From: Prevotella illustrans
GTDB taxonomy: Bacteria; Bacteroidota; Bacteroidia; Bacteroidales; Bacteroidaceae
DNA: 64,000 nucleotides
NCBI RefSeq assembly: GCF_017426725.1
Contig: NZ_JAERMS010000011.1
Coordinates: 303 to 64,302, forward strand
Direction: 5' to 3'
Shown here: in pieces, positions 1-64,000 of the stretch
Position numbering within the stretch: the first letter of the stretch is position 1
How the letters are laid out: every line of letters starts with the position of its first letter
Notes under the pieces: model-generated
The model's input: only the letters and a program-made list of their open reading frames with translations
Told to the model about the DNA's origin: nothing
Databases searched by the model: none
Position numbers and translations under genes: made by a program

Positions 1-54
<54 letters not shown>

Positions 55-94
55 CAACATGCTGAATAAAATACCTTAGAAGATTTCTTCTTTT

Positions 95-179
95 GCCCAG
101 GTGGCGGAATTGGTAGACGCGCACGTTTCAGGTGCGTGTGTTTCACGACGTGCAGGTTCGAGTCCTGTTCTGGGCACCA
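95..179 (+). tRNA. tRNA-Leu(CAG)
   Basis: A class II tRNA with a long variable arm. The acceptor strand GCCCAGG pairs with TCTGGGC, the anticodon stem CACGT/GCGTG encloses the loop TTCAGGT (anticodon CAG), and the T loop GTTCGAGTC is standard. The CCA end is encoded at 177-179. It is the second gene of a four-tRNA cluster. Confidence 0.95.
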
Positions 180-202
180 TTTTATTCGGCATACAACATT
201 CT

Positions 203-286
203 GGAGAGGTGGCGGAATTGGTAGACGCGCTACTTTGAGGGGGTAGTGTCAATTGTGACGTGGGAGTTCGAGTCTCCTCCTCTTCA
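203..286 (+). tRNA. tRNA-Leu(GAG)
   Basis: A second class II leucine tRNA. The acceptor GGAGAGG pairs with CCTCTTC, the anticodon stem CTACT/GGTAG encloses the loop TTGAGGG (anticodon GAG). The D-arm sequence is shared with the Leu(CAG) gene just upstream. CC but no final A follows the discriminator, so CCA is probably completed by the CCA-adding enzyme. Confidence 0.94.
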
Positions 287-307
287 CCTTGTTGGTGGAT
301 TTTATTT

Positions 308-380
<73 letters not shown>

Positions 381-409
381 CTTTGTTTTTTACGAGAAAC
401 ATCAAATCA

Positions 410-949
410 ATGAATTTATACTTGCGATATTTTGATAAAGAGACGTTAGTTTCTAATGTCGAAGGAGCTTTAGACTTTCTTTATTCCATTCCGGAAATAG
501 GTGTCAGCCCGGAGCTTGAAGCTGATATTCGCGAATATGTGAATAGCGATGTTCTTTACCCCAAGCGCTATAAAGTACGTCAGCGGGTGTATTTCATCAT
601 TATCAAGACATTAGCTCCCACGATGATGGATTTCAAGCAGAAGAAAGCTTTACGTCCTATTATCAATGAGAAGCAGGATTTAGCCGCAACGGCAGTAACA
701 CGCTTGACGGAGAATGTACCCGGTTGGTACGAAGGTTCTTTGGACTTCAAGCGGGTTGTCATGATTCCGGCAACAGGCAAACATGAGTATCGCGATACAC
801 ATTTTGTGGTGGCTTGCAAGGCAACTTCCGGCCAGGAATGCTACGATCGTATTGTCGATTACCTGCGAGGACGCGTGGATGGCCGTTCTCAATTTCCTTC
901 CGCAAAAGGAAAAAACTTCCGTTTCAGATATTTGGGAATGTGGAAATAA
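410..949 (+). CDS. conserved protein of unknown function upstream of ssb
   Basis: A 179-residue soluble protein beginning MNLYLRYFDKE. An upstream in-frame start at 260 would run through tRNA-Gly, so the ATG at 410, 30 nt after the tRNA, is the sensible start. There is no signal peptide and no obvious membrane segment. The N-terminal half is mixed helical (LYLRYFDKETLVSNVEGALD); the C-terminal half is basic and aromatic (FRFRYLGMWK). I do not recognise a family with certainty. Its position, 33 nt before ssb in the same direction, hints at co-expression with DNA maintenance genes, but that is inference only. Confidence 0.8.
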   Translation: MNLYLRYFDKETLVSNVEGALDFLYSIPEIGVSPELEADIREYVNSDVLYPKRYKVRQRVYFIIIKTLAPTMMDFKQKKALRPIINEKQDLAATAVTRLTENVPGWYEGSLDFKRVVMIPATGKHEYRDTHFVVACKATSGQECYDRIVDYLRGRVDGRSQFPSAKGKNFRFRYLGMWK

Positions 950-982
950 TCCCTATCGCTTTGATAATTTCCTTTTTAGCCT

Positions 983-1399
983 ATGAATAAAGTAATGTTG
1001 ATCGGTAATGTGGGGAAAGACCCTGATATCCGTTATTACGATAATGATCAAGCTGTGGCCCAGTTTCCATTGGCTACGACAGAACGAGGCTATACGTTAC
1101 AGAATGGTACGCAGGTGCCTGATCATACGGATTGGCATAATATCATTATGTGGCGGGGACTGGCTAAGGTCGCGGAAAAGTATATTCACAAAGGTGACAG
1201 GATTTATGTTGAAGGGCGGTTGCGCTACCGGACTTATGATGACCAAAAGGGACAACGTCGCTATGTGACAGAGATTCTGGCAGACAATATGGAATTGCTT
1301 TCGGTAAAGCATGATGACGGTTCGACCAGAAAGCCGCAGACCCCAACCGAAGAACGTAAAGAAACTACTACAGATTCAAATAGTCCACTTCCATTCTGA
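983..1399 (+). CDS. ssb: single-stranded DNA-binding protein
   Basis: A 138-residue SSB that coats single-stranded DNA during replication and repair. The N-terminal 105 or so residues form the OB fold, opening with MNKVMLIGNVGKDPDIRY and containing the conserved aromatic segment WHNIIMWRGLAKVAEKYI and the KGDRIYVEGRLRYRTY strand. A short polar linker leads to the C-terminal tip NSPLPF, which resembles the partner-binding tail (DDDIPF in E. coli). The length is normal for Bacteroidota. It lies between the unknown 179-residue gene and gldE, an ssb-gldE order that I recall from other Bacteroidales. Confidence 0.97.
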   Translation: MNKVMLIGNVGKDPDIRYYDNDQAVAQFPLATTERGYTLQNGTQVPDHTDWHNIIMWRGLAKVAEKYIHKGDRIYVEGRLRYRTYDDQKGQRRYVTEILADNMELLSVKHDDGSTRKPQTPTEERKETTTDSNSPLPF

Positions 1400-1454
1400 T
1401 GCTTTTTGTCAGAATGGATTTTGATTTTTCAGATTAACATAAAGACCATCTACT

Positions 1455-2789
1455 TTGGATATTTCATTTCTTACAAACGCTTTGGACGACATCTACTTTC
1501 AGATGCCTACAATAGGAATTATGCTTGCAGGCATTCTGACGATCGTTTTGTTGTTTTTTTCCGGTTTTGCCAGTGGGTCTGAAATCGCGTTCTTTAGTCT
1601 CTCGCCCACAGATATCGCAGAGTTGTCGCAAGGTAAAACTCAAGATGACAGGAATATCCAACTTCTAAGAGAGGACAGTGAACGAACTTTGGCTACCGTA
1701 CTGATCGTAAATAATTTCGTAAATGTTACGATCATTATGCTCTGCAATTATATTTTCGGGTCGCTGATTCACTTTGGACCGCAGGCGTATTGGCTGCAGT
1801 TTCTGATTATTACGGTCTTACTTACATTTCTTTTGTTGCTGTTCGGAGAAATCATACCTAAGATTTACAGTCGGCAGACCCCTTTGATGTTTTGTCGTAG
1901 GGCAGTGAATAGCATCCTGTTTTTGCGTAAATTCTTCTGGCCATTGGAAACACTTCTGTTGCGAAGTGGAGTGATGGCGGAAAAAGTGGTGCAGAAAGAG
2001 AGCCATGTGCTTAGTGTAGATGAGTTGGAACAGGCTTTGGAGTTGACCGATAAGAATGATATCAAGAACGAGCAAAGTATGCTCAAAGGTATCATAAAAT
2101 TTGGTGATGAAACCGCAAAGGAAGTCATGACAAGCCGTCAGGATATTGTCGATTTGGAAATACACAGCAATTTCTCTATGGTATTGAAGTGTATCGTGGA
2201 GAATAATTACAGTCGTATTCCCGTTTATCAGGATAACGCGGACAATATTCGGGGAATTTTATATATCAAGGATCTGCTGCCCCATTTGCAGAAAGGAGCT
2301 AATTTCAGATGGCAAACATTGATTCGTCCTGCTTATTTCGTGCCTGAGACAAAGAAAATAGATGACTTGCTGCGGGAGTTTCAGGACAATAAGGTGCATA
2401 TAGCCATTGTAGTTGATGAGTTTGGAGGTACGAGCGGCATTGTCACGTTGGAAGATATTCTGGAAGAAATTGTAGGAGAAATCAATGATGAATACGATGA
2501 GGACGAGAAAACCTTTTCGAAACTCAACTACAATACTTACATCTTCGAGGGTAAAACGCTACTGAGTGATTTCTGTAAAATACTCAATATCAACGACAAT
2601 GAGTTCTCTGAGGTTGAGGGAGAAGCAGACTCTTTGGCCGGATTACTGCTCGAAATCAAAGGCGATTTTCTCAATGTTCATGAAGTAATAAACTACAAGA
2701 ATTATACGTTTGAGATACTGTCTGTAGATGAAAGGCGAATTACCAAGATTAAAGTAACCGTTCATAAGAAAACCGATGGCACTCATTAA
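1455..2789 (+). CDS. gldE: GldE-like membrane protein with CBS and CorC/HlyC domains
   Basis: A 444-residue inner-membrane protein of the CNNM/CorC (DUF21) family, named GldE after the Flavobacterium gliding gene; non-gliding Bacteroidales also keep it and its substrate is unknown. Three or four membrane segments occupy about residues 20-165 and include the family signature SGSEIAFFSLSP. Two CBS domains follow (about 200-330, with EVMTSRQDIVDLEI and SRIPVY), then the acidic linker DEYDEDE and a CorC_HlyC domain. The ORF opens with TTG at 1455; the first ATG is at 1503 and would remove 16 residues. The 3' end overlaps the next gene by 14 nt, so the two are probably translationally linked. Confidence 0.9.
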   Translation: MDISFLTNALDDIYFQMPTIGIMLAGILTIVLLFFSGFASGSEIAFFSLSPTDIAELSQGKTQDDRNIQLLREDSERTLATVLIVNNFVNVTIIMLCNYIFGSLIHFGPQAYWLQFLIITVLLTFLLLLFGEIIPKIYSRQTPLMFCRRAVNSILFLRKFFWPLETLLLRSGVMAEKVVQKESHVLSVDELEQALELTDKNDIKNEQSMLKGIIKFGDETAKEVMTSRQDIVDLEIHSNFSMVLKCIVENNYSRIPVYQDNADNIRGILYIKDLLPHLQKGANFRWQTLIRPAYFVPETKKIDDLLREFQDNKVHIAIVVDEFGGTSGIVTLEDILEEIVGEINDEYDEDEKTFSKLNYNTYIFEGKTLLSDFCKILNINDNEFSEVEGEADSLAGLLLEIKGDFLNVHEVINYKNYTFEILSVDERRITKIKVTVHKKTDGTH

Positions 2790-3402
2790 AGTTGAGCGAC
2801 TTCAGCCCGACATCCTGTTGGGTTTGTGGGAAATCGAGAACGAAGTAGAAGACTTGCGCCCGCTTGTGCCCGAATTTATTTGGGAAAAGACGCAGGCAGA
2901 CAGCAAGAGCGATTCGCGCCGAAAGGAAAAGCTGGCAGTCTATGCCCTGCTTCATACCATGACAGGCGATCGTGAACTTGTAATCTTTCATGAATCCTCG
3001 GGCCGTCCGGTCGTGGAAGGCTGGCATATCGCCATCAGTCACACCCGTGGTTACGCGGCAGTAATGCTCTCTAAGGAACACGATGTAGCCGTCGATGTGG
3101 AATACATGAGCAATCGGGTAGACCGGATAGCCGGCCGTTTCATCCGAGAAGATGAATACGCGCCTGATACGGTCAGTCGCCTGATCGCCTGGTGTGCCAA
3201 AGAAACGCTGTATAAGCTGTTCTATGAAGACGATTTGCAATACTTTGACATGCGTATAGTTGACTTTTCAGCGCTTGAAAAGGCCACGCCGGTTGACAAA
3301 AAGGCACATCGGGGCAGGATAGAGAACCTTTTGCGCAAAGTTACCGTCGATTTCAGCTATCAAATAACGCCTGCTTATGTGCTGACTTGGGCCGTCGGAT
3401 AG
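2776..3402 (+). CDS. 4'-phosphopantetheinyl transferase superfamily protein
   Basis: A 208-residue protein of the Sfp/AcpT class, which moves the phosphopantetheine arm from CoA to a serine of acyl or peptidyl carrier proteins. The family signatures are visible: VAVDVEYMSNRV (magnesium-binding D and E) and, about 40 residues later, AWCAKETLYKLF, matching W-x-x-K-E-x-x-x-K. An upstream SHTRGYAAV segment fits the substrate-binding region. It overlaps gldE by 14 nt. Whether it is the housekeeping AcpS or serves a specialised carrier protein cannot be told from the sequence. Confidence 0.9.
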   Translation: MALIKVERLQPDILLGLWEIENEVEDLRPLVPEFIWEKTQADSKSDSRRKEKLAVYALLHTMTGDRELVIFHESSGRPVVEGWHIAISHTRGYAAVMLSKEHDVAVDVEYMSNRVDRIAGRFIREDEYAPDTVSRLIAWCAKETLYKLFYEDDLQYFDMRIVDFSALEKATPVDKKAHRGRIENLLRKVTVDFSYQITPAYVLTWAVG

Positions 3403-3460
3403 CGAAAAAGGGCATAGCGCTCGAAATGTCGTTGTATGTAAAAAAGCAATAAAACAACAT

Positions 3461-3503
3461 AAAAAAACTCATCTTGGTTTTGCGCCAAGATGAGTTTTTT
3501 TTA
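3461..3503. terminator. bidirectional terminator between the PPTase gene and pgk
   Basis: Arms AACTCATCTTGG and CCAAGATGAGTT with a short loop, flanked by an A run on the left and a T run on the right. It can end both the plus-strand gldE operon and the minus-strand pgk transcript. Confidence 0.9.
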
Positions 3504-3532
3504 TAATATAGATTCAATAAAAGTATCGTGCT

Positions 3533-4786
3533 TTATTCGCCTTTGATGGCGGCAACACCCGGCAACACCTTGCCTTCAATGGCTTCGAGCATAGCACCAC
3601 CGCCGGTAGACACGTAGCTTACCTTGTCAGCCAGGCCAAACTTGTTGACCGCGGCAACGGAGTCGCCACCACCTACGAGTGAGAAAGCGCCGTTTTCCTG
3701 GGTAGCCTGAGCCACATACTTGGCGATTTCGCCGGTTCCGTGAGCGAAGTTCTCCAGTTCGAAGACTCCTACAGGACCATTCCAAAGAATAGTCTTAGAG
3801 CTGAGGATAATCTTCTTCCATGCTTCGAGACTCTCTTCAGAAGCGTCCATGCCTTCCCATTCGTCAGGAATCTGGTTGATTGGGAATACCTTGCGCTCCG
3901 TGTCGTTAGAGAAATCCTTGCCGCATACGGTAGCGACAGACAGACTGAGGTTGACACCCTTCTCCTTGGCAGCAGCCATTACATTGAGTGCTTCGGGCAT
4001 TAAGTCGTCCTCGTGGAGCGACTTACCGATCTTTCCGCCCTGTGCCTTGATGAAAGTGTAGCCCATACCACCACCGATGATGAGGTTATCTACCTTGTCG
4101 AGCAAGTTCTTGATAACGCCGAGCTTAGAGCTTACTTTCGAACCACCGATGATAGCGGTGAACGGGTGCTGAGCGTTTTTCAATACATTGTCGATAGCGG
4201 TTACTTCTTTCTCCATCAAATAGCCCAACATCTTGGAGTCGGCGTCGAAGTAGTCGGCGATGACGGCTGTAGAAGCGTGTTTACGGTGTGCGGTTCCGAA
4301 GGCGTCGTTCACGTAAACATCGGCATAAGAAGCCAATTTCTTGGCAAATTCCTTCTGCCTTTCCTTCATGGCTTTCTTGGCCTCATCGTATTCGGGGGTG
4401 CCCTTTTCTACGCCAACCGGCTTGCCTTCTTCTTCCGGATAGTAGCGCAGGTTTTCGAGCAGCAGAGCCTCTCCCGGCTTCAATGCGGCGGCAGCCTCGT
4501 CGGCTTGGGCGCAGTCAGGAGCGAACTTGACGTCAACACCGAGGGCGGCGCTTACGTTCTTGACAATCTGACCAAGTGAAAGTTCAGGTTTTACCTTGCC
4601 TTTAGGCTTGCCCATGTGGCTCATCATGATGAGGGCACCGCCGTCGGCCAGAACCTTTTTCAGTGTAGGAAGAGCTCCGCGAATACGGGTTTCGTCAGTC
4701 ACATTACCATTTTCATCCAATGGAACATTGAAGTCTACACGAACAATAGCCTTTTTACCGGCAAAATTGAATTGATCGATTTTCAT
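3533..4786 (-). CDS. pgk: phosphoglycerate kinase
   Basis: A 417-residue enzyme that converts 1,3-bisphosphoglycerate and ADP to 3-phosphoglycerate and ATP in glycolysis. The N-terminal substrate site is clear ([20 protein letters not shown], then [11 protein letters not shown] and [11 protein letters not shown]), as is the mid-protein [12 protein letters not shown] motif and the C-terminal nucleotide site with GPVGVFE and [13 protein letters not shown]. Its length is typical of bacterial PGK. It is transcribed alone: a terminator lies downstream and a long array-bearing spacer lies upstream, with a -7 box TATCTTTG about 50 nt before the ATG. Confidence 0.98.
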
Positions 4787-4837
4787 TTGTTTTACGTTTA
4801 TTTTGTGAATTAAAAATATACGAATAGTAAACTATCG

Positions 4838-4845
4838 CAAAGATA
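4838..4845 (-). promoter_or_regulatory. pgk promoter -7 box (TATCTTTG)
   Basis: On the minus strand the sequence reads TATCTTTG, a perfect TAnnTTTG box. It sits in the small inverted repeat CTATCTTTGCGATAG. The leader to the pgk ATG is about 50 nt. Confidence 0.7.
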
Positions 4846-5052
4846 GCATTTTAAATTTGATTGATAAAATAAGCCATTGATAATTAATAGTTTTTTGTAT
4901 AGCCGCAATTACTTATGCCATGTGAACATGGCAAAATCTGAAGATTTTGTTAGAAAAAACTACCTGATTTTAACACTTCTACAACACGTCATCCAGCTGC
5001 CGGCATGTCGAAAAAATCCTTCAATTTGCCGATTTTGAACCCCTTTTACACT

Positions 5053-5155
5053 AAAAGCTATCCTTTTATCGGCTCAAAGCATAACGATTACGCCGTCAAA
5101 GCATAGCTTTTAGCGGGTGAAAGAGCCGCGATTACGGCCTAAAAGCATAGCTATT
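5053..5155. repeat. 22-nt-period palindrome array A (5 units)
   Basis: Unit starts at 5053, 5075, 5097, 5119 and 5141, exactly 22 nt apart. The units read AAAAGCTATCCTTTT, CAAAGCATAACGATT, CAAAGCATAGCTTTT, GAAAGAGCCGCGATT and AAAAGCATAGCTATT. Spacers are 7 nt (ATCGGCT, ACGCCGT, AGCGGGT, ACGGCCT). It belongs to the same family as the arrays at 18437, 40900, 52943 and 63311 and is more degenerate than the one at 18437. Confidence 0.88.
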
Positions 5156-5425
5156 GATGATAAAAAAGCAAAGAGAAAACACACGAAAAAGTACAATCTG
5201 TTGATAACCAGCGATTTATAAAGTTGCTCTAAAATCGCTTATTTGCGCCCGTCGCTTTTCTTTTTCAGAATAACGCCACTTTTTTGATGGTATATGTAAA
5301 GATAATTCAGCGCATTAGACATCATTGAGACTTGTAAACCTGTCCTTACTGATTTTCTACAGCCCCGTTCTTCCTTTACAAACGATCTAAAATTTCCGCC
5401 GAAGCCGATAAAAAGGCACAGTTGG

Positions 5426-6079
5426 TTAGGCTTCGTATGGTGTGGTATCGTTAATGTCGGCAAAGGCCAAGGCTTCTTTGCGTTCAATGCAGGTGCCACA
5501 TTTGCCACAATGTTTGTTGCCGCCCTTGTAACAGCTCCACGTCTCGGTATAGTCTAACTTCAACTTCTTGCCGATGACGGCAATCTCGCCTTTCGTAATA
5601 TCGGTGTAGGGAGCTTCTACGCTCACGTTGACAAAGGTTCCGGCTTGCGCGGCACGGTCGATGGCTGTGATAAATTCGGGTCTGCAATCGGGATAGATGG
5701 TATGGTCACCGGCATGATTGGCAATGAGAACCTTTTTGAGGCCGTGGCTCTCGGCGATGCCAATGGCTATCGACAGCATGATGCCATTGCGAAAAGGCAC
5801 GACGGTCGACTTCATGTTGTCTTCTGTGTAGTGGCCTTCGGGAATGGCCGTGGCCCCATCGAGGAGCGAACTCTTAAAATACTTGCTCATGAAATCGAGC
5901 GGAATCGTCAGATGGTTGATTCCTAAACGCTCACAGTGCATCTTGGCCAGTGGAATTTCTTTGGCGTTGTGGTTGCTTCCATAGTCAAACGATATTCCAA
6001 GGGCTATTTCGTCCTTTTTGTCGTAAAGCAGTGTGATGGAATCCATGCCACCGCTGACAATAATAATAGAATCTTTCAT
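5426..6079 (-). CDS. queC: 7-cyano-7-deazaguanine synthase
   Basis: A 217-residue enzyme of queuosine biosynthesis that converts 7-carboxy-7-deazaguanine to preQ0 with ATP and ammonia. The N-terminal PP-loop is SGGMDSITLLYD. The C-terminal zinc site is visible as a Cys followed by CGKCGTC (CYKGGNKHCGKCGTC). The length is right for the family. The gene starts 47 nt after radA on the same strand and is probably co-transcribed with it. No other queuosine gene and no preQ1 riboswitch is visible nearby. Confidence 0.96.
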   Translation of the reverse strand: MKDSIIIVSGGMDSITLLYDKKDEIALGISFDYGSNHNAKEIPLAKMHCERLGINHLTIPLDFMSKYFKSSLLDGATAIPEGHYTEDNMKSTVVPFRNGIMLSIAIGIAESHGLKKVLIANHAGDHTIYPDCRPEFITAIDRAAQAGTFVNVSVEAPYTDITKGEIAVIGKKLKLDYTETWSCYKGGNKHCGKCGTCIERKEALAFADINDTTPYEA

Positions 6080-6126
6080 TGTTATTAAGTATAATCCCCC
6101 GTGGCTGAAAGCTATTTGTCGGGGGG

Positions 6127-7515
6127 CTATCCGAAGAGGAATCTGAGCGCCTCTTCCACCTTTCTTACAGGGTATAATTTCATGTTAAACTTTGCGGTAT
6201 TGAGTCCCTGCAGATTATATTTGGGGATAATCATGTGGGCAAATCCTAACTTCTCGGCCTCTGAAATGCGTTGCTCAATGCGGTTGATGGGGCGCACCTC
6301 ACCGCTCAGTCCCACTTCGCCGGCCATGCACCAGCCCGATTCTATAGCCGTGTCGACATTGCTGGAAAGAATGGCCGCGATAACGCTGAGGTCCATAGCT
6401 AAGTCCGTGACACGCAGTCCACCGGCGATGTTGACAAACACGTCTTTCTGCATCAGTTTGAAGCCGACCCGCTTCTCAAGTACGGCCAGCAGCATATTGA
6501 GCCTGCGTTGGTCGAATCCTGTGGCCGAACGCTGAGGAGTGCCATAGGCCGCGGAGGACACCAAAGCCTGTGTTTCAACAAGAAATGGCCTTACGCCTTC
6601 CACCGCCGACGAGATGGCAATGCCTGAAAGGCCCTCGTGGTCCTGCGTGAGCAACAACTCCGACGGATTGGAAACCTGTCGCAGACCATTCTGTTGCATC
6701 TCGTAAATACCAAGTTCGGACGTACTCCCGAATCTGTTTTTGATACTTCGTAAGATGCGATACATGTGATGTTGGTCGCCTTCGAATTGAACGACGGTAT
6801 CAACAATGTGTTCCAGAATCTTCGGACCGGCCAATGTGCCTTCCTTGTTGATATGTCCTATCAGGATGACGGGGGTGCCGCTGGTCTTGGCAAACCGCAG
6901 GAGGAGGGTGGCGCATTCTCTTACTTGCGTTATGCTTCCGGGTGAACTCTCAACCTCTTCGGTGGAGATTGTCTGTATGGAGTCGACTATGAGAATGTCG
7001 GGACGTATGTCGCGAATGTGTTCAAAGATATTCTCCAACGATGTTTCACAAAGAATCATCAGATTGTCGTTCTGCTCCCGGCATAGTCGCTCGGCCCTCA
7101 TTTTCAGTTGGTGGGCACTTTCCTCTCCGCTTACATAGAGAATCTTCCGGTCTTTGACGCTCATGACGGTCTGCAGCGTGAGCGTACTTTTGCCAATGCC
7201 GGGCTCACCGCCCAACAAGACGATGCTTCCCCGCACGAGACCACCGCCTAACACGCGGTTCAGTTCGTCGTCGTGCATGTCGATGCGCGGTTCGTCTTTC
7301 GCTGAAATCTGATGGAGAAAAAGAGGTTTGTTGCCCTGAGTCGTAGAAGAACGAACCAATTGGGCTGTATTTTTGGCAGCGTTAGCGCCTTTGTCGTTAG
7401 CTATCCGAATCTCTTTGAATGTGTTCCACTGTCCGCAATTCGGACATTTTCCAATCCATTTCGTAGACTCTTGACCGCAATTACTGCAAACATACGCTAT
7501 CTTGTCTTTTGCCAT
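6127..7515 (-). CDS. radA: DNA repair protein RadA (Sms)
   Basis: A 462-residue RecA-like ATPase that drives branch migration of recombination intermediates. Domains in order: an N-terminal zinc finger (YVCSNCGQESTKWIGKCPNC), the ATPase core with Walker A GGEPGIGKST and Walker B ILIVDSIQT, the RadA-specific KNRFG motif (IKNRFGSTSELGI), and a C-terminal Lon-like domain carrying QKDVFVNIAGGL. The length is typical. It is the first gene of a probable radA-queC operon; a -7 box TACTTTTG lies at 7541-7548. Confidence 0.98.
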   Translation of the reverse strand: MAKDKIAYVCSNCGQESTKWIGKCPNCGQWNTFKEIRIANDKGANAAKNTAQLVRSSTTQGNKPLFLHQISAKDEPRIDMHDDELNRVLGGGLVRGSIVLLGGEPGIGKSTLTLQTVMSVKDRKILYVSGEESAHQLKMRAERLCREQNDNLMILCETSLENIFEHIRDIRPDILIVDSIQTISTEEVESSPGSITQVRECATLLLRFAKTSGTPVILIGHINKEGTLAGPKILEHIVDTVVQFEGDQHHMYRILRSIKNRFGSTSELGIYEMQQNGLRQVSNPSELLLTQDHEGLSGIAISSAVEGVRPFLVETQALVSSAAYGTPQRSATGFDQRRLNMLLAVLEKRVGFKLMQKDVFVNIAGGLRVTDLAMDLSVIAAILSSNVDTAIESGWCMAGEVGLSGEVRPINRIEQRISEAEKLGFAHMIIPKYNLQGLNTAKFNMKLYPVRKVEEALRFLFG

Positions 7516-7540
7516 GATGGGTTCGTTGTGTAAATCTTTA

Positions 7541-7548
7541 CAAAAGTA
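7541..7548 (-). promoter_or_regulatory. radA promoter -7 box (TACTTTTG)
   Basis: The minus strand reads TACTTTTG, a perfect TAnnTTTG box 26 nt upstream of the radA ATG. It is one half of a compact divergent promoter region. Confidence 0.65.
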
Positions 7549-7580
7549 GTGATAATTTTCAGAGTTACAAAATAATTTAT

Positions 7581-7588
7581 TATTTTTG
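7581..7588 (+). promoter_or_regulatory. -7 box (TATTTTTG) for the lipoprotein-TPR operon
   Basis: A TAnnTTTG match 30 nt upstream of the ATG at 7618, divergent from the radA promoter. I see no clean TTTG at the expected -33 distance. Confidence 0.6.
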
Positions 7589-7617
7589 CACAGATAACGA
7601 AATCAGTAGAATTAGTA

Positions 7618-8526
7618 ATGATTTTCCTTAAAAAATATATCCTCTGTCTTCTTACTTTGGCCTTTTTCTGTTCATGTGGAAACTCCTATGAAGAGCGACA
7701 ACGCCTCTCGCGTGCGGAGCAAGCGCGTATTCGCCGGGCCGATTCCCTGGCCTTGAAAGTGGCCGTGCTACCCACACTGGATTGTCTGCCCATTCTTGTG
7801 GCTAAAGATAATCGCCTTTTTGACACCCTTGGCGTCAACGTTCATCTGCGCCACCTGAACGCTCAGATGGATTGCGATACAGAGATTATTGGCGGTAGCA
7901 TTGAAGGGATGGTGACAGATTTAGTGAGAGCCCGGCGCATTGCGGCTCGGGGTGTTCCGTTGGAATACGTTGCGACGACGGAAGCGTCCTGGCAGCTGAT
8001 CGCCAATCGTGCCGCCCGTCTGCGTCGCTTGAATCAGTTGGGCGACAAGATGGTTGCCATGACACGTTACTCTGCGACCGATTATCTGACACAGCATACA
8101 TTGGACACCGTGAAACTGAAGGAGCAGGTTTTCAACATTCAAATCAATAATGTAAAATTGCGACTTGCCATGTTGTTGAATAACGAAATCGATGCCGTGT
8201 GGTTGCCTGAGCCGCAGGCCACTAAGGCCCGGTTGAACGGCCATAACGTGCTGGCCGACTCGCGTAAGTTGGGTGTCAATTTCAGGGTGATCGCTTTTCG
8301 TAAAAAAGCCTTGGCCGACAAACGGCGCCGACAGCAGCTCAGGTTATTTATCAAGGCTTACGACATGGCATGTGACAGTATCAACAAGAATGGATTATCG
8401 CATTATGCCGGATTGCTTCAAAAGTATGATGACGTGGATGAGAAAACGTTAAAATTTTTGCCGGTTATTCGTTATCAGCACGCACGGAAGCCACAAGCAG
8501 CCGATATCGAAAAAGCTTCTAAATAG
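7618..8526 (+). CDS. substrate-binding lipoprotein, ABC-transporter (NitT/TauT-like) type
   Basis: A 302-residue exported lipoprotein. The signal sequence ends in a lipobox-like FFCSCG, with Cys20 as the likely lipidated residue. The mature part resembles periplasmic binding proteins of the nitrate/taurine group (SLALKVAVLPTLDCLPILVA, then GGSIEGMVTDLVRARRIA, and NNEIDAVWLPEPQATKARL). No permease or ATPase gene is adjacent; the only partner is the TPR protein 10 nt downstream. A solute sensor or a component of a distant transporter are both possible; the ligand is unknown. Confidence 0.8.
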   Translation: MIFLKKYILCLLTLAFFCSCGNSYEERQRLSRAEQARIRRADSLALKVAVLPTLDCLPILVAKDNRLFDTLGVNVHLRHLNAQMDCDTEIIGGSIEGMVTDLVRARRIAARGVPLEYVATTEASWQLIANRAARLRRLNQLGDKMVAMTRYSATDYLTQHTLDTVKLKEQVFNIQINNVKLRLAMLLNNEIDAVWLPEPQATKARLNGHNVLADSRKLGVNFRVIAFRKKALADKRRRQQLRLFIKAYDMACDSINKNGLSHYAGLLQKYDDVDEKTLKFLPVIRYQHARKPQAADIEKASK

Positions 8527-8536
8527 ACATTTAACG

Positions 8537-10756
8537 ATGATTATAAAAAATAAGGACGCCCAACAGCGGTTTGATGAGATTCGTGAGGCTATCACGGCAC
8601 GGAATATACTGTCAGCCATTGATAAAATCCGCGGTTTCCAGAGTGTTTTCAGGTGTAGTTCTGACCTTTCGGTGGTGGATGATTTGGAAAGTGATTACCG
8701 GATGATGCTTACTTATTATCGGCAGGGGATAGCCGATCATAGTCGGGAGCGGATCTTCGAGAATGTTCAGAAGCGCCTTTTGACGGCTTATGCCAATTTG
8801 CGGGTGGATTATTTGCGTCGTAACAATATCGTGATGACAACCGCGTTGATCAGGATTGCCGGCCGAACGACCGATGTGGCGCAAGTGCGCAATCAACTGG
8901 AAGAATTTGTTTCCGATTTGGCCATGCTTTCCTTAGGTTCAGGTGATCAAGGCGAAGCGAAACGGGAAAGTCTGTTTGCGGCTCGTTTTGCCACAATTAA
9001 TCATGCCTTCAACTATATTCTTACGTCGCACATGTGGAATGAGAGTGAGAAGCAAGATTGGACGGCGCTTATCCTTACGCCGACCATAGACGTAAATGAC
9101 AGCCTGGTTTTGGTGAGCGCCGTTATGATGGCTTGCCTGATGCAATTTGATTTACGAAAATTGCAGACTTTGATGGATGTCTACGCCTTTGCTGCCGACG
9201 AACGCTTGCGACAGCGTTCTTTGGTGGGGTGGGTATTGTCTTTGTCGCATGACACGGATCTTTATCCGGAGCAATTACCCATGGTGCGTCGATTGTTGGA
9301 AGAAGAACACTGCCGTCAGGAACTTGGTGAGTTGGGTTTGCAGATATTCTATTGCATGGACGCGGACAAGGATAGCAAGGAAATTCAACGGGATATCATG
9401 CCGGGTTTGATAAGAAACAGCAATTTGAAATATTCTGATCGAGGCTTTGTCGAAAAAGATGATGAAGATAGTATAGAAGATATTCTGCATCCGGATTTGA
9501 AAGACAAGGCGATGGAAGAGTTGGAAAAAGGCTATCAGAAGATGATGGAGATGCAACGACGGGGAAGTGATATCTATTTTGGAGGCTTTGCCCAGATGAA
9601 GCGTTACGGTTTTTTCTATTCGCTTGTCAACTGGTTTATGCCTTATTATACGGATCATCCGGATCTGAAATCGGTAATTCATAAGTTGCCTAATACCCGG
9701 TTGCTTGATGTTTTCGTAAAAGAGAATCCTTTTTGTGATAGTGATAAATATAGTTTTACGCTGGCATTGTCGGGCGTCATTGATAAATTACCGAAGAATG
9801 TACTCGAAATGCTGGAGCGTGGTGAGTTGCAGCAGGGCATGTCATCTATGAATGTGCGTCAGGATGAGCCGCGCTATGTCCGTCAGACTTACTTGCAGGA
9901 TCTGTATCGGTTTTTCCGCCTGTTCATGCAGAAAGAAGAATTGCCGCGCGCGTTCTCTGCCGATCAACTGCGGGGCATCTCCGTCCAGACTGCTGATGTG
10001 GCTTTCTTCATGGATCATCCTGTTTTTTCAGACAAGGCGATGGATCAGCAGAAAAAGCGATATGTTCACTTTTTCTTGAAGCGGCACATGATGGCCGAAC
10101 TTGAACGGATTGTTGATAGCATGTCGGACCAGACAGCGAAAGACTATCTTATCGGTAAAGCAACGTTGCTTATGGGGACAAAAGAAGGTTGGGAAGAGGC
10201 CGAACAGTTGCTCCGACAGGTATTGCGACAGGACGAGAATGATGTTTCGACTTTGCGAATGTTGGGCAAACTGTGTCGTGAGAAAGGTGATGACAAGGTT
10301 GCGGTACTTGTTTATGAAAGGCTGATGGAGCTGTTTCCCGACAAAAGAGCTTATTTGTTCAACCTTTGTTTGTGTCTTGAGGATATGAAAGACGCTCGGG
10401 CACGTAAGTTTATCTTTGAGTTGATCTACAAATTTCCTGAGGATTTGAATGCTGTTCGGCTGTTAGCGTGGGATTTTCTGCAAGCAGGTGAGTTTCAAAA
10501 GGCTTTGACTGAATACGAAAAGGTGCAGGCTAAGGGTGAAATGGGGAGAGCCGATTTCGTGAATATGGGCTATTGTCATTGGTTTTTGGGTGAGATAGAG
10601 ATGGCTGTAGATAGTTTTCGGCATGCCGTAGTGTTCAGTAGCGTAGAAAAAGTGGCCCAAACTTTGGACACGGATGCTGCTTTGATTTCACAATTCGTCA
10701 CGAATGGCGTCGAGATATCCTTGATGAAAGACTTGATTCGTATGGCAGGAAATTAG
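8537..10756 (+). CDS. large TPR-containing cytoplasmic protein of unknown function
   Basis: A 739-residue protein with no signal peptide or membrane segment. It is helical throughout. The C-terminal 200 residues contain recognisable tetratricopeptide-like units (for example WEEAEQLLRQVLRQDENDVS, KVAVLVYERLMELFPDKRAY and FQKALTEYEKVQAKGEM). The N-terminal 500 residues match no family I recognise. It follows the lipoprotein gene after 10 nt, so the two form an operon. A hairpin terminator lies 55 nt downstream. Confidence 0.82.
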   Translation: MIIKNKDAQQRFDEIREAITARNILSAIDKIRGFQSVFRCSSDLSVVDDLESDYRMMLTYYRQGIADHSRERIFENVQKRLLTAYANLRVDYLRRNNIVMTTALIRIAGRTTDVAQVRNQLEEFVSDLAMLSLGSGDQGEAKRESLFAARFATINHAFNYILTSHMWNESEKQDWTALILTPTIDVNDSLVLVSAVMMACLMQFDLRKLQTLMDVYAFAADERLRQRSLVGWVLSLSHDTDLYPEQLPMVRRLLEEEHCRQELGELGLQIFYCMDADKDSKEIQRDIMPGLIRNSNLKYSDRGFVEKDDEDSIEDILHPDLKDKAMEELEKGYQKMMEMQRRGSDIYFGGFAQMKRYGFFYSLVNWFMPYYTDHPDLKSVIHKLPNTRLLDVFVKENPFCDSDKYSFTLALSGVIDKLPKNVLEMLERGELQQGMSSMNVRQDEPRYVRQTYLQDLYRFFRLFMQKEELPRAFSADQLRGISVQTADVAFFMDHPVFSDKAMDQQKKRYVHFFLKRHMMAELERIVDSMSDQTAKDYLIGKATLLMGTKEGWEEAEQLLRQVLRQDENDVSTLRMLGKLCREKGDDKVAVLVYERLMELFPDKRAYLFNLCLCLEDMKDARARKFIFELIYKFPEDLNAVRLLAWDFLQAGEFQKALTEYEKVQAKGEMGRADFVNMGYCHWFLGEIEMAVDSFRHAVVFSSVEKVAQTLDTDAALISQFVTNGVEISLMKDLIRMAGN

Positions 10757-10810
10757 TTCGTAGGACTTTGTTGCGGAATTACCTTATCTGTTTTTGTAAT
10801 TCGGGAATAT

Positions 10811-10866
10811 AAAAAATAGCTTTTGTAGTAGACTTTTTACCGTCTGTTCTGCAAAAGCTATTTTAT
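10811..10866. terminator. terminator between the TPR gene and rho
   Basis: Arms AAAATAGCTTTTG (10813-10825) and CAAAAGCTATTTT (10852-10864) surround a 26-nt loop and are flanked by A and T runs. It serves the convergent TPR gene and rho. Confidence 0.8.
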
Positions 10867-10889
10867 TTTATCAGTATGATTTTTCTGTA

Positions 10890-12914
10890 TTATCCATTCA
10901 TGGAAAGAAGAAATTCCTCATTGTCATGCGTCCTTTTCATACGGTCGTGAATGGAATTCATGGCCTCTATCGGATTCATGTCGGCAATGTACTTGCGCAG
11001 AATCCACATGCGGTCAAGCGTTGTCTTGTCTTGCAGCAAGTCATCGCGTCGCGTGCTTGAAGCCACAAGGTTGACAGCCGGGAAGATACGCTTGTTGCTA
11101 AGACTGCGATCAAGCTGCAATTCCATGTTACCGGTTCCCTTGAATTCCTCAAAGATGACTTCGTCCATCTTCGAACCGGTATCAATCAGGGCTGTCGCGA
11201 TGATAGTCAGTGAGCCTCCTCCTTCAATATTGCGTGCCGCTCCGAAGAAGCGCTTGGGCTTCTGAAGGGCATTTGCGTCAACACCACCGGTCAGAATCTT
11301 GCCACTGGCAGGACTTACTGTATTGTAGGCACGGGCCAAGCGAGTGATGGAGTCGAGGAAAATAACGACGTCGTGACCACATTCGACCATGCGTTTTGCT
11401 TTTTCCAATACGATTCCGGCAATCTTTACATGACGCTCTGCCGGTTCATCAAAGGTTGAGGCGATTACTTCCGCGTTTACCGTACGTGCCATATCGGTAA
11501 CCTCTTCTGGGCGTTCGTCAATGAGCAACATCATCAAATAGGCTTCCGGATGGTTGGCAGCGATGGCATTGGCTATGTCTTTCATCAAGATTGTCTTACC
11601 TGTTTTGGGTTGTGCGACAATTAAAGCGCGTTGGCCTTTGCCAATAGGTGAGAACAAATCTACCACACGTGTTGAAAGATTGGTAGTTTCTTTGTCTCCA
11701 CAAAGTGTGAACTTCTTGTCAGGAAAGAGTGGGGTAAGATGCTCAAAGGGAATGCGGTCTCTTACTTCGCTGGGATCACGGCCGTTGATTTTGTCAATCC
11801 CTGTCATGGGGAAGTATTTCTCTCCATCGCGTGGAGGGCGAACCTTGCACTGAATGACATCGCCCGTCTTGAGTCCGTATTTCTTGATTTGGTTTGTGGC
11901 AATATACACATCGTCTGGTGATGACAGATAGTTGTAATCGCTTGATCTAAGGAAACCATAACCATCTGGCATAACTTCTAAAACACCATTTGCCTGTATG
12001 ATATCCGAAAAATCGTATTTACCAGTAGCTACTATTTGCTGTTCGGGAATCTGGTAAGCCGGTGATGGAACAGGGGTGGTCGGGTTATCAAACATATCAT
12101 AATTAGGCACAGCCCCCTGATCTTCAATGGGTAAGTCTACCTTAATGATGAAGTCTGTACCGTCACAGGGATCTTCTTCCCAAAAGTCGGAATGGACTTG
12201 ACGCTCCGCTACATGATTTTCACCATTATTGCCGGCTGCCGGCTGACTTCCGGCAGACTCTTCGGAAGGTTCTGTACTGATCTCCTGAGCGCTGTTGTGC
12301 TTTGCTATTTTTGCTTGGAGCTTTGCAATGAGGTCTTCATTAGGTGCTTCTTCATTTGTGTTTGCTCCAAACTGTTCTTCCGGAACAAAAGAGTTTTCTG
12401 TTTCTGTTGGTTGTATTTCCGGTTCCGGAGTTTCTTCTGTAGTCGGCACAACCTCTTCTTTGACTTCCGCTTCTTTTTGCTCTTGCACTTTTGTCACGTC
12501 TTTTTTAGGCTTGCGACCTCTGGTTTTCGGCTTTTCTGTAGTTACTTCCTCAACTTTTGTTTCTGCAGAATCAGCGTCATTCTCTGTGCTTACGGTGTCT
12601 TCTGTTTCCTCTGTGTCTTGAAAAAGTTGTTGTGTTTGTTGGTTACCGGTTGGCTTTTTTTTCTTTACATCGAAATTTTCACCATCCTTTCCCTTTACAG
12701 AATAGACCCTATCTGTATCTTTTTTGACAATGCGTGTGCGTTTACGTTTGGCTCCTAATGGATTTTTGTTTCCTTCGTCAGTAGCTTGTTTGTCCAGTAT
12801 CGAATAGATAATGTCTTCCATAGAGCCTTTGTTATCATACGAAGCCCCCATGTCATTAGCAATATCTTCGAGTTCATTCATGCTCTTAGACAATAATTCG
12901 TCTTTGCTAAACAT
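10890..12914 (-). CDS. rho: transcription termination factor Rho, long form
   Basis: A 674-residue hexameric RNA helicase that ends transcription. The catalytic part is canonical: cold-shock-like RNA-binding domain ([20 protein letters not shown]), P-loop [10 protein letters not shown], Walker [17 protein letters not shown] and the secondary RNA-binding loop [13 protein letters not shown]. The N-terminal helical Rho domain ([20 protein letters not shown]) is separated from it by about 250 residues rich in Glu, Lys, Thr and Pro, of low complexity. E. coli Rho has 419 residues. Such inserts are usual in Bacteroidota and other phyla and have been linked to altered RNA binding and condensation. 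The leader carries a hairpin (12948-12970). Confidence 0.97.
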
Positions 12915-12947
12915 ATGAATTATTTAAAAATATTTGTTTTGAAAAAG

Positions 12948-12970
12948 TTCGTTTCAAGAAGAGAAACGAA
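12948..12970 (-). promoter_or_regulatory. hairpin in the rho leader
   Basis: TTCGTTTC and GAAACGAA form a perfect 8-bp stem with a 7-nt loop, between the rho -7 box and the ATG. No U-tract follows, so it is not a simple terminator. Autoregulation of rho through its leader is known in other bacteria; a role here is inference. Confidence 0.55.
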
Positions 12971-12993
12971 TAATGTATTAAACTTTGTGGGTG

Positions 12994-13001
12994 CAAAGGT
13001 A
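12994..13001 (-). promoter_or_regulatory. rho promoter -7 box (TACCTTTG)
   Basis: The minus strand reads TACCTTTG, matching TAnnTTTG, with TTGA 21 nt upstream as a weak -33. The leader is about 75 nt. Confidence 0.6.
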
Positions 13002-13092
13002 ATGTTTTTTCTTTACAAATGGTCAATAACAAGATAACAATTTGCCGACTTAACATTTATTAGGAATGGACTGTGAGTCCATGAAGAAAATG

Positions 13093-13130
13093 AAAAAGAG
13101 CATATTACAAATGTTTGCAATATGCTCTTA
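13093..13130 (-). terminator. rpsA terminator
   Basis: The arms AAGAGCATATT and AATATGCTCTT form a stable stem; on the minus strand the right arm runs into a U tract. It lies 27 nt past the rpsA stop codon. Confidence 0.85.
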
Positions 13131-13156
13131 GTTATGTGATTTAGGGTAATAAATGG

Positions 13157-14935
13157 TTATTCACCCTTTTCCATCTTGGCTTTCAGATCGGCAAGTACAT
13201 CGAGATCACCCAGTGAAGTGCCGGCTGTTACATTATTGATAACAGGAGCGTCGCCCTTCTTAGCTGTATGTTTGCGAGCCGGCTTGGTAGCTGCCGCTTC
13301 TTCCTTACCCTCTTCGAAAGTGCGAGAGTGAGACAGGATGATGCGCTTGGTGTCCTTTACGAACTCGATAACCTTGAAGTCGAGCTCTTCGCCCAGTTGC
13401 GCCTGCGTACCGTCTTCCTTGACAAGGTGCTTAGGAGTTGCGAAACCTTCACCACCTTCATTCAATGTGATGACGGCACCCTTGTCCATCATTTCGGTAA
13501 TCTTACCGGTATGTACAGAACCTGGAGTGTAGATGGTTTCGTAAGTATCCCAAGGATTGTCTTCAAGCTGCTTGTGACCAAGACTGAGACGACGGTTTTC
13601 CTTGTCGATCTCGAGAACGACAACATCGATGTCAGCACCTACAGTGGTGAACTCCGATGGATGTTTAACCTTCTTAGTCCAAGACAGGTCGCTGATGTGA
13701 ATCAAGCCGTCAACACCTTCTTCCAGTTCAACGAAAATACCGAAGTTGGTGAAGTTGCGAACCTTTGCGGTGTGCTTGCTGCCAACAGGATATTTATTCT
13801 CGATCGCTTCCCATGGATCTTCCTTGAGCTGCTTGATACCGAGGCTCATCTTACGCTCATCACGGTCGAGTGTAAGGATAACTGCCTCTACCTCATCACC
13901 TACGTGCATGAATTCCTGAGCTGAACGCAAGTGCTGACTCCATGACATTTCCGAAACGTGGATGAGGCCTTCTACGCCCGGAGCAATCTCAACGAATGCA
14001 CCGTAATCGGCGATAACGACAACCTTACCCTTTACATGGTCGCCAACCTTGAGCTCGGCGTCAAGTGCATCCCATGGGTGAGGAGTGAGCTGCTTCAAAC
14101 CGAGTGCAATGCGCTTCTTCTCTTCATCGAAGTCGAGGATAACGACATTGATCTTCTGGTCGAGGGCAACCACCTCGTGCGGATCGCTTACGCGGCCCCA
14201 AGAGAGATCTGTGATGTGGATGAGTCCGTCAACGCCTCCGAGGTCAACGAATACACCGTAAGAAGTGATATTCTTAACAGTTCCTTCGAGTACCTGGCCT
14301 TTTTCGAGCTTGGAAATAATTTCTTTCTTCTGTGCTTCCAACTCAGCTTCGATAAGAGCCTTGTGAGAAACAACTACATTGCGGAATTCCTGATTGATTT
14401 TAACAATCTTGAATTCCATGGTCTTGCCTACGAATACGTCGTAGTCACGTATAGGATGAACGTCGATCTGGCTACCTGGCAAGAATGCCTCGATACCAAA
14501 TACGTCAACAATCATACCGCCCTTCGTGCGGCACTTGATGTAACCTTGGATAACTTCCTCGTTGTCGAGAGCAGCGTTAACACGCTCCCAGCTCTTGCTC
14601 AGGCGAGCCTTCTTGTGAGAAAGGACCAATTGGCCTTTCTTGTCTTCCTGATTTTCTACGTAAACTTCAACCTTGTCGCCTACTTTCAGATCGGGATTGT
14701 AACGGAATTCAGAAGCGGGGATGATACCGTCGCTCTTATAACCGATGTTTACGATAACCTCTTTCTTGTCTACAGAGATTACGGTTCCCTCAACAACCTG
14801 ATGTTCAGAAACTTTGTTAAGGGTTTCGTCATAAGATTTTTTCAGGTCTTCTTTGCTGACGCCTGCACTCGCGCCATTTTCAAACTCTTCCCAATTGAAG
14901 TCATCCAATGGCTGTACGTTCTTTAAATTTGACAT
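13157..14935 (-). CDS. rpsA: 30S ribosomal protein S1
   Basis: A 592-residue RNA-binding protein of the small ribosomal subunit. Successive S1/OB repeats are visible through lines such as VEGTVISVDKKEVIVNIGYK, LEGTVKNITSYGVFVDLGGV, VKGKVVVIADYGAFVEIAPG and TAKVRNFTNFGIFVELEEGV, each followed by DGLIHISDLSW or similar; six copies fit. The C-terminal tail is Lys/Glu/Ala rich. Because this phylum rarely uses Shine-Dalgarno pairing, S1-mediated recruitment may matter more than usual, which is inference. The leader contains a 16-nt perfect palindrome (14995-15010). Confidence 0.97.
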   Translation of the reverse strand: MSNLKNVQPLDDFNWEEFENGASAGVSKEDLKKSYDETLNKVSEHQVVEGTVISVDKKEVIVNIGYKSDGIIPASEFRYNPDLKVGDKVEVYVENQEDKKGQLVLSHKKARLSKSWERVNAALDNEEVIQGYIKCRTKGGMIVDVFGIEAFLPGSQIDVHPIRDYDVFVGKTMEFKIVKINQEFRNVVVSHKALIEAELEAQKKEIISKLEKGQVLEGTVKNITSYGVFVDLGGVDGLIHITDLSWGRVSDPHEVVALDQKINVVILDFDEEKKRIALGLKQLTPHPWDALDAELKVGDHVKGKVVVIADYGAFVEIAPGVEGLIHVSEMSWSQHLRSAQEFMHVGDEVEAVILTLDRDERKMSLGIKQLKEDPWEAIENKYPVGSKHTAKVRNFTNFGIFVELEEGVDGLIHISDLSWTKKVKHPSEFTTVGADIDVVVLEIDKENRRLSLGHKQLEDNPWDTYETIYTPGSVHTGKITEMMDKGAVITLNEGGEGFATPKHLVKEDGTQAQLGEELDFKVIEFVKDTKRIILSHSRTFEEGKEEAAATKPARKHTAKKGDAPVINNVTAGTSLGDLDVLADLKAKMEKGE

Positions 14936-14994
14936 AAATAATTAGTAATTGTTTTTAAAATTAATAAAGTTAGACTTTATATTAATTAACATAT

Positions 14995-15010
14995 TGCCGG
15001 ATATCCGGCA
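14995..15010 (-). promoter_or_regulatory. 16-nt palindrome in the rpsA leader
   Basis: TGCCGGATATCCGGCA is a perfect palindrome about 12 nt downstream of the rpsA -7 box and 60 nt upstream of the ATG. It is the only GC-rich stretch in an AT-rich leader, so it should fold in RNA or bind a dimeric protein. Confidence 0.6.
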
Positions 15011-15021
15011 TAAATCGGGCG

Positions 15022-15029
15022 CAAATTTA
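15022..15029 (-). promoter_or_regulatory. rpsA promoter -7 box (TAAATTTG)
   Basis: The minus strand reads TTGG, 19 nt, TAAATTTG, close to the TTTG-n19-TAnnTTTG consensus. Transcription should start near 15015, giving an 80-nt leader. Confidence 0.7.
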
Positions 15030-15109
15030 CAAATAATTTTCATTATAACCAATGAGTTACGGTTGTCAATTATTTCGTTTAGTAATTATTAACGTGCTTA
15101 GATTGCATA

Positions 15110-16588
15110 CTATTCTTTACCAAGAAAATGTTCTTTCGCAAATTCCATATCCTGCACGATCTCTACCGTTCCCAGATAATTGCCATCATGATCACGCACT
15201 GCCATGTAGTTGACAAGCATAGAACGACCATTCTTCTCCATCCAAACAGGGAACCGGACGCGTTTTCCTGTGCGGAAATCGTCGATGATAGCCCTGACCA
15301 TAGTCTCTATTTTGGGCGGATGGCAGGTGAATACTTCACGACCGAGCGCCATCAGTGGGCGTTTGAACACCTTAGGCCCCTCACTGAAATAGCGGTTGAT
15401 ATTGCCAGCGTCTACGAATGTTATCTCCATCGGGAGTGTATTGAGCATGGCAGTGAGTTGTTCCAATGTCAGCGTACCACCGGGCATAACAACCTTGCCC
15501 TGCTCCTGCTGCATTTTACGGCTATGCGTATTTTCTGCTTGTTGCCATACCGTTCTCTCCACGCCGAGACACTCCGCGTAATCCTTTCCGTCGTGATAAA
15601 TCTGAATCCATTCGTTTTCCGTGAAGTTGGCTGCACACAGAGGGAAGAGGATATTGTTCTCTTTGTAAGTCATTTCGAGAGCACGAGTCAATACTTCCTT
15701 GGCCCGTCGGTTCCATTGCTCGTCATGTTTGACCTCTCTGCTCAGTCTGCCCAGCTCATCACGAATCTCATCATCCACTGTCCACATCACCTGCGAGGGA
15801 CCGGTAATGTCGTATTTCACCTTTAAATGCGGATAGAGCAAATCACCTTTCTTGGCATAGTGAATGGCGATGGCGCGTATTCTTCCAATGTCTTCACCGA
15901 TGTCCTCACCTGCCTGCTGGCGCTCAAGCGCTTGATTGGCCAATCGGACCAGCGCTTCATTTTCACGATAGAGCGTCTGAAGCGGATGACCCTCTGTATG
16001 CTCCAAAGAGTTTGCCCTGTCTATATCTTGGTTTCCGGCTATCTTTTCCTCGTGCGTATTGCCATGGAAGAGGGCCGAATGCACGTCGCACAGGCGTTGC
16101 ACCTCCCGTAGGGGCACGCCCTCCTTCATCAGTTCCTGTTCGGCTTGCATAATCTCGGCAGCCTCCACTTCGTTGAAGTTCGCTATAAAGTCGGCCCTTA
16201 CCTGCTCCAGGTCTTCGCCATTGGAGAGCCGCTGAAGATAAGATTTCAGCAATCCGATTCTGCCCTTGGCTTCAGCTTTGGCATGATCATAGCTGATTTT
16301 TCCTACCAAGGGCTTAGCTTTTTCCACCTTATTATATATAGTAGTCTTAGGCGTTGGGCCAACTCCGGATATTTCGAATCCATGCTCCTGTAGGCTTTTG
16401 ATGATATCGACCATACTGATACCTTTCATCTGTGCGCCTTTGGGGATGGTCATTATCTTACCGACCGAGCGAAGCATCACTTTCTTCTTTATTTCCGTGA
16501 AGCCCAATGCTGCCATGATGTCTACCAATTCAGGATATTCCCGGGTTAGTTCAAAAACCGTTTTGCTGAAATCTATTTTTTTTGCCAT
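15110..16588 (-). CDS. DUF1858/DUF438 protein with hemerythrin-like and PAS domains
   Basis: A 492-residue cytoplasmic protein, starting at the ATG at 16588 (a TTG nine nt upstream is also in frame). The N-terminal 65 residues are a DUF1858-like domain (FELTREYPELVDIMAALGF). The middle is a DUF438 plus hemerythrin-like helical bundle with His/Glu-rich helices (FHGNTHEEKIAGNQ, EHTEGHPLQTLYREN). The C-terminal 130 residues are PAS-like (VDAGNINRYFSEG, FRTGKRVRFPVWMEKNGRSM). The family is thought to sense oxygen, NO or redox state through a di-iron or heme centre; that is family knowledge. It ends a ndh-cupin-DUF438 operon, consistent with a redox role. Confidence 0.88.
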   Translation of the reverse strand: MAKKIDFSKTVFELTREYPELVDIMAALGFTEIKKKVMLRSVGKIMTIPKGAQMKGISMVDIIKSLQEHGFEISGVGPTPKTTIYNKVEKAKPLVGKISYDHAKAEAKGRIGLLKSYLQRLSNGEDLEQVRADFIANFNEVEAAEIMQAEQELMKEGVPLREVQRLCDVHSALFHGNTHEEKIAGNQDIDRANSLEHTEGHPLQTLYRENEALVRLANQALERQQAGEDIGEDIGRIRAIAIHYAKKGDLLYPHLKVKYDITGPSQVMWTVDDEIRDELGRLSREVKHDEQWNRRAKEVLTRALEMTYKENNILFPLCAANFTENEWIQIYHDGKDYAECLGVERTVWQQAENTHSRKMQQEQGKVVMPGGTLTLEQLTAMLNTLPMEITFVDAGNINRYFSEGPKVFKRPLMALGREVFTCHPPKIETMVRAIIDDFRTGKRVRFPVWMEKNGRSMLVNYMAVRDHDGNYLGTVEIVQDMEFAKEHFLGKE

Positions 16589-16610
16589 ATTGTTCAAAGT
16601 CTTTTATTTT

Positions 16611-16934
16611 TTATCCACGAATCATCGTTAACATCATCTTGAAGCGTTTTCCGGCGTGCAGCGCATGGACAGCTCCGCTCGGGATGACATAGCTTTCGCC
16701 GGCTTTCACTACGAAGTCTTTGTGGTCCACCATCAGTTCCGCTTCTCCGTCTGTCACCTGTATCAGAGCGTCGAACGGCGCCAGGTGTTCGGAGAGTCCC
16801 TGTCCCTTGTCAAAAGAGAAGAGCGTAATGCTGCCTGCTTTGCTGTGGACGATTTCCTTACTCACTACACCTCCTTCGGCATAGTCTATCAACTCACTTG
16901 CATTAAAAACTTTTCCTTTTTCAAATAGTGCCAT
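16611..16934 (-). CDS. small cupin-domain protein
   Basis: A 107-residue single-domain cupin. The beta-barrel motifs are seen as SEHLAPFDALIQVTDGEAEL and GESYVIPSGAVHALHA, with metal-ligand candidates in H-x(n)-E and the later His. It lies between ndh (34 nt upstream) and the DUF438 gene (22 nt downstream) and so is probably co-transcribed with redox-related genes. No substrate can be inferred. Confidence 0.88.
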   Translation of the reverse strand: MALFEKGKVFNASELIDYAEGGVVSKEIVHSKAGSITLFSFDKGQGLSEHLAPFDALIQVTDGEAELMVDHKDFVVKAGESYVIPSGAVHALHAGKRFKMMLTMIRG

Positions 16935-16968
16935 AATCTTGTTACTTTTTGGTTCTTTGTTGCGTTTG

Positions 16969-18257
16969 TTACTTTTCCTCCGTCGGTTTCCCGGCGGGCC
17001 TCAGGATAAGGCGCAGACTCTGTTTATAGTTCATATAGTTCCACATCCAATTCAGGAACACAATGGTCTTGTTCTTTACACCGAGGATAGACCTCAGATG
17101 TACGACGAGCCACAAAAGCCATGCGAAAAGTCCGCCGAATCTTAGCTTGCCGATTTCGGCCACAGCCTTCTTTCGGCCGATGGTGGCCATGGTGCCCAGA
17201 TTACGATAGATAAAAGGTTGTGGTGCCTGATCGTGGTCCATGCCTTTCAAGTTCTTGGCTACGATGTCTGCTTGTTGCATGGCCACTTGAGCCAGCTGCG
17301 GATGACCGTAGGGATATTTCGGATCGCCCTCTACCAGACTCTGGTCGCCGATGGCATATACATGTTCCATACCTTTTACGCGGCAGTAGCGGTCGGTCAG
17401 TATACGTCCACCCCGACCAATGCTCTCGGCAGGAATCCCCTTTATGCTGTTTGCCACAATGCCACTTACCCATATTACGGTTTTCGATGGAATGCGGGTT
17501 CCGTTCTTCAGCACCAACCGGCCGTCCACATAGTCCGTCACCATGCTGTTCTGTCTGATGTGAACCCCCATCTCTTTCAGGTCTTTTTCAGCTTCTGCCG
17601 ACAACTTAGGATCTATCGCGGCCAGCAACCGGTCGCCCGCGTTGATCAGATAGATGTGCATACGAGCCGAGAGATCAGGGTAGTCACGGTGAATTACGGT
17701 GCGTTTCATTTCGGCCAGTACGCCCGCTATCTCCACGCCCGATGGTCCTCCGCCCACGACGGCGATTGTCATCAGTGCCTCGCGTTCGGCCTCGTCGGGT
17801 TGGCATACGGCCTCTTCCAGTCGAGAAAATATCGTGTTGCGCAGTTGCATCGATTCCGAAACCGTCTTCATCGGATAAGTGTTCTGTTCCAGATTCTTAT
17901 TGCCGAAGAAATTGGTTGTGGCACCGGCTGCCAGCACAAGATCGTCGTAGTGCACGGTTCCGAATGTAGTTTGAATGGTCTTTTCCCGCGTGTTGATACT
18001 CTGGACCTCACCCATGCGGAAAAAAAGTTCTTGTCATTCTGAAACATTCTGCGGAAAGGGAAAGAGATATTGCTCGGTTCCAGTCCGGCCGAGGCAACCT
18101 GATAGATCAGCGGTGGAAATTGGTTGTAGTTGTTCTTGTCTACCAGCATAACCTGATAATCTGTCTTTTTCAGGCTCAAGGCCAGCTTTAGCCCTCCCAG
18201 GCCTCCACCTACGATAACGATTCTTCTCTGTTCGTTCCTTCTGATGTTAGCTCTCAT
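16969..18257 (-). pseudogene. ndh: type II NADH dehydrogenase, interrupted by a frameshift
   Basis: Two overlapping frames together encode one NDH-2-like flavoprotein that passes electrons from NADH to quinone without pumping protons. The first frame (from 18257) has the FAD-binding motif RIVIVGGGLGGLKLALSL and runs through FPFRRMFQNDKNFF. The second (ending at 16969) resumes at MGEVQSINTREKT, has the NAD-binding GGGPSGVEIAGVLAE and a C-terminal amphipathic tail. The break is at a run of seven A on the plus strand (18020-18026); eight would restore KNFFFRMGEV in a single frame. So this is a one-base loss in a homopolymer: a sequencing error, a phase-variable tract or a true inactivating mutation. 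It is the first gene of the operon with the cupin and DUF438 genes. Confidence 0.9.
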
Positions 18258-18615
18258 ATTTCTGCTTTTTTATTCATGTCACACGATATTGTGCTCATTG
18301 ATAGCATAGCAATAGTCATGCCAAGGAGATAAGATATTTTCAAGCGGTTGTATTTTTTTCTTTCTTTCCCTTATTTCACCATGGTTGGCAGCCGTTTTTG
18401 GCTTGCTCCGAAATCAGCATAGAACAATCGCTTTCTAAAAGCAGCCCTTTTACCTTGCAAAAGCTATGCTTTGACATTCCAAAAGGGCTGCTTTTAGCGT
18501 GTAAAAGCATAGCTTTTGCAAGGTAAAAGGGCAGCTTTTAAAAACCGATAGCTAAGTGTCTGTTTATTAGTGGGTTTGAGATGCGCTTGGCTTGGGTAAG
18601 ACGCGATACCTATAA
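18258..18615. other. intergenic region upstream of ndh and the imelysin remnant
   Basis: Apart from the array at 18437-18539 I see no gene and no clear promoter here. The region between the array and 18616 runs straight into the truncated 5' end of the imelysin remnant, so part of it may be deletion scar. Confidence 0.6.
18437..18539. repeat. 22-nt-period palindrome array B (5 units, best preserved)
   Basis: Unit starts at 18437, 18459, 18481, 18503 and 18525. The units read AAAAGCAGCCCTTTT, AAAAGCTATGCTTTG, AAAAGGGCTGCTTTT, AAAAGCATAGCTTTT and AAAAGGGCAGCTTTT. Units 1 and 3 are reverse complements of each other, as are units 2 and 4 apart from one base. Spacers are 7 nt and differ (ACCTTGC, ACATTCC, AGCGTGT, GCAAGGT). 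The first and last spacers are related as reverse complements (ACCTTGC, GCAAGGT), so the whole block has an overall inverted symmetry about its third unit. Confidence 0.95.
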
Positions 18616-19377
18616 ATGATTATTGTGGAGAATGAAAAGCGAATAGATCCGCATATCGACTCATGGCCACTCGACCATAAGCAGTTGCGGGATGTGCTCA
18701 ACAAGAAGGACATCATTGATGGTATCAACGGCTCCGATCCTGTTAAATACATTTATACGCAAAACAAGGACTTCGCCTCTGTCGTGGGATTCCACGGACT
18801 GGAGTTCATTCTCTTCCGTGATGGCAAGAACCGTACGCTCGAAGCCATCAATGCCGGTAAGGAAACAGCTGAAGGTTTGACAGGCGTGAACACGCTTGAT
18901 GAGCTTGCTTTTGCCGCAGCCGTATCGGGCGACTTGCGTAATATGACATATCTGCTGGAGTACGGATGGCTCGGCACAAAGGTTGAGGCTGCCCACTCGG
19001 CCGTCTTGCAGGCTGCTCCTTGGCTCACCGAGAAAATGAGCCACAAGGGACTTTCGCCCAAGGATGTCAGCTATGGTGACTATGTGCGCAGCGCCAAGCT
19101 GTCTACCGGCATGTTCGCTACTTGGCAGGAGACTCTGAAGAACATCTTTGTAGGCGGCTGCTCCAATATCTGTCAGGAGGTTGCCACCCAGAAACTGGGA
19201 CAGGCTTACCGTGTAGCCACGGGGTCGGGCACGCAGGATGATGCCGCCGACTATATCGAGTCGCCTTACAGCAAGCGTTCGTTCATCGACTATCAGGATA
19301 ATATCCGTTCTATCAAGAATTCGCTCTATGGCGCGCGCGACGTGGATGCGCCTGTCGCAAAGTCACTGCTGAACTAT
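18616..19377 (+). pseudogene. imelysin (peptidase M75-like) remnant, truncated at both ends
   Basis: About 254 codons match the central part of imelysin-family lipoproteins: IDPHIDSWPLDHKQLRDVLN, the hallmark GxHxxE as GFHGLEF, TGMFATWQETLKNIFVGGCS and SPYSKRSFIDYQDNIRSIKN. Imelysins are exported and usually about 350-400 residues; the signal peptide and N-terminal helices are missing here, and the C-terminal bundle stops abruptly after AKSLLNY. The frame then runs into unrelated sequence. The family is often linked to iron or redox genes, which fits the neighbouring remnants. A functional product is very unlikely. Confidence 0.8.
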
Positions 19378-19378
19378 C

Positions 19379-19620
19379 GACTTGATTTATCCCGAAATAA
19401 CGATAGAAGCCGGCGCGTTCCGTACGCTTCCCGTACCGACGAATTACGCCGTAAGATTCGAGTCGACCATCGGTATCGGAGGTAGCGGCTTGATCGACGC
19501 CATCGTCCCAAGTGGCAGACAACGGACGACAACTATTGGATGCCGATGATGATAGCCGGCCGTCAGTTGCCCCGTTATCAGCATCAGACCATTTATCCTT
19601 ATACGGATCTCATGCAGCAC
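19379..19620 (+). pseudogene. di-heme oxidoreductase (thiol oxidoreductase-like) remnant
   Basis: Fragments of a di-heme cytochrome c peroxidase-like protein in two frames. The first reads DLIYPEITIEAGAFRTLPVP and then IGIGGSGLIDAI; the second reads YWMPMMIAGRQLPRYQHQTI and then YPYTDLMQH. In intact family members, as I recall them, a GSGLLDAIP-like and a TIYPYTDLLLHDMG-like segment are far apart, so internal sequence has been deleted. No CxxCH heme motif survives. It lies between the imelysin and ccsA remnants. Confidence 0.65.
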
Positions 19621-21169
19621 AAACGTTGCAAAAGGGAGTTGGGGTATTAGGTCTGCTTTTCTGTCTGACACAGGGCGTTCACGCGCAAGCCGTTCTGCCC
19701 CGAGAGACGGCCTATAGGATGGGGAAGCTGTTCATGCTTTACAACGATCGCATTTGTCCCATGCAGACCTTTGCCCTCGATTTCACCAAAAAACTTTATG
19801 GCAGCCGCCGCTACAATGGGCTGACTGCCGAACAAGTGGTGTCGGGATGGATATTCTATAGTGACGATTGGGCCGATGAGCCTTTCATCAAAGTGAAGAG
19901 TGGAGAAGTGAGAGCGGCCCTGAGTCTGGATAAATACTGTTCATTGAACAGCTTTTTCAGTGGTGCCGGAGGCGGCTACAAACTTGGGCCCTATGTGCAG
20001 GAGTATTACGAGGGCCATAATGATAAGTTGCATCAGCAGATTATTGACATAGACCGGAAGATAGCGCTCATCATGGATTTGCGCCGAGGCAGCCTGCTGA
20101 AGCTTTTCCCCTACACTACAATCGCCCACAAGAAAGGGGAGGGGAGAACTACTACGTGGTATGCCCCTACCGACACTTTGCCCACCAGGATGGAGAGTCG
20201 GCATGCAGAATATATCGGCAACGTATTCTCGCTGATATTTACGGACGTGAAAGCCGGCAATCTGCAACGTGTGGATGAGTTTTTCATCAGAATGAAATAT
20301 TATCAGGCCACCAATGCGGGCGCGAGTCTGCCGCCACCGCTCCGATTCAAAGCAGAGCGTCTCAACAACGCCATTCTCTTGCCCACCATCCTCTTTATGG
20401 TCAATCTGGCGATGGGATTCGTAACCCTTTTCCTAACGATTCGCGGTCTCACATCTGACAAAAGGCTTGTTCGTGGTATGCGCGATAGTGTGGTAACGGC
20501 ACTTGCTATCCTGTCGTCGGTCTTGTCGTTTGCGGTTCTGACGCTGGCCTTGTCGCTTCGTTGGATGGTCAGCGGCAACGTTCCGCTGAGCAACGGCTAC
20601 GAGTCGATGTTGTCGGTGGCCTGGTTCGTGCAGCTCTTTACAATCTTTATGTCGCTTCGTGTGCGTCATTTGGCCCTGTTGGTTTCCTGTTGAGCGGCTT
20701 CTTCCTGTTGGTAAGTCACATCGGCCAGATGGATCCGGCTATCGGCCGGATTATGCCGGTGCTCAACAGTCCATTGTTGAGCGTTCATGTGAGCGTCATC
20801 ATGATGAGCTACGCCCTGTTGACACTGACATTCGTCTGCGCCATTATGGGACTTTGCATGCCTTCGCAGACTGAGAAGCTGCAGGTATTGAGCCGTGTGT
20901 TTCTCTATCCGGCCATCGTGACGCTGGGAATCTTTATCGGCGCCATTTGGGCTAATGTCAGTTGGGGTGCCTATTGGAGTTGGGATCCGAAGGAGACGTG
21001 GGCCTTGATTACATTCATGATTTACGCCGTTGTACTGCACACGCAAAGCCTGCCGACATTCAGCTGTCCACGCGCCTATCATCTGTATGTATCGATAGCC
21101 TTTCTCTGTATCTTGATGACATTCTTCGGCGTTAACTACGTGTTAGGCGGCATGCACAGTTATGCTTGA
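19621..21169 (+). pseudogene. cytochrome c assembly protein (CcsA/ResC type), truncated and frameshifted
   Basis: The first frame (to 20693) begins inside the gene with GVGVLGLLFCLTQGVHAQ, continues through AVLPRETAYRMGKLFMLYN and several membrane helices, and reaches GNVPLSNGYESMLSVAWF. The second frame (to 21169) carries SGFFLLVSHIGQMDP and the heme-handling WWD-type motif WGAYWSWDPKETWALITF. The two join near 20660-20695 by the loss of one base. The ResB-like N-terminal half expected in Bacteroidales fusion proteins is missing. It would have attached heme to c-type cytochromes on the periplasmic side; as read it is not functional. Confidence 0.82.
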
Positions 21170-21243
21170 ACAACCGTATGGGAAATTGATGGAATAGAAA
21201 AAGAGGGTGAGGAATTGCAAAAATTTTAAATCAATCACATTTC

Positions 21244-21276
21244 TTTGCATAAATCCAAATATTTCCCTTACCTTTG
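21244..21276 (+). promoter_or_regulatory. promoter of the fimbrillin-like operon
   Basis: TTTG at 21244-21247, a 21-nt spacer and TACCTTTG at 21269-21276. This gives a leader of about 360 nt before the first ATG at 21644. Confidence 0.7.
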
Positions 21277-21643
21277 CCACCACATCCTAACCATCAGTCA
21301 TTGAACGCATTAGAGAGACATACTCACTCCCGGCAACATGCCCTATATAATAAAGGTGTATTTGCGACGCAGGAAAACAAGTTGTTTTCTGAAAAAAGTT
21401 TATTGAATTATTTGGCAGTTCCAAATAATTTGCTACTCTCTCTCTCTCATAGGCGCACCGCCGCTTATACCCTACACAAACATCTTTTCATACGCGCGCG
21501 AGGCGACCCGCGCAACCTCAATAGGCAAAGGACTCCCGAGAGTTTCCCTTGCCCCACTTTCTGTGCCTTTTTCGCAGCTGTGCGAAAAGGAGAATAAGCG
21601 GCTTTTAAGCAATTCAAAAAGCAAGTTTTAAATCCAAACTAAA
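21277..21643 (+). other. long structured 5' leader of the fimbrillin-like operon
   Basis: A 360-nt untranslated stretch. It contains an imperfect hairpin at 21524-21553 (GGCAAAGGACTC with GAGTTTCCCTTGCC) and a strong one at 21566-21590 (CCTTTTTCGCA with TGCGAAAAGG). A 107-codon frame covers part of it but has no recognisable features and an odd composition. It matches no riboswitch class I know. Confidence 0.55.
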
Positions 21644-21886
21644 ATGAAGCGTATAAACATGAATGTAAAAAATGGGCAAGCCAAGCACAGGCACCCCTAT
21701 GTCAGTCCGTACTGCGAAGTCATCGCCGTAGAGAACGAAAACCCCATCCTTGCCGGCAGCCCTACCGTGCAGCCCGGTGGCGGCGGTGGCGGCTCTATCA
21801 GCGTAGTGCCGCCGGGTGAAGACGACGAAGACACCGAAATCTCCGGAGCCAAGAAGTTCAACCTGCGGGAAGGATGGGACGACTGA
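21644..21886 (+). CDS. small Gly-rich acidic-tailed protein before a fimbrillin-like gene
   Basis: An 80-residue protein in three parts: a basic start with YVSPYCEVIAVENENPILAG, a hinge of six glycines (PGGGGGGSISVVPPG), and an acidic tail (EDDEDTEISGAKKF) ending in GWDD. There is no signal peptide. Small proteins of this layout (a Y-x-x-P-x-x-E-V start, an E-N-x-x-L-A-G/S segment, a W-D tail) are, from memory, common in Prevotella and Bacteroides in front of secreted lipoprotein genes, with no assigned function. It is 100 nt upstream of the fimbrillin-like gene and shares its high GC content. Confidence 0.72.
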   Translation: MKRINMNVKNGQAKHRHPYVSPYCEVIAVENENPILAGSPTVQPGGGGGGSISVVPPGEDDEDTEISGAKKFNLREGWDD

Positions 21887-21986
21887 CAAGGAACCTGCCC
21901 CGCATGGGCGGAGAATGCCCGGGAGGCGTCCTGTCATCACGCAATCCTTATTAAAATTGAAATTACAAAGAGAAACAAACAAGACA

Positions 21987-24701
21987 ATGAAAACAATGAA
22001 ATTCCTATTATTGTCGGGCATCTTTGCCTCACTGGGCATGCTTGCCTCCTGCGCCGATGATGACCTTGCCAATGGTGGCGGGACAGGCGGCGACAAAGGC
22101 ACAGCCGTAACCTTCTATGTGAGCGACGCGCAGGACGACGCCCAAAACGTCATGGCGGCGCCTGTCGCCGGAAGCACACGCGCCTTCGCCGGTGGAGTCT
22201 CCCTCGTAGGTTTTACCGAGGGACTTGCCATGCAAGGCCTCACGCCCGAAGACCTCACCGCGCAGAAGCTCCCCGCCGAGGGCGGCGACGGCAGCGCCTG
22301 CCTCATCGAGACCACCGTGGCGGGCGTCAACCCCATGCAGCACACGGGAGCGCAGACCCGTGCCAACATTTCGGCCGGCATCACAAACAAGTTCTCTTCC
22401 ATCGGCTACCGCAGCACCACAACCTCCGTCATCGGCACCACGCCGTGGTTCCACAACAAGGAGACCAATGCCGACGGCACGCTCGCCAGCCCCATCCTCT
22501 GGGCATGGGCGCAGCCCTACGGCAAGTTCTACGGCATCTCGCCACAGGTAACGAGCTCCTACAACAAGCTCACCCTTTCCGACGCAAACTACGCCTCCAC
22601 GCCCTACGTGGATTTCGAGGCAGAGACGGACGTGAAGAAGCAGAAGGACCTCATGACCGCCTGCTCGGGCGTGGTGCACTACGCCACGCGCTTCGTCGTC
22701 CCCACCACCAGTCTCGCTTTCCGCCACGCCCTCACGGCCGTGCGCTTCAAGGTGGGTCAGAACCTCTCGTGGAACAAGAAAATTACCAAGGTGGAGATTG
22801 TCAATGCAGTGAGCAAGGGCCGCTACACGCTTGCCACGGATGAGACTGGCGCGGGTGCCGGCTGGAGCGGACAGAACACTCCGGCTACCTTCACCCTCGG
22901 CGGTGACGGCACGGTCAGCGTGAGCACCTCGAAGGACGCGAACAACATCATCATGGGCAATGCCGGCGACAACTACACGTTCTACATGATTCCCCAGTCG
23001 CTCTCCGGCGTGAGCGTGAAGATATACTTCGATGGCAGCAGCACGCCTGCCATCACCGCCAACCTCTCGGGTACATGGAAGCCTGGTACCACAAAGACCT
23101 ACGCCCTGTCGCAGAACACCTCCGACTGGAGCTATACGCTGACGACCACCAACCCTGCCGCCGCTGCCTATAACTCCACCACGGCTGCCAGCTATACCGT
23201 GCAGAGCTACCGCCAGGCACCTGACGGCACACAACAAGCTGTCAAGTGGAAGGTTGTGGGCTATGATGCCGACAATGATGGTACTTTCTCTATGACCGAA
23301 AAGCCGTCTTGGCTCACCGGCTTGAGCAAGACCGAGGGAGATGGCGGTACATCTGCCGAATCTGGTACGGCCACGCTCACAACAGGTATTGTTGATTTGC
23401 TCGCCGCCCGCAACAACGCATTGAAGGCTGCCACACCCCTGGGGTCCGCAGGCGCTCCCTACGACCTCTCCACCAAGGGCGGAAGCGTAGCGCGCAGTAC
23501 CGCCAACTGCTACATCATCTCCGCGCCGGGCTATTACGAAATTCCGCTGGTCTATGGCAACGCAATAACAAATGGCAACAACAATCCCAGTTCTTACCAG
23601 ACCTCTAACACCGGCACTTATATTCTCAGCAACTTCAAGGACCACGCCGGTCAGAACATCACCGACCCGTGGATCACGCAGACCAACGGCGGCGCCAACG
23701 CCCCCGATGCTGCCAAGATTGTGTGGGCTGATGAGAGAGGTCTCGTGACCAATCTCGCTGTTACGGGCAGCGGCACCAATGCCTTCGTGAAGTTCGAGGT
23801 TCCCGCCTCGGCTATCAAGAACGGCAATGCCGTCATCGCCGTGACCAAGGGCGGCGTGGTGGTCTGGTCCTGGCATCTGTGGTTCGCTCCGCAGGACGTG
23901 CTTAGCACTACGGAAGTAACCAACTTCCAGAAAGTGAAATACAACTTCACCAACGAGACGCTCGGCTTCAAGTACACCTCATTGATGAGTACCACCTATA
24001 CTTCTCCCCGCAGCGTCAGGGTGAGGGTGGAGCAGACCGTCGCCAACGGTGGTGCGAAGAAGTTTGCCACCATCACCATCACTCAGAACAACGGCAATGT
24101 GCGCCAGGGTGGTTACTCCACGCTCTACCAATTCGGGCGCAAGGATGCCATGCCGGGTGTGCAGACTGTGAGTGACGGCTCGTTCACCAAGAACGGCGGC
24201 AATAACATGTCCATCCAAAACGGCATACAGAATCCCGGTACATTCTATATATCGGGTAGCGGCTGGAATGCAGGTTACAACCAGTACAACCTCTGGTCGA
24301 TGGAGAACACCACAACCGGCTTCAATGACAACGCCGTGGTCAAGACCATCTACGACCCCTGTCCTGCCGGTTTCAAGATGCCCGCCTCCAACGCCTTCAC
24401 GGGCTTCACCACCAACGGACAGAACGGTGGTCCAATGAATACCAGCGGTGCCTGGGACAACGGTTGGAACTTCAACAACAAGGTCAGCAGTCCTGATGCC
24501 ACCGTATATTTCCCTGTCTCGACTTATCGCAACGGCAACGGCGGTTCGCTGTACTACCTGGGCGGCTACGGCTGCTATTGGTCGGCCGTCCCGAGCGACA
24601 CGAACTTCGGTTGCTACCTGTACTTCTGCCAGTGGTACGCGAACCCGCAGTACTTCAACAATCGGTCGTACGGGTTCTCTGTCCGCCCTGTCTCAGAATA
24701 A
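21987..24701 (+). CDS. fimbrillin-like surface lipoprotein with a C-terminal lectin-like (FISUMP/DGR-target-like) domain
   Basis: A 904-residue exported lipoprotein starting at the ATG at 21987. The signal sequence MKTMKFLLLSGIFASLGMLA is followed by SC, with Cys22 the likely lipidated residue. Residues of about 30-420 look like a fimbrillin/Mfa-type region (ANISAGITNKFSSIGYRSTT, TSLAFRHALTAVRFKVGQN). The middle is beta-rich with Ser/Thr/Ala linkers. The last 120 residues (from about IYDPCPAGFKMPASNAF) end in YGFSVRPVSE and match the C-type-lectin-like domain seen in Fibrobacter paralogous proteins and in targets of diversity-generating retroelements. Codons end mostly in C or G, unlike the neighbours. 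It is probably a pilus tip or cell-surface adhesin; the ligand is unknown. Confidence 0.82.
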   Translation: MKTMKFLLLSGIFASLGMLASCADDDLANGGGTGGDKGTAVTFYVSDAQDDAQNVMAAPVAGSTRAFAGGVSLVGFTEGLAMQGLTPEDLTAQKLPAEGGDGSACLIETTVAGVNPMQHTGAQTRANISAGITNKFSSIGYRSTTTSVIGTTPWFHNKETNADGTLASPILWAWAQPYGKFYGISPQVTSSYNKLTLSDANYASTPYVDFEAETDVKKQKDLMTACSGVVHYATRFVVPTTSLAFRHALTAVRFKVGQNLSWNKKITKVEIVNAVSKGRYTLATDETGAGAGWSGQNTPATFTLGGDGTVSVSTSKDANNIIMGNAGDNYTFYMIPQSLSGVSVKIYFDGSSTPAITANLSGTWKPGTTKTYALSQNTSDWSYTLTTTNPAAAAYNSTTAASYTVQSYRQAPDGTQQAVKWKVVGYDADNDGTFSMTEKPSWLTGLSKTEGDGGTSAESGTATLTTGIVDLLAARNNALKAATPLGSAGAPYDLSTKGGSVARSTANCYIISAPGYYEIPLVYGNAITNGNNNPSSYQTSNTGTYILSNFKDHAGQNITDPWITQTNGGANAPDAAKIVWADERGLVTNLAVTGSGTNAFVKFEVPASAIKNGNAVIAVTKGGVVVWSWHLWFAPQDVLSTTEVTNFQKVKYNFTNETLGFKYTSLMSTTYTSPRSVRVRVEQTVANGGAKKFATITITQNNGNVRQGGYSTLYQFGRKDAMPGVQTVSDGSFTKNGGNNMSIQNGIQNPGTFYISGSGWNAGYNQYNLWSMENTTTGFNDNAVVKTIYDPCPAGFKMPASNAFTGFTTNGQNGGPMNTSGAWDNGWNFNNKVSSPDATVYFPVSTYRNGNGGSLYYLGGYGCYWSAVPSDTNFGCYLYFCQWYANPQYFNNRSYGFSVRPVSE

Positions 24702-24726
24702 TCCGATTGATTTGATTCATTCGGTT

Positions 24727-24756
24727 TATTCCGGGCGGCGGCAAGGCCGCCCGGAA
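24727..24756 (+). other. 12-bp GC-rich stem-loop downstream of the lectin-like domain
   Basis: ATTCCGGGCGGC and GCCGCCCGGAAT form a perfect 12-bp stem with the loop GGCAAG, starting 25 nt after the stop codon. No U-tract follows. It may be a terminator for the fimbrillin-like gene, or a DNA cruciform of the kind found just after variable regions of diversity-generating retroelements. Confidence 0.7.
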
Positions 24757-24812
24757 TACCCTCGCTCTTTGACATACTGCCACACGACGGAAACGAAAAT
24801 CCGTGCCGCGGA

Positions 24813-24844
24813 TTTGGAATTGCCGCAAGAAAACGCTATATTTG
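24813..24844 (+). promoter_or_regulatory. promoter of the PIN toxin-antitoxin operon, with overlapping inverted repeat
   Basis: TTTG (24813-24816), a 20-nt spacer and TATATTTG (24837-24844) match the Bacteroidota consensus fully. The inverted repeat AAATCCG-TGCCG-CGGATTT (24797-24815) overlaps the TTTG box, as expected for an autorepressor site. Confidence 0.75.
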
Positions 24845-24925
24845 CAGAAAATTGGCGGCGCTCGGCAAATTGAAAGTAAACTTTCTTTGCACTCGCTTGC
24901 ACAATTTTTGCACCGAGACAATATT

Positions 24926-24933
24926 AAAGGAGG
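24926..24933 (+). promoter_or_regulatory. strong Shine-Dalgarno site of the antitoxin gene
   Basis: AAAGGAGG lies 7 nt before the ATG at 24941. Nearly no other gene in this window has such a site, so it both fixes the start and suggests foreign origin or high translation of the antitoxin. Confidence 0.75.
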
Positions 24934-24940
24934 CAAAAAT

Positions 24941-25201
24941 ATGAATATCGCATCAATGAACAATCTGTGGAGTTATTTGCAAGGACTTTCGCTATCGGCA
25001 CAAAACCGTCACTGGTTGGCTAAAAAGCTGATGGCGTCGGTTGAAGAACCCACGATGAATCCTGCCAAAGGTACAGTAATCACCGAAACCGACATCATGG
25101 TTTCACCCGAAGTGGCTGCACTCGTCAAGGGGTTTGAACTGCCCGACACGTTCGATGCCAAACAGGCAAAGTTGGATTATTTAGTAGCGAAATACAAATG
25201 A
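24941..25201 (+). CDS. putative antitoxin of a PIN-domain toxin-antitoxin pair
   Basis: An 86-residue protein (MNIASMNNLWSYLQGLSLSA, then QNRHWLAKKLMASVEE). The N-terminal half looks helical, and the C-terminal half (MVSPEVAALVKGFELPDTFD, AKQAKLDYLVAKYK) is a likely toxin-binding arm. Its stop overlaps the toxin start in ATGA, the usual layout for such pairs. Bacteroidota pairs with this kind of partner are often listed as DUF6364-like or VapB-like, but I cannot assign a family by eye. It is preceded by a strong ribosome-binding site. Confidence 0.75.
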   Translation: MNIASMNNLWSYLQGLSLSAQNRHWLAKKLMASVEEPTMNPAKGTVITETDIMVSPEVAALVKGFELPDTFDAKQAKLDYLVAKYK

Positions 25202-25620
25202 GAAACGTATTTCTTGACACCAATGTGCTCATTGACTATTTTGGCAGCCGCAACGGCTTCCCGGAAGCAGCAACAATCGTTACGTTGGCGCAGCGACAGA
25301 AGATACGCCTATATGTGTCTTCGCTTTCGTTTGCCACAGCCGGTTACATTCTGAGCGCGCACCACAAGCGCAGCCATGCGGAATTCATGAACCTGTTCGA
25401 CCGCTTCACGACCCTCTGTCACGTTACGACCGTGGATGCCGATACGGTAAGCCATGCCATCCATTCCGATTTTCATGATTTCGAGGATGCTTTGCAACAT
25501 GATTCTGCGCTCACAGCACAGTGCGATGTTATCGTTACGCGCAACAAGCCGGATTTCGCGACATCGAAACTCACTGTTTACGAACCGCACGAGTTTCTCT
25601 CTGCCATCGTTAGCAGGTGA
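25198..25620 (+). CDS. PIN-domain (VapC-like) ribonuclease toxin
   Basis: A 140-residue PIN-fold protein. The N-terminal MRNVFLDTNVLIDYFGSR gives the first acidic residue plus N (DTN), and the C-terminal half has FHDFEDALQHDSALTAQCDV followed by IVTRNKPDF, matching the E/D-D and T-R-N-x-x-D motifs. VapC toxins are magnesium-dependent RNases that cut tRNA or rRNA; the target here is unknown. It starts inside the antitoxin stop codon. A hairpin terminator follows after the 41-nt-period array. Confidence 0.88.
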   Translation: MRNVFLDTNVLIDYFGSRNGFPEAATIVTLAQRQKIRLYVSSLSFATAGYILSAHHKRSHAEFMNLFDRFTTLCHVTTVDADTVSHAIHSDFHDFEDALQHDSALTAQCDVIVTRNKPDFATSKLTVYEPHEFLSAIVSR

Positions 25621-25768
25621 TTTTTACAAATTACGAATCACGTCTTTCCGTCCACCACGCTCCGCATCGTCCGAGAGCATAGGACGATTGCTTTTCCGCA
25701 AACCGCCGGCCGGGATTTTCCGTTTTCCGTCGTGTGTTCAATGCCAAATTTCACGGGTTTTGTTTTAT

Positions 25769-25906
25769 CCGAGGCCTCGGATGAGTGGAAAACAAGAAAA
25801 AATGTGTTTCCGAGGCCTCGGATGAGCGGAAAACAAGAAAAATGACGTTTCCGCCATGGCGGAAATACAAAAAACGGTAAAAAATACGTTTCCGCCACGG
25901 CGGAAG
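25769..25906. repeat. 41-nt-period palindrome array (4 units)
   Basis: Palindrome centres lie at 25774.5, 25815.5, 25856.5 and 25897.5, exactly 41 nt apart. Units 1 and 2 share CCGAGGCCTCGG, unit 3 is TTTCCGCCATGGCGGAAA (perfect, 18 nt), and unit 4 is TTTCCGCCACGGCGGAAG. Spacers are A-rich (GGAAAACAAGAAAAA and similar). The core changed from GAGGCCTC to GCCATGGC while staying palindromic. Confidence 0.93.
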
Positions 25907-25921
25907 CATTTTCTTTTTTAT

Positions 25922-25962
25922 GGCGCAAGACTTGTGTGAGAACAGGGCTTGCGCCTTTTGTC
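25922..25962 (+). terminator. terminator of the toxin-antitoxin operon
   Basis: GGCGCAAG (25922-25929) and CTTGCGCC (25948-25955) form a perfect 8-bp stem with an 18-nt loop, followed by TTTTGTCTTG. Confidence 0.7.
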
Positions 25963-25974
25963 TTGTGCTATTGA

Positions 25975-26013
25975 AAAAAGCGGTTGAATGTCCGAAACCA
26001 TTCAACCGCTTTT
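25975..26013. terminator. bidirectional terminator, convergent genes
   Basis: AAAAAGCGGTTGAATG pairs with CATTCAACCGCTTTT around an 8-nt loop. It lies 26 nt past the stop codon of the minus-strand zinc-ribbon gene. Confidence 0.9.
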
Positions 26014-26038
26014 ATGCCGGTACGTTGGAATAGAAAGC

Positions 26039-27229
26039 TTATTCTACAATCTTTGTCATGTTCATTTCGGAGATTTCACCATCGGGATTGATACGGGCTT
26101 TCACCTTGAACTTGTTGTTGGCTGTGGTGCCATCGGTCTTCTCCACTTCCTGAATGGTTGAGAAGTTGACGGTATATTCGTATTCCTCGTCGCCCACTTC
26201 TTTCTTGTCGATCTTGTAATCGTTGTTCAGTTTCCAGTTCATGCTTTTGGTATCTTCCTTGTATATCTTGTTCATGAAAGTCACGACGTCGCTCTTGGTG
26301 GCATCGGGCTTGCCCAGGAAAGAGGTGAGCAGGCTGCTGACAGATGAGCGGAGCCCTTCTTCATCGCGGGCGCTGACGCTTTGGAAGAAGTTGCGGAAAA
26401 CAGAACTGATCATTTGGCGTTCCTGTGGCTGAACCGTTTGGGCGCTGATTCTCTTCAGTCCGTCGTTGGCTTCATCCACATATTCGCCGTTGGGATGGTC
26501 TTCCAGATAACGCTTGTAGGCTCCTTCCGAGTCGGCAGCTAACGCCGAAACCCAGTCGAGTGAGTCGATCTTGTGTCTGGCTTCTGCCTTGTGGGGGGAG
26601 TTGGGATGATTCTCAAGATATTCTTCGAAACCTTCTTTCGAGTTGTTGACCAAGGCGTCGTTCCACTGTTGGTCTATCTGTTGCAGCGTGGACAGATGGG
26701 CCCGGATGGAGTCGCGGTGAGCTTGGGGCGCGTCGGGATAGGTGTCGAGATAGCTCTGCAGCACGGCCGGATCTGAATTTTTAATGGCGTATTCATAGGC
26801 CTCGAGTTCTTTCTTTTTACCGGCTTCGGCATAGAAGTACCAAAGTCCGGCGCATATGATGGCTGCCACGATGAAACTGATAATCAGCACCGTTCGGTTA
26901 TTTTTCTTGGGGGATGAGGGTGTAGGCTGCTCGGTCTGTGTCTGTGGAGCGGTTTTTGCTTCGGAATGTTGTGGAGCAACCGGCGGAATGGGCGGAGTGG
27001 GGGATGTCTGCTGTCGCTGTATGGGGCTTTGCGGACGTGTCGTGCTCATCTGTTCATCGCTCATCGTGAGGTGCCGGCAGACGGGGCATGCGCTTTGGTC
27101 CTTGAAATAAACTTCGCCACATTGTGGACATCTGGTGATTTTGCCCGCAATCTCTACACCACATTGTGGGCAGACGGGGGCTTTGTCGCTGATTTGATGT
27201 CCGCATTCGGGACATTTTATGATTGCCAT
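26039..27229 (-). CDS. zinc-ribbon membrane protein with repeat-containing C-terminal domain
   Basis: A 396-residue protein. The N-terminus has two zinc ribbons with four CxxC pairs (CPECGHQISDKAPVCPQC, then CPQCGEVYFKDQSACPVC). A Pro/Gln/Thr-rich linker leads to one membrane segment (about 112-133, VLIISFIVAAIICAGLWYFY). Outside the membrane come TPR-like repeats with YLDTYPDAPQAH, YLENHPNSPHKAEA and YLEDHPNGEYVDEA, then a C-terminal beta-rich domain of about 120 residues. It looks like a membrane-tethered sensor or scaffold. It lies 11 nt downstream of the GH25 gene and may be co-transcribed with it. Function unknown. Confidence 0.82.
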   Translation of the reverse strand: MAIIKCPECGHQISDKAPVCPQCGVEIAGKITRCPQCGEVYFKDQSACPVCRHLTMSDEQMSTTRPQSPIQRQQTSPTPPIPPVAPQHSEAKTAPQTQTEQPTPSSPKKNNRTVLIISFIVAAIICAGLWYFYAEAGKKKELEAYEYAIKNSDPAVLQSYLDTYPDAPQAHRDSIRAHLSTLQQIDQQWNDALVNNSKEGFEEYLENHPNSPHKAEARHKIDSLDWVSALAADSEGAYKRYLEDHPNGEYVDEANDGLKRISAQTVQPQERQMISSVFRNFFQSVSARDEEGLRSSVSSLLTSFLGKPDATKSDVVTFMNKIYKEDTKSMNWKLNNDYKIDKKEVGDEEYEYTVNFSTIQEVEKTDGTTANNKFKVKARINPDGEISEMNMTKIVE

Positions 27230-27240
27230 ATTGTTTGTTT

Positions 27241-27945
27241 TTAGTGTCTGAATCTGATTTCACGCAGCGAATGGCGGCCCATGAATCTGCTTTTGTCAAC
27301 ATATCCATTGATACCGTTGATACGGCCTTTACCCGTATATTGCCACATGGTGATGTCTCGATCGTCTTTCAATACAGGTTCACGGGTTGTATATTGGGCT
27401 ATCATCAGATGGTAATTGTCGATCTTGCCCAATAAGTAGTGGTCGTAGAAATTGGCGAAAGTGTAGAGAAGGGGCTTTTGTTGGTAGGCATTTTCTACCA
27501 TTTTCAGGAATTTAAACAGCGAATCACAGAATTCTTCGGTATTGAGTCCATTCTTTGTCTCAATATCTATCATCGGAATCAGGTCTTGTTCGCCGGGCCT
27601 GCACTGGAGAATAAAATTGTTGAGCTGTTTTTGCAGATCGGTTTTAGGACGAAAAAAATGGTAAGAACCGACTTTCAAACCATATTTATGAGCCAACGCG
27701 ATGTTGTTTTCGTATTTATCATCGATACGATCTCCACCCTCAGTGGCTTTCAGATATACGTAAGCCATTTTCGTATTATCACCTATTGTCTCCCAAAAAA
27801 CATCGCCCTGATAGTGACTGAGGTCAATGCCGTGAATGTGGCTGCATGTGTCTTCGCATTGTACATAATCGTTTTGCGCGTGAATGGTGAGAGAAAATAA
27901 GATCAAAGCTAAAAAGATAGTTGCTTTTCTATATATCTTGTCCAT
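27241..27945 (-). CDS. GH25-family lysozyme (muramidase), exported
   Basis: A 234-residue protein with a cleavable signal peptide (ATIFLALILFSLTIHAQ). The GH25 fold is clear: HGIDLSHYQGDVFWETIG at the start, AYVYLKATEGGDRIDDKYE with the acidic catalytic-site residues, VGSYHFFRP, and PMIDIE. GH25 enzymes cut the MurNAc-GlcNAc bond in peptidoglycan. It could remodel the cell's own wall or attack others. A -7 box TAACTTTG sits just upstream. Confidence 0.92.
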   Translation of the reverse strand: MDKIYRKATIFLALILFSLTIHAQNDYVQCEDTCSHIHGIDLSHYQGDVFWETIGDNTKMAYVYLKATEGGDRIDDKYENNIALAHKYGLKVGSYHFFRPKTDLQKQLNNFILQCRPGEQDLIPMIDIETKNGLNTEEFCDSLFKFLKMVENAYQQKPLLYTFANFYDHYLLGKIDNYHLMIAQYTTREPVLKDDRDITMWQYTGKGRINGINGYVDKSRFMGRHSLREIRFRH

Positions 27946-27950
27946 AATTG

Positions 27951-27958
27951 CAAAGTTA
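27951..27958 (-). promoter_or_regulatory. -7 box (TAACTTTG) for the GH25 gene
   Basis: A TAnnTTTG match on the minus strand ending 6 nt before the ATG; the transcript would have a very short leader or none. Confidence 0.5.
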
Positions 27959-28009
27959 AACGAAAAATATTGATATGATGCAAAAATGAAACAGAATTAA
28001 AATTAATTA

Positions 28010-28705
28010 TCATTCTTCGATTTCGGACAAGCTACGCCCGAAATTCCTAATAAAATTACTGATGTCTTCGATTGGCGCATAGCGATAATAGCGCAGCGAA
28101 CGGCGGAGGTTGCGGCGTAGCAGCGTTGAGTTGTTATAGACGAATCCTCCTTTGCCTTGTTTGAAGTGCCAGGCTTGGCTATCTTTTTCTGTATTGGTTA
28201 TGGTGCGTATCATAAGCGGTATGGCTTGTCTCTCCGTCTTTTTGACGAATGGCAGTTCCTCTTTTGTAAAGCCAAAACAACTAACCAGAATTGTTCCTTG
28301 TAGTTGTGCCATACGGCTGATATGTAATTGTGAAAGCCAGTTGTTGAGTTTGCCATAATCAACCTTAGGGCCTCGGGAACGGATATATTGTCCCAACTGT
28401 ATGATGCCTCGGATGGGTATTCCGTGGTTCATGGTAGCGTTGACATTGCTGACTATGATTCGCAGAATGTAGATTGTTTCCAGCGAAGGTGTATCTTGTA
28501 GCCGTTCTTTTTCCTGCAAATGTTTCAGACGCATGTTAAGCAGAGGATTGGCCAGCACCACTTCGCCGGCCGGCATGTCCGCGATATTGCGCATCATGCA
28601 GACCATCTTCCGGGTTTTGAAGGCAGACATGGGCTCAAGAACTTCCTGCGTTTTGAAGTTGTCTGCCCTGAGTTTGGTAAAAAGATTCCGTTTGATGATT
28701 TCCAT
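28010..28705 (-). CDS. conserved protein of unknown function, downstream of nhaC-like gene
   Basis: A 231-residue basic protein with no signal peptide or membrane segment, predicted largely helical (MRLKHLQEKERLQDTPSLET, YGKLNNWLSQLHISRMAQLQ). The C-terminal third is Arg-rich with aromatic residues (LLRRNLRRSLRYYRYAPIED), which could bind nucleic acid. It follows the NhaC gene after 3 nt. I recognise no family. Confidence 0.75.
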   Translation of the reverse strand: MEIIKRNLFTKLRADNFKTQEVLEPMSAFKTRKMVCMMRNIADMPAGEVVLANPLLNMRLKHLQEKERLQDTPSLETIYILRIIVSNVNATMNHGIPIRGIIQLGQYIRSRGPKVDYGKLNNWLSQLHISRMAQLQGTILVSCFGFTKEELPFVKKTERQAIPLMIRTITNTEKDSQAWHFKQGKGGFVYNNSTLLRRNLRRSLRYYRYAPIEDISNFIRNFGRSLSEIEE

Positions 28706-28708
28706 GAT

Positions 28709-30007
28709 TTAGCTATATTTACGTGGGAATCTGAAGATAATGGCCAACAGCGAAGCGATTCCGATGGCCATGGGGTAATAGAGATAGGGCAAGATCTGGA
28801 TAGGATTTAATCCGGATAGTCCTGCGGCCAACAACATCTGTACGCCATAAGGAATCAATCCCTGCACACAGCATGAAAAGGTATCGAGTATGCTGGCCGC
28901 CTTTCTGCTGTCAACCCCAAATCGATCGCCAATCTTTTTCGAAATGTTGCCTACCGTCAGAATAGCTACAGTATTGTTGGCTGTGCATATATTGACCATT
29001 GAAACCAATGCGGCAATGGAAAGTTCGGCACCTCGTTTGCCCGTGATGCGGCGGGTCAATTTATTGATGATGAAATCAATACCTCCGTTTTCGCGTATGA
29101 TCTCCAGCATGCCTCCTGCCATCATGGCGATAATGACAAGTTCACCCATTCCTAAAATGCCATCGCCCATGGCCGCAAACCATCCGTAGACGTTGTAATC
29201 GCCAGAGGCAACACCGATGATCCCACAGAGCACCAAGCCCAACGTGAGCACTGCCATGACATTCATTCCGGCCACAGCAGTAACCAACACAAGTAAATAA
29301 GGTAAGATTTTAATATAGTCAACTTGAGGAACTTCGGTAGGAATGGTCATGTTTTTTCCCAATATCCAGTAACATAGGAGAATTAAAAAGGCTGAGGGGG
29401 CGACGATACTGAAGTTGACCCGAAACTTATCGTTCATCTTACAGCCTTGGGTTTGGGTCGCTACAACGGTGGTGTCGGAAATAAACGAGAGGTTATCTCC
29501 GAAATAAGCGCCACCTACGATAGTGGCTGTCATAAGCGCCGGGTTGAACGCTGTGGAATGAGAAATGCCGGCCGCGATGGGTACTAAGGCTACGACAGTG
29601 CCCACACTCGTACCGATAGATATGGAAATGAAGCAGGCTGCCAGAAACAAACCGGGCAATAACAGATTGGCGGGAAGCAGCTGTAGCGCCAGATTGACAG
29701 TGGCATCAATGGCACCCATCTCTTTGGCCGAAGCGGCAAAGGCGCCCGCCAGGACATAAATCCACAACATCAGCATGAGATTGGTGGCTCCGGCGCCTTT
29801 GCTGTAGGTGTCGATTCGCTTCTTGATGGGAAGTCCTCCGGAGATAATGATGGCGTAAATACTTGATATCATGAATGCGACAGAGAGTGAAAGATTGGGC
29901 TCACTCTCTGCTTTATCTACTGAATAAATCGTAAATATAATGATAAATGCAATCAGTATCAATAGTGGTGACAACGCCACTAAACCTTTTCTCTTGTTCA
30001 ATTTCAA
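28709..30007 (-). CDS. NhaC-family Na+/H+ antiporter
   Basis: A 432-residue protein with about eleven membrane segments. Family motifs are seen in ISIGTSVGTVVALVPIAAGI, IVGGAYFGDNLSFISDTTVV (the conserved G-A-x-x-G-D-x-x-S-x-x-S-D-T signature) and CTANNTVAILTVGNI. It exchanges sodium (or, in relatives, other solutes) for protons at the inner membrane. It sits 4 nt downstream of the LacI-type regulator, so regulation by that repressor is plausible. Confidence 0.9.
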   Translation of the reverse strand: MKLNKRKGLVALSPLLILIAFIIIFTIYSVDKAESEPNLSLSVAFMISSIYAIIISGGLPIKKRIDTYSKGAGATNLMLMLWIYVLAGAFAASAKEMGAIDATVNLALQLLPANLLLPGLFLAACFISISIGTSVGTVVALVPIAAGISHSTAFNPALMTATIVGGAYFGDNLSFISDTTVVATQTQGCKMNDKFRVNFSIVAPSAFLILLCYWILGKNMTIPTEVPQVDYIKILPYLLVLVTAVAGMNVMAVLTLGLVLCGIIGVASGDYNVYGWFAAMGDGILGMGELVIIAMMAGGMLEIIRENGGIDFIINKLTRRITGKRGAELSIAALVSMVNICTANNTVAILTVGNISKKIGDRFGVDSRKAASILDTFSCCVQGLIPYGVQMLLAAGLSGLNPIQILPYLYYPMAIGIASLLAIIFRFPRKYS

Positions 30008-30011
30008 TCTG

Positions 30012-31076
30012 TTATAATTGCGTCCGGCGATAGAATTTTACATTTTCTTTCGACAACAGCTCAATCGGCATATAATTTACGGGCTGAACTTTCTTTTTAA
30101 GCACGATGGCCTGAAACAACGCGTTCACACTGCTATAGCCTTGTTGGTAAGCATGTTGGGCAATAAGAAACGAGATACTTCCTTGCAACAAGCACTCCGC
30201 ATTTTTGGCAACCATGTCGTAACCCATAATTTGAATGTCACGATAATTGTGCCGCAAGAGGAAGTCGCCTACCAAATGCGCCTTGGAATTTAGCGTGATG
30301 CAATGGTGTATGTCGGGATGCGTGTGGAAAAATTGTTCCAGTATTTTGTCGAAATCATCTTTGTTCATGCCCAAAGGTAGCTCAAGTTCCGTTATTTTTA
30401 TATTAGGAAAATGGTCACGCATGTAATGTCGGAAGCCCACTTCTCGGTTTGCTTGCTGTTTACTGACGACAATACCGTCCTTGGTATGCTTCATCAGCAT
30501 AATCTCCTTTTCCTGCGAAGCGATGAGCATCAAGATTTTGGCCGCGAAAAAGCCGCTGGCAAAAGAGTCTTGACCAAAGAACGACAGAGGCTTCAGGTCG
30601 GGCATGTAGGAGTCGAGCAATACAAATGGTATCTTGAGTCTGTGTAGTTGATCCGTGAAACCACGAGTCATTTCGAGTGTCGACGGCACGATGACCACGC
30701 CATCCGGCTGAGTGTCAAGACAACTTTCATATACTTCCTTAAACGAACTTTCATTGAATCGTTCGTAATAGTGGAAACTAACGTTGATATGAAAGTCTCG
30801 CCGGGCTTCCATTGCTTTGCGGGCACCTTCTTCGATCTCTTCCCAATAGGCTTCGGAAGCGTGTTTGGGCAGCACAATCTGAATCTGATAGGATTTGTTG
30901 TAAGCCAAGGCACTGGCATACATGTTGGGCTGGTAGTTCATTTCCTTTAAGGCTTTTTCTACCTTTTCACGCGCAGAGGGCGACACATTGGGGCGATTAT
31001 GGAGCACACGGTCTACGGTGCCTACCGATACACAGGCTCTTTCAGCAATGTCCTTAATACGTATTTTCTCTGTCAT
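30012..31076 (-). CDS. LacI-family transcriptional regulator
   Basis: A 354-residue regulator starting at the ATG at 31076, with MTEKIRIKDIAERACVSVGT directly opening the DNA-binding domain; a longer in-frame start at 31142 adds 22 implausible residues. The helix-turn-helix is followed by the hinge (PSAREKVEKALKEMNYQPNM) and a periplasmic-binding-protein-like effector domain containing PDGVVIVPSTLE and QIMGYDMV. Ligands are usually sugars; no sugar gene is adjacent. It reads into the nhaC-like gene. Confidence 0.92.
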   Translation of the reverse strand: MTEKIRIKDIAERACVSVGTVDRVLHNRPNVSPSAREKVEKALKEMNYQPNMYASALAYNKSYQIQIVLPKHASEAYWEEIEEGARKAMEARRDFHINVSFHYYERFNESSFKEVYESCLDTQPDGVVIVPSTLEMTRGFTDQLHRLKIPFVLLDSYMPDLKPLSFFGQDSFASGFFAAKILMLIASQEKEIMLMKHTKDGIVVSKQQANREVGFRHYMRDHFPNIKITELELPLGMNKDDFDKILEQFFHTHPDIHHCITLNSKAHLVGDFLLRHNYRDIQIMGYDMVAKNAECLLQGSISFLIAQHAYQQGYSSVNALFQAIVLKKKVQPVNYMPIELLSKENVKFYRRTQL

Positions 31077-31159
31077 TATCTGGTTTGTTTTGACACTTAT
31101 GGCTTGGGTGCCCCTGTAATACGATACTCCGTGCACGCACACCAGCTTACTAACCGCTA

Positions 31160-31167
31160 CAAAAGTA
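31160..31167 (-). promoter_or_regulatory. -7 box (TACTTTTG) for the LacI-nhaC operon
   Basis: A TAnnTTTG match on the minus strand, 84 nt upstream of the regulator's ATG. Confidence 0.5.
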
Positions 31168-31261
31168 GTAATAATTGTTGGGAATTAACATGATTGCGCA
31201 GCTATTTTTTGTGTGATTGTGTTTTTTGTTTGATTTATTTCAGACTTTGCGGATTATTCCG

Positions 31262-31269
31262 TATTTTTG
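31262..31269 (+). promoter_or_regulatory. -7 box (TATTTTTG) for the sensor-kinase operon
   Basis: A TAnnTTTG match 17 nt upstream of the ATG at 31286; no convincing -33 at the usual distance. Confidence 0.5.
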
Positions 31270-31285
31270 CAATTACCATGCTATT

Positions 31286-34200
31286 ATGGCCGAACTCTAT
31301 CAAATCGTTTTGAGAGCATTGAGACTTTTATTTTTATTTCGTCAATGTCTCCTTGGACTTGTTATTCTTTGGAGTATATCGTTCTTGTCGGCTTGTGAAC
31401 CAACTTATAATAAAGAGGTCGATATTCTGAATCAAGCTTCTTACGCGTTTCATTATAGAAGTCTTGATTCTACAAAGGTTTTGGCAGAGCGAGCACTCAA
31501 TCTGGCTGAGCTTTATGACGCCGGTTGGTCGGAAGCTATGAATAATCTTGCTTTTGTTAAGATAGCCAGAATGGATTATGATGGTGCCAATGATCTTTTA
31601 GATGAAGTTCTTTACAGAAGCGACAACCAACTGGAGCTTTACGTTGCCAATGTTCAAAAGATGCGATTGTGCCAGCGTCAGTCGCGCAATAAGGATTTTT
31701 ATATTTACCGTCAGCAAGCGATACGATGTCAGAAGCGTATTCGTGAGGATCTCAAAGCTCTTTCCGGTCGGCAGCAACTACGCCTTACTTATGCCAATAG
31801 TGAATACGCTATTGTCGAATCTACTTACTATTATTATATTGGACTGCCAAAGAAATCAATGAAGGCACTTGAGCAGATTGACCCAAGTAGCGAGATTATC
31901 AAGGACACAGCCCAGCTTCTTGCGTATTATTATAATATAGGGTCTGGTGGAATCATTACTGCGGGCAGTCAGCGTGAAATCTATCAGCGTGAATTTGATT
32001 ATCTCATACAATGTCTTATAGGCGCTCTTAAACATGGTTATATCTATTGGGAGGCCAACTCACTTCAGGCGATCAGCGAGCACATGCGCCGTTCGGCCAT
32101 GCGTGATACGCTGATTCGTGACAATCTCCCTGCCATGAAGTTTATCAATAAGGATAATATGCCCGACTCTCTTTTGGCTGGCAATCTGGCCGAAAGAGCC
32201 GCCGACCTTTTCTCTAAATATGGCGATGTCTACCAAACTGCAGGCGCTTATCGAACATTGGCAGAATGTTATTGGGATTTACGAGACTACCGTAGCGCCT
32301 TAATCTGTCTGAACGAAGCGTTGGAACAAGATACGGTCATCAATCGGGCGCCTGATTTGGTGGCTTCTATCCGTGAGCAGTTGTCACTGGCTTATTCTGC
32401 CATCGACGATAAACCCAACAGCGATTACAACCGCAATATCTATTTGGATATGCAGGAAATGACACGCCAAGACCGCCAATTGGACGCGCGTGCGGCCCAG
32501 CTTGACCTTTCTTCTGAGCAGCTGAATGTGATGATAGCCGGCGTTGTACTGATGATCCTCGTTGTTGTAGCCCTTCTTATTCAGTTTTCACGTATGCGCA
32601 GGAAGAAGGACGCGGAAGAATCGCTCGATGATCTCCTGGAACCGTTGCGTCGATGGAATATTAGCGAGGCCCATGAAATGACCCGTTTGAGCGAACAGAA
32701 TGAAGAAGTGGATGAGCAGATCAAAGTGTCCCGATTGCATGTGTTGAACAATAAAAAGAGAAATATTGAACAACGGGCTAAGGTTGCGCTTGTAAACAGC
32801 ATCACTCCTTTCATTGATCGTATTCTGAATGAAATCAATCGATTGCAGCATTCTTGTGAAGATCCTGCCATCAGAAACCAGCGTTTTGATTATATCGCCG
32901 AACTTACGAGTCAGATTAATCAGTATAATGATATTCTTACACGTTGGATTCAGTTGCGGCAAGGCGAATTGAATTTGCGTATCGAGAGCTTTCCGCTGTC
33001 CGAGCTCTTTAATTTGGTAGCCAAGGGACAGATGAGTTTCAGCTTGCGTGGGGTGCGACTCCGGGTGATTGATACGTCTTTGGTAGTGAAGGCTGATAAA
33101 ACCTTAACGCTGTTCATGATCAACACGATTGCCGACAACGCCCGAAAGTTTACGGCGAAAGGGGGTACCGTCACCGTTTCGGCCGAAGAATCGGAGGCTT
33201 ATGTTGAGGTGTCGGTTACGGATAATGGCTGTGGCATGGATGAGGAGCAACTTTCACACGTGTTCGATCATAAGCCTGTGAATGGTGGTCATGGCTTCGG
33301 ACTGATGAATTGTAAAGGTATTATTGAGAAATATAAGAAAATCAGTAGCGTGTTCAGCGTCTGCGTGATTGGAGCCGTCAGCAGAAAGGGAGAGGGGAGC
33401 CGCTTTTTCTTCCGGTTGCCGAAAGGCGTTGCCCGTGGCCTGGTGCTGTTGCTGATGGGCACACTCACGATAGGACATTCATGGGCCAAGAACGAGCATG
33501 TGGTCTTTGGCAAGGCTTTCCAACACCGTCGTGATCTTTACGATGCCTCGCGCTATGCGGATAGCGTGTATTTTGCCAATATCAATGGTGCCTACGACCG
33601 GGCATTGGCGTTTGCGGATTCTACCATGAAATACCTGAACACCATTCCCCGCCGTTTGCGAAACCGTGATTACAATCTCGTTTTGCTCGATATGAAGAAC
33701 GAAGCGGCTGTAGCGGCGCTGGCTTTGCACAAGTGGGACGTGTACCGGGCTAACAATAAAGTCTATACACAATTGTTCCGCAAGATGTCGGCCGACAATA
33801 CGCTCGACAACTACGTGCGCGTGATGCAACGAAGTGAAAACAGCAAGAACGTTGCCATCATCCTTTTAGTGTTACTCTTGCTTAGTATTTTCCCCGCTTA
33901 TTTCTTCCTTTATTATCGTCATGTGGTCTTTTATCGTTATTGCGTGGAACTGATCAATAAGATTAATGATAAGTTATTGTCTGACCTTTCGGCTCAAGAG
34001 AAATTGAATCAGCTCAATTTGATATGGAGTAGTCGCAGGCGTTATCTCAGCGGGCGTGAGAACCGGCTGGCTGCCATCGTCAATCAGATCAGGTCGGCAT
34101 TGAAGGAAAGCATTCAGAATAAACAGCTGTGGCAAGACAACATTGACCTTACCCGTGACGAATTGCGCCGCACCCGGTTTGAGGAAGCCCGGCTTTATAT

Positions 34201-34741
34201 CAGCAACAGTGTGCTCGATAATTGCCTGTCTACCTTGAAGCACGAAACCATGTATTATCCTTCACGTATCAGTCGATTGATGGAAGAGGGGCGCGAAGAT
34301 AATCTCGTGGCTATCGGCGAAGTCGCCAACTATTACAAACAGCTCTATTCCATCCTGAGTCAACAGGCTATGAGGCAGTTGGATTATGAACTACGGATCG
34401 ATGAAGACATGTTGAAATATCTCTTGGATCTGCTGAAAAAGCTGAGCAAGTGTCAAACGGCGGCTATAGAAGTGCATGAACGCGATGAGCATTATGTCGT
34501 TATAAAGGACACGTTGACCGGTGTCACGCTTACCGAGGAGCAGTGCTTAAATCTGTTTACGCCTACGTCTGTCAATATTGAGTTCATGATCTGTCGGCAG
34601 ATCGTGCGCGAAATTGGCGAGATGACCAATATGCGGGGAAGCGGCATTCAGGCATTGCGACAAAGTAATCATGAAATCGTGGTAGAGATAACGCTGCCTA
34701 AAAAGATAATGAATAAAATGCTATTATATGAACAAGTTTAA
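31286..34741 (+). CDS. two-module sensor histidine kinase (DUF5112/DUF5113 type)
   Basis: An 1151-residue membrane protein starting at the ATG at 31286. Order: signal/lipobox segment ending FLSAC, periplasmic TPR-like repeats (about 40-400), membrane helix (about 412-434), coiled coil, and an HATPase with N-box NTIADNARKFT (613), DNGCGMD (646) and GGHGFGL (667). Then comes a second membrane or signal-like helix (about 717-735, GLVLLLMGTLTIGHSWA), a periplasmic stretch, a third helix (about 855-880), and a cytoplasmic helical module with LKHETMYYPSRISRLM, whose His986 fits an H-box; the ATPase after it is degenerate. The first module has no His where the H-box should be (ALVNSITPFIDRIL). It overlaps the response regulator gene by 14 nt. 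Confidence 0.88.
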   Translation: MAELYQIVLRALRLLFLFRQCLLGLVILWSISFLSACEPTYNKEVDILNQASYAFHYRSLDSTKVLAERALNLAELYDAGWSEAMNNLAFVKIARMDYDGANDLLDEVLYRSDNQLELYVANVQKMRLCQRQSRNKDFYIYRQQAIRCQKRIREDLKALSGRQQLRLTYANSEYAIVESTYYYYIGLPKKSMKALEQIDPSSEIIKDTAQLLAYYYNIGSGGIITAGSQREIYQREFDYLIQCLIGALKHGYIYWEANSLQAISEHMRRSAMRDTLIRDNLPAMKFINKDNMPDSLLAGNLAERAADLFSKYGDVYQTAGAYRTLAECYWDLRDYRSALICLNEALEQDTVINRAPDLVASIREQLSLAYSAIDDKPNSDYNRNIYLDMQEMTRQDRQLDARAAQLDLSSEQLNVMIAGVVLMILVVVALLIQFSRMRRKKDAEESLDDLLEPLRRWNISEAHEMTRLSEQNEEVDEQIKVSRLHVLNNKKRNIEQRAKVALVNSITPFIDRILNEINRLQHSCEDPAIRNQRFDYIAELTSQINQYNDILTRWIQLRQGELNLRIESFPLSELFNLVAKGQMSFSLRGVRLRVIDTSLVVKADKTLTLFMINTIADNARKFTAKGGTVTVSAEESEAYVEVSVTDNGCGMDEEQLSHVFDHKPVNGGHGFGLMNCKGIIEKYKKISSVFSVCVIGAVSRKGEGSRFFFRLPKGVARGLVLLLMGTLTIGHSWAKNEHVVFGKAFQHRRDLYDASRYADSVYFANINGAYDRALAFADSTMKYLNTIPRRLRNRDYNLVLLDMKNEAAVAALALHKWDVYRANNKVYTQLFRKMSADNTLDNYVRVMQRSENSKNVAIILLVLLLLSIFPAYFFLYYRHVVFYRYCVELINKINDKLLSDLSAQEKLNQLNLIWSSRRRYLSGRENRLAAIVNQIRSALKESIQNKQLWQDNIDLTRDELRRTRFEEARLYISNSVLDNCLSTLKHETMYYPSRISRLMEEGREDNLVAIGEVANYYKQLYSILSQQAMRQLDYELRIDEDMLKYLLDLLKKLSKCQTAAIEVHERDEHYVVIKDTLTGVTLTEEQCLNLFTPTSVNIEFMICRQIVREIGEMTNMRGSGIQALRQSNHEIVVEITLPKKIMNKMLLYEQV

Positions 34742-35453
34742 AATTATCATCGTAGAAGATGTTCCTTTGGAACTGAAAGGAACTGAAGGCATTATCAGAA
34801 ATGATATACCCGAAGCCGAGATTATCGGCACGGCAGAAAACGAACCCGGCTTTTGGAAACTTTTGAAAGCCGAAAAACCTGATCTTGTTTTGCTCGATTT
34901 GGGATTAGGAGGCTCTACTACGATTGGCGTGGAAATTTGCAGGCATACCAAAGAAAGTTATCCTGATATCAAGGTATTGATTTTTACGGGCGAGGTGCTA
35001 AACGAGAAACTGTGGGTCGACGTGCTGGATGCCGGTTGCGATGGAATCATTCTGAAGAGTGGGGAGTTGCTCACCCGAGGCGACGTGGCAAGCGTGATGG
35101 GTGGTAAAAAAATGGTTTTCAATCAGCCTATTCTTGAGAAAATCATCGAACGTTTTAAGCGTAGCGTCAATAATCAGATCATGCGTCAGGAAGCATTGGT
35201 CAATTATGAGATCGATGAATACGACGAACGCTTCTTGCGCCATTTGGCTTTGGGATATACCAAGGAGCAAATCACGAATCTGCGAGGTATGCCCTTTGGC
35301 GTGAAAAGTCTGGAGAAACGCCAGAATGAACTGGTTCAGAAACTCTTCCCCGAGGGCAATGGCCGGTTGGGTGTCAATGCGACACGACTCGCGGTGCGTG
35401 CCCTTGAACTTCGAATCCTCGACATTGATAATCTGTTGCCCGACGAAGAATGA
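34728..35453 (+). CDS. response regulator with C-terminal DNA-binding-like domain (DUF5932 type)
   Basis: A 241-residue regulator. The receiver domain has the acidic pair VEDVP near residue 10, the phospho-acceptor Asp57 (LVLLDLGLGG), FTGE for the switch Thr, and LKSG with the conserved Lys. The C-terminal 90 residues contain a LuxR-like helical region (FLRHLALGYTKEQITNLRGM, VKSLEKRQNELVQKLF) that suits DNA binding. It overlaps the kinase gene by 14 nt and the membrane-protein gene downstream by 4 nt, so all three are translated together. Target genes are unknown; the membrane protein is an obvious candidate. Confidence 0.9.
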   Translation: MNKFKIIIVEDVPLELKGTEGIIRNDIPEAEIIGTAENEPGFWKLLKAEKPDLVLLDLGLGGSTTIGVEICRHTKESYPDIKVLIFTGEVLNEKLWVDVLDAGCDGIILKSGELLTRGDVASVMGGKKMVFNQPILEKIIERFKRSVNNQIMRQEALVNYEIDEYDERFLRHLALGYTKEQITNLRGMPFGVKSLEKRQNELVQKLFPEGNGRLGVNATRLAVRALELRILDIDNLLPDEE

Positions 35454-36037
35454 ATTCCAAGCTGTCTGTCTTGTCGGTGATATTGGCCATTATAGAAGTC
35501 TTTATTATTTTGGCTTCATGGCTTATCACCGCCGCTATGCCCGAACTCTCTGTCCGTTCGTTGTTGAGCAGCGAGGGTATCAGATGGTTTTTCGGTCAAT
35601 TTTCTTTCAATCTGGCTTCGCCCGTGTTGGCCTGGATGGTGCTGGCCATGGTCGGAGTGGGAGCGGTGGAAGAAAGCAGACTACTTGCTTCGCGCCACGA
35701 ACGTACCTATCGTGAGCGTTTTGCCATGACACTCGTATGTATAGAGCTTCTGCTCATCGTCGTTGTGATGGGCTTGCTCACCCTCCTTCCACAGGCAGTA
35801 TTGACGAATATTGAGGGAGAACTCTTCCCGAGTAGCTTCTCATGGAGCCTCATTCCCGTCATTTGCTTTGCGTTGAGCCTTTTCAGTGTCACATACGCTT
35901 TGGCCAGTGGCCATATTGACAGGTTAGACCGACTCTTCGATATCTTAACTGCCGGCATCCGCAAATATGCAGGATGGCTTTTGGTGTATATACTGTTGAA
36001 TCTGGTTTATCACTCATTTTGTTTTGTCTTTCAATAA
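35450..36037 (+). CDS. small membrane protein resembling the N-terminus of AbgT-family transporters
   Basis: A 195-residue protein with about five membrane segments. The stretch LSVRSLLSSEGIRWFFGQF resembles the N-terminal region of AbgT/p-aminobenzoyl-glutamate transporters, which are about 500 residues with more helices, so this is either a short relative or an independent family with a shared motif. It starts within the response regulator stop codon (ATGA). It may be the sensed or controlled partner of the kinase. A terminator follows directly. Confidence 0.7.
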   Translation: MNSKLSVLSVILAIIEVFIILASWLITAAMPELSVRSLLSSEGIRWFFGQFSFNLASPVLAWMVLAMVGVGAVEESRLLASRHERTYRERFAMTLVCIELLLIVVVMGLLTLLPQAVLTNIEGELFPSSFSWSLIPVICFALSLFSVTYALASGHIDRLDRLFDILTAGIRKYAGWLLVYILLNLVYHSFCFVFQ

Positions 36038-36080
36038 TAACAGGTGTGCCAAGCAATCTCTTGACACACCTGTTGTTATA
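36037..36080. terminator. bidirectional terminator after the two-component operon
   Basis: AACAGGTGTGCCAAG pairs with CTTGACACACCTGTT around a 6-nt loop (one mismatch), flanked by A/T-rich ends. It also serves the convergent ABC-F gene. Confidence 0.85.
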
Positions 36081-36103
36081 TACGCGACTCTCTGTAATGA
36101 TAC

Positions 36104-37903
36104 TTACATGAGTTCAGAAAGTTCCAGCCATCTCATTCCTTTCTCATCAAGTTCATCTTTAAGAATCGGTAGTCGTTTGCTCTTTTCGGTCAACTCGTCT
36201 ACCGAAAGGTTGCCACTGCATAATTCGTTTTCAATAGCTGCCTGTTCTTTTTCCAACGTTTCAATGTCTTTTTCAAGCTGTTCAAACTCCCGTTTCTCCT
36301 TGAAAGTCATCTTGCGCTTGGTCTCATGGTGATAATCTTTCTTGGGCGTATCCTTGACTTGGGCTTTTTCTGCGTTCTCCTTACTTTGCAGTTGGTTGAA
36401 CTCACGGTATTGTGTGTAGTTGCCGGGGAAGTCCTTGATGACACCATCGCCCTTGAACACGAGCAGATGGTCTATCACCTTATCCATGAAAAAGCGGTCA
36501 TGACTTACGACGATGACGCAACCGGGGAAGTCTTGCAAATATTCCTCCAACACTTGCAAGGTCTGAATGTCGAGATCGTTGGTCGGTTCGTCCAACACCA
36601 GAAAGTTGGGATTGCGCATCAGCACCGTGCAGAGATAGAGCTTGCGCTTCTCGCCGCCACTTAGTTTGTAGACATAGTTGTGCTGTTGTTCGGGCGAGAA
36701 CATGAAATATTGCAGAAACTGGCTGGCTGTCATGTGTCGGCCGCTACCCAAATCAATGTAATCGGCAATGTCGGTGATGATATCAATGACCTTCTGGTCT
36801 TCTCTGAACTTCAAACCCTCTTGTGAGAAGTAACCAAATCTCACGGTGTCACCGATATCGAAGCGGCCGCTGTCGGGCCGCACCTGTCCCAAGAGCATTT
36901 TAATGAAAGTAGACTTGCCCGTTCCGTTGTTGCCGATAACCCCCATTTTCTCGAACCGGGCAAAGTTGTAGTAGAAGTCTTTCAGGATAATCGTTTCCTG
37001 TTGGCTGCCCGTTGGGTTGTTGCCGTCGTTGAACGATTTGCTGACATATTGGCATTCGAATATCTTCGAGCCAATATACACGTTGCTTGCTTTCAGCCGT
37101 ATCTGCCTTTCTTCTATCCGTTGCTTCGCTTTGGCCTCCAGTTCGTAGAACGCCTCTTCGCGGTAGCGTGCCTTGTGGCCACGGGCTTGTGGCATGCGAC
37201 GCATCCATTCCAGTTCTGTCCGATACAGGTTGTTGGCCCTTGCTATTTCCGCTCTCGTATTATCGATGCGTTCCTGGCGTTTTTCCAGATAGTAACTGTA
37301 GTTGCCCCGATAGGTGTAGATGGTCCGGTTGTCGAGTTCCAAAATCAGATTGCACACCCGGTCGAGAAAGAAACGATCATGGGTAACCATGAACAGCGTC
37401 TTATTGCCACGGCTCAGAAAACCTTCGAGCCATTCAATCATTTCTAAATCCAAATGGTTGGTGGGCTCGTCAAGGATGAGCAGGTCGGGCTCCGTAATCA
37501 GAACATTGGCCAATGCCACCCGTTTTTGCTGCCCGCCACTGAGTTGTCCCATCTGTTTGTCCAGATTCTTGATCTGTAATTGCGTCAGAATCTGTTTGGC
37601 CTTTAGTATCTTTTCGGGGTCGCCCTCATGATTGAAGCAGGCTTCGAGCACCGTTTCTTCGGGCGCAAACTTCGGACATTGTTCCAGATAGCCCAGCCGC
37701 AGGTCGTTCTTGAAGATGATGGAACCTTCGTCTTTGCCCTCTTTGCCGGTGATGATGCTGAGCAATGTCGACTTGCCGGTGCCGTTTTGCGCCACCAGAC
37801 CTACACGCTGGCCTTCGGCGATAGAAAAATTGATATGATTAAAAAGAACTTGAGCACCAAAACGCTTGCTCAAGTTCTGAACATCCATGTAGGGAACTGC
37901 CAT
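36104..37903 (-). CDS. ABC-F family ATP-binding protein, Uup-like
   Basis: A 599-residue cytoplasmic protein with two ATPase domains and no membrane segment. Walker A GLVAQNGTGKSTLLSIITG and signature LSGGQQKRVALANVL in the first; GVIGNNGTGKSTFIKMLLGQ and LSGGEKRKLYLCTVLM in the second. Each has a DEPTNHLDL/DEPTNDLDI Walker B. The linker between domains is Arg/Glu-rich, and the C-terminal 90 residues are a coiled coil (EQLEKDIETLEKEQAAIENE) as in Uup. ABC-F proteins act on ribosomes, and Uup has also been linked to DNA structures. The N-terminus reads MAVPYMDVQNLSKRFGAQVL. It lies 6 nt downstream of engB. Confidence 0.92.
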   Translation of the reverse strand: MAVPYMDVQNLSKRFGAQVLFNHINFSIAEGQRVGLVAQNGTGKSTLLSIITGKEGKDEGSIIFKNDLRLGYLEQCPKFAPEETVLEACFNHEGDPEKILKAKQILTQLQIKNLDKQMGQLSGGQQKRVALANVLITEPDLLILDEPTNHLDLEMIEWLEGFLSRGNKTLFMVTHDRFFLDRVCNLILELDNRTIYTYRGNYSYYLEKRQERIDNTRAEIARANNLYRTELEWMRRMPQARGHKARYREEAFYELEAKAKQRIEERQIRLKASNVYIGSKIFECQYVSKSFNDGNNPTGSQQETIILKDFYYNFARFEKMGVIGNNGTGKSTFIKMLLGQVRPDSGRFDIGDTVRFGYFSQEGLKFREDQKVIDIITDIADYIDLGSGRHMTASQFLQYFMFSPEQQHNYVYKLSGGEKRKLYLCTVLMRNPNFLVLDEPTNDLDIQTLQVLEEYLQDFPGCVIVVSHDRFFMDKVIDHLLVFKGDGVIKDFPGNYTQYREFNQLQSKENAEKAQVKDTPKKDYHHETKRKMTFKEKREFEQLEKDIETLEKEQAAIENELCSGNLSVDELTEKSKRLPILKDELDEKGMRWLELSELM

Positions 37904-37909
37904 TGCTTT

Positions 37910-38497
37910 CTATATGAATTTCTCAATATAATCTAATACCTCGTCGCGTCCAACCCTCTTTTCAGACGATGTAATGAATGATGGCGGCAACTCTTCCCAT
38001 ACATCTTTCAGTTTGTCGAGCCATGCCTGCGCATTCTGTCTGGCCTTGCCCGGTCCCAGTTTGTCGGCCTTGGTGAAGATGATAGAGAAAGGAATGCCAC
38101 TCATTCCCAGCCAGTCTACAAACTCACGGTCAATTTTCTGTTGCTCATGACGGATGTCAATGAGTACGAAGAGATTGACAAGCTGTTCGCGTTGCAGCAC
38201 ATAGCTGTGTATCATCTGTTCCAATTTGACGCGTTCTGTCTTTGAGCGTTTGGCAAATCCGTAGCCGGGCAGGTCTACCAAGTACCATTCATTGTTGATG
38301 ATAAAGTGGTTAATCAGCAGCGTCTTGCCGGGTGTGGCAGAGGTCTTGGCCAACTGTCGTTTGTTGCAAAGCATATTGATGAGGCTTGACTTGCCTACAT
38401 TCGATCGGCCGATGAAAGCAAATTCGGGTAGTTGGGTCGTAGGACATTTGCTCACCGTAGGCGAGGAAATGACAAATTCAGCTTTCTTTATTTCCAT
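37910..38497 (-). CDS. engB: ribosome biogenesis GTPase EngB/YsxC
   Basis: A 195-residue GTPase of 50S assembly. The G motifs are all present: G1 [13 protein letters not shown]2 around TSATPGKT, G3 DLPGYG, G4 TKAD (IFTKADKLG) and G5 near ITSSE. The YihA/EngB signature [11 protein letters not shown] is intact. The length is typical. It is the first gene of a pair with the ABC-F gene, a natural ribosome-related couple, and shares a back-to-back promoter region with the oxidoreductase gene at 38588. Confidence 0.97.
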
Positions 38498-38520
38498 ATA
38501 TAATAGTAGGGTATTTATTG

Positions 38521-38548
38521 CAAAGGTAATAAAATAATATTATCTTTG
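38521..38548. promoter_or_regulatory. back-to-back -7 boxes, engB and oxidoreductase
   Basis: CAAAGGTA at 38521-38528 is TACCTTTG on the minus strand (engB), and TATCTTTG at 38541-38548 is on the plus strand, preceded by ATTG at n20. The two boxes are only 12 nt apart, so polymerases on the two promoters should exclude each other. Confidence 0.65.
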
Positions 38549-38587
38549 CATGAAAGTGAAATGTTTTATAGCAAAGCAATTTTGTAA

Positions 38588-39571
38588 ATGAAGCTAATCA
38601 ATTGGGGGGTTATTGGCTGTGGCGAGGTGACGGAGAAGAAGTCGGGCCCGGCTTTTAACGAAGTACCCGGCTCTCATGTAGAAGCCGTGATGAGTAGGAA
38701 CGAAACGAAGGCACGTTCGTACGCCGAGCGCCATCAGGTTCCTAAATGGTACACCGACGCGCAAGAACTGATAGACGACCCGGAAGTCAACGCCATTTAC
38801 ATCGCGACGCCTCCCAGCAGTCATGCTACCTTTGCCATCATGGCCATGATGGCAGGAAAACCCGTTTATGTAGAAAAGCCTTTGGCCGCAAGCTATGAAG
38901 ATTGCGCCCGCATCAATCGCGTCAGTCAGCAGACGGGGGTGCCTTGCTTTGTGGCCTATTACCGTCGTTATTTGCCTTATTTTCAACGTGTCAAACGTAT
39001 TATAGACGACGGAGTGATTGGCAATGTCACCAATGTGCAGATTCGTTTCTCGGTTCCACCGCGCGATTTGGACTACTCGCAGTCGACAACATTGCCTTGG
39101 CGATTGCAGCCCGATATCGCCGGAGGCGGCTATTTCTATGATTTGGCACCTCATCAGCTTGATCTCTTGCAGGAATTGTTTGGCGTCATCACCCGAGCCC
39201 ACGGCTATTGTGCCAACAGAGCCCATCTCTATCAGGCCGAAGATTCCATTAGTGCCTGCTTTTTCTTTGAAAACGGATTGCCGGGCAGTGGCTCTTGGTG
39301 CTTCGTAGGCCACCAGAGCGCCAAGGAAGACTGCATAGAAGTAGTGGGCGAGAAGGGAACACTGACGTTTTCGGTCTACGACTACAATCCCATACAGGTG
39401 ATTACCAGTGAGGGCCGCACGAGCATTCGGGTGCCCAACCCGCCTTATGTGCAGTTGCCTATCATTCAATCGGTCATAGAGGATTTGCAAGGCATAGGTT
39501 CATGTTCGGCCACCAGTGTCAGTGCCACGCCGGTTAATTGGGTGATGGATCGTATTTTAGGCAAGTTTTAG
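38588..39571 (+). CDS. Gfo/Idh/MocA-family oxidoreductase
   Basis: A 327-residue NAD(P)-dependent dehydrogenase. The Rossmann start is INWGVIGCGEVTEKK, followed by the family's VEKPLAASYEDCARI (the E-K-P motif) and a C-terminal domain with AGGGYFYDLAPHQLDLLQEL, where the GG-x(3)-D-x-x-x-H catalytic segment is visible. Substrates are sugars, inositols or related polyols and cannot be told from sequence. The DUF4421 gene follows after 60 nt. Confidence 0.92.
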   Translation: MKLINWGVIGCGEVTEKKSGPAFNEVPGSHVEAVMSRNETKARSYAERHQVPKWYTDAQELIDDPEVNAIYIATPPSSHATFAIMAMMAGKPVYVEKPLAASYEDCARINRVSQQTGVPCFVAYYRRYLPYFQRVKRIIDDGVIGNVTNVQIRFSVPPRDLDYSQSTTLPWRLQPDIAGGGYFYDLAPHQLDLLQELFGVITRAHGYCANRAHLYQAEDSISACFFFENGLPGSGSWCFVGHQSAKEDCIEVVGEKGTLTFSVYDYNPIQVITSEGRTSIRVPNPPYVQLPIIQSVIEDLQGIGSCSATSVSATPVNWVMDRILGKF

Positions 39572-39631
39572 TTGCTTTTTGGTTTCGTCGGACCGTCGTC
39601 TGACTCAAATCATAGTATAGGTATTACGGTA

Positions 39632-40723
39632 ATGAACGCGAGACAAATAGTGCTGTTTTTGTGTTGGATAGGATTGTCTGTGCCGGTTTGGGCCGGTGGA
39701 GATACGTTATCCGTGGCTCCGGTTTCGCGCCATCAGCCGCGACGTGGCTTTCTTCACGGTCTTTACGAGTTTGTAAGGGATTTCTCGCGTGTAGATACCA
39801 ATTACATAGAACCGCAGCATTATAATTTCACTTTCATGCTGCAGAATACGAATACCTATGAGGTCTATCGCTTACAGAGCCGCACGGGGCAGAGCGTGAC
39901 GTTCTCTCCCGAGCCAACTTACAAAATAGGGCCCTACTTTGGTTGGCGTTGGGTGTTTCTGGGCTATACGCTCGACTTGGTTCACTCGGGCGGCAGCCGC
40001 AAGCAAGATTTCTCGTTGTCGCTCTATAGCAGCCAGCTTGGCATCGATCTGTTTTTCCGGAAGACGGGCAACGATTATAAAGTGAGACGCTTCAAACTGG
40101 CCGATGACATTGATACCTCGCCCGTCGAGCAGATGCCTTTCGACGGATTTCATGCCAGTATCAAAGGGTTTAACCTTTATTACATCACCAATCATCGCAA
40201 GTTCTCCTATCCCGCGGCTTATAGTCAGAGCACGGTGCAACGCCGTTCGTGCGGCAGTCCGCTGTTCGGAATAAGCTATTCGAGCCATAAGATCGATGTC
40301 GACTGGCAGCGACTCATGGAATTGTCACGATGGCGATTGCCCGAGGGGACGTTCAGCGCTATCGACAGCTCACTCACGGCGAGTAAAGTGAACTATAAGG
40401 ACTTCGCCATCTCGGCGGGCTATGCCTATAACTGGGTATTTGCACGTGATTTCCTTTTTGATATTTCCTTGTCGTTGGCGATAGCCTACAAGCATACGGA
40501 GAGTAAACTGGACCGTGACAATTTTATTTTCCGCAATTTCAATCTCAAGAATTTTAATCTCGACGGTGTCGGACGCTTCGGTATCGTGTGGAACAACACC
40601 CGTTGGTATATCGGCACAAGCGCTATTTTTCACACCTATAACTATCGGAGGCCGGAGTTTTATACCAATTCTACGTTCGGCAGCGTCAATTTCTACGTAG
40701 GCTTTAATTTTGGAAAGCGATGA
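39632..40723 (+). CDS. DUF4421-type outer-membrane-associated protein
   Basis: A 363-residue exported protein starting at the ATG at 39632 (a longer frame opens with TTG at 39572 and would place 20 residues before the signal peptide). The signal peptide is MNARQIVLFLCWIGLSVPVW with AGG after it. The mature part is beta-rich with alternating aromatic residues (YKIGPYFGWRWVFLGYTLDL, FSLSLYSSQLGIDLFFRKTG) and ends in VNFYVGFNFGKR, a pattern of outer-membrane barrels. The family is confined to Bacteroidota and has no known function. Confidence 0.85.
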   Translation: MNARQIVLFLCWIGLSVPVWAGGDTLSVAPVSRHQPRRGFLHGLYEFVRDFSRVDTNYIEPQHYNFTFMLQNTNTYEVYRLQSRTGQSVTFSPEPTYKIGPYFGWRWVFLGYTLDLVHSGGSRKQDFSLSLYSSQLGIDLFFRKTGNDYKVRRFKLADDIDTSPVEQMPFDGFHASIKGFNLYYITNHRKFSYPAAYSQSTVQRRSCGSPLFGISYSSHKIDVDWQRLMELSRWRLPEGTFSAIDSSLTASKVNYKDFAISAGYAYNWVFARDFLFDISLSLAIAYKHTESKLDRDNFIFRNFNLKNFNLDGVGRFGIVWNNTRWYIGTSAIFHTYNYRRPEFYTNSTFGSVNFYVGFNFGKR

Positions 40724-40899
40724 TTCTGAAATGTTAAAAAACTTCCGTTTTCTTTACACCAAGTTGTCGATTCCTTCGCTTCTGAATCACCAACGTCATT
40801 CTTCGGCCGAAAAACGGCTTATTTTTGAAGTTTTGCTATCATGTTGATTTATAGCAAGTTATCTTTTCTTGGGAAGCTGTCGTGCCTTTCCGGTTTTCC

Positions 40900-41001
40900 A
40901 AAAGCAGCCCTTTTAGCTCCTAATAGCAGCCCTTTTAGCTTGTGAAAGCATAGCTTTTGCCTTGTCATTGCACTGCTTTTACGCTTCAAAAGTGTACTTT
41001 T
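40900..41001. repeat. 22-nt-period palindrome array C (5 units)
   Basis: Unit starts at 40900, 40922, 40944, 40966 and 40988. The units read AAAAGCAGCCCTTTT, AATAGCAGCCCTTTT, GAAAGCATAGCTTTT, CATTGCACTGCTTTT and AAAAGTGTACTTTT (14 nt). Spacers are AGCTCCT, AGCTTGT, GCCTTGT and ACGCTTC. The right arm CTTTT is intact in every unit while the left arm varies. Confidence 0.92.
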
Positions 41002-41266
41002 ACACCTTTTTTGCCGCTTTTTCTACCCCTAATCGCCTTGCGAAGACTCTCCAAATAGCTCTTTTTGTCGTTTTGAGGAGCTAAATGGCAAGTTTTGGAA
41101 GTGTTAAAATTTTGTTGTATAAATGTCTATTTTGAGAATCTAAGTAGAATATTTTGTTGCTTATTTGATGGTTACAATATTTTGTGATACCTTTTTTCGT
41201 CTGATCAATTCAAGTTGTATTAGAGCTTGATGGTTATGAAAGAATTCCGTTTTTCTTGCCGTAGAG

Positions 41267-41298
41267 TTTGGCATAATCATAAAATTACGCTAACTTTG
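41267..41298 (+). promoter_or_regulatory. promoter of the nucleotidyltransferase gene
   Basis: TTTG (41267-41270), 20 nt, TAACTTTG (41291-41298), a full consensus match. The 40-nt leader contains a small hairpin (GACTTG/CAAGTC). Confidence 0.78.
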
Positions 41299-41346
41299 TT
41301 GTCAGACTTGAATAGGCAAGTCGAATAACTTAAATTTAAGATAAGA

Positions 41347-42258
41347 ATGAAACCAACATTGTTGCTATTGGCTGCGGGTATGGGCAGTCGATATGGAGGA
41401 CTGAAGCAGCTGGACGGTTTGGGGCCCAACGGCGAAACGATCATGGATTATTCCATTTACGATGCCATTCAGGCAGGCTTCGGCAAGATTGTCTTTATTA
41501 TTCGTAAGGATTTTGAAGAGCAGTTCAAAGAACAGGTATTGACGAAGTATGAGGGCCATGTGCCACTGGAACTCTGCTTCCAGAGTTTGGACGCGCTGCC
41601 CGAAGGTTTTGCCGTTCCGGAAGGCCGACAGAAGCCTTGGGGCACCAATCATGCGGTATTGATGGCCAAAGATGTAGTGAAGGAGCCTTTCTGTGTTATT
41701 AACTGTGACGATTTCTACAATCGTGACTGCTTCATGGCTATGGGAGCGTTTCTGAGTGAGCTACCCGAAGGTAGCAAGAATCGCTATGCGATGGTGGGAT
41801 TCCGTGTCGGCAACACGCTGAGTGACAATGGAACGGTAGCGCGTGGTATCTGTTCGAAAGACGCGGAAGACAACCTGACGACGGTCGTGGAGCGTACGGA
41901 GATAGAGCGCCGTGACGGAAAAGTGCAATATAAGGATGAAAACGGTGAATGGATAACCGTGTCGGACAATACGCCGGTCAGTATGAATGTGTGGGGATTC
42001 ACTCCCGATTATTTTGCGTACAGCGAAGCGTATTTCAAGGAATTCTTATCAGATACGGCCAATATGACCAATCTGAAGGCCGAATTCTTTATTCCGCTGA
42101 TGGTCAATAAGTTGATTCTGGATGGAACGGCTTCGGTCAAAGTGCTCGATACGACGAGTAAGTGGTTCGGCGTCACCTATGCGGCCGATCGTCAGGGCGT
42201 CGTTGACAGAATCCGTCAGTTGGTGGATGACGGTGTATATCCGGCACACCTGTTTTAA
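41347..42258 (+). CDS. sugar-1-phosphate nucleotidyltransferase-like protein
   Basis: A 303-residue NTP-transferase-fold protein. The nucleotide-binding signature is LLAAGMGSRYGGLKQL, followed by PWGTNHAVLMAKD and INCDDFYNRDCF, where the metal-binding Asp is expected. The C-terminal part (MNVWGFTPDYF, LKAEFFIPLMVNKLI) fits the sugar-binding half. It differs from GalU in lacking the usual GLGTKFLP motif. The substrate sugar is unknown. It has its own promoter and terminator. Confidence 0.85.
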   Translation: MKPTLLLLAAGMGSRYGGLKQLDGLGPNGETIMDYSIYDAIQAGFGKIVFIIRKDFEEQFKEQVLTKYEGHVPLELCFQSLDALPEGFAVPEGRQKPWGTNHAVLMAKDVVKEPFCVINCDDFYNRDCFMAMGAFLSELPEGSKNRYAMVGFRVGNTLSDNGTVARGICSKDAEDNLTTVVERTEIERRDGKVQYKDENGEWITVSDNTPVSMNVWGFTPDYFAYSEAYFKEFLSDTANMTNLKAEFFIPLMVNKLILDGTASVKVLDTTSKWFGVTYAADRQGVVDRIRQLVDDGVYPAHLF

Positions 42259-42276
42259 GATATATCTGAAAAATAA

Positions 42277-42308
42277 AGAAAAGGCACATCATCGATGCGC
42301 CTTTTTTT
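42277..42308 (+). terminator. terminator of the nucleotidyltransferase gene
   Basis: AAAAGGC-ACATC and GATGC-GCCTTTT around ATC, followed by a run of T. The next gene's -7 box begins three nt after the T run. Confidence 0.8.
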
Positions 42309-42310
42309 AG

Positions 42311-42318
42311 TACCTTTG
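42311..42318 (+). promoter_or_regulatory. -7 box (TACCTTTG) for the DHH phosphoesterase gene
   Basis: A TAnnTTTG match directly after the preceding terminator; the ATG at 42327 is only 8 nt downstream, so the mRNA is nearly leaderless. Confidence 0.65.
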
Positions 42319-42326
42319 CATTCATT

Positions 42327-43364
42327 ATGAATATTGACGTACTAACAGACAAACAGTTGGCCTTGCTCAGAGAGGCTGTCGAACAGGCTGAAAAAATCGT
42401 GGTCTGCTGTCATAAGTCGCCTGATGGCGACGCGTTGGGGGCGGTGCTGGCCTGGTCGGAGTATCTCAGAATGCAGGGAAAAGAGCCTACGATGATTGTG
42501 CCGGACGCTTTTCCCGACTTTCTGAAGTGGTTGCCGGGCAATGAAATGCTGATGCGCTATGACAAACATAAAGCCAAAGCCGATAAAATCGTGGCCGAAG
42601 CCGACGTGGTTTTCTGTCTTGACTTTGACGGGCTCGACCGTTTGGGCGATATGGCACAGGCGATGGAGGGTTTCAGAGGACGCTATGTCTTGATGGATCA
42701 CCATACGAGTCCACGTATTCCCAATGCTTTGGAACTCTCGTTCCCATCGATGTGCAGCACGTGTGAGCTGTTGTTTCGCATGATCTGTCAATTAGGCAGG
42801 TTTGAACAGATGACCCGTAAGATGGCTGTAGCTCTCTATACGGGTATGATGACTGATACCGGAGGGTTTACTTATAATTCTACGCGTCCTGAAATCTTCT
42901 TTATCATTGGTCAACTGTTGACCAGAGGAATTGATAAAGACAAAATATACCGCAATATTTTCAACGTGTTTAGTCCTTGGGCGATAAGGTTGCGTGGCTA
43001 TCTTATGTCGCAGAAACTCAATGTCTTTGATGATTTTCATGCAAGTTATTTCACTATATCGCGGCAGGATATGAAGAACTTCCATTTCGTCAAAGGCGAT
43101 GTGGAAGGTTTGGTGAATGAGCCGTTGAAAATCAAAGGTATGAAACTGAGTATTTCGTTGCGTGAGGATGATCGCAGAGACCATGTTGTTTGGGTGAGTC
43201 TGCGTTCTGTTGATGATTTCCCCTGCAACCAAATGTCGGCGGAGTTTTTTAATGGTGGCGGCCATCTGAACGCGAGTGGGGGGCACCTCAACTGTTCTTT
43301 GGCCGAAGCGGAGAAGGTTGTTCGCCAAGCCATTGTGCATTATGAAAAATTATTGAAAGGTTGA
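42327..43364 (+). CDS. DHH-family phosphoesterase, NrnA-like
   Basis: A 345-residue enzyme. DHH-domain motifs are present: motif I HKSPDGDALGAVLAW, motif II FCLDFDGLDR, motif III LMDHHTSP, and the T-G-x-x-x-D-T-G-G-F segment (YTGMMTDTGGFTYNS). The C-terminal DHHA1 domain ends GGGHLNASGGHL, the usual GGGH motif. NrnA proteins degrade short RNAs and 3'-phosphoadenosine phosphate. The length fits. Confidence 0.92.
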   Translation: MNIDVLTDKQLALLREAVEQAEKIVVCCHKSPDGDALGAVLAWSEYLRMQGKEPTMIVPDAFPDFLKWLPGNEMLMRYDKHKAKADKIVAEADVVFCLDFDGLDRLGDMAQAMEGFRGRYVLMDHHTSPRIPNALELSFPSMCSTCELLFRMICQLGRFEQMTRKMAVALYTGMMTDTGGFTYNSTRPEIFFIIGQLLTRGIDKDKIYRNIFNVFSPWAIRLRGYLMSQKLNVFDDFHASYFTISRQDMKNFHFVKGDVEGLVNEPLKIKGMKLSISLREDDRRDHVVWVSLRSVDDFPCNQMSAEFFNGGGHLNASGGHLNCSLAEAEKVVRQAIVHYEKLLKG

Positions 43365-43415
43365 AAATATAATAAAACATTACATGGCACACCGGTAGAA
43401 ATAAGGAAAATTTAC

Positions 43416-43423
43416 TACCTTTG
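43416..43423 (+). promoter_or_regulatory. -7 box (TACCTTTG) for the DUF4827 lipoprotein gene
   Basis: A TAnnTTTG match 24 nt upstream of the ATG at 43447. Confidence 0.55.
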
Positions 43424-43446
43424 TCCAAAACTATTTTGTTGATAAG

Positions 43447-44082
43447 ATGAGAAAAGTATCTTTGTTGCTGCTGGCCATCGTGGCTTTAGTAACTTTTGAA
43501 TCGTGCAAGGATAGCGAAACGTATGCCGATCGGAAGAAGAAAGAGCGTGCTGCCATCAATGATTATATTGCGAAAAACAAAATTAAAGTGATTTCGGAAG
43601 CTGAGTTTTTTGCGCATGACAGCATGACAGATGTTAAGAATAACGAGTGGGTTTTGATGAACAGCACGGGCGTTTATATGCAGATTGTCAGAAAAGGTGT
43701 TGGATCAAAGGTCAAGCAGGGGGAAATAAAGAATCTCTTGGTGCGCTTTGACGAGACAGACTTGAAGACCGATTCTATTACGTTGTCAAACCGTTGGCTT
43801 TATTATTCAAGTTTGGTAGACCACATGGTCATCAAGAATACTTCCGGTTCTTATTTAGGTGTATTCATCGCCGGCAAAAGCACGATGTGGAGTCGGTATC
43901 GTTCTACGGCTGTGCCCAACGGATGGATGGTGCCGTTTGACTACATTAACATCGGCCGTCCGAAGAAAGATGGCGATGAGATAGCCAAGGTGAAACTTAT
44001 CGTACCAAGTTCGTCAGGCACGCAAAATGCCACGAACAGCGTCACTCCGTATATGTATGAGCTGACTTTCCAGGAGGAATAA
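43447..44082 (+). CDS. DUF4827-type lipoprotein, FKBP-like fold possible
   Basis: A 211-residue exported lipoprotein (MRKVSLLLLAIVALVTFESC, lipobox Cys20). The mature protein carries SEAEFFAHDSMTDVKNNEWV and VRKGVGSKVKQGEIKNLLVR, which recall the entry strands of FKBP-type peptidyl-prolyl isomerases, and ends with VTPYMYELTFQEE. The family is restricted to Bacteroidota. It is followed after 43 nt by glmM and may be co-transcribed. No catalytic function is established. Confidence 0.82.
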   Translation: MRKVSLLLLAIVALVTFESCKDSETYADRKKKERAAINDYIAKNKIKVISEAEFFAHDSMTDVKNNEWVLMNSTGVYMQIVRKGVGSKVKQGEIKNLLVRFDETDLKTDSITLSNRWLYYSSLVDHMVIKNTSGSYLGVFIAGKSTMWSRYRSTAVPNGWMVPFDYINIGRPKKDGDEIAKVKLIVPSSSGTQNATNSVTPYMYELTFQEE

Positions 44083-44125
44083 TCTTTGATAGCGCGGACC
44101 TTAATCAATTTTAATTATATACTTT

Positions 44126-45517
44126 ATGACACTCATTAAGTCTATATCCGGCATTCGTGGAACGATCGGTGGTAAGACGGGAGATACCTTGAATCCACTG
44201 GATATCGTCAAGTTTACATCTGCTTACGCGACCTTTATTCGGCGCAGTGTAAAGAATCCTTCCAATAAAATTGTCGTAGGACGTGACGCACGTATCTCCG
44301 GCGCGATGGTCAAGAATGTGGTTTGTGGCACATTGATGGGCATGGGATACGATGTTGTCAACATCGGTCTGGCCACAACGCCGACTACGGAACTGGCTGT
44401 AAGGATGACAGGGGCCGACGGCGGTATCATCATTACGGCAAGCCATAATCCTCGTCACTGGAACGCATTGAAGTTACTCAATGCCGAAGGCGAGTTTTTG
44501 ACAAAGGATAACGGTAACGAAGTGCTGGAAATAGCAGCCCGTGAAGATTTTGATTTTGCCGATGTTGATCATCTGGGACATTATGTCGATGATGATTCGT
44601 TTGACCGTCGACATATTGATGCGGTCTTGGCGTTGAAACTTGTGGATGTCGAAGCTATTCGGAACGCTCATTTTAAAGTTGTTGTCGACAGCATTAATTC
44701 GGTAGGTGGTATCATTCTGCCGAAGTTGCTCGACGCGTTGGGTGTAACCTATAAGTTTCTGAATGGCGAGGCCAGTGGTGATTTTGCCCACAATCCTGAA
44801 CCATTAGAGAAGAATTTGGGTGGAATCATGAGCGAATTGAAGAATGGTGGCTATGATTTGGGTATTGTGGTTGACCCCGATGTTGACCGTCTGGCATTCA
44901 TCTGTGAAGACGGAAAGATGTTTGGTGAAGAGTATACATTGGTCAGTGTGGCCGACTATGTGCTACAATATACCCCCGGCAATACGGTGAGTAACTTGAG
45001 TTCGACCCGTGCGCTGCGCGACATTACTGAAAAGCATGGTGGCGTTTATACGCCGGCTGCCGTGGGTGAGGTCAATGTGACAACGAAGATGAAGGAAGTA
45101 AACGCCGTGATCGGTGGCGAAGGTAATGGTGGTGTGATCTATCCCGAGAGCCATTATGGCCGCGACGCTCTGGTTGGCATAGCGCTTTTCCTTAGTAATC
45201 TGGCTCATAAGGGAGTGAAAGTGAGTGAGTTGAGGAAGGAATATCCTGATTACTTTATCGCTAAAAACCGTATAGACCTGACACCAAGCACTGATGTCGA
45301 CGCGATATTGGAAAAGGTGAAGGCGATGTTTGACGCGCAACCCGACGCCAAGGTAAATGATGTTGACGGTGTGAAGATTGATTTTCCCGATAAGTGGGTG
45401 CATCTGCGCAAGAGCAATACCGAGCCGATTATTCGTGTCTATAGCGAAGCCGGCTCCATGGAGGAGGCCGACCGGCTGGGCAAGCAGATGATGCAAGTCG
45501 TTTACGACATGCAATAA
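44126..45517 (+). CDS. glmM: phosphoglucosamine mutase
   Basis: A 463-residue alpha-D-phosphohexomutase that makes glucosamine-1-phosphate for peptidoglycan and LPS. The phosphoserine loop is IITASHNPRHWNALKLL, the metal loop DPDVDRLAF, the sugar loop GGEGNGGVIYPESH, and the phosphate-binding loop RKSNTEPIIRVYSE. The start ISGIRGTIGG is canonical. Bacteroidota members are longer and somewhat different from E. coli GlmM, so phosphomannomutase activity cannot be ruled out. Confidence 0.93.
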   Translation: MTLIKSISGIRGTIGGKTGDTLNPLDIVKFTSAYATFIRRSVKNPSNKIVVGRDARISGAMVKNVVCGTLMGMGYDVVNIGLATTPTTELAVRMTGADGGIIITASHNPRHWNALKLLNAEGEFLTKDNGNEVLEIAAREDFDFADVDHLGHYVDDDSFDRRHIDAVLALKLVDVEAIRNAHFKVVVDSINSVGGIILPKLLDALGVTYKFLNGEASGDFAHNPEPLEKNLGGIMSELKNGGYDLGIVVDPDVDRLAFICEDGKMFGEEYTLVSVADYVLQYTPGNTVSNLSSTRALRDITEKHGGVYTPAAVGEVNVTTKMKEVNAVIGGEGNGGVIYPESHYGRDALVGIALFLSNLAHKGVKVSELRKEYPDYFIAKNRIDLTPSTDVDAILEKVKAMFDAQPDAKVNDVDGVKIDFPDKWVHLRKSNTEPIIRVYSEAGSMEEADRLGKQMMQVVYDMQ

Positions 45518-45523
45518 GATACT

Positions 45524-45563
45524 AAGACATAGACTTTCCTATAGCGGGTCTATGTCTTTTTTT
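45524..45563 (+). terminator. glmM terminator
   Basis: AAGACATAGAC and GTCTATGTCTT form an 11-bp stem followed by a T run, starting 6 nt after the stop codon. Confidence 0.92.
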
Positions 45564-45585
45564 ATAATAACAATCCAATATTTTC

Positions 45586-47781
45586 ATGAAAAAGAAACTA
45601 CTTATAGTTTTGATGTTATTGGCTCCTATCGTTTCAAGGGGCGAAAGTGTCGTGATACAATCCGGAAATATTGCGCTCGTATTGAATGTGGAAAAGGGTA
45701 AGTCACCTAAGTTCATGTACTTTGGCAACAAATTGACCGGTGACGACTTGAAGAGTATCTCCACACCGACGGAAGGACGGATGGACGTATATCCGGCTTA
45801 CGGGATGAACACTCCCGTGGAGACCGCCTTTGCCATGACGCATGCCGACGGAAATATGTCGACTGTACTGGTGGCAACGGGTCATGAGGTGAAGCCACAG
45901 GGCAAGACAACATTGACAGTGGTGCATCTGAAAGATACGCTCTATCCACTTTATGTAGACTTGAATTATCGTTCTTATGCCGATGTCGACATGATTGAAA
46001 CTTGGGCTACCATACGGAACGAAGAAAAAGGAAAGGTCATGTTGACGCAATTCTCTTCGGGGTGCATGCCCATTCGGCGTGACGATGTTTGGGCAACCCA
46101 TCTATATGGCTCTTGGGCCAATGAAGGAAGAGTGGCAGAGGAACCGCTTAATCCCGGACAGTTAGTTATCAAGAATAAGGACGGCGTGCGGAACAGCCAT
46201 ACGGATCATGCGGAAATCATGTTCTCGCTCGATGGCAAGGCCAGGGAAAACTGTGGCGATGTCATTGGCGCCGCGTTGTGCTATGGAGGCAATTATCGCT
46301 TGAAGGTAGAAACCGATGATACGGAATATCATTACTTCTTTGCAGGAATCAATGAAGACAACTCTGTCTGCCGACTGAAGAAGGGCCAGTCGCTGGAGAC
46401 GCCGGCTTTGGCCTTTACCTATAGCAGGGAGGGATTGAGCGGAGCATCCCGCAACTTCCACCGCTGGGGGCGGAATTATAAGTTGGCCAACGGTAATGTG
46501 GAGCGCAGTATCTTGCTGAATAGTTGGGAAGGTGTCTACTTCGACATCAATCAGCAGGGCATGGACGGCATGATGAGTGACATAGCGGCTATGGGCGGTG
46601 AGCTTTTCGTGATGGATGACGGTTGGTTTGGTGAGAAATATCCACGTAAAGATGACTCTTCCTCGCTTGGTGACTGGAATATAGACAGGCAAAAGTTGCC
46701 CGACGGCATTGAAGGATTGTTGCGTGACGCTAAGAAGTATGGTGTCAAATTCGGCATTTGGATCGAACCGGAGATGTCGAATACGGTGAGCGAACTCTAT
46801 GAGAAACATCCCGACTGGATCATCAAGGCACCGAAGCGGAACGCAGTTTTGGGACGTGGCGGTACGCAGGTGGTGCTCGACCTCTCCAATCCGAAAGTGC
46901 AGGACTTCGTGTTCGGCGTAGTGGATAACCTCATGACAAAGTATCCGGAAATTGCTTATATCAAGTGGGATGCCAACATGGCGATTATGAACCATGGCAG
47001 TCAGTATCTCCCGATGGAGGAGCAGAGCCATTTGTATCTTGCCTATCACGAAGGATTTAAGAAGACATTGGAACGCATTCGTGCCAAATATCCGTTGTTG
47101 ACGATTCAGGCTTGCGCCAGCGGCGGCGGTCGAGCCAACTGGGGAATACTGCCTTGGTTTGATGAATTTTGGGTCAGTGATGATACCGACGCATTGCAGC
47201 GCGTCTACATGCAGTGGGGAACGAGCTTGTTTTTCCCCGCTATCGCGATGGCCAGCCATATCAGCGCGTCGCCTAATCATCAGACACATAGACTGATACC
47301 GCTGAAGTATCGCGTGGATGTAGCCATGAGCGGTCGGTTGGGAATGGAGATTCAGCCGAAGAATATGACGGAAGAAGAGAAGGCATTGTGCAAGAACGCG
47401 ATCTCTGAATACAAGCAGATTCGTCCGATTGTGCAGATGGGAAATATCTATCGCTTGCAAAGTCCTTATGAAAATAAGGGAGTTGCTTCACTGATGTACG
47501 TGGATGACGCACGGCAAAAGGCCGTGTTCTATTGGTGGAAGACGGAGACGTTTGTCAATCAGCACCTTCCCCGCATCAAGATGGCAGGCCTGGATGCCGG
47601 TAAGATGTATAAGGTGCATGAGCTGAACCGAATCGATAATCGGCCTTTAGCTTTTGAAGGAAAGACCTTTAGTGGCGCTTACTTGATGTCGCAAGGGCTT
47701 GAAATCCCTTATACCCATCATGTTGATTACCATAAGAATACTGCTTGGGCAAGTCGGGTGCTCTATCTTGAAGCCCAATAG
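45586..47781 (+). CDS. exported alpha-galactosidase, GH36 family
   Basis: A 731-residue enzyme with a signal peptide (MKKKLLIVLMLLAPIVSRG). Order: N-terminal beta-sandwich, catalytic barrel, C-terminal beta domain. GH36 motifs: LLNSWEGVYFDI, MDDGWFGEKYPRKDDSSSLG, GIWIEPEMSN, YIKWDANMAI with the nucleophile Asp, and CASGGGRANWGILPWF followed by WVSDDTDA with the acid/base Asp. It releases terminal alpha-galactose from raffinose-type sugars or galactomannan. No SusC/D pair or transporter is adjacent. Confidence 0.95.
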   Translation: MKKKLLIVLMLLAPIVSRGESVVIQSGNIALVLNVEKGKSPKFMYFGNKLTGDDLKSISTPTEGRMDVYPAYGMNTPVETAFAMTHADGNMSTVLVATGHEVKPQGKTTLTVVHLKDTLYPLYVDLNYRSYADVDMIETWATIRNEEKGKVMLTQFSSGCMPIRRDDVWATHLYGSWANEGRVAEEPLNPGQLVIKNKDGVRNSHTDHAEIMFSLDGKARENCGDVIGAALCYGGNYRLKVETDDTEYHYFFAGINEDNSVCRLKKGQSLETPALAFTYSREGLSGASRNFHRWGRNYKLANGNVERSILLNSWEGVYFDINQQGMDGMMSDIAAMGGELFVMDDGWFGEKYPRKDDSSSLGDWNIDRQKLPDGIEGLLRDAKKYGVKFGIWIEPEMSNTVSELYEKHPDWIIKAPKRNAVLGRGGTQVVLDLSNPKVQDFVFGVVDNLMTKYPEIAYIKWDANMAIMNHGSQYLPMEEQSHLYLAYHEGFKKTLERIRAKYPLLTIQACASGGGRANWGILPWFDEFWVSDDTDALQRVYMQWGTSLFFPAIAMASHISASPNHQTHRLIPLKYRVDVAMSGRLGMEIQPKNMTEEEKALCKNAISEYKQIRPIVQMGNIYRLQSPYENKGVASLMYVDDARQKAVFYWWKTETFVNQHLPRIKMAGLDAGKMYKVHELNRIDNRPLAFEGKTFSGAYLMSQGLEIPYTHHVDYHKNTAWASRVLYLEAQ

Positions 47782-47785
47782 GACT

Positions 47786-47816
47786 AAAAGTCTCTCATCG
47801 TTGATGAGGGGCTTTT
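47786..47816. terminator. bidirectional terminator after the alpha-galactosidase gene
   Basis: AAAAGTCTCTCATC and GATGAGGGGCTTTT around GTT, between convergent genes. Confidence 0.85.
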
Positions 47817-47819
47817 ATG

Positions 47820-48272
47820 CTATTCTTCTGTCCGGTCAGGGGCTTGATGGAGCTTATACGACTTTGATGTGGTTGCGGACGGCTTGATTTGCTCCACGCG
47901 ATTGACGATACTGTCGCCTGATGGTAGCAGAAAGAAGCCTATTCTGACGACATTTCCTATCTGTGCGCTGCCCTTTACCTTTACGTGATGTGCCTTGAAA
48001 TATGAAGTTGTGTCTCGGCGACTGGGATAGGAGAGCAACTGTAACTGCGATTTGTTCGACGCCTCACCTATATAATAAATACCGATGCTATCACGGCCTT
48101 CCGTCAAAGTTGTATGAGTCGAATCCTGTTGTATGCGAACTTTGGGCTCAACGGGTTCGAAAACAGACGCGGCCACCGTGTCTCCGGGGTTGTCTTCTTT
48201 TGCAAACCTGCACGACATTGTGCCCATTGAGGAGATTATGATGGCAAAAACAAATAGAAAAAGCTTTTTCAT
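47820..48272 (-). CDS. small lipoprotein of unknown function
   Basis: A 150-residue exported protein (MKKLFLFVFAIIISSMGTMS, lipobox Cys21). The mature chain is polar, with a possible beta-domain in IGIYYIGEASNKSQLQLLSY and GNVVRIGFFLLPSGDSIVN. I recognise no family. It stands alone between the alpha-galactosidase and fRMsr genes, on the opposite strand. Confidence 0.78.
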   Translation of the reverse strand: MKKLFLFVFAIIISSMGTMSCRFAKEDNPGDTVAASVFEPVEPKVRIQQDSTHTTLTEGRDSIGIYYIGEASNKSQLQLLSYPSRRDTTSYFKAHHVKVKGSAQIGNVVRIGFFLLPSGDSIVNRVEQIKPSATTSKSYKLHQAPDRTEE

Positions 48273-48307
48273 CGTGATGCGTATTTGGTGCGAAAGTAAG
48301 TAAATAA

Positions 48308-48339
48308 TTTGGAACGGAGAAATAAATAACGTAAATTTG
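48308..48339 (+). promoter_or_regulatory. promoter of the fRMsr gene
   Basis: TTTG (48308-48311), 20 nt, TAAATTTG (48332-48339): full consensus, 28 nt before the ATG. Confidence 0.75.
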
Positions 48340-48367
48340 TGTAGATCAACTTTATAGTTTAAAACGA

Positions 48368-48871
48368 ATGAATCATACAGATAAAACAGCTCTATACAAC
48401 ACTTTGATTGAGCAGATCAGAAGTTTGGTTGCCGGTGAGCACAACATGATCGGGGTTTTGGCAAATGTTTCGGCAGCCATGAAGCAAACCTTCCCGAACC
48501 AATATTTCTGGGTAGGCTTCTACCTTGTGCGGAATGACGAGTTGCAATTAGGGCCTTTCCAAGGCACGGTAGCCTGCATGCGCATCGCGAAAGGGCGTGG
48601 CGTCTGCGGCACGGCATGGAAAGAGAATCGCACGCTCATTGTTTCCGATGTCGAGCAGTTTGCCGATCACATCGCCTGTTCTTCCCTTTCACGTTCCGAA
48701 ATCGTAGTACCCATTCGTGAGAAAGGTTCTGCGAGGGTGTTGGGCGTTATCGATATTGACAGCACATCGCTTCATACATTCGATGAAAAGGATGCGGAAA
48801 AATTGGAAGAGATCGCTAAAATATTGGCGGAAATATTGGAGAATCAAAGAATAATCTCTAATTTTGTGTAA
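48368..48871 (+). CDS. free methionine-(R)-sulfoxide reductase (GAF domain)
   Basis: A 167-residue GAF-domain enzyme that reduces free methionine-R-sulfoxide. The three redox cysteines are present at 70, 80 and 104 (ACMRIAKGRGVCG, then HIACSSLSRSEIVVPI); their spacing of 10 and 24 equals that of Cys84/94/118 of E. coli MsrC. WVGFYLV and VLGVIDIDS complete the fold. frr follows after 33 nt and may be co-transcribed. Confidence 0.93.
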   Translation: MNHTDKTALYNTLIEQIRSLVAGEHNMIGVLANVSAAMKQTFPNQYFWVGFYLVRNDELQLGPFQGTVACMRIAKGRGVCGTAWKENRTLIVSDVEQFADHIACSSLSRSEIVVPIREKGSARVLGVIDIDSTSLHTFDEKDAEKLEEIAKILAEILENQRIISNFV

Positions 48872-48904
48872 AACAATATCATTAAAATATAATAAAAGGA
48901 TTAT

Positions 48905-49465
48905 ATGATAGACGTAAAGACGACATTGAAAGACGCGGAAGAGCGCATGCAGATGGCTGCTATGTACCTTGAGGACCAGCTTTCTCATATTCGTGCGGGC
49001 CGCGCCAACGTCGCTATCCTGGATGGTGTACGTGTGAACAGTTATGGTTCAATGGTCCCCTTGAACCAAGTAGCTAACGTTTCTGCGCCTGATGCTCGGA
49101 CAATCGCCATTCGACCATGGGATAGAAAGGCCATTAAAGACATTGAGAAAGCCATCATGGACAGTGATGTGGGTATCACGCCGGAGAACAATGGCGAGAT
49201 CATTCGTTTGGGAATACCTCAACCGACAGAAGAAAGACGCCGTGAATTGGTGAAGCAATGCAACAAAATAGGCGAGAGAACGAAGGTTGAAGTGCGTAGC
49301 GCGCGGGCTGAAATCAAAGAAAAACTGAAGAAGGCGATTAAAGACGGGCTTTCTGAAGACTTGGAAAAAGACGCCGAAGACGATTTGCAGAAGCTGCATG
49401 ACAAGTACATCAAGAAGCTTGACGCGCTGCTTGAAGAGAAGCAGAAAGAAATTATGACGGTATAA
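48905..49465 (+). CDS. frr: ribosome recycling factor
   Basis: A 186-residue factor that, with EF-G, splits the post-termination ribosome. Hallmarks are LEDQLSHIRAGRANVAILDG, IAIRPWDRKAIKDIEKAIMD and EERRRELVKQCNKIGERTKV. Its length matches the family. It is followed by rsgA after 21 nt, a translation-related pair. Confidence 0.98.
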   Translation: MIDVKTTLKDAEERMQMAAMYLEDQLSHIRAGRANVAILDGVRVNSYGSMVPLNQVANVSAPDARTIAIRPWDRKAIKDIEKAIMDSDVGITPENNGEIIRLGIPQPTEERRRELVKQCNKIGERTKVEVRSARAEIKEKLKKAIKDGLSEDLEKDAEDDLQKLHDKYIKKLDALLEEKQKEIMTV

Positions 49466-49486
49466 TCCATTAAGAACAGCATTGTA

Positions 49487-50419
49487 TTGAAGGGACTTGT
49501 CATTAAAAATACCGGCAGTTGGTATTCAGTGAAGACCGACGACGGACAAGTGATAGAAAGTAAAATAAAGGGTAACTTTCGTTTGAAAGGTATCAGAAGC
49601 ACCAACCCTGTCGCCGTAGGTGACAGGGTTGAACTTATTACAAACCAAGAAGGAACGGCTTTTATCTCTGCGATTGAAGACCGCCGCAACTATATTATCC
49701 GTAAATCGCAGAACTTAAGCAAGCAAAGTCATATCTTAGCCGCGAACGTTGACCAGGCTTTTCTGGTCGTAACGGTCAACTATCCGCAGACAAGCACCAT
49801 TTTTATCGATCGTTTCTTGGCTTCGGCCGAAGCCTATCGTGTGCCTGTCGTTCTTATTTTCAATAAATCTGACCTGCTGACAGCGGATGAACAGCGTTAT
49901 GAACGCATGATGATGACCCTCTATCAGACCATCGGCTACGCGTGTTACGAAATCTCCGCGACCACGGGAGAGGGCGTAGCGCAGTTGATTCCCTTGCTGA
50001 AAGACAAGATAACACTGCTTAGCGGCAACAGCGGGGTGGGCAAGTCGACCTTGATTAACCGAATATTGCCCGGTGCTAACTTGCGAACGGCTGAGATCAG
50101 TGACGCCCATAACACGGGCATGCACACCACTACGTTCAGCGAAATGCTGGAGTTGCCTGATGGCGGTTACCTGATTGATACGCCGGGAATCAAAGGATTC
50201 GGAACGTTTGACATGGAACCGGAGGAGCTGACGAGCTATTTTAAGGAGATTTTCAAGTTTTCCGAAGGTTGTAAGTTCAATAATTGCACCCATACCCACG
50301 AGCCGGGGTGTGCCGTCTTGGCAGCCGTTGAGAATCATTATATAGCGGCGAGCCGTTATCAGAGCTATCTCAGCATGCTTGAAGACAAGGATGAGAACAA
50401 ATATCGGGAGGCTTATTAG
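49487..50419 (+). CDS. rsgA: ribosome small-subunit-dependent GTPase A
   Basis: A 310-residue circularly permuted GTPase of 30S maturation. Order: OB-fold start ([29 protein letters not shown]), then G4 (IFNKSD), G1 ([16 protein letters not shown]), G3 (DTPGIKGFG), and the C-terminal zinc knuckle [14 protein letters not shown]. The start is TTG at 49487: the codon gives [10 protein letters not shown], the usual N-terminus in this phylum, and no ATG is near. Confidence 0.96.
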
Positions 50420-50445
50420 GCTCGAATACACATTTTTGATTATTC

Positions 50446-50490
50446 AAGAAAGGCTGCGAGGACACCAGCTTTGCAGCCTTTCTTATTTTT
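50446..50490. terminator. rsgA terminator
   Basis: AAGAAAGGCTGC and GCAGCCTTTCTT, 12-bp stem, followed by ATTTTTATTT. It also lies just past the end of the convergent serB gene. Confidence 0.9.
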
Positions 50491-50513
50491 ATTTAGGCCT
50501 TTTCCCGGCCTCT

Positions 50514-51755
50514 TTACAGTCTTCCTTGTTCTCCGAGATAGCTGTCTTTGAATCCGAGGAAGTACAGAATACCATCAAGGCCGATGTTATTGATACTTTG
50601 TTTGGCGTTGGCCACCACTCTGGGCTTGGCATGAAAGGCGATACCCAGACCGGCTTCGGATATCATGGGAAGGTCGTTGGCACCGTCACCGACAGCTATC
50701 GTCTGTGCCAGATTCACCTTTTCCACTTGCGCGATCAGTTTAAGAAGCTCGGCTTTGCGGTGTCCGTCAACGATTTCGCCTACGTAGTTGCCCGTGAGCT
50801 TACCGTTTTCGTCTATCTCCAGTTCGTTGGCATAGACATAATCAATGCCATAACGGCGTTGCAGATATTCGCCGAAGTAGGTAAATCCACCACTTAGAAT
50901 CGCGATCTTATAGCCACATGTCTTCAGTACCGACATGAGTCGGTCGGCTCCTTCCGTGATAGGGAGCTGTTCGGCAATGTCCTGCATGACATGCGCGTCC
51001 AGCCCTTTGAGCAGTTTTACCCTTTCCGTGAAACTCTCTCTGAAGTCTATTTCGCCCCGCATGGCTCTTTCTGTGATTTCTCTCACCTGCTCACCGACGC
51101 CTGCCCGTTCGGCCAATTCGTCGATACATTCCGTCTGAATCAAGGTCGAGTCCATATCAAAGCAGATGAGACGGCGCATTCTGCGGTACATGTCGTCTCG
51201 CTGGAAAGAGAAGTCTATCTCCATATCGGTCGACATCTTCATCAGCTGTTCCTGCATCCGGCTGTGGCTTTCGGGCGTTCCTCGGAGTGAAAACTCAATA
51301 CAAGCTCTGACATTCCTCTTCGGGTTGAGAATGCTCTGGCGGCCGGTCAGGCGGAGAATGGAGTCGATGTTCAGCCCTTGCGCCGCGATAATCTGTGTGG
51401 CCGACGCAATTTGTTTGGCTGTCAGTTTCCTGCCGATGATGGTCAGGATGTAACGGTTTTTGCCCTGTCGGCCCACCCAGTTCTCATATTCGGTATCGCT
51501 GATGGGCGAGAATCCGATGTTGACTCCCAGTTCGGTGGTCTTGAAAAGCAGTTCCTTCATCACCTGTCCCGAGTAACTTTCGTCCATTCTGACAAGGATT
51601 CCGAGCGACAAGGTGCTATGGATATCGGCCTGACCGATATCAAGAATCTGCGTATTATACCGGGAGAGAATCGTCATGACCGACGCTGTCAGTCCGGGGC
51701 GGTCCTGTCCGGTAATGCTGATCAATATCTGTTCTTTCTTTTCTGTTGATTCCAT
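50514..51755 (-). CDS. serB: phosphoserine phosphatase with N-terminal ACT-like domains
   Basis: A 413-residue enzyme of serine biosynthesis, using the ATG at 51755; the longer frame from 51803 would run 29 nt into the upstream gene. The N-terminal 180 residues carry two ACT-like regions (ILISITGQDRPGLTASVMTI, RYILTIIGRKLTAKQIASAT). The HAD domain has DMDSTLIQTECIDELA (nucleophile Asp), ILSGGFTYFG and AVGDGANDLPMISEAGLGIA. The family's usual SerB length with ACT regulation is about 400 residues. Confidence 0.95.
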   Translation of the reverse strand: MESTEKKEQILISITGQDRPGLTASVMTILSRYNTQILDIGQADIHSTLSLGILVRMDESYSGQVMKELLFKTTELGVNIGFSPISDTEYENWVGRQGKNRYILTIIGRKLTAKQIASATQIIAAQGLNIDSILRLTGRQSILNPKRNVRACIEFSLRGTPESHSRMQEQLMKMSTDMEIDFSFQRDDMYRRMRRLICFDMDSTLIQTECIDELAERAGVGEQVREITERAMRGEIDFRESFTERVKLLKGLDAHVMQDIAEQLPITEGADRLMSVLKTCGYKIAILSGGFTYFGEYLQRRYGIDYVYANELEIDENGKLTGNYVGEIVDGHRKAELLKLIAQVEKVNLAQTIAVGDGANDLPMISEAGLGIAFHAKPRVVANAKQSINNIGLDGILYFLGFKDSYLGEQGRL

Positions 51756-51774
51756 TGAGTCTGTCTGCTTTGCG

Positions 51775-52644
51775 TTACTTTCCAATCGTAATCGTGTATT
51801 CACTCATAAACGAGGCACCGGGCTGGAGTTTGTTCATCAAGTATTTATCCTTAAACTCTCCTTCAAATTCCGCCCAGTCGTGAATGCCGTACCAAGGCTC
51901 TATGCAGATGAAGGGAGCGTGCTTGCCCGCGGGGTTCCAAATGCCTACGGCCGGACTCTTGAAGTCGACGCTGACAACGGGCTCATCGTTTTCGTCCAGC
52001 AGTTCCACATGTTTCAGCTGCTGATGGTCGAAGATGATCGCGTCGTCTTTAAACGTCTCTTCATCCACTTCCCACATGCCGCCGTTCGTCTCCACTTTGT
52101 GATAGCCCGGCTTCAGGCAGCCTTCCACGTTGCCGAAAACGCGCATCGGTTCAGCTTCGTCCAACTTCAACTTCGCTTTCATCGGCTCTCCCTTTCTGCA
52201 ACCGGGCACGGCAAAGGCCGGATGTCCGCCGATTTGGAAAAATATATCCTTGCTGTCCGTATTCTCCACGTGCCAAACCACGTGAATCCTGTTGCCGTTC
52301 AGTTTGTAACTGACGGCCAGATTGAAATGAAAAGGATATACTTTGTAGGTCTCGGCCGTGTCGTGGAGGCCCAGGATTATCCTGTTTTCACCTTTCGCCA
52401 GCACCGTAAAGTCGGTGTCGCGGGCAAATCCATGTCGGTTCATCCGAAACTCTTTGCCGTTGATGCGAAAAGTATTTTTCCACAGTCCGCATACGATAGG
52501 GAAGAGGAGGGGCGACTTACGTCCCCAATAGTTGGCGTCTCCGTCCCACAGGTATTCGTGTCCCTCGCTATCTTTAATGCTCTGCAATTCGGCTCCATGC
52601 TCCGAAATTTCGACCGTGAGCAGCTCGTTCTTAATTTGTTCCAT
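51775..52644 (-). CDS. aldose 1-epimerase-family protein
   Basis: A 289-residue galactose mutarotase-fold protein. Conserved segments include EYLWDGDANYWGRKSPLLFP, FRMNRHGFARDTDFTVL, GGHPAFAVPG with the catalytic-type His, and FICIEPWYGIHDW. It matches the shorter LacX/YphB-like subgroup better than GalM. It lies 20 nt upstream of serB with no metabolic link I can see. Confidence 0.9.
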   Translation of the reverse strand: MEQIKNELLTVEISEHGAELQSIKDSEGHEYLWDGDANYWGRKSPLLFPIVCGLWKNTFRINGKEFRMNRHGFARDTDFTVLAKGENRIILGLHDTAETYKVYPFHFNLAVSYKLNGNRIHVVWHVENTDSKDIFFQIGGHPAFAVPGCRKGEPMKAKLKLDEAEPMRVFGNVEGCLKPGYHKVETNGGMWEVDEETFKDDAIIFDHQQLKHVELLDENDEPVVSVDFKSPAVGIWNPAGKHAPFICIEPWYGIHDWAEFEGEFKDKYLMNKLQPGASFMSEYTITIGK

Positions 52645-52673
52645 ACGGTTTTCCTATTGATTTACTTCTTATG

Positions 52674-52681
52674 CAAAGATA
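52674..52681 (-). promoter_or_regulatory. -7 box (TATCTTTG) for the epimerase-serB pair
   Basis: A perfect TAnnTTTG on the minus strand, 30 nt upstream of the epimerase ATG. Confidence 0.65.
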
Positions 52682-52942
52682 GCAACTTTTCCGTAAAGCC
52701 ATTCGTTTAGCCCTAAACTTTTACCACGATGGGTCTCTTGTTCCGCCATCATATTTATTCATGCGGGAAATCAAGACAGAAATGAGTGCGGTCCATTAAT
52801 TGTTAAAATCGGCGAATTATCTTTACATCTTCTTCCGAATGGCCGCGTCGTTTGCCACAAAAAGTTTTTCGCGGGCAAATACGCGAGTTTTGGGCGGATT
52901 TGTATGTGGTTGTGAATCAGTGTCTTGCGTTTTTAAGTGAAC

Positions 52943-53067
52943 AAAAGGGGCGAAAAAGGGGCTTGAAAATGCAGCTTTAAGGGTGAGAAAGCGGCGTTTT
53001 GAGGCGATAAAAGTAGCCCTTTTAGGAGATGATAGCTGCGCTTTTGCGGGCTGAAAGCATGACAATG
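52943..53067. repeat. 22-nt-period palindrome array D (6 units, degenerate)
   Basis: Unit starts at 52943, 52965, 52987, 53009, 53031 and 53053. The units read AAAAGGGGCGAAAAA, GAAAATGCAGCTTTA, GAAAGCGGCGTTTTG, AAAAGTAGCCCTTTT, GATAGCTGCGCTTTT and GAAAGCATGACAATG. Only the fourth unit is a near-perfect palindrome, yet the 22-nt period is kept throughout. Confidence 0.85.
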
Positions 53068-53112
53068 AGTTCGTAATAGTGCGGATTTGACAGTCTGAAT
53101 GTTATGGAAAAG

Positions 53113-53156
53113 GAATTTTAACACTTAGATGACACGGGACAGAAGTGTTAAAATTC
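53113..53156. repeat. 14-bp inverted repeat with TTTTAACACTT core
   Basis: GAATTTTAACACTT (53113-53126) and AAGTGTTAAAATTC (53143-53156) are perfect reverse complements with a 16-nt spacer. The TTTTAACACTT core recurs near arrays A, C and E. Confidence 0.88.
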
Positions 53157-53243
53157 TTACATTTTCTTTGACAAAACAGAAGTGTGTTTGCCTGTTTTTA
53201 CGAGTCAGACCTGCCTTTGTTTCTGCTCAGACGATAAACTCGC

Positions 53244-53438
53244 TTATGGCGTTTCTTCGTTCTTGTTTTTTCGTTTCTTGGGCAATCGTCCGTTTTTGCG
53301 CAGTGCCTCGGCTATAATCCATTGTAATTGGCCGTTAGTACTGCGAAATTCGTCGGCGGCCCACTTCTCTACGGCCGCCATCGTGTCGCTGTCGAGCCGC
53401 AGGATAAATGATTTCGTGTTTGTTTCTTTCTTAGCCAT
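53244..53438 (-). CDS. ribbon-helix-helix (Arc-like) DNA-binding protein
   Basis: A 64-residue basic protein. KSFILRLDSDTMAAVEKWAA fits the beta-strand and first helix of an RHH fold, and NGQLQWIIAEALRKNGRLP the second helix; the C-terminus is Lys/Arg-rich. It lies 29 nt downstream of the SPFH gene on the same strand. RHH proteins bind short tandem palindromes as dimers, and such a site (TGATATCA twice) lies in front of the SPFH gene, so autoregulation is likely. Confidence 0.85.
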   Translation of the reverse strand: MAKKETNTKSFILRLDSDTMAAVEKWAADEFRSTNGQLQWIIAEALRKNGRLPKKRKNKNEETP

Positions 53439-53467
53439 TTTTCCGGGTTGATAGCCATTTGGGCCGC

Positions 53468-54430
53468 TTACATGTTGAGGGTGCCGGTGTTGACGACAGG
53501 TTGCGCGTTGTCTTCACCGCACAACACCACCATCAGATTGCTCACCATGGCGGCTTTCTTGTCGTCGTCCAGTTCTACAACGTCGTTTTCAGTAATCTTG
53601 TCAATGGCCATTTTCACCATGCTTACCGCACCTTCCACAATCTTCTCACGGGCTGCGATGATGGCGTCGGCCTGTTGCCGGCGCAGCATGACGGCCGCAA
53701 TTTCGGGCGCATAGGCCAGGTAGTTGATTCGTGCCTCTACGATTTCAATGCCTGCCATGGCCAGCCTTTCGTCGAGTTTGGCCTCCAGTTGCTTGTTGAT
53801 TTCATCACCACCACCGCGTAGCGTCAGTGCGTCATCGCTCTCATTGGCGTCGTATGCATACTGTCCGGCCGTTTGGCGAAGAGCTGCGTCGCTTTGTATC
53901 TTGACGAAGTTTTCAAACGCTCTCATAATCATATTCACGTTACTATGCGCCTGAGTGGTCTGTGCCATGGTCTGCGCGTCGATTTCGAACATCGCTTTAT
54001 ACGTGTCAGAGAGCTTCCAAACCAGCACCAAGCCAATCATAATCGGGTTTCCCTGCTTGTCATTCACCTTTATTGGTTCTACATCGAGGTTACGGGCACG
54101 CAGCGAAAGCTTCTTGCCGTTGATGAAAGGGTTGACCCAATAGAAGCCCACTTGCTTGAAAGTGCCTTCATAGGAACCGAAGAACATCATGACGCGGGCC
54201 TCGTTAGGCTCTTGCCGGATGAAGCCGCCAAGGCAAAACAGACAGGCAACAAATAGCAGAATGCCCCCCGCGACGCTTATACCAAGGCTGTATATAGTAC
54301 CCAGATAGGTCCAGTAGGCGCTTATGCCAAGGCCTGTCAGGATTACAAACAGTGCCAAGAAGCCATTCAAGATAAGGCCATTGAATTCCACTTCCAGTTT
54401 CATTTCGTTTTCAAGGTTTTTCTCTTCCAT
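53468..54430 (-). CDS. SPFH/Band-7 domain membrane protein
   Basis: A 320-residue protein with two N-terminal membrane segments (NGFLALFVILTGLGISAYWT, VAGGILLFVACLFCLGGFI), then an SPFH domain (RVMMFFGSYEGTFKQVGFYW, GNPIMIGLVLVWKLSDTYKA) and a helical C-terminus (AEIAAVMLRRQQADAIIAAR). SPFH proteins scaffold membrane microdomains and often hold proteases or channels. It probably forms an operon with the RHH regulator. Confidence 0.92.
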   Translation of the reverse strand: MEEKNLENEMKLEVEFNGLILNGFLALFVILTGLGISAYWTYLGTIYSLGISVAGGILLFVACLFCLGGFIRQEPNEARVMMFFGSYEGTFKQVGFYWVNPFINGKKLSLRARNLDVEPIKVNDKQGNPIMIGLVLVWKLSDTYKAMFEIDAQTMAQTTQAHSNVNMIMRAFENFVKIQSDAALRQTAGQYAYDANESDDALTLRGGGDEINKQLEAKLDERLAMAGIEIVEARINYLAYAPEIAAVMLRRQQADAIIAAREKIVEGAVSMVKMAIDKITENDVVELDDDKKAAMVSNLMVVLCGEDNAQPVVNTGTLNM

Positions 54431-54503
54431 GTTCTTAATGCTTTTAAAGGGTTAATGATAGTCTTGCTTTAAGCCGTTTGCAGTGGCTTTTTTATAAAAT
54501 AAA

Positions 54504-54522
54504 TGATATCATTTTGATATCA
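54504..54522 (-). promoter_or_regulatory. tandem TGATATCA operator-like site
   Basis: Two perfect 8-bp palindromes TGATATCA at 54504-54511 and 54515-54522, centres 11 bp apart (one helical turn). It lies about 75 nt upstream of the SPFH ATG and could bind two RHH dimers side by side, as in MetJ or Arc. Confidence 0.65.
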
Positions 54523-54628
54523 CAAATATATGCGTTAATTTGATAAGTTGTAGCATATATACCTTATATTTAATGTATATTAACCCTTGGGCGCTTCTTT
54601 TCGGCTTCTGCGTTCTTCCTTCTTTTCG

Positions 54629-54636
54629 TAACTTTG
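54629..54636 (+). promoter_or_regulatory. -7 box (TAACTTTG) for mnmA
   Basis: A TAnnTTTG match ending 5 nt before the ATG at 54642. Transcription would then begin at or after that ATG, so either the mRNA is leaderless or the ATG at 54663 is used. Confidence 0.6.
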
Positions 54637-54641
54637 CACCT

Positions 54642-55760
54642 ATGATGATAACCGAGGAAGATATGATCGACGGGCTCACCGTCGATGAGCTTCGCCGAAA
54701 GCGCGTTGCGGTGTTGCTGTCAGGGGGGGTCGACAGCAGTGTCGTTGTCTGGGAGTTTGCCCGTCGAGGGCTTCATCCCGACTGTTTCTATATCAAGATT
54801 GGACCCGAGGAAAAGGAGGAATGGGACTGTTCCAGTGAGGAAGACTTGGAGATGGCTACGGCCGTTGCGGCCAAGTATGGCTGTCGGTTGCAGATTGTCG
54901 ATTGTCACCGGGAGTATTGGAATCAGGTAACTCGCTACACGATGGAGAAGGTGAAGGCCGGGTTTACGCCCAATCCCGACGTGATGTGTAACCGATTGGT
55001 CAAGTTCGGAGCCTTCGATGAGAAGAAGGGACATGACTACGACCTGATTGCTACGGGCCATTATGCCCGGACGGAGGTGACAGACGGAGAGAAATGGCTC
55101 GTCACGAGTCCCGATCCCGTCAAAGACCAGACCGACTTTCTGGCTCAGATTTACGACTGGCAGTTGCGTAAAGCCATCTTTCCGATAGGCCATCACGTGA
55201 AGAACGAAGTGCGCGAGATAGCCGAGGCCGAGCATTTGGTCAACGCCAGACGCAAGGACAGCCAGGGCATTTGCTTTTTGGGACAAATCAATTACAATGA
55301 TTATCTGCGTCGTTACTTGGGCGACTGCCCGGGCGACGTCATCGAATTGGAAACCGGCAAGAAGATCGGTGAGCACCGGGCGTTGTGGTATCACACCATC
55401 GGCCAGCGCAAAGGACTGGGCTTCGGCGGCGGTCCTTGGTTTGTGGTGAAGAAGGATGTGGAGCGCAACGTTCTGTATGTCAGCCACGGTTACGACCCGG
55501 CTACGGCTTACAAGCAAGATTTTAAGGTGCACGATTTCCATTTTCTCACCCGCCGGGATGTGCTTGCTACGGGTGGCAAGGTAACGTTCAAGATTCGACA
55601 TACCCCCGAATACCATCCGGCCGAGGTCGAGCGGTTGTCCGACCACGAGTTTATCATTCATTCTGTGGAGCCCATCCACGGCGTGGCACCGGGTCAGTTC
55701 TGCGTAGTCTACGACGCGTGTCATCACCGTTGCTACGGCAGTGGCGAGATAACTTTCTGA
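54642..55760 (+). CDS. mnmA: tRNA-specific 2-thiouridylase
   Basis: About 372 residues from the ATG at 54642. The ORF reaches back to 54540, but that part contains the promoter; ATGs at 54645 and 54663 are alternatives. The enzyme thiolates U34 of Lys, Glu and Gln tRNAs. The PP-loop is LLSGGVDSSVVVWEF, the first catalytic Cys lies in NPDVMCNRLVKFG, the second in DSQGICFLGQ, and the tRNA-contact segment is WYHTIGQRKGLGFGG. Typical MnmA length is 360-370 residues. Confidence 0.95.
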   Translation: MMITEEDMIDGLTVDELRRKRVAVLLSGGVDSSVVVWEFARRGLHPDCFYIKIGPEEKEEWDCSSEEDLEMATAVAAKYGCRLQIVDCHREYWNQVTRYTMEKVKAGFTPNPDVMCNRLVKFGAFDEKKGHDYDLIATGHYARTEVTDGEKWLVTSPDPVKDQTDFLAQIYDWQLRKAIFPIGHHVKNEVREIAEAEHLVNARRKDSQGICFLGQINYNDYLRRYLGDCPGDVIELETGKKIGEHRALWYHTIGQRKGLGFGGGPWFVVKKDVERNVLYVSHGYDPATAYKQDFKVHDFHFLTRRDVLATGGKVTFKIRHTPEYHPAEVERLSDHEFIIHSVEPIHGVAPGQFCVVYDACHHRCYGSGEITF

Positions 55761-55827
55761 CCCATGCGCACGGAAGAGCGTTTATCAGATAACAGTTGTC
55801 TCATAGAATATTTTATTCCGATTTTCT

Positions 55828-55858
55828 TTTGATTCCTTGTTCTTTTTATGTAAGTTTG
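55828..55858 (+). promoter_or_regulatory. promoter of the sigma factor gene
   Basis: TTTG (55828-55831), 19 nt, TAAGTTTG (55851-55858): perfect consensus, 50 nt before the ATG. Confidence 0.78.
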
Positions 55859-55908
55859 CAGGAAGCAATGCAATGAATGTCTTTTGTTTTCATTTTGAAA
55901 TATAAGAT

Positions 55909-56646
55909 ATGAGAAAGATAAAAACCGGTAAACCGCTTTCTGAGCGTGAAAGTAATTCTCTGAAAGCTTATTTGGATGAAATTGGCAAGGAGAGTTTGCT
56001 GTCAATGGAAGAAGAGCAGGCTCTTTCGGAGCAGATACGCCAAGGCGATCGTCAAGCGTTGCACAAGCTGACGGAAGCCAATCTCCGCTTCGTCGTGGCC
56101 GTGGCCAAGCATTATCAGGGACTTGGATTGGGCATGAACGACCTTGTCAGTGAGGGAAATGTGGCGTTGTTGCATGCCGCGGAGAAGTTTGACGCCGGAC
56201 GCGGACAACGTTTTGTGGCCTATGCGGAGATGTATATACGCCGGGCGATTGAACGGGCGTTGAACGAACAGGCCGGTATTTATCGGTTGCCACAAGGCGA
56301 AAAGAATCCGATTGAACAATACAATAGCAAACCTTTCTCCGTGGACGCTCCCTTGTCAACGGGCAAGAGCGCTACTCTTTTGAGTGTGTTGCACGACGAT
56401 GAAGCGCCGGAAGCCGATCAAGGACTTGTAACAGAGTCCGACCGGAAGGCTTTGGAGGAAGCGATGACCGTACTGAACGACCGTGAACGTGTGGTAATCG
56501 CGGCTTTTTATGGAATCGGCCAAGACCATACGACACTGGCGGAGATAGGCAATCGGCTGGCGGTAAAGCGCGAGCGGGTGCGTCAGATTCGGAAAACGGC
56601 ATTGCGAAAATTGGCCAAACACAATCCGGTATTGAAGAAACTTTAG
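55909..56646 (+). CDS. RNA polymerase sigma factor, sigma-70 group (RpoD-like, short)
   Basis: A 245-residue sigma factor. Region 1.2 (LKAYLDEIGKESLLSMEEEQ), region 2 (LTEANLRFVVAVAKHYQGLG, VSEGNVALLHAAEKFDAGRG, FVAYAEMYIRRAIERALNEQ) and region 4 (LNDRERVVIAAFYGI, LAEIGNRLAVKRERVRQIRK) are clear. Region 3 is shortened relative to the primary sigma of this phylum (about 286 residues), so this is probably a second, group 2-like factor. Its regulon is unknown. It is monocistronic, ended by the hairpin at 56684. Confidence 0.9.
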   Translation: MRKIKTGKPLSERESNSLKAYLDEIGKESLLSMEEEQALSEQIRQGDRQALHKLTEANLRFVVAVAKHYQGLGLGMNDLVSEGNVALLHAAEKFDAGRGQRFVAYAEMYIRRAIERALNEQAGIYRLPQGEKNPIEQYNSKPFSVDAPLSTGKSATLLSVLHDDEAPEADQGLVTESDRKALEEAMTVLNDRERVVIAAFYGIGQDHTTLAEIGNRLAVKRERVRQIRKTALRKLAKHNPVLKKL

Positions 56647-56683
56647 TCGGGCGACCGGCTTTGAAAGTTTGGAAACAAGTAGG

Positions 56684-56718
56684 GGGCGCAACGGAAAGAC
56701 CATCTTTCCGCTGCGCCC
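56684..56718. terminator. long GC-rich hairpin between the sigma gene and the DoxX gene
   Basis: GGGCGCA plus CGGAAAGA pairs with TCTTTCCG plus TGCGCCC, with one internal mismatch and loop CCA. It is very stable; a short TTGG-CTTTTGG follows, so terminator activity for both convergent genes is likely. Confidence 0.75.
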
Positions 56719-56762
56719 TTGGCTTTTGGTTTCGTCATTCCGCCAAAGGAATGCCGTAGTCT

Positions 56763-57185
56763 TTAGTCGAGTATACCGCCTTTGGTCACCGCATACTTGC
56801 CGGCACCGGTCAGACAGAGCACGGTTGCGCCAAGCAGGTAGAGCATGGGCAGTTCGATGGCCCAGCCGCCGGTCATCGGGTCGACGGAGAAAATCTGTCC
56901 GAGATGCGCCATGAGGATGGCGACAACCATGTTGCCGGCAAAAACAACGGCGGCCGCACGGGTCCACAAGCCGATAACAATCATTATCGAAGCAACCAAC
57001 TCGGCAGCCAATGCGCCATAGGCGATGAATGAGGGCAGGCCCATTTGTGTGAGCATGCCGCCAATGAAGCCGACGCCGGCTGTCAGTTTGTGTACGCCGT
57101 GAAACAGCATAAGACCGCCGACGGTAAGTCGTAAAAGAAGCAATCCACAGTCATTGCTACGCAAGAAATCTTTTTCTAAAGTCAT
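56763..57185 (-). CDS. DoxX-family membrane protein
   Basis: A 140-residue protein with four membrane segments, starting at the ATG at 57185 (an upstream in-frame start at 57260 would add 25 residues). Family motifs are LLLRLTVGGLMLFHGVHKLT, MGLPSFIAYGALAAELVASI and a TGAGKYAV C-terminus. DoxX-like proteins are linked to thiol or quinone redox reactions; the exact role is not established. Confidence 0.9.
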   Translation of the reverse strand: MTLEKDFLRSNDCGLLLLRLTVGGLMLFHGVHKLTAGVGFIGGMLTQMGLPSFIAYGALAAELVASIMIVIGLWTRAAAVVFAGNMVVAILMAHLGQIFSVDPMTGGWAIELPMLYLLGATVLCLTGAGKYAVTKGGILD

Positions 57186-57289
57186 TTTATTTGATGTTTG
57201 ATAGTTAATAAAACTCCCTTCGGGTTGTGAGGGAGATTGGAGAGACCGGCAAATGATCATGCCATTCTTTCCGTTCGTATCGTAAAAGC

Positions 57290-58195
57290 CTATTTAAAGA
57301 GGTTCAGAATGTCGTCGATGATTTTGCTGATGCCGCTTTCCGTCGCGCTGTCGGTTTCCTCTGCCACTTTCTTCTTCACCATCTTACCGATGGAATTGAC
57401 AATTTTGTCCTTGGCTTGTTTGGTAATTTCGTCTGTAGGACCATCGCTATCATCGTCTTTCGACACGCCGGTTTCATTCTCATCATCCGTATTTTGGCTG
57501 TCTATTGTCCCGCTTTCGTCCTGTTGGCTCGGCATTCTGAGTTTCTTCTTCTCCAGCGCTTTGGCAATATCATCATCGTTCAGGGTGATCACCTTGCCCA
57601 AAATGCCAAACGAAACCGTGTGTTCCTTGCCATTCCAGTTGACCGTTGTCTTCGAGAAAAGTATGTAATTATGATATTCTAATGTTTCGCTGAGCGCGTC
57701 AACGATACTTCCGGTCATCATCCTGCTGATCATCCGCATGCCTGCCGCGAAGATATTATCCTCCGTATCGGCCGCTTTCTTGTTCAGGAAGGATGTCAGA
57801 CTGTCACGAATCGCGTCCTGGTGGTCGCGCTTGCCGGGGTTTGTGAAGGCGAAAAGGAGTGCGATGACCACTACCAGCCCGACGATGATTTTACCAAAAG
57901 GCCTCTTTTTCTTGGGCTTTTGCGGCTGAAGAGGTTCACGGTAGGCCTGATTCGTGCCGGCTTGCCGGTCGTTGTCGGCAGTCTTGGGGTGTTCCTGTGG
58001 GTTGAAAGGAGGTGGCGTGGACGTGGCTTGGGTGTTGAATAGGAAGTTCTTCAGTTCTTCCACCTGCCATGCCGGAGTCCAATTGGCCATTCCTTCGCTC
58101 CAGACCAATGTCTCGGAAGTGATTCCCTTATCTTTCAACTCATAGATACTGAAAGGGCCGGCTTGTTGATTGTTCTCGATAATAAAGTATCTCAT
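57290..58195 (-). CDS. GYF_2-domain membrane protein
   Basis: A 301-residue protein from the ATG at 58195. The N-terminus is a GYF_2-like module (MRYFIIENNQQAGPFSIYEL, VWSEGMANWTPAWQ), as in many bacterial proteins with a tethered sensor. A Pro/Gln-rich linker precedes one membrane segment (FGKIIVGLVVVIALLFAF). The outer part has a beta-rich stretch and an acidic, low-complexity region (TDDENETGVSKDDDSDGPTD), ending in a Lys-rich helix. It resembles the zinc-ribbon membrane protein at 26039 in layout. Function unknown. Confidence 0.82.
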   Translation of the reverse strand: MRYFIIENNQQAGPFSIYELKDKGITSETLVWSEGMANWTPAWQVEELKNFLFNTQATSTPPPFNPQEHPKTADNDRQAGTNQAYREPLQPQKPKKKRPFGKIIVGLVVVIALLFAFTNPGKRDHQDAIRDSLTSFLNKKAADTEDNIFAAGMRMISRMMTGSIVDALSETLEYHNYILFSKTTVNWNGKEHTVSFGILGKVITLNDDDIAKALEKKKLRMPSQQDESGTIDSQNTDDENETGVSKDDDSDGPTDEITKQAKDKIVNSIGKMVKKKVAEETDSATESGISKIIDDILNLFK

Positions 58196-58227
58196 CTTGC
58201 TTTCCAATTCGTTTTGCAACTACATAT

Positions 58228-58950
58228 TTATATAAACAGTTCTTCAAAGTGGTTCCGCAATTCGGTCATCCTTTGAAAAACGACGTGGGCCCCTGCGTTG
58301 TATAGCGTTTCGTCGGGCAGCGGCCCGCTGTTGACGCCTATCGTGAAGATGCCGGCCGAGGCTCCGGCTCTGACACCCAGTGGCGCGTTTTCAACGACAA
58401 CAGCCTCCCAGGGACGCAGATTGCCGGCCTTCTGAAGTCCCATCAGGTAAGGATCGGGATGCGGTTTGCCACGTTCCACGTCGTATGCTGTTACGATGTG
58501 GTCTTTTGACAGATAATCTTCGAAGTCCCGAATCAGCCTGTCGATCAATGGTTTCTGTCCGCTTCCGGTGACTACATTGATACTCATGCCGTGACGATCA
58601 GCCTGTTCCATCACGTCGACAACACCCTCGAAGACTGGCGCTTCAGGCATGTGATGGAAGAGATGGGTCTTGACATCATACATTTTCTGCGCTTCTTCCA
58701 GCGAAATATCCAGTCCTTTCTGTGCTTTTACGAAATGTCGGATTGTGTCAATTCCGCGTGCGCCTTCGGTCGCGTAGGCATTTTCGGCCGTCATTTTGAT
58801 ACCGAATTGCGCCATGCTTTGTTGCCAGGCAACGGCGTGATTGGGCATACTGTCGTAGAGTACGCCGTCCATATCAAAGAGAACGGCCTTGGGACAGAAT
58901 TGCCCAAAGCCGTGTTCTTCTAAGTATTGTTTGATTTTGTCTTTCAGCAT
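58228..58950 (-). CDS. HAD-family hydrolase, beta-phosphoglucomutase-like
   Basis: A 240-residue HAD enzyme. Motif I is LFDMDGVLYDS (nucleophile and acid/base Asp), motif II VVTGSG, motif III RGKPHPDPYLMGL with the catalytic Lys, and motif IV VVVENAPLGVRAG. The cap domain is helical. It acts on a small phosphorylated sugar or nucleotide, not identifiable by eye. Only 3 nt separate it from pgi, and it is probably co-transcribed with pgi. Confidence 0.9.
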   Translation of the reverse strand: MLKDKIKQYLEEHGFGQFCPKAVLFDMDGVLYDSMPNHAVAWQQSMAQFGIKMTAENAYATEGARGIDTIRHFVKAQKGLDISLEEAQKMYDVKTHLFHHMPEAPVFEGVVDVMEQADRHGMSINVVTGSGQKPLIDRLIRDFEDYLSKDHIVTAYDVERGKPHPDPYLMGLQKAGNLRPWEAVVVENAPLGVRAGASAGIFTIGVNSGPLPDETLYNAGAHVVFQRMTELRNHFEELFI

Positions 58951-58953
58951 GAT

Positions 58954-60300
58954 TTACAATCTCTCACGTATAGCCTTGCTTTCAGCCTCGTAACCGGGCT
59001 TATCGAGCAGCGCGAACATGTTTTTCTTGTAAGCTTCTACGCCCGGTTGGTTGAACGGATTCACCTCCTGAAGCAAGCCGCTGATACCACATGCCTTTTC
59101 GAAGAAGTAAATGAGCTGACCCAAGTAATACTCGGTCAGTTCCGGCATGTTAATCAGGATGTTGGGAACGCCACCGTCTACGTGCGCCATCCGGGTACCC
59201 AGCTCGGCCATCTTGTTGACCTCGTCCACGCGTTTGCCCTCGAGGAAGTTGAGACCGTCCAGATTTTCTTCGTCATGGGGGAAGTCCAGTTTGTGGCGAG
59301 GTGTCTCAACGGAGATAACCGTTTCAAAGATAGAACGCTCGCCTTCCTGAATCCATTGGCCCATTGAGTGGAGATCTGTTGTGAAGTCGCAGGCTGCGGG
59401 GAAAATACCCTTCAGTTCCTTACCCTCACTTTCACCATAAAGCTGCTTCCACCATTCGGCCATGAAATGGAGTTTGGGTTGGAAGTTGGCTATAATCTCA
59501 ATCTTTTTGCCTGCCTGTGTATAGAGGGCCTGACGTGTGGCTGCATATTGTGCAGCCATGTTTTCGGCAAACGGCACGTCCTTGCCACAGGCTTTCTCCA
59601 TGTCGGCAGCACCTTTCACGAGCGCTTTCACGTCGAAGCCGGCGCAGGCAATCGGCAACAGGCCTACGGGTGTGAGCACAGAGAAGCGTCCACCCACATT
59701 GTCGGGAATGATGAAACTCTTATATCCTTCCTTGTCGGCACAAGTACGGGCAGCTCCTTTCTTGGCATCGGTAACGGCAACGATGACATCGCGTGCTTCT
59801 TCCTTGCCACGTTGAGCCTCGCACTGCTTCTTCAGCAGGCGGAAAGTGAGCGCGGTTTCGGTCGTAGTTCCCGACTTTGAAATATTGATAACGCCAAACT
59901 TCTTATCTTTCAGGTAAGTTGTCAGCTCGAAAAGATAATCTTCGCCGATGTTGTTGCCGGCAAAGAGAATCGTAGGATTCTTCCGATCATCGATGAGCCA
60001 TGCGAAGCTGTTGCCCAAAGCCTCGATAACCGCGCGTGCGCCAAGGTAGGAACCGCCGATGCCGGCCACCACGATTACTTCGCATTTCTTGCGCAGCGTG
60101 TCGGCTACAGCCTGTATTTCATTGAGAAATCCTTCGCTAATTCCGGATGGCAAATGCAGCCAACCCAAGAAATCATTGCCGGCACAAGTGCCGTTTTCGA
60201 GTGCTTCCTGCGCGTCTTTTACCTTTGCTTCGTATGCCTCTACGGCACCCTTGGTAAGAAACTGTTCAGCTTTTGTAATGTCTAATGTGATACTTTTCAT
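58954..60300 (-). CDS. pgi: glucose-6-phosphate isomerase
   Basis: A 448-residue enzyme interconverting glucose-6-phosphate and fructose-6-phosphate. Motifs include [57 protein letters not shown] and [11 protein letters not shown]. It belongs to the shorter (Bacillus-type) PGI group. It is expressed with the HAD gene downstream and is preceded by gpsA and lysS on the same strand. Confidence 0.98.
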
Positions 60301-60357
60301 TGTTGTTTGTATTTATAATCCGGACAAGACGCTGTCGTCTGTCGGATCATGGGTTGA

Positions 60358-61353
60358 TTATTGTAAACGATTGGCCAGTTGTGGAATCACGAGCAATGGC
60401 CCCTGACGTTCGTATAAGATACTGTAAACGGCGTTGAGAATGGGCATGTCTACCTGCATGAGTTCATTGATTTCTTTCATACATTTGGTTCCATAGTAGC
60501 CCTCGGCCACCATTTCCATCTCTATCTGTGCGCTCTTTACCGAATATCCCTTACCAATCATCGTTCCGAAAGTGCGGTTGCGGCTGAAATTGCTATAACA
60601 TGTTACCAGCAAGTCGCCGATATACGCGCTGTCATTGACACAGCGTTGGGCCGGATAGGCGGCATTGAGAAAGCGTTCCATCTCCTGCGCCGCGTTGGCA
60701 ATGAGCACAGCCAAGAAGTTGTCGCCGTATTTCATACCGTGGCATATACCCGCCGCAATGGCGTAGACATTCTTCAACACGGCCGCGTACTCTATGCCAA
60801 TGATGTCGGTAGAGGTCTTAGTCTTGATAAATTCGCTTGATATGATATCGGCAAAAGCCTGTGCCTTCGTGATGTCGCTACAACCTATCGTGAGATAGGA
60901 GAGACGTTCCATGGCCACCTCTTCCGAGTGGGACGGGCCACCGATGCAGGCAATATTGTTGTAGGGCACTTCCCATACCTGATGGAAGTATTCCGAAACC
61001 ACCACGTTTTCATCGGGCACGATACCCTTGATGGCCGAGACGACGTTTTTGTTACGTAGCGGCGTGGTGAGTTTCTTCAAGTGATTCTTCAGGTAGGGCG
61101 ATGGAGTTACGAACACCAAGGTGTCGTAATCATTGACAATTCGGTTGAGATCACTTGAAAAATCTATTTCTTCAACGTTAAAATTAGCCGCCATCAAGTA
61201 GGCCGGATTGTGTCCGAGGCGCTTGAATTCGGCTATCCGGTCGTCGCGTCTCATATACCATCCGATGTGGTGCGTATGACGCACCACAATCCGAGCGATA
61301 GCCGTTGCCCACGAACCGCCGCCGATGATGGCTATCTTACCGCAGTTATTCAT
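60358..61353 (-). CDS. gpsA: glycerol-3-phosphate dehydrogenase (NAD(P)+)
   Basis: A 331-residue enzyme reducing dihydroxyacetone phosphate to sn-glycerol-3-phosphate for phospholipids. The nucleotide site is AIIGGGSWATAIARIV, with the conserved CIGGPSHSEEVAMERLSYLT and a catalytic Lys in IEYAAVLKNVYAIAAG. The first motif has GGGSWATA in place of the usual GxGxWGTA, a small change that is compatible with function. It overlaps the lysS stop by 8 nt, indicating coupled translation. Confidence 0.96.
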   Translation of the reverse strand: MNNCGKIAIIGGGSWATAIARIVVRHTHHIGWYMRRDDRIAEFKRLGHNPAYLMAANFNVEEIDFSSDLNRIVNDYDTLVFVTPSPYLKNHLKKLTTPLRNKNVVSAIKGIVPDENVVVSEYFHQVWEVPYNNIACIGGPSHSEEVAMERLSYLTIGCSDITKAQAFADIISSEFIKTKTSTDIIGIEYAAVLKNVYAIAAGICHGMKYGDNFLAVLIANAAQEMERFLNAAYPAQRCVNDSAYIGDLLVTCYSNFSRNRTFGTMIGKGYSVKSAQIEMEMVAEGYYGTKCMKEINELMQVDMPILNAVYSILYERQGPLLVIPQLANRLQ

Positions 61354-63082
61354 TGGCTTTGTCTATCCAAGCTTGGAACTCTTCTACAGTTGGCTTTTGA
61401 TAATCGAGCTTGTATTTCTTCACAATCTCGCCCAACTTCTGCTGCAATCCCTGAGCTTTCTGGTCCTTGATATCACTGATGAGGTTGAAACCGGCCTTGC
61501 GCAATACGTAGACCCAGTCTTCGGCCACGCCGAGTTCGGCCCATTCCTTGATGCTACTCTGCGGCATTTTGGCCTCGGGTTTCATCTGCGGAAAGAGCAA
61601 AACTTCCTGAATGAACTCCTTACCCATCATGAGCATGCACAAACGGTCGATACCTATGCCGATACCCGATGTGGGAGGCATACCATATTGCAGCGCACGC
61701 AGGAAGTCATGGTCGATAACCATGGCCTCGTCGTCGCCTTTGTCGGCCAGTTGCATCTGATCTTTAAAACGCTCTTCTTGGTCGATGGGGTCGTTGAGTT
61801 CCGAATAGGCGTTGGCCAGTTCTTTACCGTTGACCATCAGCTCGAAGCGTTCTGTCAGTCCGGCTTTCGAGCGGTGCATCTTGGTGAGTGGGCTCATTTC
61901 GACGGGATAGTCGGTGATGAAGGTCGGTTGGATGAACTTTCCTTCGCAGAACTCGCCGAAGATTTCATCAATCAACTTGCCTTTTCCAAAGGTTTCGTCG
62001 ATGGTTTCCATCTTCAGATCGACCATCGCAATCTTACGAATTTCATCTTCGCTCTTGTCGCTGAGGTCGAAACCGGTCTGTTCCTTAATAGCTTCGAGGA
62101 TGGGCAGACGGCGGAACGGAGCCTTGAACGAGATAATACTGTCGCCGTTCTGAACTTCTGTGCTGCCGTTGTTTACGGCCTTACAGATGGTTTCGAGCAG
62201 TTGTTCGGTGAAGTTCATCATCCAGTTGTAGTCCTTGTACTGCACGTAGAGTTCCATACAGGTGAACTCCGGGTTGTGGAACTTGTCCATACCCTCATTG
62301 CGGAAGTTCTTGCCAATCTCGTAAACGCCTTCGAAGCCGCCCACGATGAGGCGCTTCAGATAAAGCTCGGTGGCGATACGCATGTACATATCGACGTTGA
62401 GCGCGTTGAAATGGGTGATGAATGGGCGAGCCGAAGCACCTCCGGGAATACTCTGAAGGGTAGGGGTTTCCACCTCGGTATAGCCATGTTCGTCGAAGAA
62501 ATTACGCATAGTGCGTAGCACGGTGGCACGCTTAAGGAACGTGTCTTTCACGCCATCGTTCACCACAAGGTCTATATAGCGCTGACGAGCCCGCATCTCG
62601 GGATCGTCAAACTTATCATAAGCCACGCCATCCTTGTATTTCACGATCGGCAGAGGCTTGATACTCTTGCTCAATAAAATCAGTTCCAGCGCGTGAACGC
62701 TAATTTCGCCGGTCTGCGTCTTGAACACAAAGCCTTTCACGCCAATGAAGTCACCGATGTCGAGCAGCTTCTTGAATACTTTGTTATATAAGTCTTTGTC
62801 TTCGCCCGGACAGATTTCGTCGCGCGAAATATATACTTGAACTCTTCCTTTGCTATCTTGCAGTTCCACAAAACTGGCCTTACCCATGACACGGCGGCTC
62901 ATCATGCGGCCGGCAATAACTACCTCGCGTTTCTCGTCTTCACTATAAAGACTTTTGATATCGATAGAAAAAGCATTGGTGGGAAACTCTGCTGCAGGAT
63001 ATGGGTCGATACCCATGTTGCGCAATTCTTGGAGACTTTGCCTGCGCACAATCTCCTGTTCACTTAACTCTAGTATGTTCAT
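61346..63082 (-). CDS. lysS: lysyl-tRNA synthetase (class II) with C-terminal extension
   Basis: A 578-residue enzyme. An N-terminal OB-fold anticodon-binding domain (VVIAGRMMSRRVMGKASFVE) precedes the class II core with motif 2 FRNEGMDKFHNPEFTCMELY and motif 3 GIGIGIDRLCMLM. About 75 residues follow the core; they contain WAELGVAEDWVYVLRKAGFN and SDIKDQKAQGLQQKLGEIVK, which look like a small helix-hairpin domain. E. coli LysRS is about 505 residues; the tail is usual in this phylum. It heads a lysS-gpsA-pgi-HAD cluster. Confidence 0.96.
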   Translation of the reverse strand: MNILELSEQEIVRRQSLQELRNMGIDPYPAAEFPTNAFSIDIKSLYSEDEKREVVIAGRMMSRRVMGKASFVELQDSKGRVQVYISRDEICPGEDKDLYNKVFKKLLDIGDFIGVKGFVFKTQTGEISVHALELILLSKSIKPLPIVKYKDGVAYDKFDDPEMRARQRYIDLVVNDGVKDTFLKRATVLRTMRNFFDEHGYTEVETPTLQSIPGGASARPFITHFNALNVDMYMRIATELYLKRLIVGGFEGVYEIGKNFRNEGMDKFHNPEFTCMELYVQYKDYNWMMNFTEQLLETICKAVNNGSTEVQNGDSIISFKAPFRRLPILEAIKEQTGFDLSDKSEDEIRKIAMVDLKMETIDETFGKGKLIDEIFGEFCEGKFIQPTFITDYPVEMSPLTKMHRSKAGLTERFELMVNGKELANAYSELNDPIDQEERFKDQMQLADKGDDEAMVIDHDFLRALQYGMPPTSGIGIGIDRLCMLMMGKEFIQEVLLFPQMKPEAKMPQSSIKEWAELGVAEDWVYVLRKAGFNLISDIKDQKAQGLQQKLGEIVKKYKLDYQKPTVEEFQAWIDKANE

Positions 63083-63310
63083 AGTTTTATAATAGAATAT
63101 ATTCTTTTGGCTGCGAAGTTACTAATATTTTTCGATATAGGTGCTGTTTCTTATGATTTATCTATATTAATAAGGTGAGAAATGTAGTCCGTGAAAGGGT
63201 ATTTTGTCAAGTTTTTTGGTGTAAAAAATGGCTTTCTGGACGACGCCTTCTAAGTGTTAAAAGTTTTAAAGTTAACCTTTTGGATGAGGAAAAACAGAAG
63301 GTCGACTGCC

Positions 63311-63391
63311 AAAAGCTATGCTTTGACAATGTAAAAGGGCTGCTTTTACATGCTAAAAGTGTAACTTTTGCATGCTAAAAGCACTGCAATT
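63311..63391. repeat. 22-nt-period palindrome array E (4 units)
   Basis: Unit starts at 63311, 63333, 63355 and 63377: AAAAGCTATGCTTTG, AAAAGGGCTGCTTTT, AAAAGTGTAACTTTT and AAAAGCACTGCAATT. The first two repeat units 2 and 3 of array B exactly and in the same order. Spacers are ACAATGT, ACATGCT and GCATGCT. Confidence 0.92.
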
Positions 63392-63731
63392 AGCCCTCTA
63401 TTACGACACAAATGGAGTATTTTTGTGTGATAAAAAATATGCGTTTGTAATTAAGTGCTTGATAATCAGGTGTTTGGTAAAGTGTCGAAATTTTAGCTTT
63501 TTCAGGACCAAGACAAACTTTTTTCAAAATAACGCAGCCATTTGGAGCTGTTTGTCAAACAAATTCAGTATGCACGTAGCCAAGTTTTTGTTGTTTTATA
63601 AATACCTGTTCTATATTTGTTTATGTGTTGTAGGCGAGATGGAGACTTCTTGAAGTTGGATACATTCCTTCAATAATTCTGCTTGTCCACTTCTAATTTC
63701 TTTGACCATTTGTTTATGGGGTTATTTGCTT

Positions 63732-63747
63732 TGGCACGCTCTTTGCA
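63732..63747 (+). promoter_or_regulatory. sigma-54-type promoter for htpG
   Basis: TGGCACG, 4 nt, TTGCA at 63732-63747 matches the -24/-12 consensus (GG and GC 10 nt apart). It lies 38 nt before the htpG ATG. A TAnnTTTG box at the expected place is absent. Confidence 0.75.
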
Positions 63748-63785
63748 TATTTTGAGGCAGAAAATAATAATTTACATATAATATT

Positions 63786-64000
63786 ATGCAAAAAGGAAAT
63801 ATTGGGGTTACGACCGAGAACATCTTCCCTGTTATCAAAAAGTTTCTCTATTCTGATCATGAAATCTTCCTGCGCGAGATGGTGTCGAATGCTGTTGACG
63901 CAACACAGAAGATGAAAACATTGGCCGAACGTGGTGAATTTAGTGGCGAACTAGGCGATTTGACCATTCGTATCAGCTTGGATAAGGAAAACAAGACCCT
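63786..64000 (+). CDS. htpG: chaperone HtpG (Hsp90), 5' part only
   Basis: The first 71 codons of an Hsp90 homologue, cut by the window end. MQKGNIGVTTENIFPVIKKF is followed by LYSDHEIFLREMVSNAVDA, which carries the Glu and the ATP-binding Asn/Asp of the GHKL fold (E-x-x-S-N-A-x-D-A). HtpG is an ATP-dependent chaperone. The upstream region has a sigma-54-type promoter rather than the usual vegetative type. Confidence 0.95.
   Translation, partial: MQKGNIGVTTENIFPVIKKFLYSDHEIFLREMVSNAVDATQKMKTLAERGEFSGELGDLTIRISLDKENKT

Follow-up and report, generated by a model that had tools for sequence, protein, structure and literature searches.

Tandem protein-binding sites of ~22 bp, two helical turns, are known from plasmid iterons, which lie at one replication origin. 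Dispersed sites are known from the DNA uptake sequences of Neisseria and Haemophilus, which come in dialects and are fairly evenly spaced, as single motifs of ~10–12 bp at a much higher density than the elements described below. Within Prevotella, the available part of the PINSR report describes an intergenic repeat of ~188 bp in 177–184 copies, without terminal inverted repeats or a protein, largely absent from conjugative elements and limited to one clade (PMC4755523). In E. coli, DNA gyrase recognizes a degenerate motif of ~130 bp, with a cleavage site in its central 36 bp and flanks in which GC content is periodic at 10.75 bp and AT faces the protein; it prefers the BIME-2 intergenic repeats, according to the accessible part of that study (PMC6379681).

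Here we describe dispersed, helically phased arrays found in a window of 64,000 nucleotides from Prevotella illustrans, the larger element to which they belong in Prevotella histicola, and their likeness to PINSR.

Phased arrays in the window and its genome

A scan of the window for five consecutive units of the form AAAAG-N5-CTTTT found 5 arrays with a pitch of 22, whereas pitches of 16–21 and 23–29 gave none. The features are as follows.

5053..5155: five-unit array with two degenerate units, 42/50 consensus letters
18427..18549: long imperfect inverted repeat spanning the 18437 array, its 59-nt arms (88% complementary) separated by 5 nt
18437..18539, + strand: best array, five 15-nt units at 18437, 18459, 18481, 18503 and 18525, pitch 22, 49/50 consensus letters
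40900..41002: five-unit array with the last two units degenerate, 43/50 consensus letters
52965..53067: most degenerate array, one exact unit (53009), 38/50 consensus letters
63311..63391: four-unit array with two exact units, 63333 and 63355
63447..63467, + strand: candidate right arm of the 63311 element, GTAAT...TTGATAATC, likened by eye to the GTAAC...TTGATTATC arm of P. histicola

The exact 22-nt steps between the five units of the best array, first reported in an earlier note, were borne out, the unit at 18459 ending in CTTTG (9/10 letters). The arrays that it placed at 5053, 40900 and 63311 also stand, whereas the unit it gave at 52943 is degenerate and the best frames there start at 52965 and 52987 (38/50). 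Its statement that the arrays avoid genes is borne out by the main ORFs; a putative 93-aa ORF (63372–63653) overlaps the last array. The 18437 array is in addition an inverted repeat, a feature absent from that account.

The arrays occupy diverse gene contexts. The best one lies between divergent ORFs (18257 on the minus strand; 18616 on the plus strand), and that at 52965 between convergent ORFs, of which the downstream is a Band_7/SPFH gene. The 5053 array is flanked by a phosphoglycerate kinase ORF and a QueC ORF, with a further, uncharacterized ORF at 5239–5508, the 40900 array by a DUF4421 ORF and a nucleotidyl-transferase-like ORF, and the 63311 array adjoins a lysyl/asparaginyl-type tRNA synthetase ORF. 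To the left of the best array, two overlapping minus-strand ORFs (16969–18257) both match Pyr_redox_2, the longer one also NDH2_C, and appear to be one NDH-2-type gene split by a frameshift or an assembly error. To its right, the ORF at 18616–19485 (289 aa) belongs to the imelysin family (PF09375); its ortholog in the closest genome found, G316 (83% amino acid identity), lies in a 427-aa frame, with ~850 nt separating two stretches that are adjacent in the window, and the ORF was probably shortened by internal deletion in the window’s genome. The 3.7-kb G316 locus keeps the imelysin gene but carries no array, and its alignment to the window is confined to that gene and the sequence following it.

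TGATWATC and TTACAAA-type motifs also occur in the flanks in the window’s own genome, and their arrangement varies. Near the 40900 and 52965 arrays, a GTTAAAA...TTTTCTTTACA/GACA sequence recurs at 40731–40763, 52798–52824 and 53143–53169, perhaps as a promoter-type motif or as another part of the element family. A perfect 14-nt inverted repeat, GAATTTTAACACTT/AAGTGTTAAAATTC, lies at 53113–53156, just past the 52965 array.

Across the whole genome (3.09 Mb, 138 contigs), exact AAAAGN5CTTTT units number 136, against 13 for the reversed control pattern. An excess of 22-nt spacing, proposed earlier as a check on the arrays, is evident: all 44 neighboring pairs with a gap of 0–30 nt lie 22 or 44 nt apart (34 gaps of 7 nt, 10 of 29 nt), with no other gap among them and no such pair in the control. 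A 29-nt gap marks one mutated unit in between. The 22-nt-pitch arrays are therefore real.

The 7-nt spacers differ, as had been observed, but they are not free, having the form R-N5-Y in 21/21 counted in this genome, in 207/207 from P. histicola and in 17/18 from P. bivia. The repeating frame is therefore A4-R-N5-Y-T4-R-N5-Y, of 11 + 11 bp, and A4 and T4 tracts alternate every 11 bp along the arrays. The two main core forms had been described as both self-complementary; this fails for GGGCTGC, which has G.G at positions 6/10, and among 28 units of the genome pairing is found in 36% at positions 6–10 and in 4% at positions 7–9. CRISPR loci, by contrast, combine identical repeats with unique spacers of ~26–40 nt; the spacers here are 7-nt R-N5-Y sequences in a few recurring forms, and the earlier judgment that this is not a CRISPR was right.

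The larger element, its symmetry and the RNA question

A sample of 692,577 bp from P. histicola contained 71 arrays, 2 of which could not be oriented; one more was shifted by a unit, and covariation and box offsets were computed on 67. Of the 69 orientable copies, 68 share a single register for their five units and have a GTAAC-N17-GTTACAAA arm; most also carry TTGTAA boxes. The consensus begins with a TTGTAAAA box, followed after ~20 nt by the five units, ACAAGCC and TTTGTAAC; its 3′ part consists of TTGATTATC, GTTACAAA (22 nt after GTAAC), a poorly conserved linker of ~50 nt and a TTGTAAG..TTATTTC box. The full element measures ~240 bp, with near-fixed box offsets. Constancy of the GTAAC/GTTACAAA offset arises by construction, because both motifs served to orient the copies. 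The boxes, by contrast, played no part in orienting the copies. Of 66 scored copies, 56 have the 3′ TTGTAA box at offset 196, 6 at 197 and 4 at 195; of 60 scored for the 5′ box, 42 have it at −28 and 15 at −29. In shuffled 3′ windows, a 5/6 match to TTGTAA occurred at any place in 26/67. Pairwise identity between copies falls from 73% in the array to 40% in the linker and 28–29% outside the element, and is 62% overall; the spacers are position-specific within the element. The arrays are thus the core of a larger, mostly intergenic element.

Within units, the letters at positions 6 and 10 are linked in a way that base pairing does not explain. In 241 intact P. histicola units they were A.C in 96, G.T in 81, G.C in 61 and A.T in 3, so that at least one GG/CC arm is retained and pairing is not. 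The ten strongest covarying column pairs among 67 gap-free copies had a Watson-Crick share of 0.04–0.46, and the strongest covariations were flips in the orientation of a whole core or a whole spacer. Since the covariation inside units is not of the Watson-Crick type, small RNA hairpins, one per unit, which had been offered as one possible role, are unlikely and are not supported by these data.

Symmetry is found at the level of the whole array, where units 1 and 5 are opposite in 53/66 copies (P 4e-6) and units 3 and 4 are alike in 53/67. We prefer to read this dyad as the footprint of a roughly dyad-symmetric protein assembly, although a long hairpin could also make use of it. Rfam searches of 18200–18800 in the window and of 18500–19000 in L205 gave sub-threshold matches only, none at the gathering score; several of these were of the microRNA-precursor type and fell on the long inverted repeat.

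That the arrays act in RNA, as transcribed hairpins or as bidirectional terminators between genes, is accordingly judged very improbable. Such a role would suit the complementary 59-nt arms around the 18437 array, the microRNA-precursor matches, the unit pairs of G004 and G107, which are mostly inverted among the matches listed and could form 15-bp stems with 7-nt loops, and an enrichment between convergent genes (26/65 arrays, vs. 46/215 background gaps). It is contradicted by the letters within units (A.C 40%, A.T 1%), by the low Watson-Crick share of the ten strongest covarying pairs and by the lack of any Rfam match at the gathering score, and it sits poorly with elements that are unbiased in orientation to genes and lie between divergent genes in 10/65 cases.

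Distribution, dialects and chromosomal spacing

Of 398 genus genomes, 53 have the two-unit pattern; in a search of relatives, it occurred in 0/24 genomes of other families. A core-free structural pattern (A4N7T4N7 three times, ≤2 mismatches) matched 199 of the 398, with 0–579 hits per genome and, counted by eye, at least 20 hits in 62 genus genomes, the window’s own included; its reversed control is not independent, as an array read backwards matches again. In an order-wide sample of 295 genomes, only G045, G454, G474 and G578 reached 20 structural hits outside the genus, and in the three of them with places listed the matches are to A/T runs. Some array-free genomes of the genus are complete, and the element is therefore dispensable in the genus.

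Frame and pitch recur across the genus, and the cores, as read from the matches listed, form species dialects. GGGCTGC/GCATAGC cores are found in the P. illustrans window genome and G316, GGGCRYC forms in P. histicola, GGTNACC/GGTCATC in P. bivia, and CCTACGC/CAGCCGC/CAATAGG, after A4, in G107 and G016. At least five uncultured Bacteroidales contigs (L033, L038, L050, L107 and L146) carry 22-pitch arrays in another dialect, GTCTGAC/GTCTAAC, with spacers that mostly start with T or C, unlike R-N5-Y. Genome G333 has 0 matches to the two-unit pattern and 17 to its reversed form; the structural pattern finds TTTTCATGAAG-type arrays at 22-nt pitch there, possibly a T/A-swapped dialect.

Among plasmid records, the P. 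histicola element had no match, and the window array matched one chromosome-size Prevotella replicon. Two such replicons are filed as plasmids, NC_022111.1 (1.77 Mb) and NZ_CP082843.1 (0.57 Mb), the latter carrying ribosomal-protein and tRNA-ligase genes. Nine stretches in viral contigs had the two-unit pattern, of which one or two resemble true arrays.

With respect to genes, 65 P. histicola arrays lay in (+,+) gaps in 14 cases, (−,−) in 15, convergent in 26 and divergent in 10, against 55, 62, 46 and 52, respectively, of 215 background gaps of at least 150 nt; the element showed no orientation bias to genes (14 vs. 15). By a naive ORF caller, 8/65 arrays in P. histicola and 12/31 in P. nigrescens overlapped some ORF.

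Along the chromosome the elements are over-dispersed, as judged against random intergenic placement, a null that rests on naively called ORFs. The clearest case in P. histicola is contig C54 (260 kb), where 34 elements have a mean gap of 7.6 kb and a gap CV of 0.31, vs. 0.93 ± 0.15 expected when elements are placed at random between genes (0 of 20,000). On C52 (180 kb; 22 elements) the CV was 0.56 (P 0.0099, and P 0.048 under a stricter null). The smallest gaps on these contigs, 3,173 and 3,916 bp, were never reached in 20,000 placements; one pair elsewhere in the sample is only 2,331 bp apart. The 334 kb of P. nigrescens analyzed without the mobile-gene region hold 31 elements, with a CV of 0.51 vs. 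0.98 (0 of 20,000) and a smallest gap of 3,178 (P 0.0001). In the window’s own genome, contig C62 (7 elements) had a CV of 0.26 (P 0.003), and contig C51 a smallest gap of 3,665 (P 0.0009), with a CV P of 0.20 at a score threshold of 37 and of 0.0022 at 36. The 10 elements of P. bivia gave a P of 0.09 for the CV and of 0.003 for the minimum gap. Four species thus show over-dispersion; its most robust sign is that close pairs are lacking, and the CV evidence is not uniform.

Relatives of P. histicola were compared over 200 kb each of G155 and G169, which show 68–80% nucleotide identity to it in the larger aligned blocks and 96.4% to each other. Their 8 and 9 elements, respectively, have the architecture of P. 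histicola with a different consensus, in which unit 4 starts with WAYTAA in 17/17 copies (by eye). At every one of the 17 sites the other genome holds alignable sequence, and none was empty; four sites that fell below the score threshold or had changed in length were re-examined, and 3 of them align straight through the element. This agreement is weak evidence, because the two genomes are 96.4% identical. Between P. histicola and the pair, 1 of the 2 sites with both flanks aligned is occupied, and the elements at 122531 and 256675 match on one flank only. At 238234, P. histicola lacks an element where G155/G169 have one, but this is not a clean empty site, because another small ORF lies there. 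Position across species is thus only partly conserved. Concerted change of dispersed copies without homogenization would fit co-evolution with a putative trans-acting factor.

A putative binding platform and its likeness to known systems

Predicted DNA shape adds to the picture. In a wedge model, scored against dinucleotide shuffles, 66/67 P. histicola arrays exceeded the 95th percentile for predicted curvature, and each of the five window arrays was matched or exceeded in curvature by a fraction of 0.003–0.037 of the shuffles. Predicted curvature was highest at pitches of 20–22 and near background at 17–18 and at 24 or more.

The interpretation that we favor, with slightly less than even confidence, is that the arrays are the cores of an element family and serve as wrapped multi-site binding platforms for a putative sequence-specific chromosome-organizing protein. 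A DNA-binding protein or nucleoid organizer, one of the roles proposed at the outset, fits the helical phasing, predicted curvature, mostly intergenic placement, species-wide core specificity and over-dispersion. The protein would be a dimer that reads two half-sites in each unit, a strong one (GGGC in P. histicola) and a lenient one; phased dimers on one face of curved DNA would wrap it, even spacing might serve chromosome domain organization or topology, and dialects could arise as the protein’s specificity and its many sites change together. Several observations weigh against this reading: even spacing is not uniform (C52 under the stricter null, C51, P. bivia and the 2,331-bp pair), transposition immunity could also produce over-dispersion, a long hairpin would also explain both the inverted repeat with 59-nt arms and the opposition of units 1 and 5, positions are only partly conserved across species, and the genus includes complete genomes that lack arrays. 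Bolder, and in our estimate doubtful, is the further proposal of a chromosome organizer of new design, in which evenly spaced wrapped platforms of ~240 bp, with five phased sites each, act as sequence-coded domain anchors for a dedicated putative protein whose specificity shifts along with up to hundreds of sites. If the inferred role is true, an abundant gut and oral genus would have sequence-coded chromosome-domain spacing, and its natural species dialects would make the recognition code directly testable.

The same features can be weighed under other mechanisms. A non-autonomous mobile repeat (MITE- or REP-like), its copies spaced by transposase immunity and its 22-bp units explained as transposase binding sites, is rather unlikely in our view, though a fair number of observations suit it: copy number varies strongly among species (0–579 structural hits), intergenic and convergent-enriched placement is typical of tolerated insertions, kilobase minimum spacing and over-dispersion could also stem from transposition immunity, and, among the matches listed, some 59-nt stretches of P. 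bivia arrays occur at two places (G010 C1:43319 and C3:394507). The P. histicola elements, however, end in TTGTAA boxes in direct rather than inverted orientation, their copies average only 62% identity yet keep a fixed geometry, no empty site appeared at the 17 G155/G169 sites, though these are close relatives, and a Y1 transposase is present in only 2/10 array-rich genomes. A Mu/Tn7-type transposase (PF09299) had no match in 20 genomes, the control genomes being equally silent. Even if the element is selfish, its exact helical pitch, fixed unit number and kilobase minimum spacing would make it an unusually constrained repeat.

Alternatively, the platform could act at the DNA level with DNA gyrase as its protein, as strong wrapping sites that set supercoiling domains. 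The 11-bp AT/GC phasing over 110 bp and the predicted curvature would suit such sites, but in the arrays the units continue through the center and the cores, highly specific, differ between species, which makes gyrase an improbable partner. Species-recognition tags for DNA uptake, as in Neisseria or Haemophilus, would account for species-specific dialects and even spacing; with a five-site element of ~240 bp every 8–40 kb, this proposal has very little to recommend it.

The earlier note knew of no named element of this form. For one clade a name probably does exist, since PINSR of P. intermedia/nigrescens very likely belongs to the same family. The comparison used the first 400 kb of P. nigrescens NZ_CP082843.1, a 568-kb replicon filed as a plasmid, aligned to itself by BLAST. 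Of 35 islands of dispersed repeat (59–223 bp), 28 carry a 22-pitch array, and arrays number 31 at pitch 22 against at most 1 at each of 8 other pitches. By eye and from an incomplete table, 29/31 arrays lie outside annotated CDS and two in small hypothetical proteins, a placement that the PINSR authors also noted for strain 17, in the part of their text available (PMC4755523). No array reached threshold at 334–400 kb, where mob, transposase and restriction genes are annotated. In being dispersed, mostly intergenic and absent from the mobile-gene region, the P. nigrescens arrays resemble PINSR. An array lies just downstream of tnaA in 1/4 TnaA-bearing genomes. PINSR is very likely the family’s dialect in P. 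intermedia/nigrescens, by likeness of description rather than of consensus letters. The available part of the PINSR text gives no internal periodicity, dialects or spacing (PMC4755523), and arrays were seen in species that were negative by PCR, P. corporis (L072) among them.

Other systems share single features with the arrays. BIME/REP elements with RAYT are likewise intergenic palindromic units in short arrays of either orientation, whereas the arrays have an exact 22-bp pitch, a fixed unit number and A4/T4 phasing. A REP/RAYT reading is not supported, PF01797 (Y1) having no match in 8/10 array-rich and in 7/10 array-poor genomes. The BrickBuilt MITE of Porphyromonas gingivalis also carries tandem direct repeats, of 23 nt, in a dispersed intergenic element; as far as the accessible text goes, it has terminal inverted repeats in common with an IS, and as a candidate it was set aside, its repeat, AGAYCATARTATCCTCTCRTRTG, being different, not palindromic and without A4/T4 phasing (PMC4596501). 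Gyrase sites resemble the arrays in ~100–130 bp of helically phased AT/GC alternation that favors wrapping, but the arrays have sequence-specific cores and a periodicity that is unbroken through the center, by comparison with the available part of that study (PMC6379681). Plasmid iterons share the ~22-bp pitch, whereas the arrays are dispersed over the chromosome. In one open-licence library, the architecture, dialects and spacing were not found, and the search returned PINSR and unrelated elements only. Through its likely kinship with the arrays, the PINSR repeat published for one clade would extend to much of the genus.
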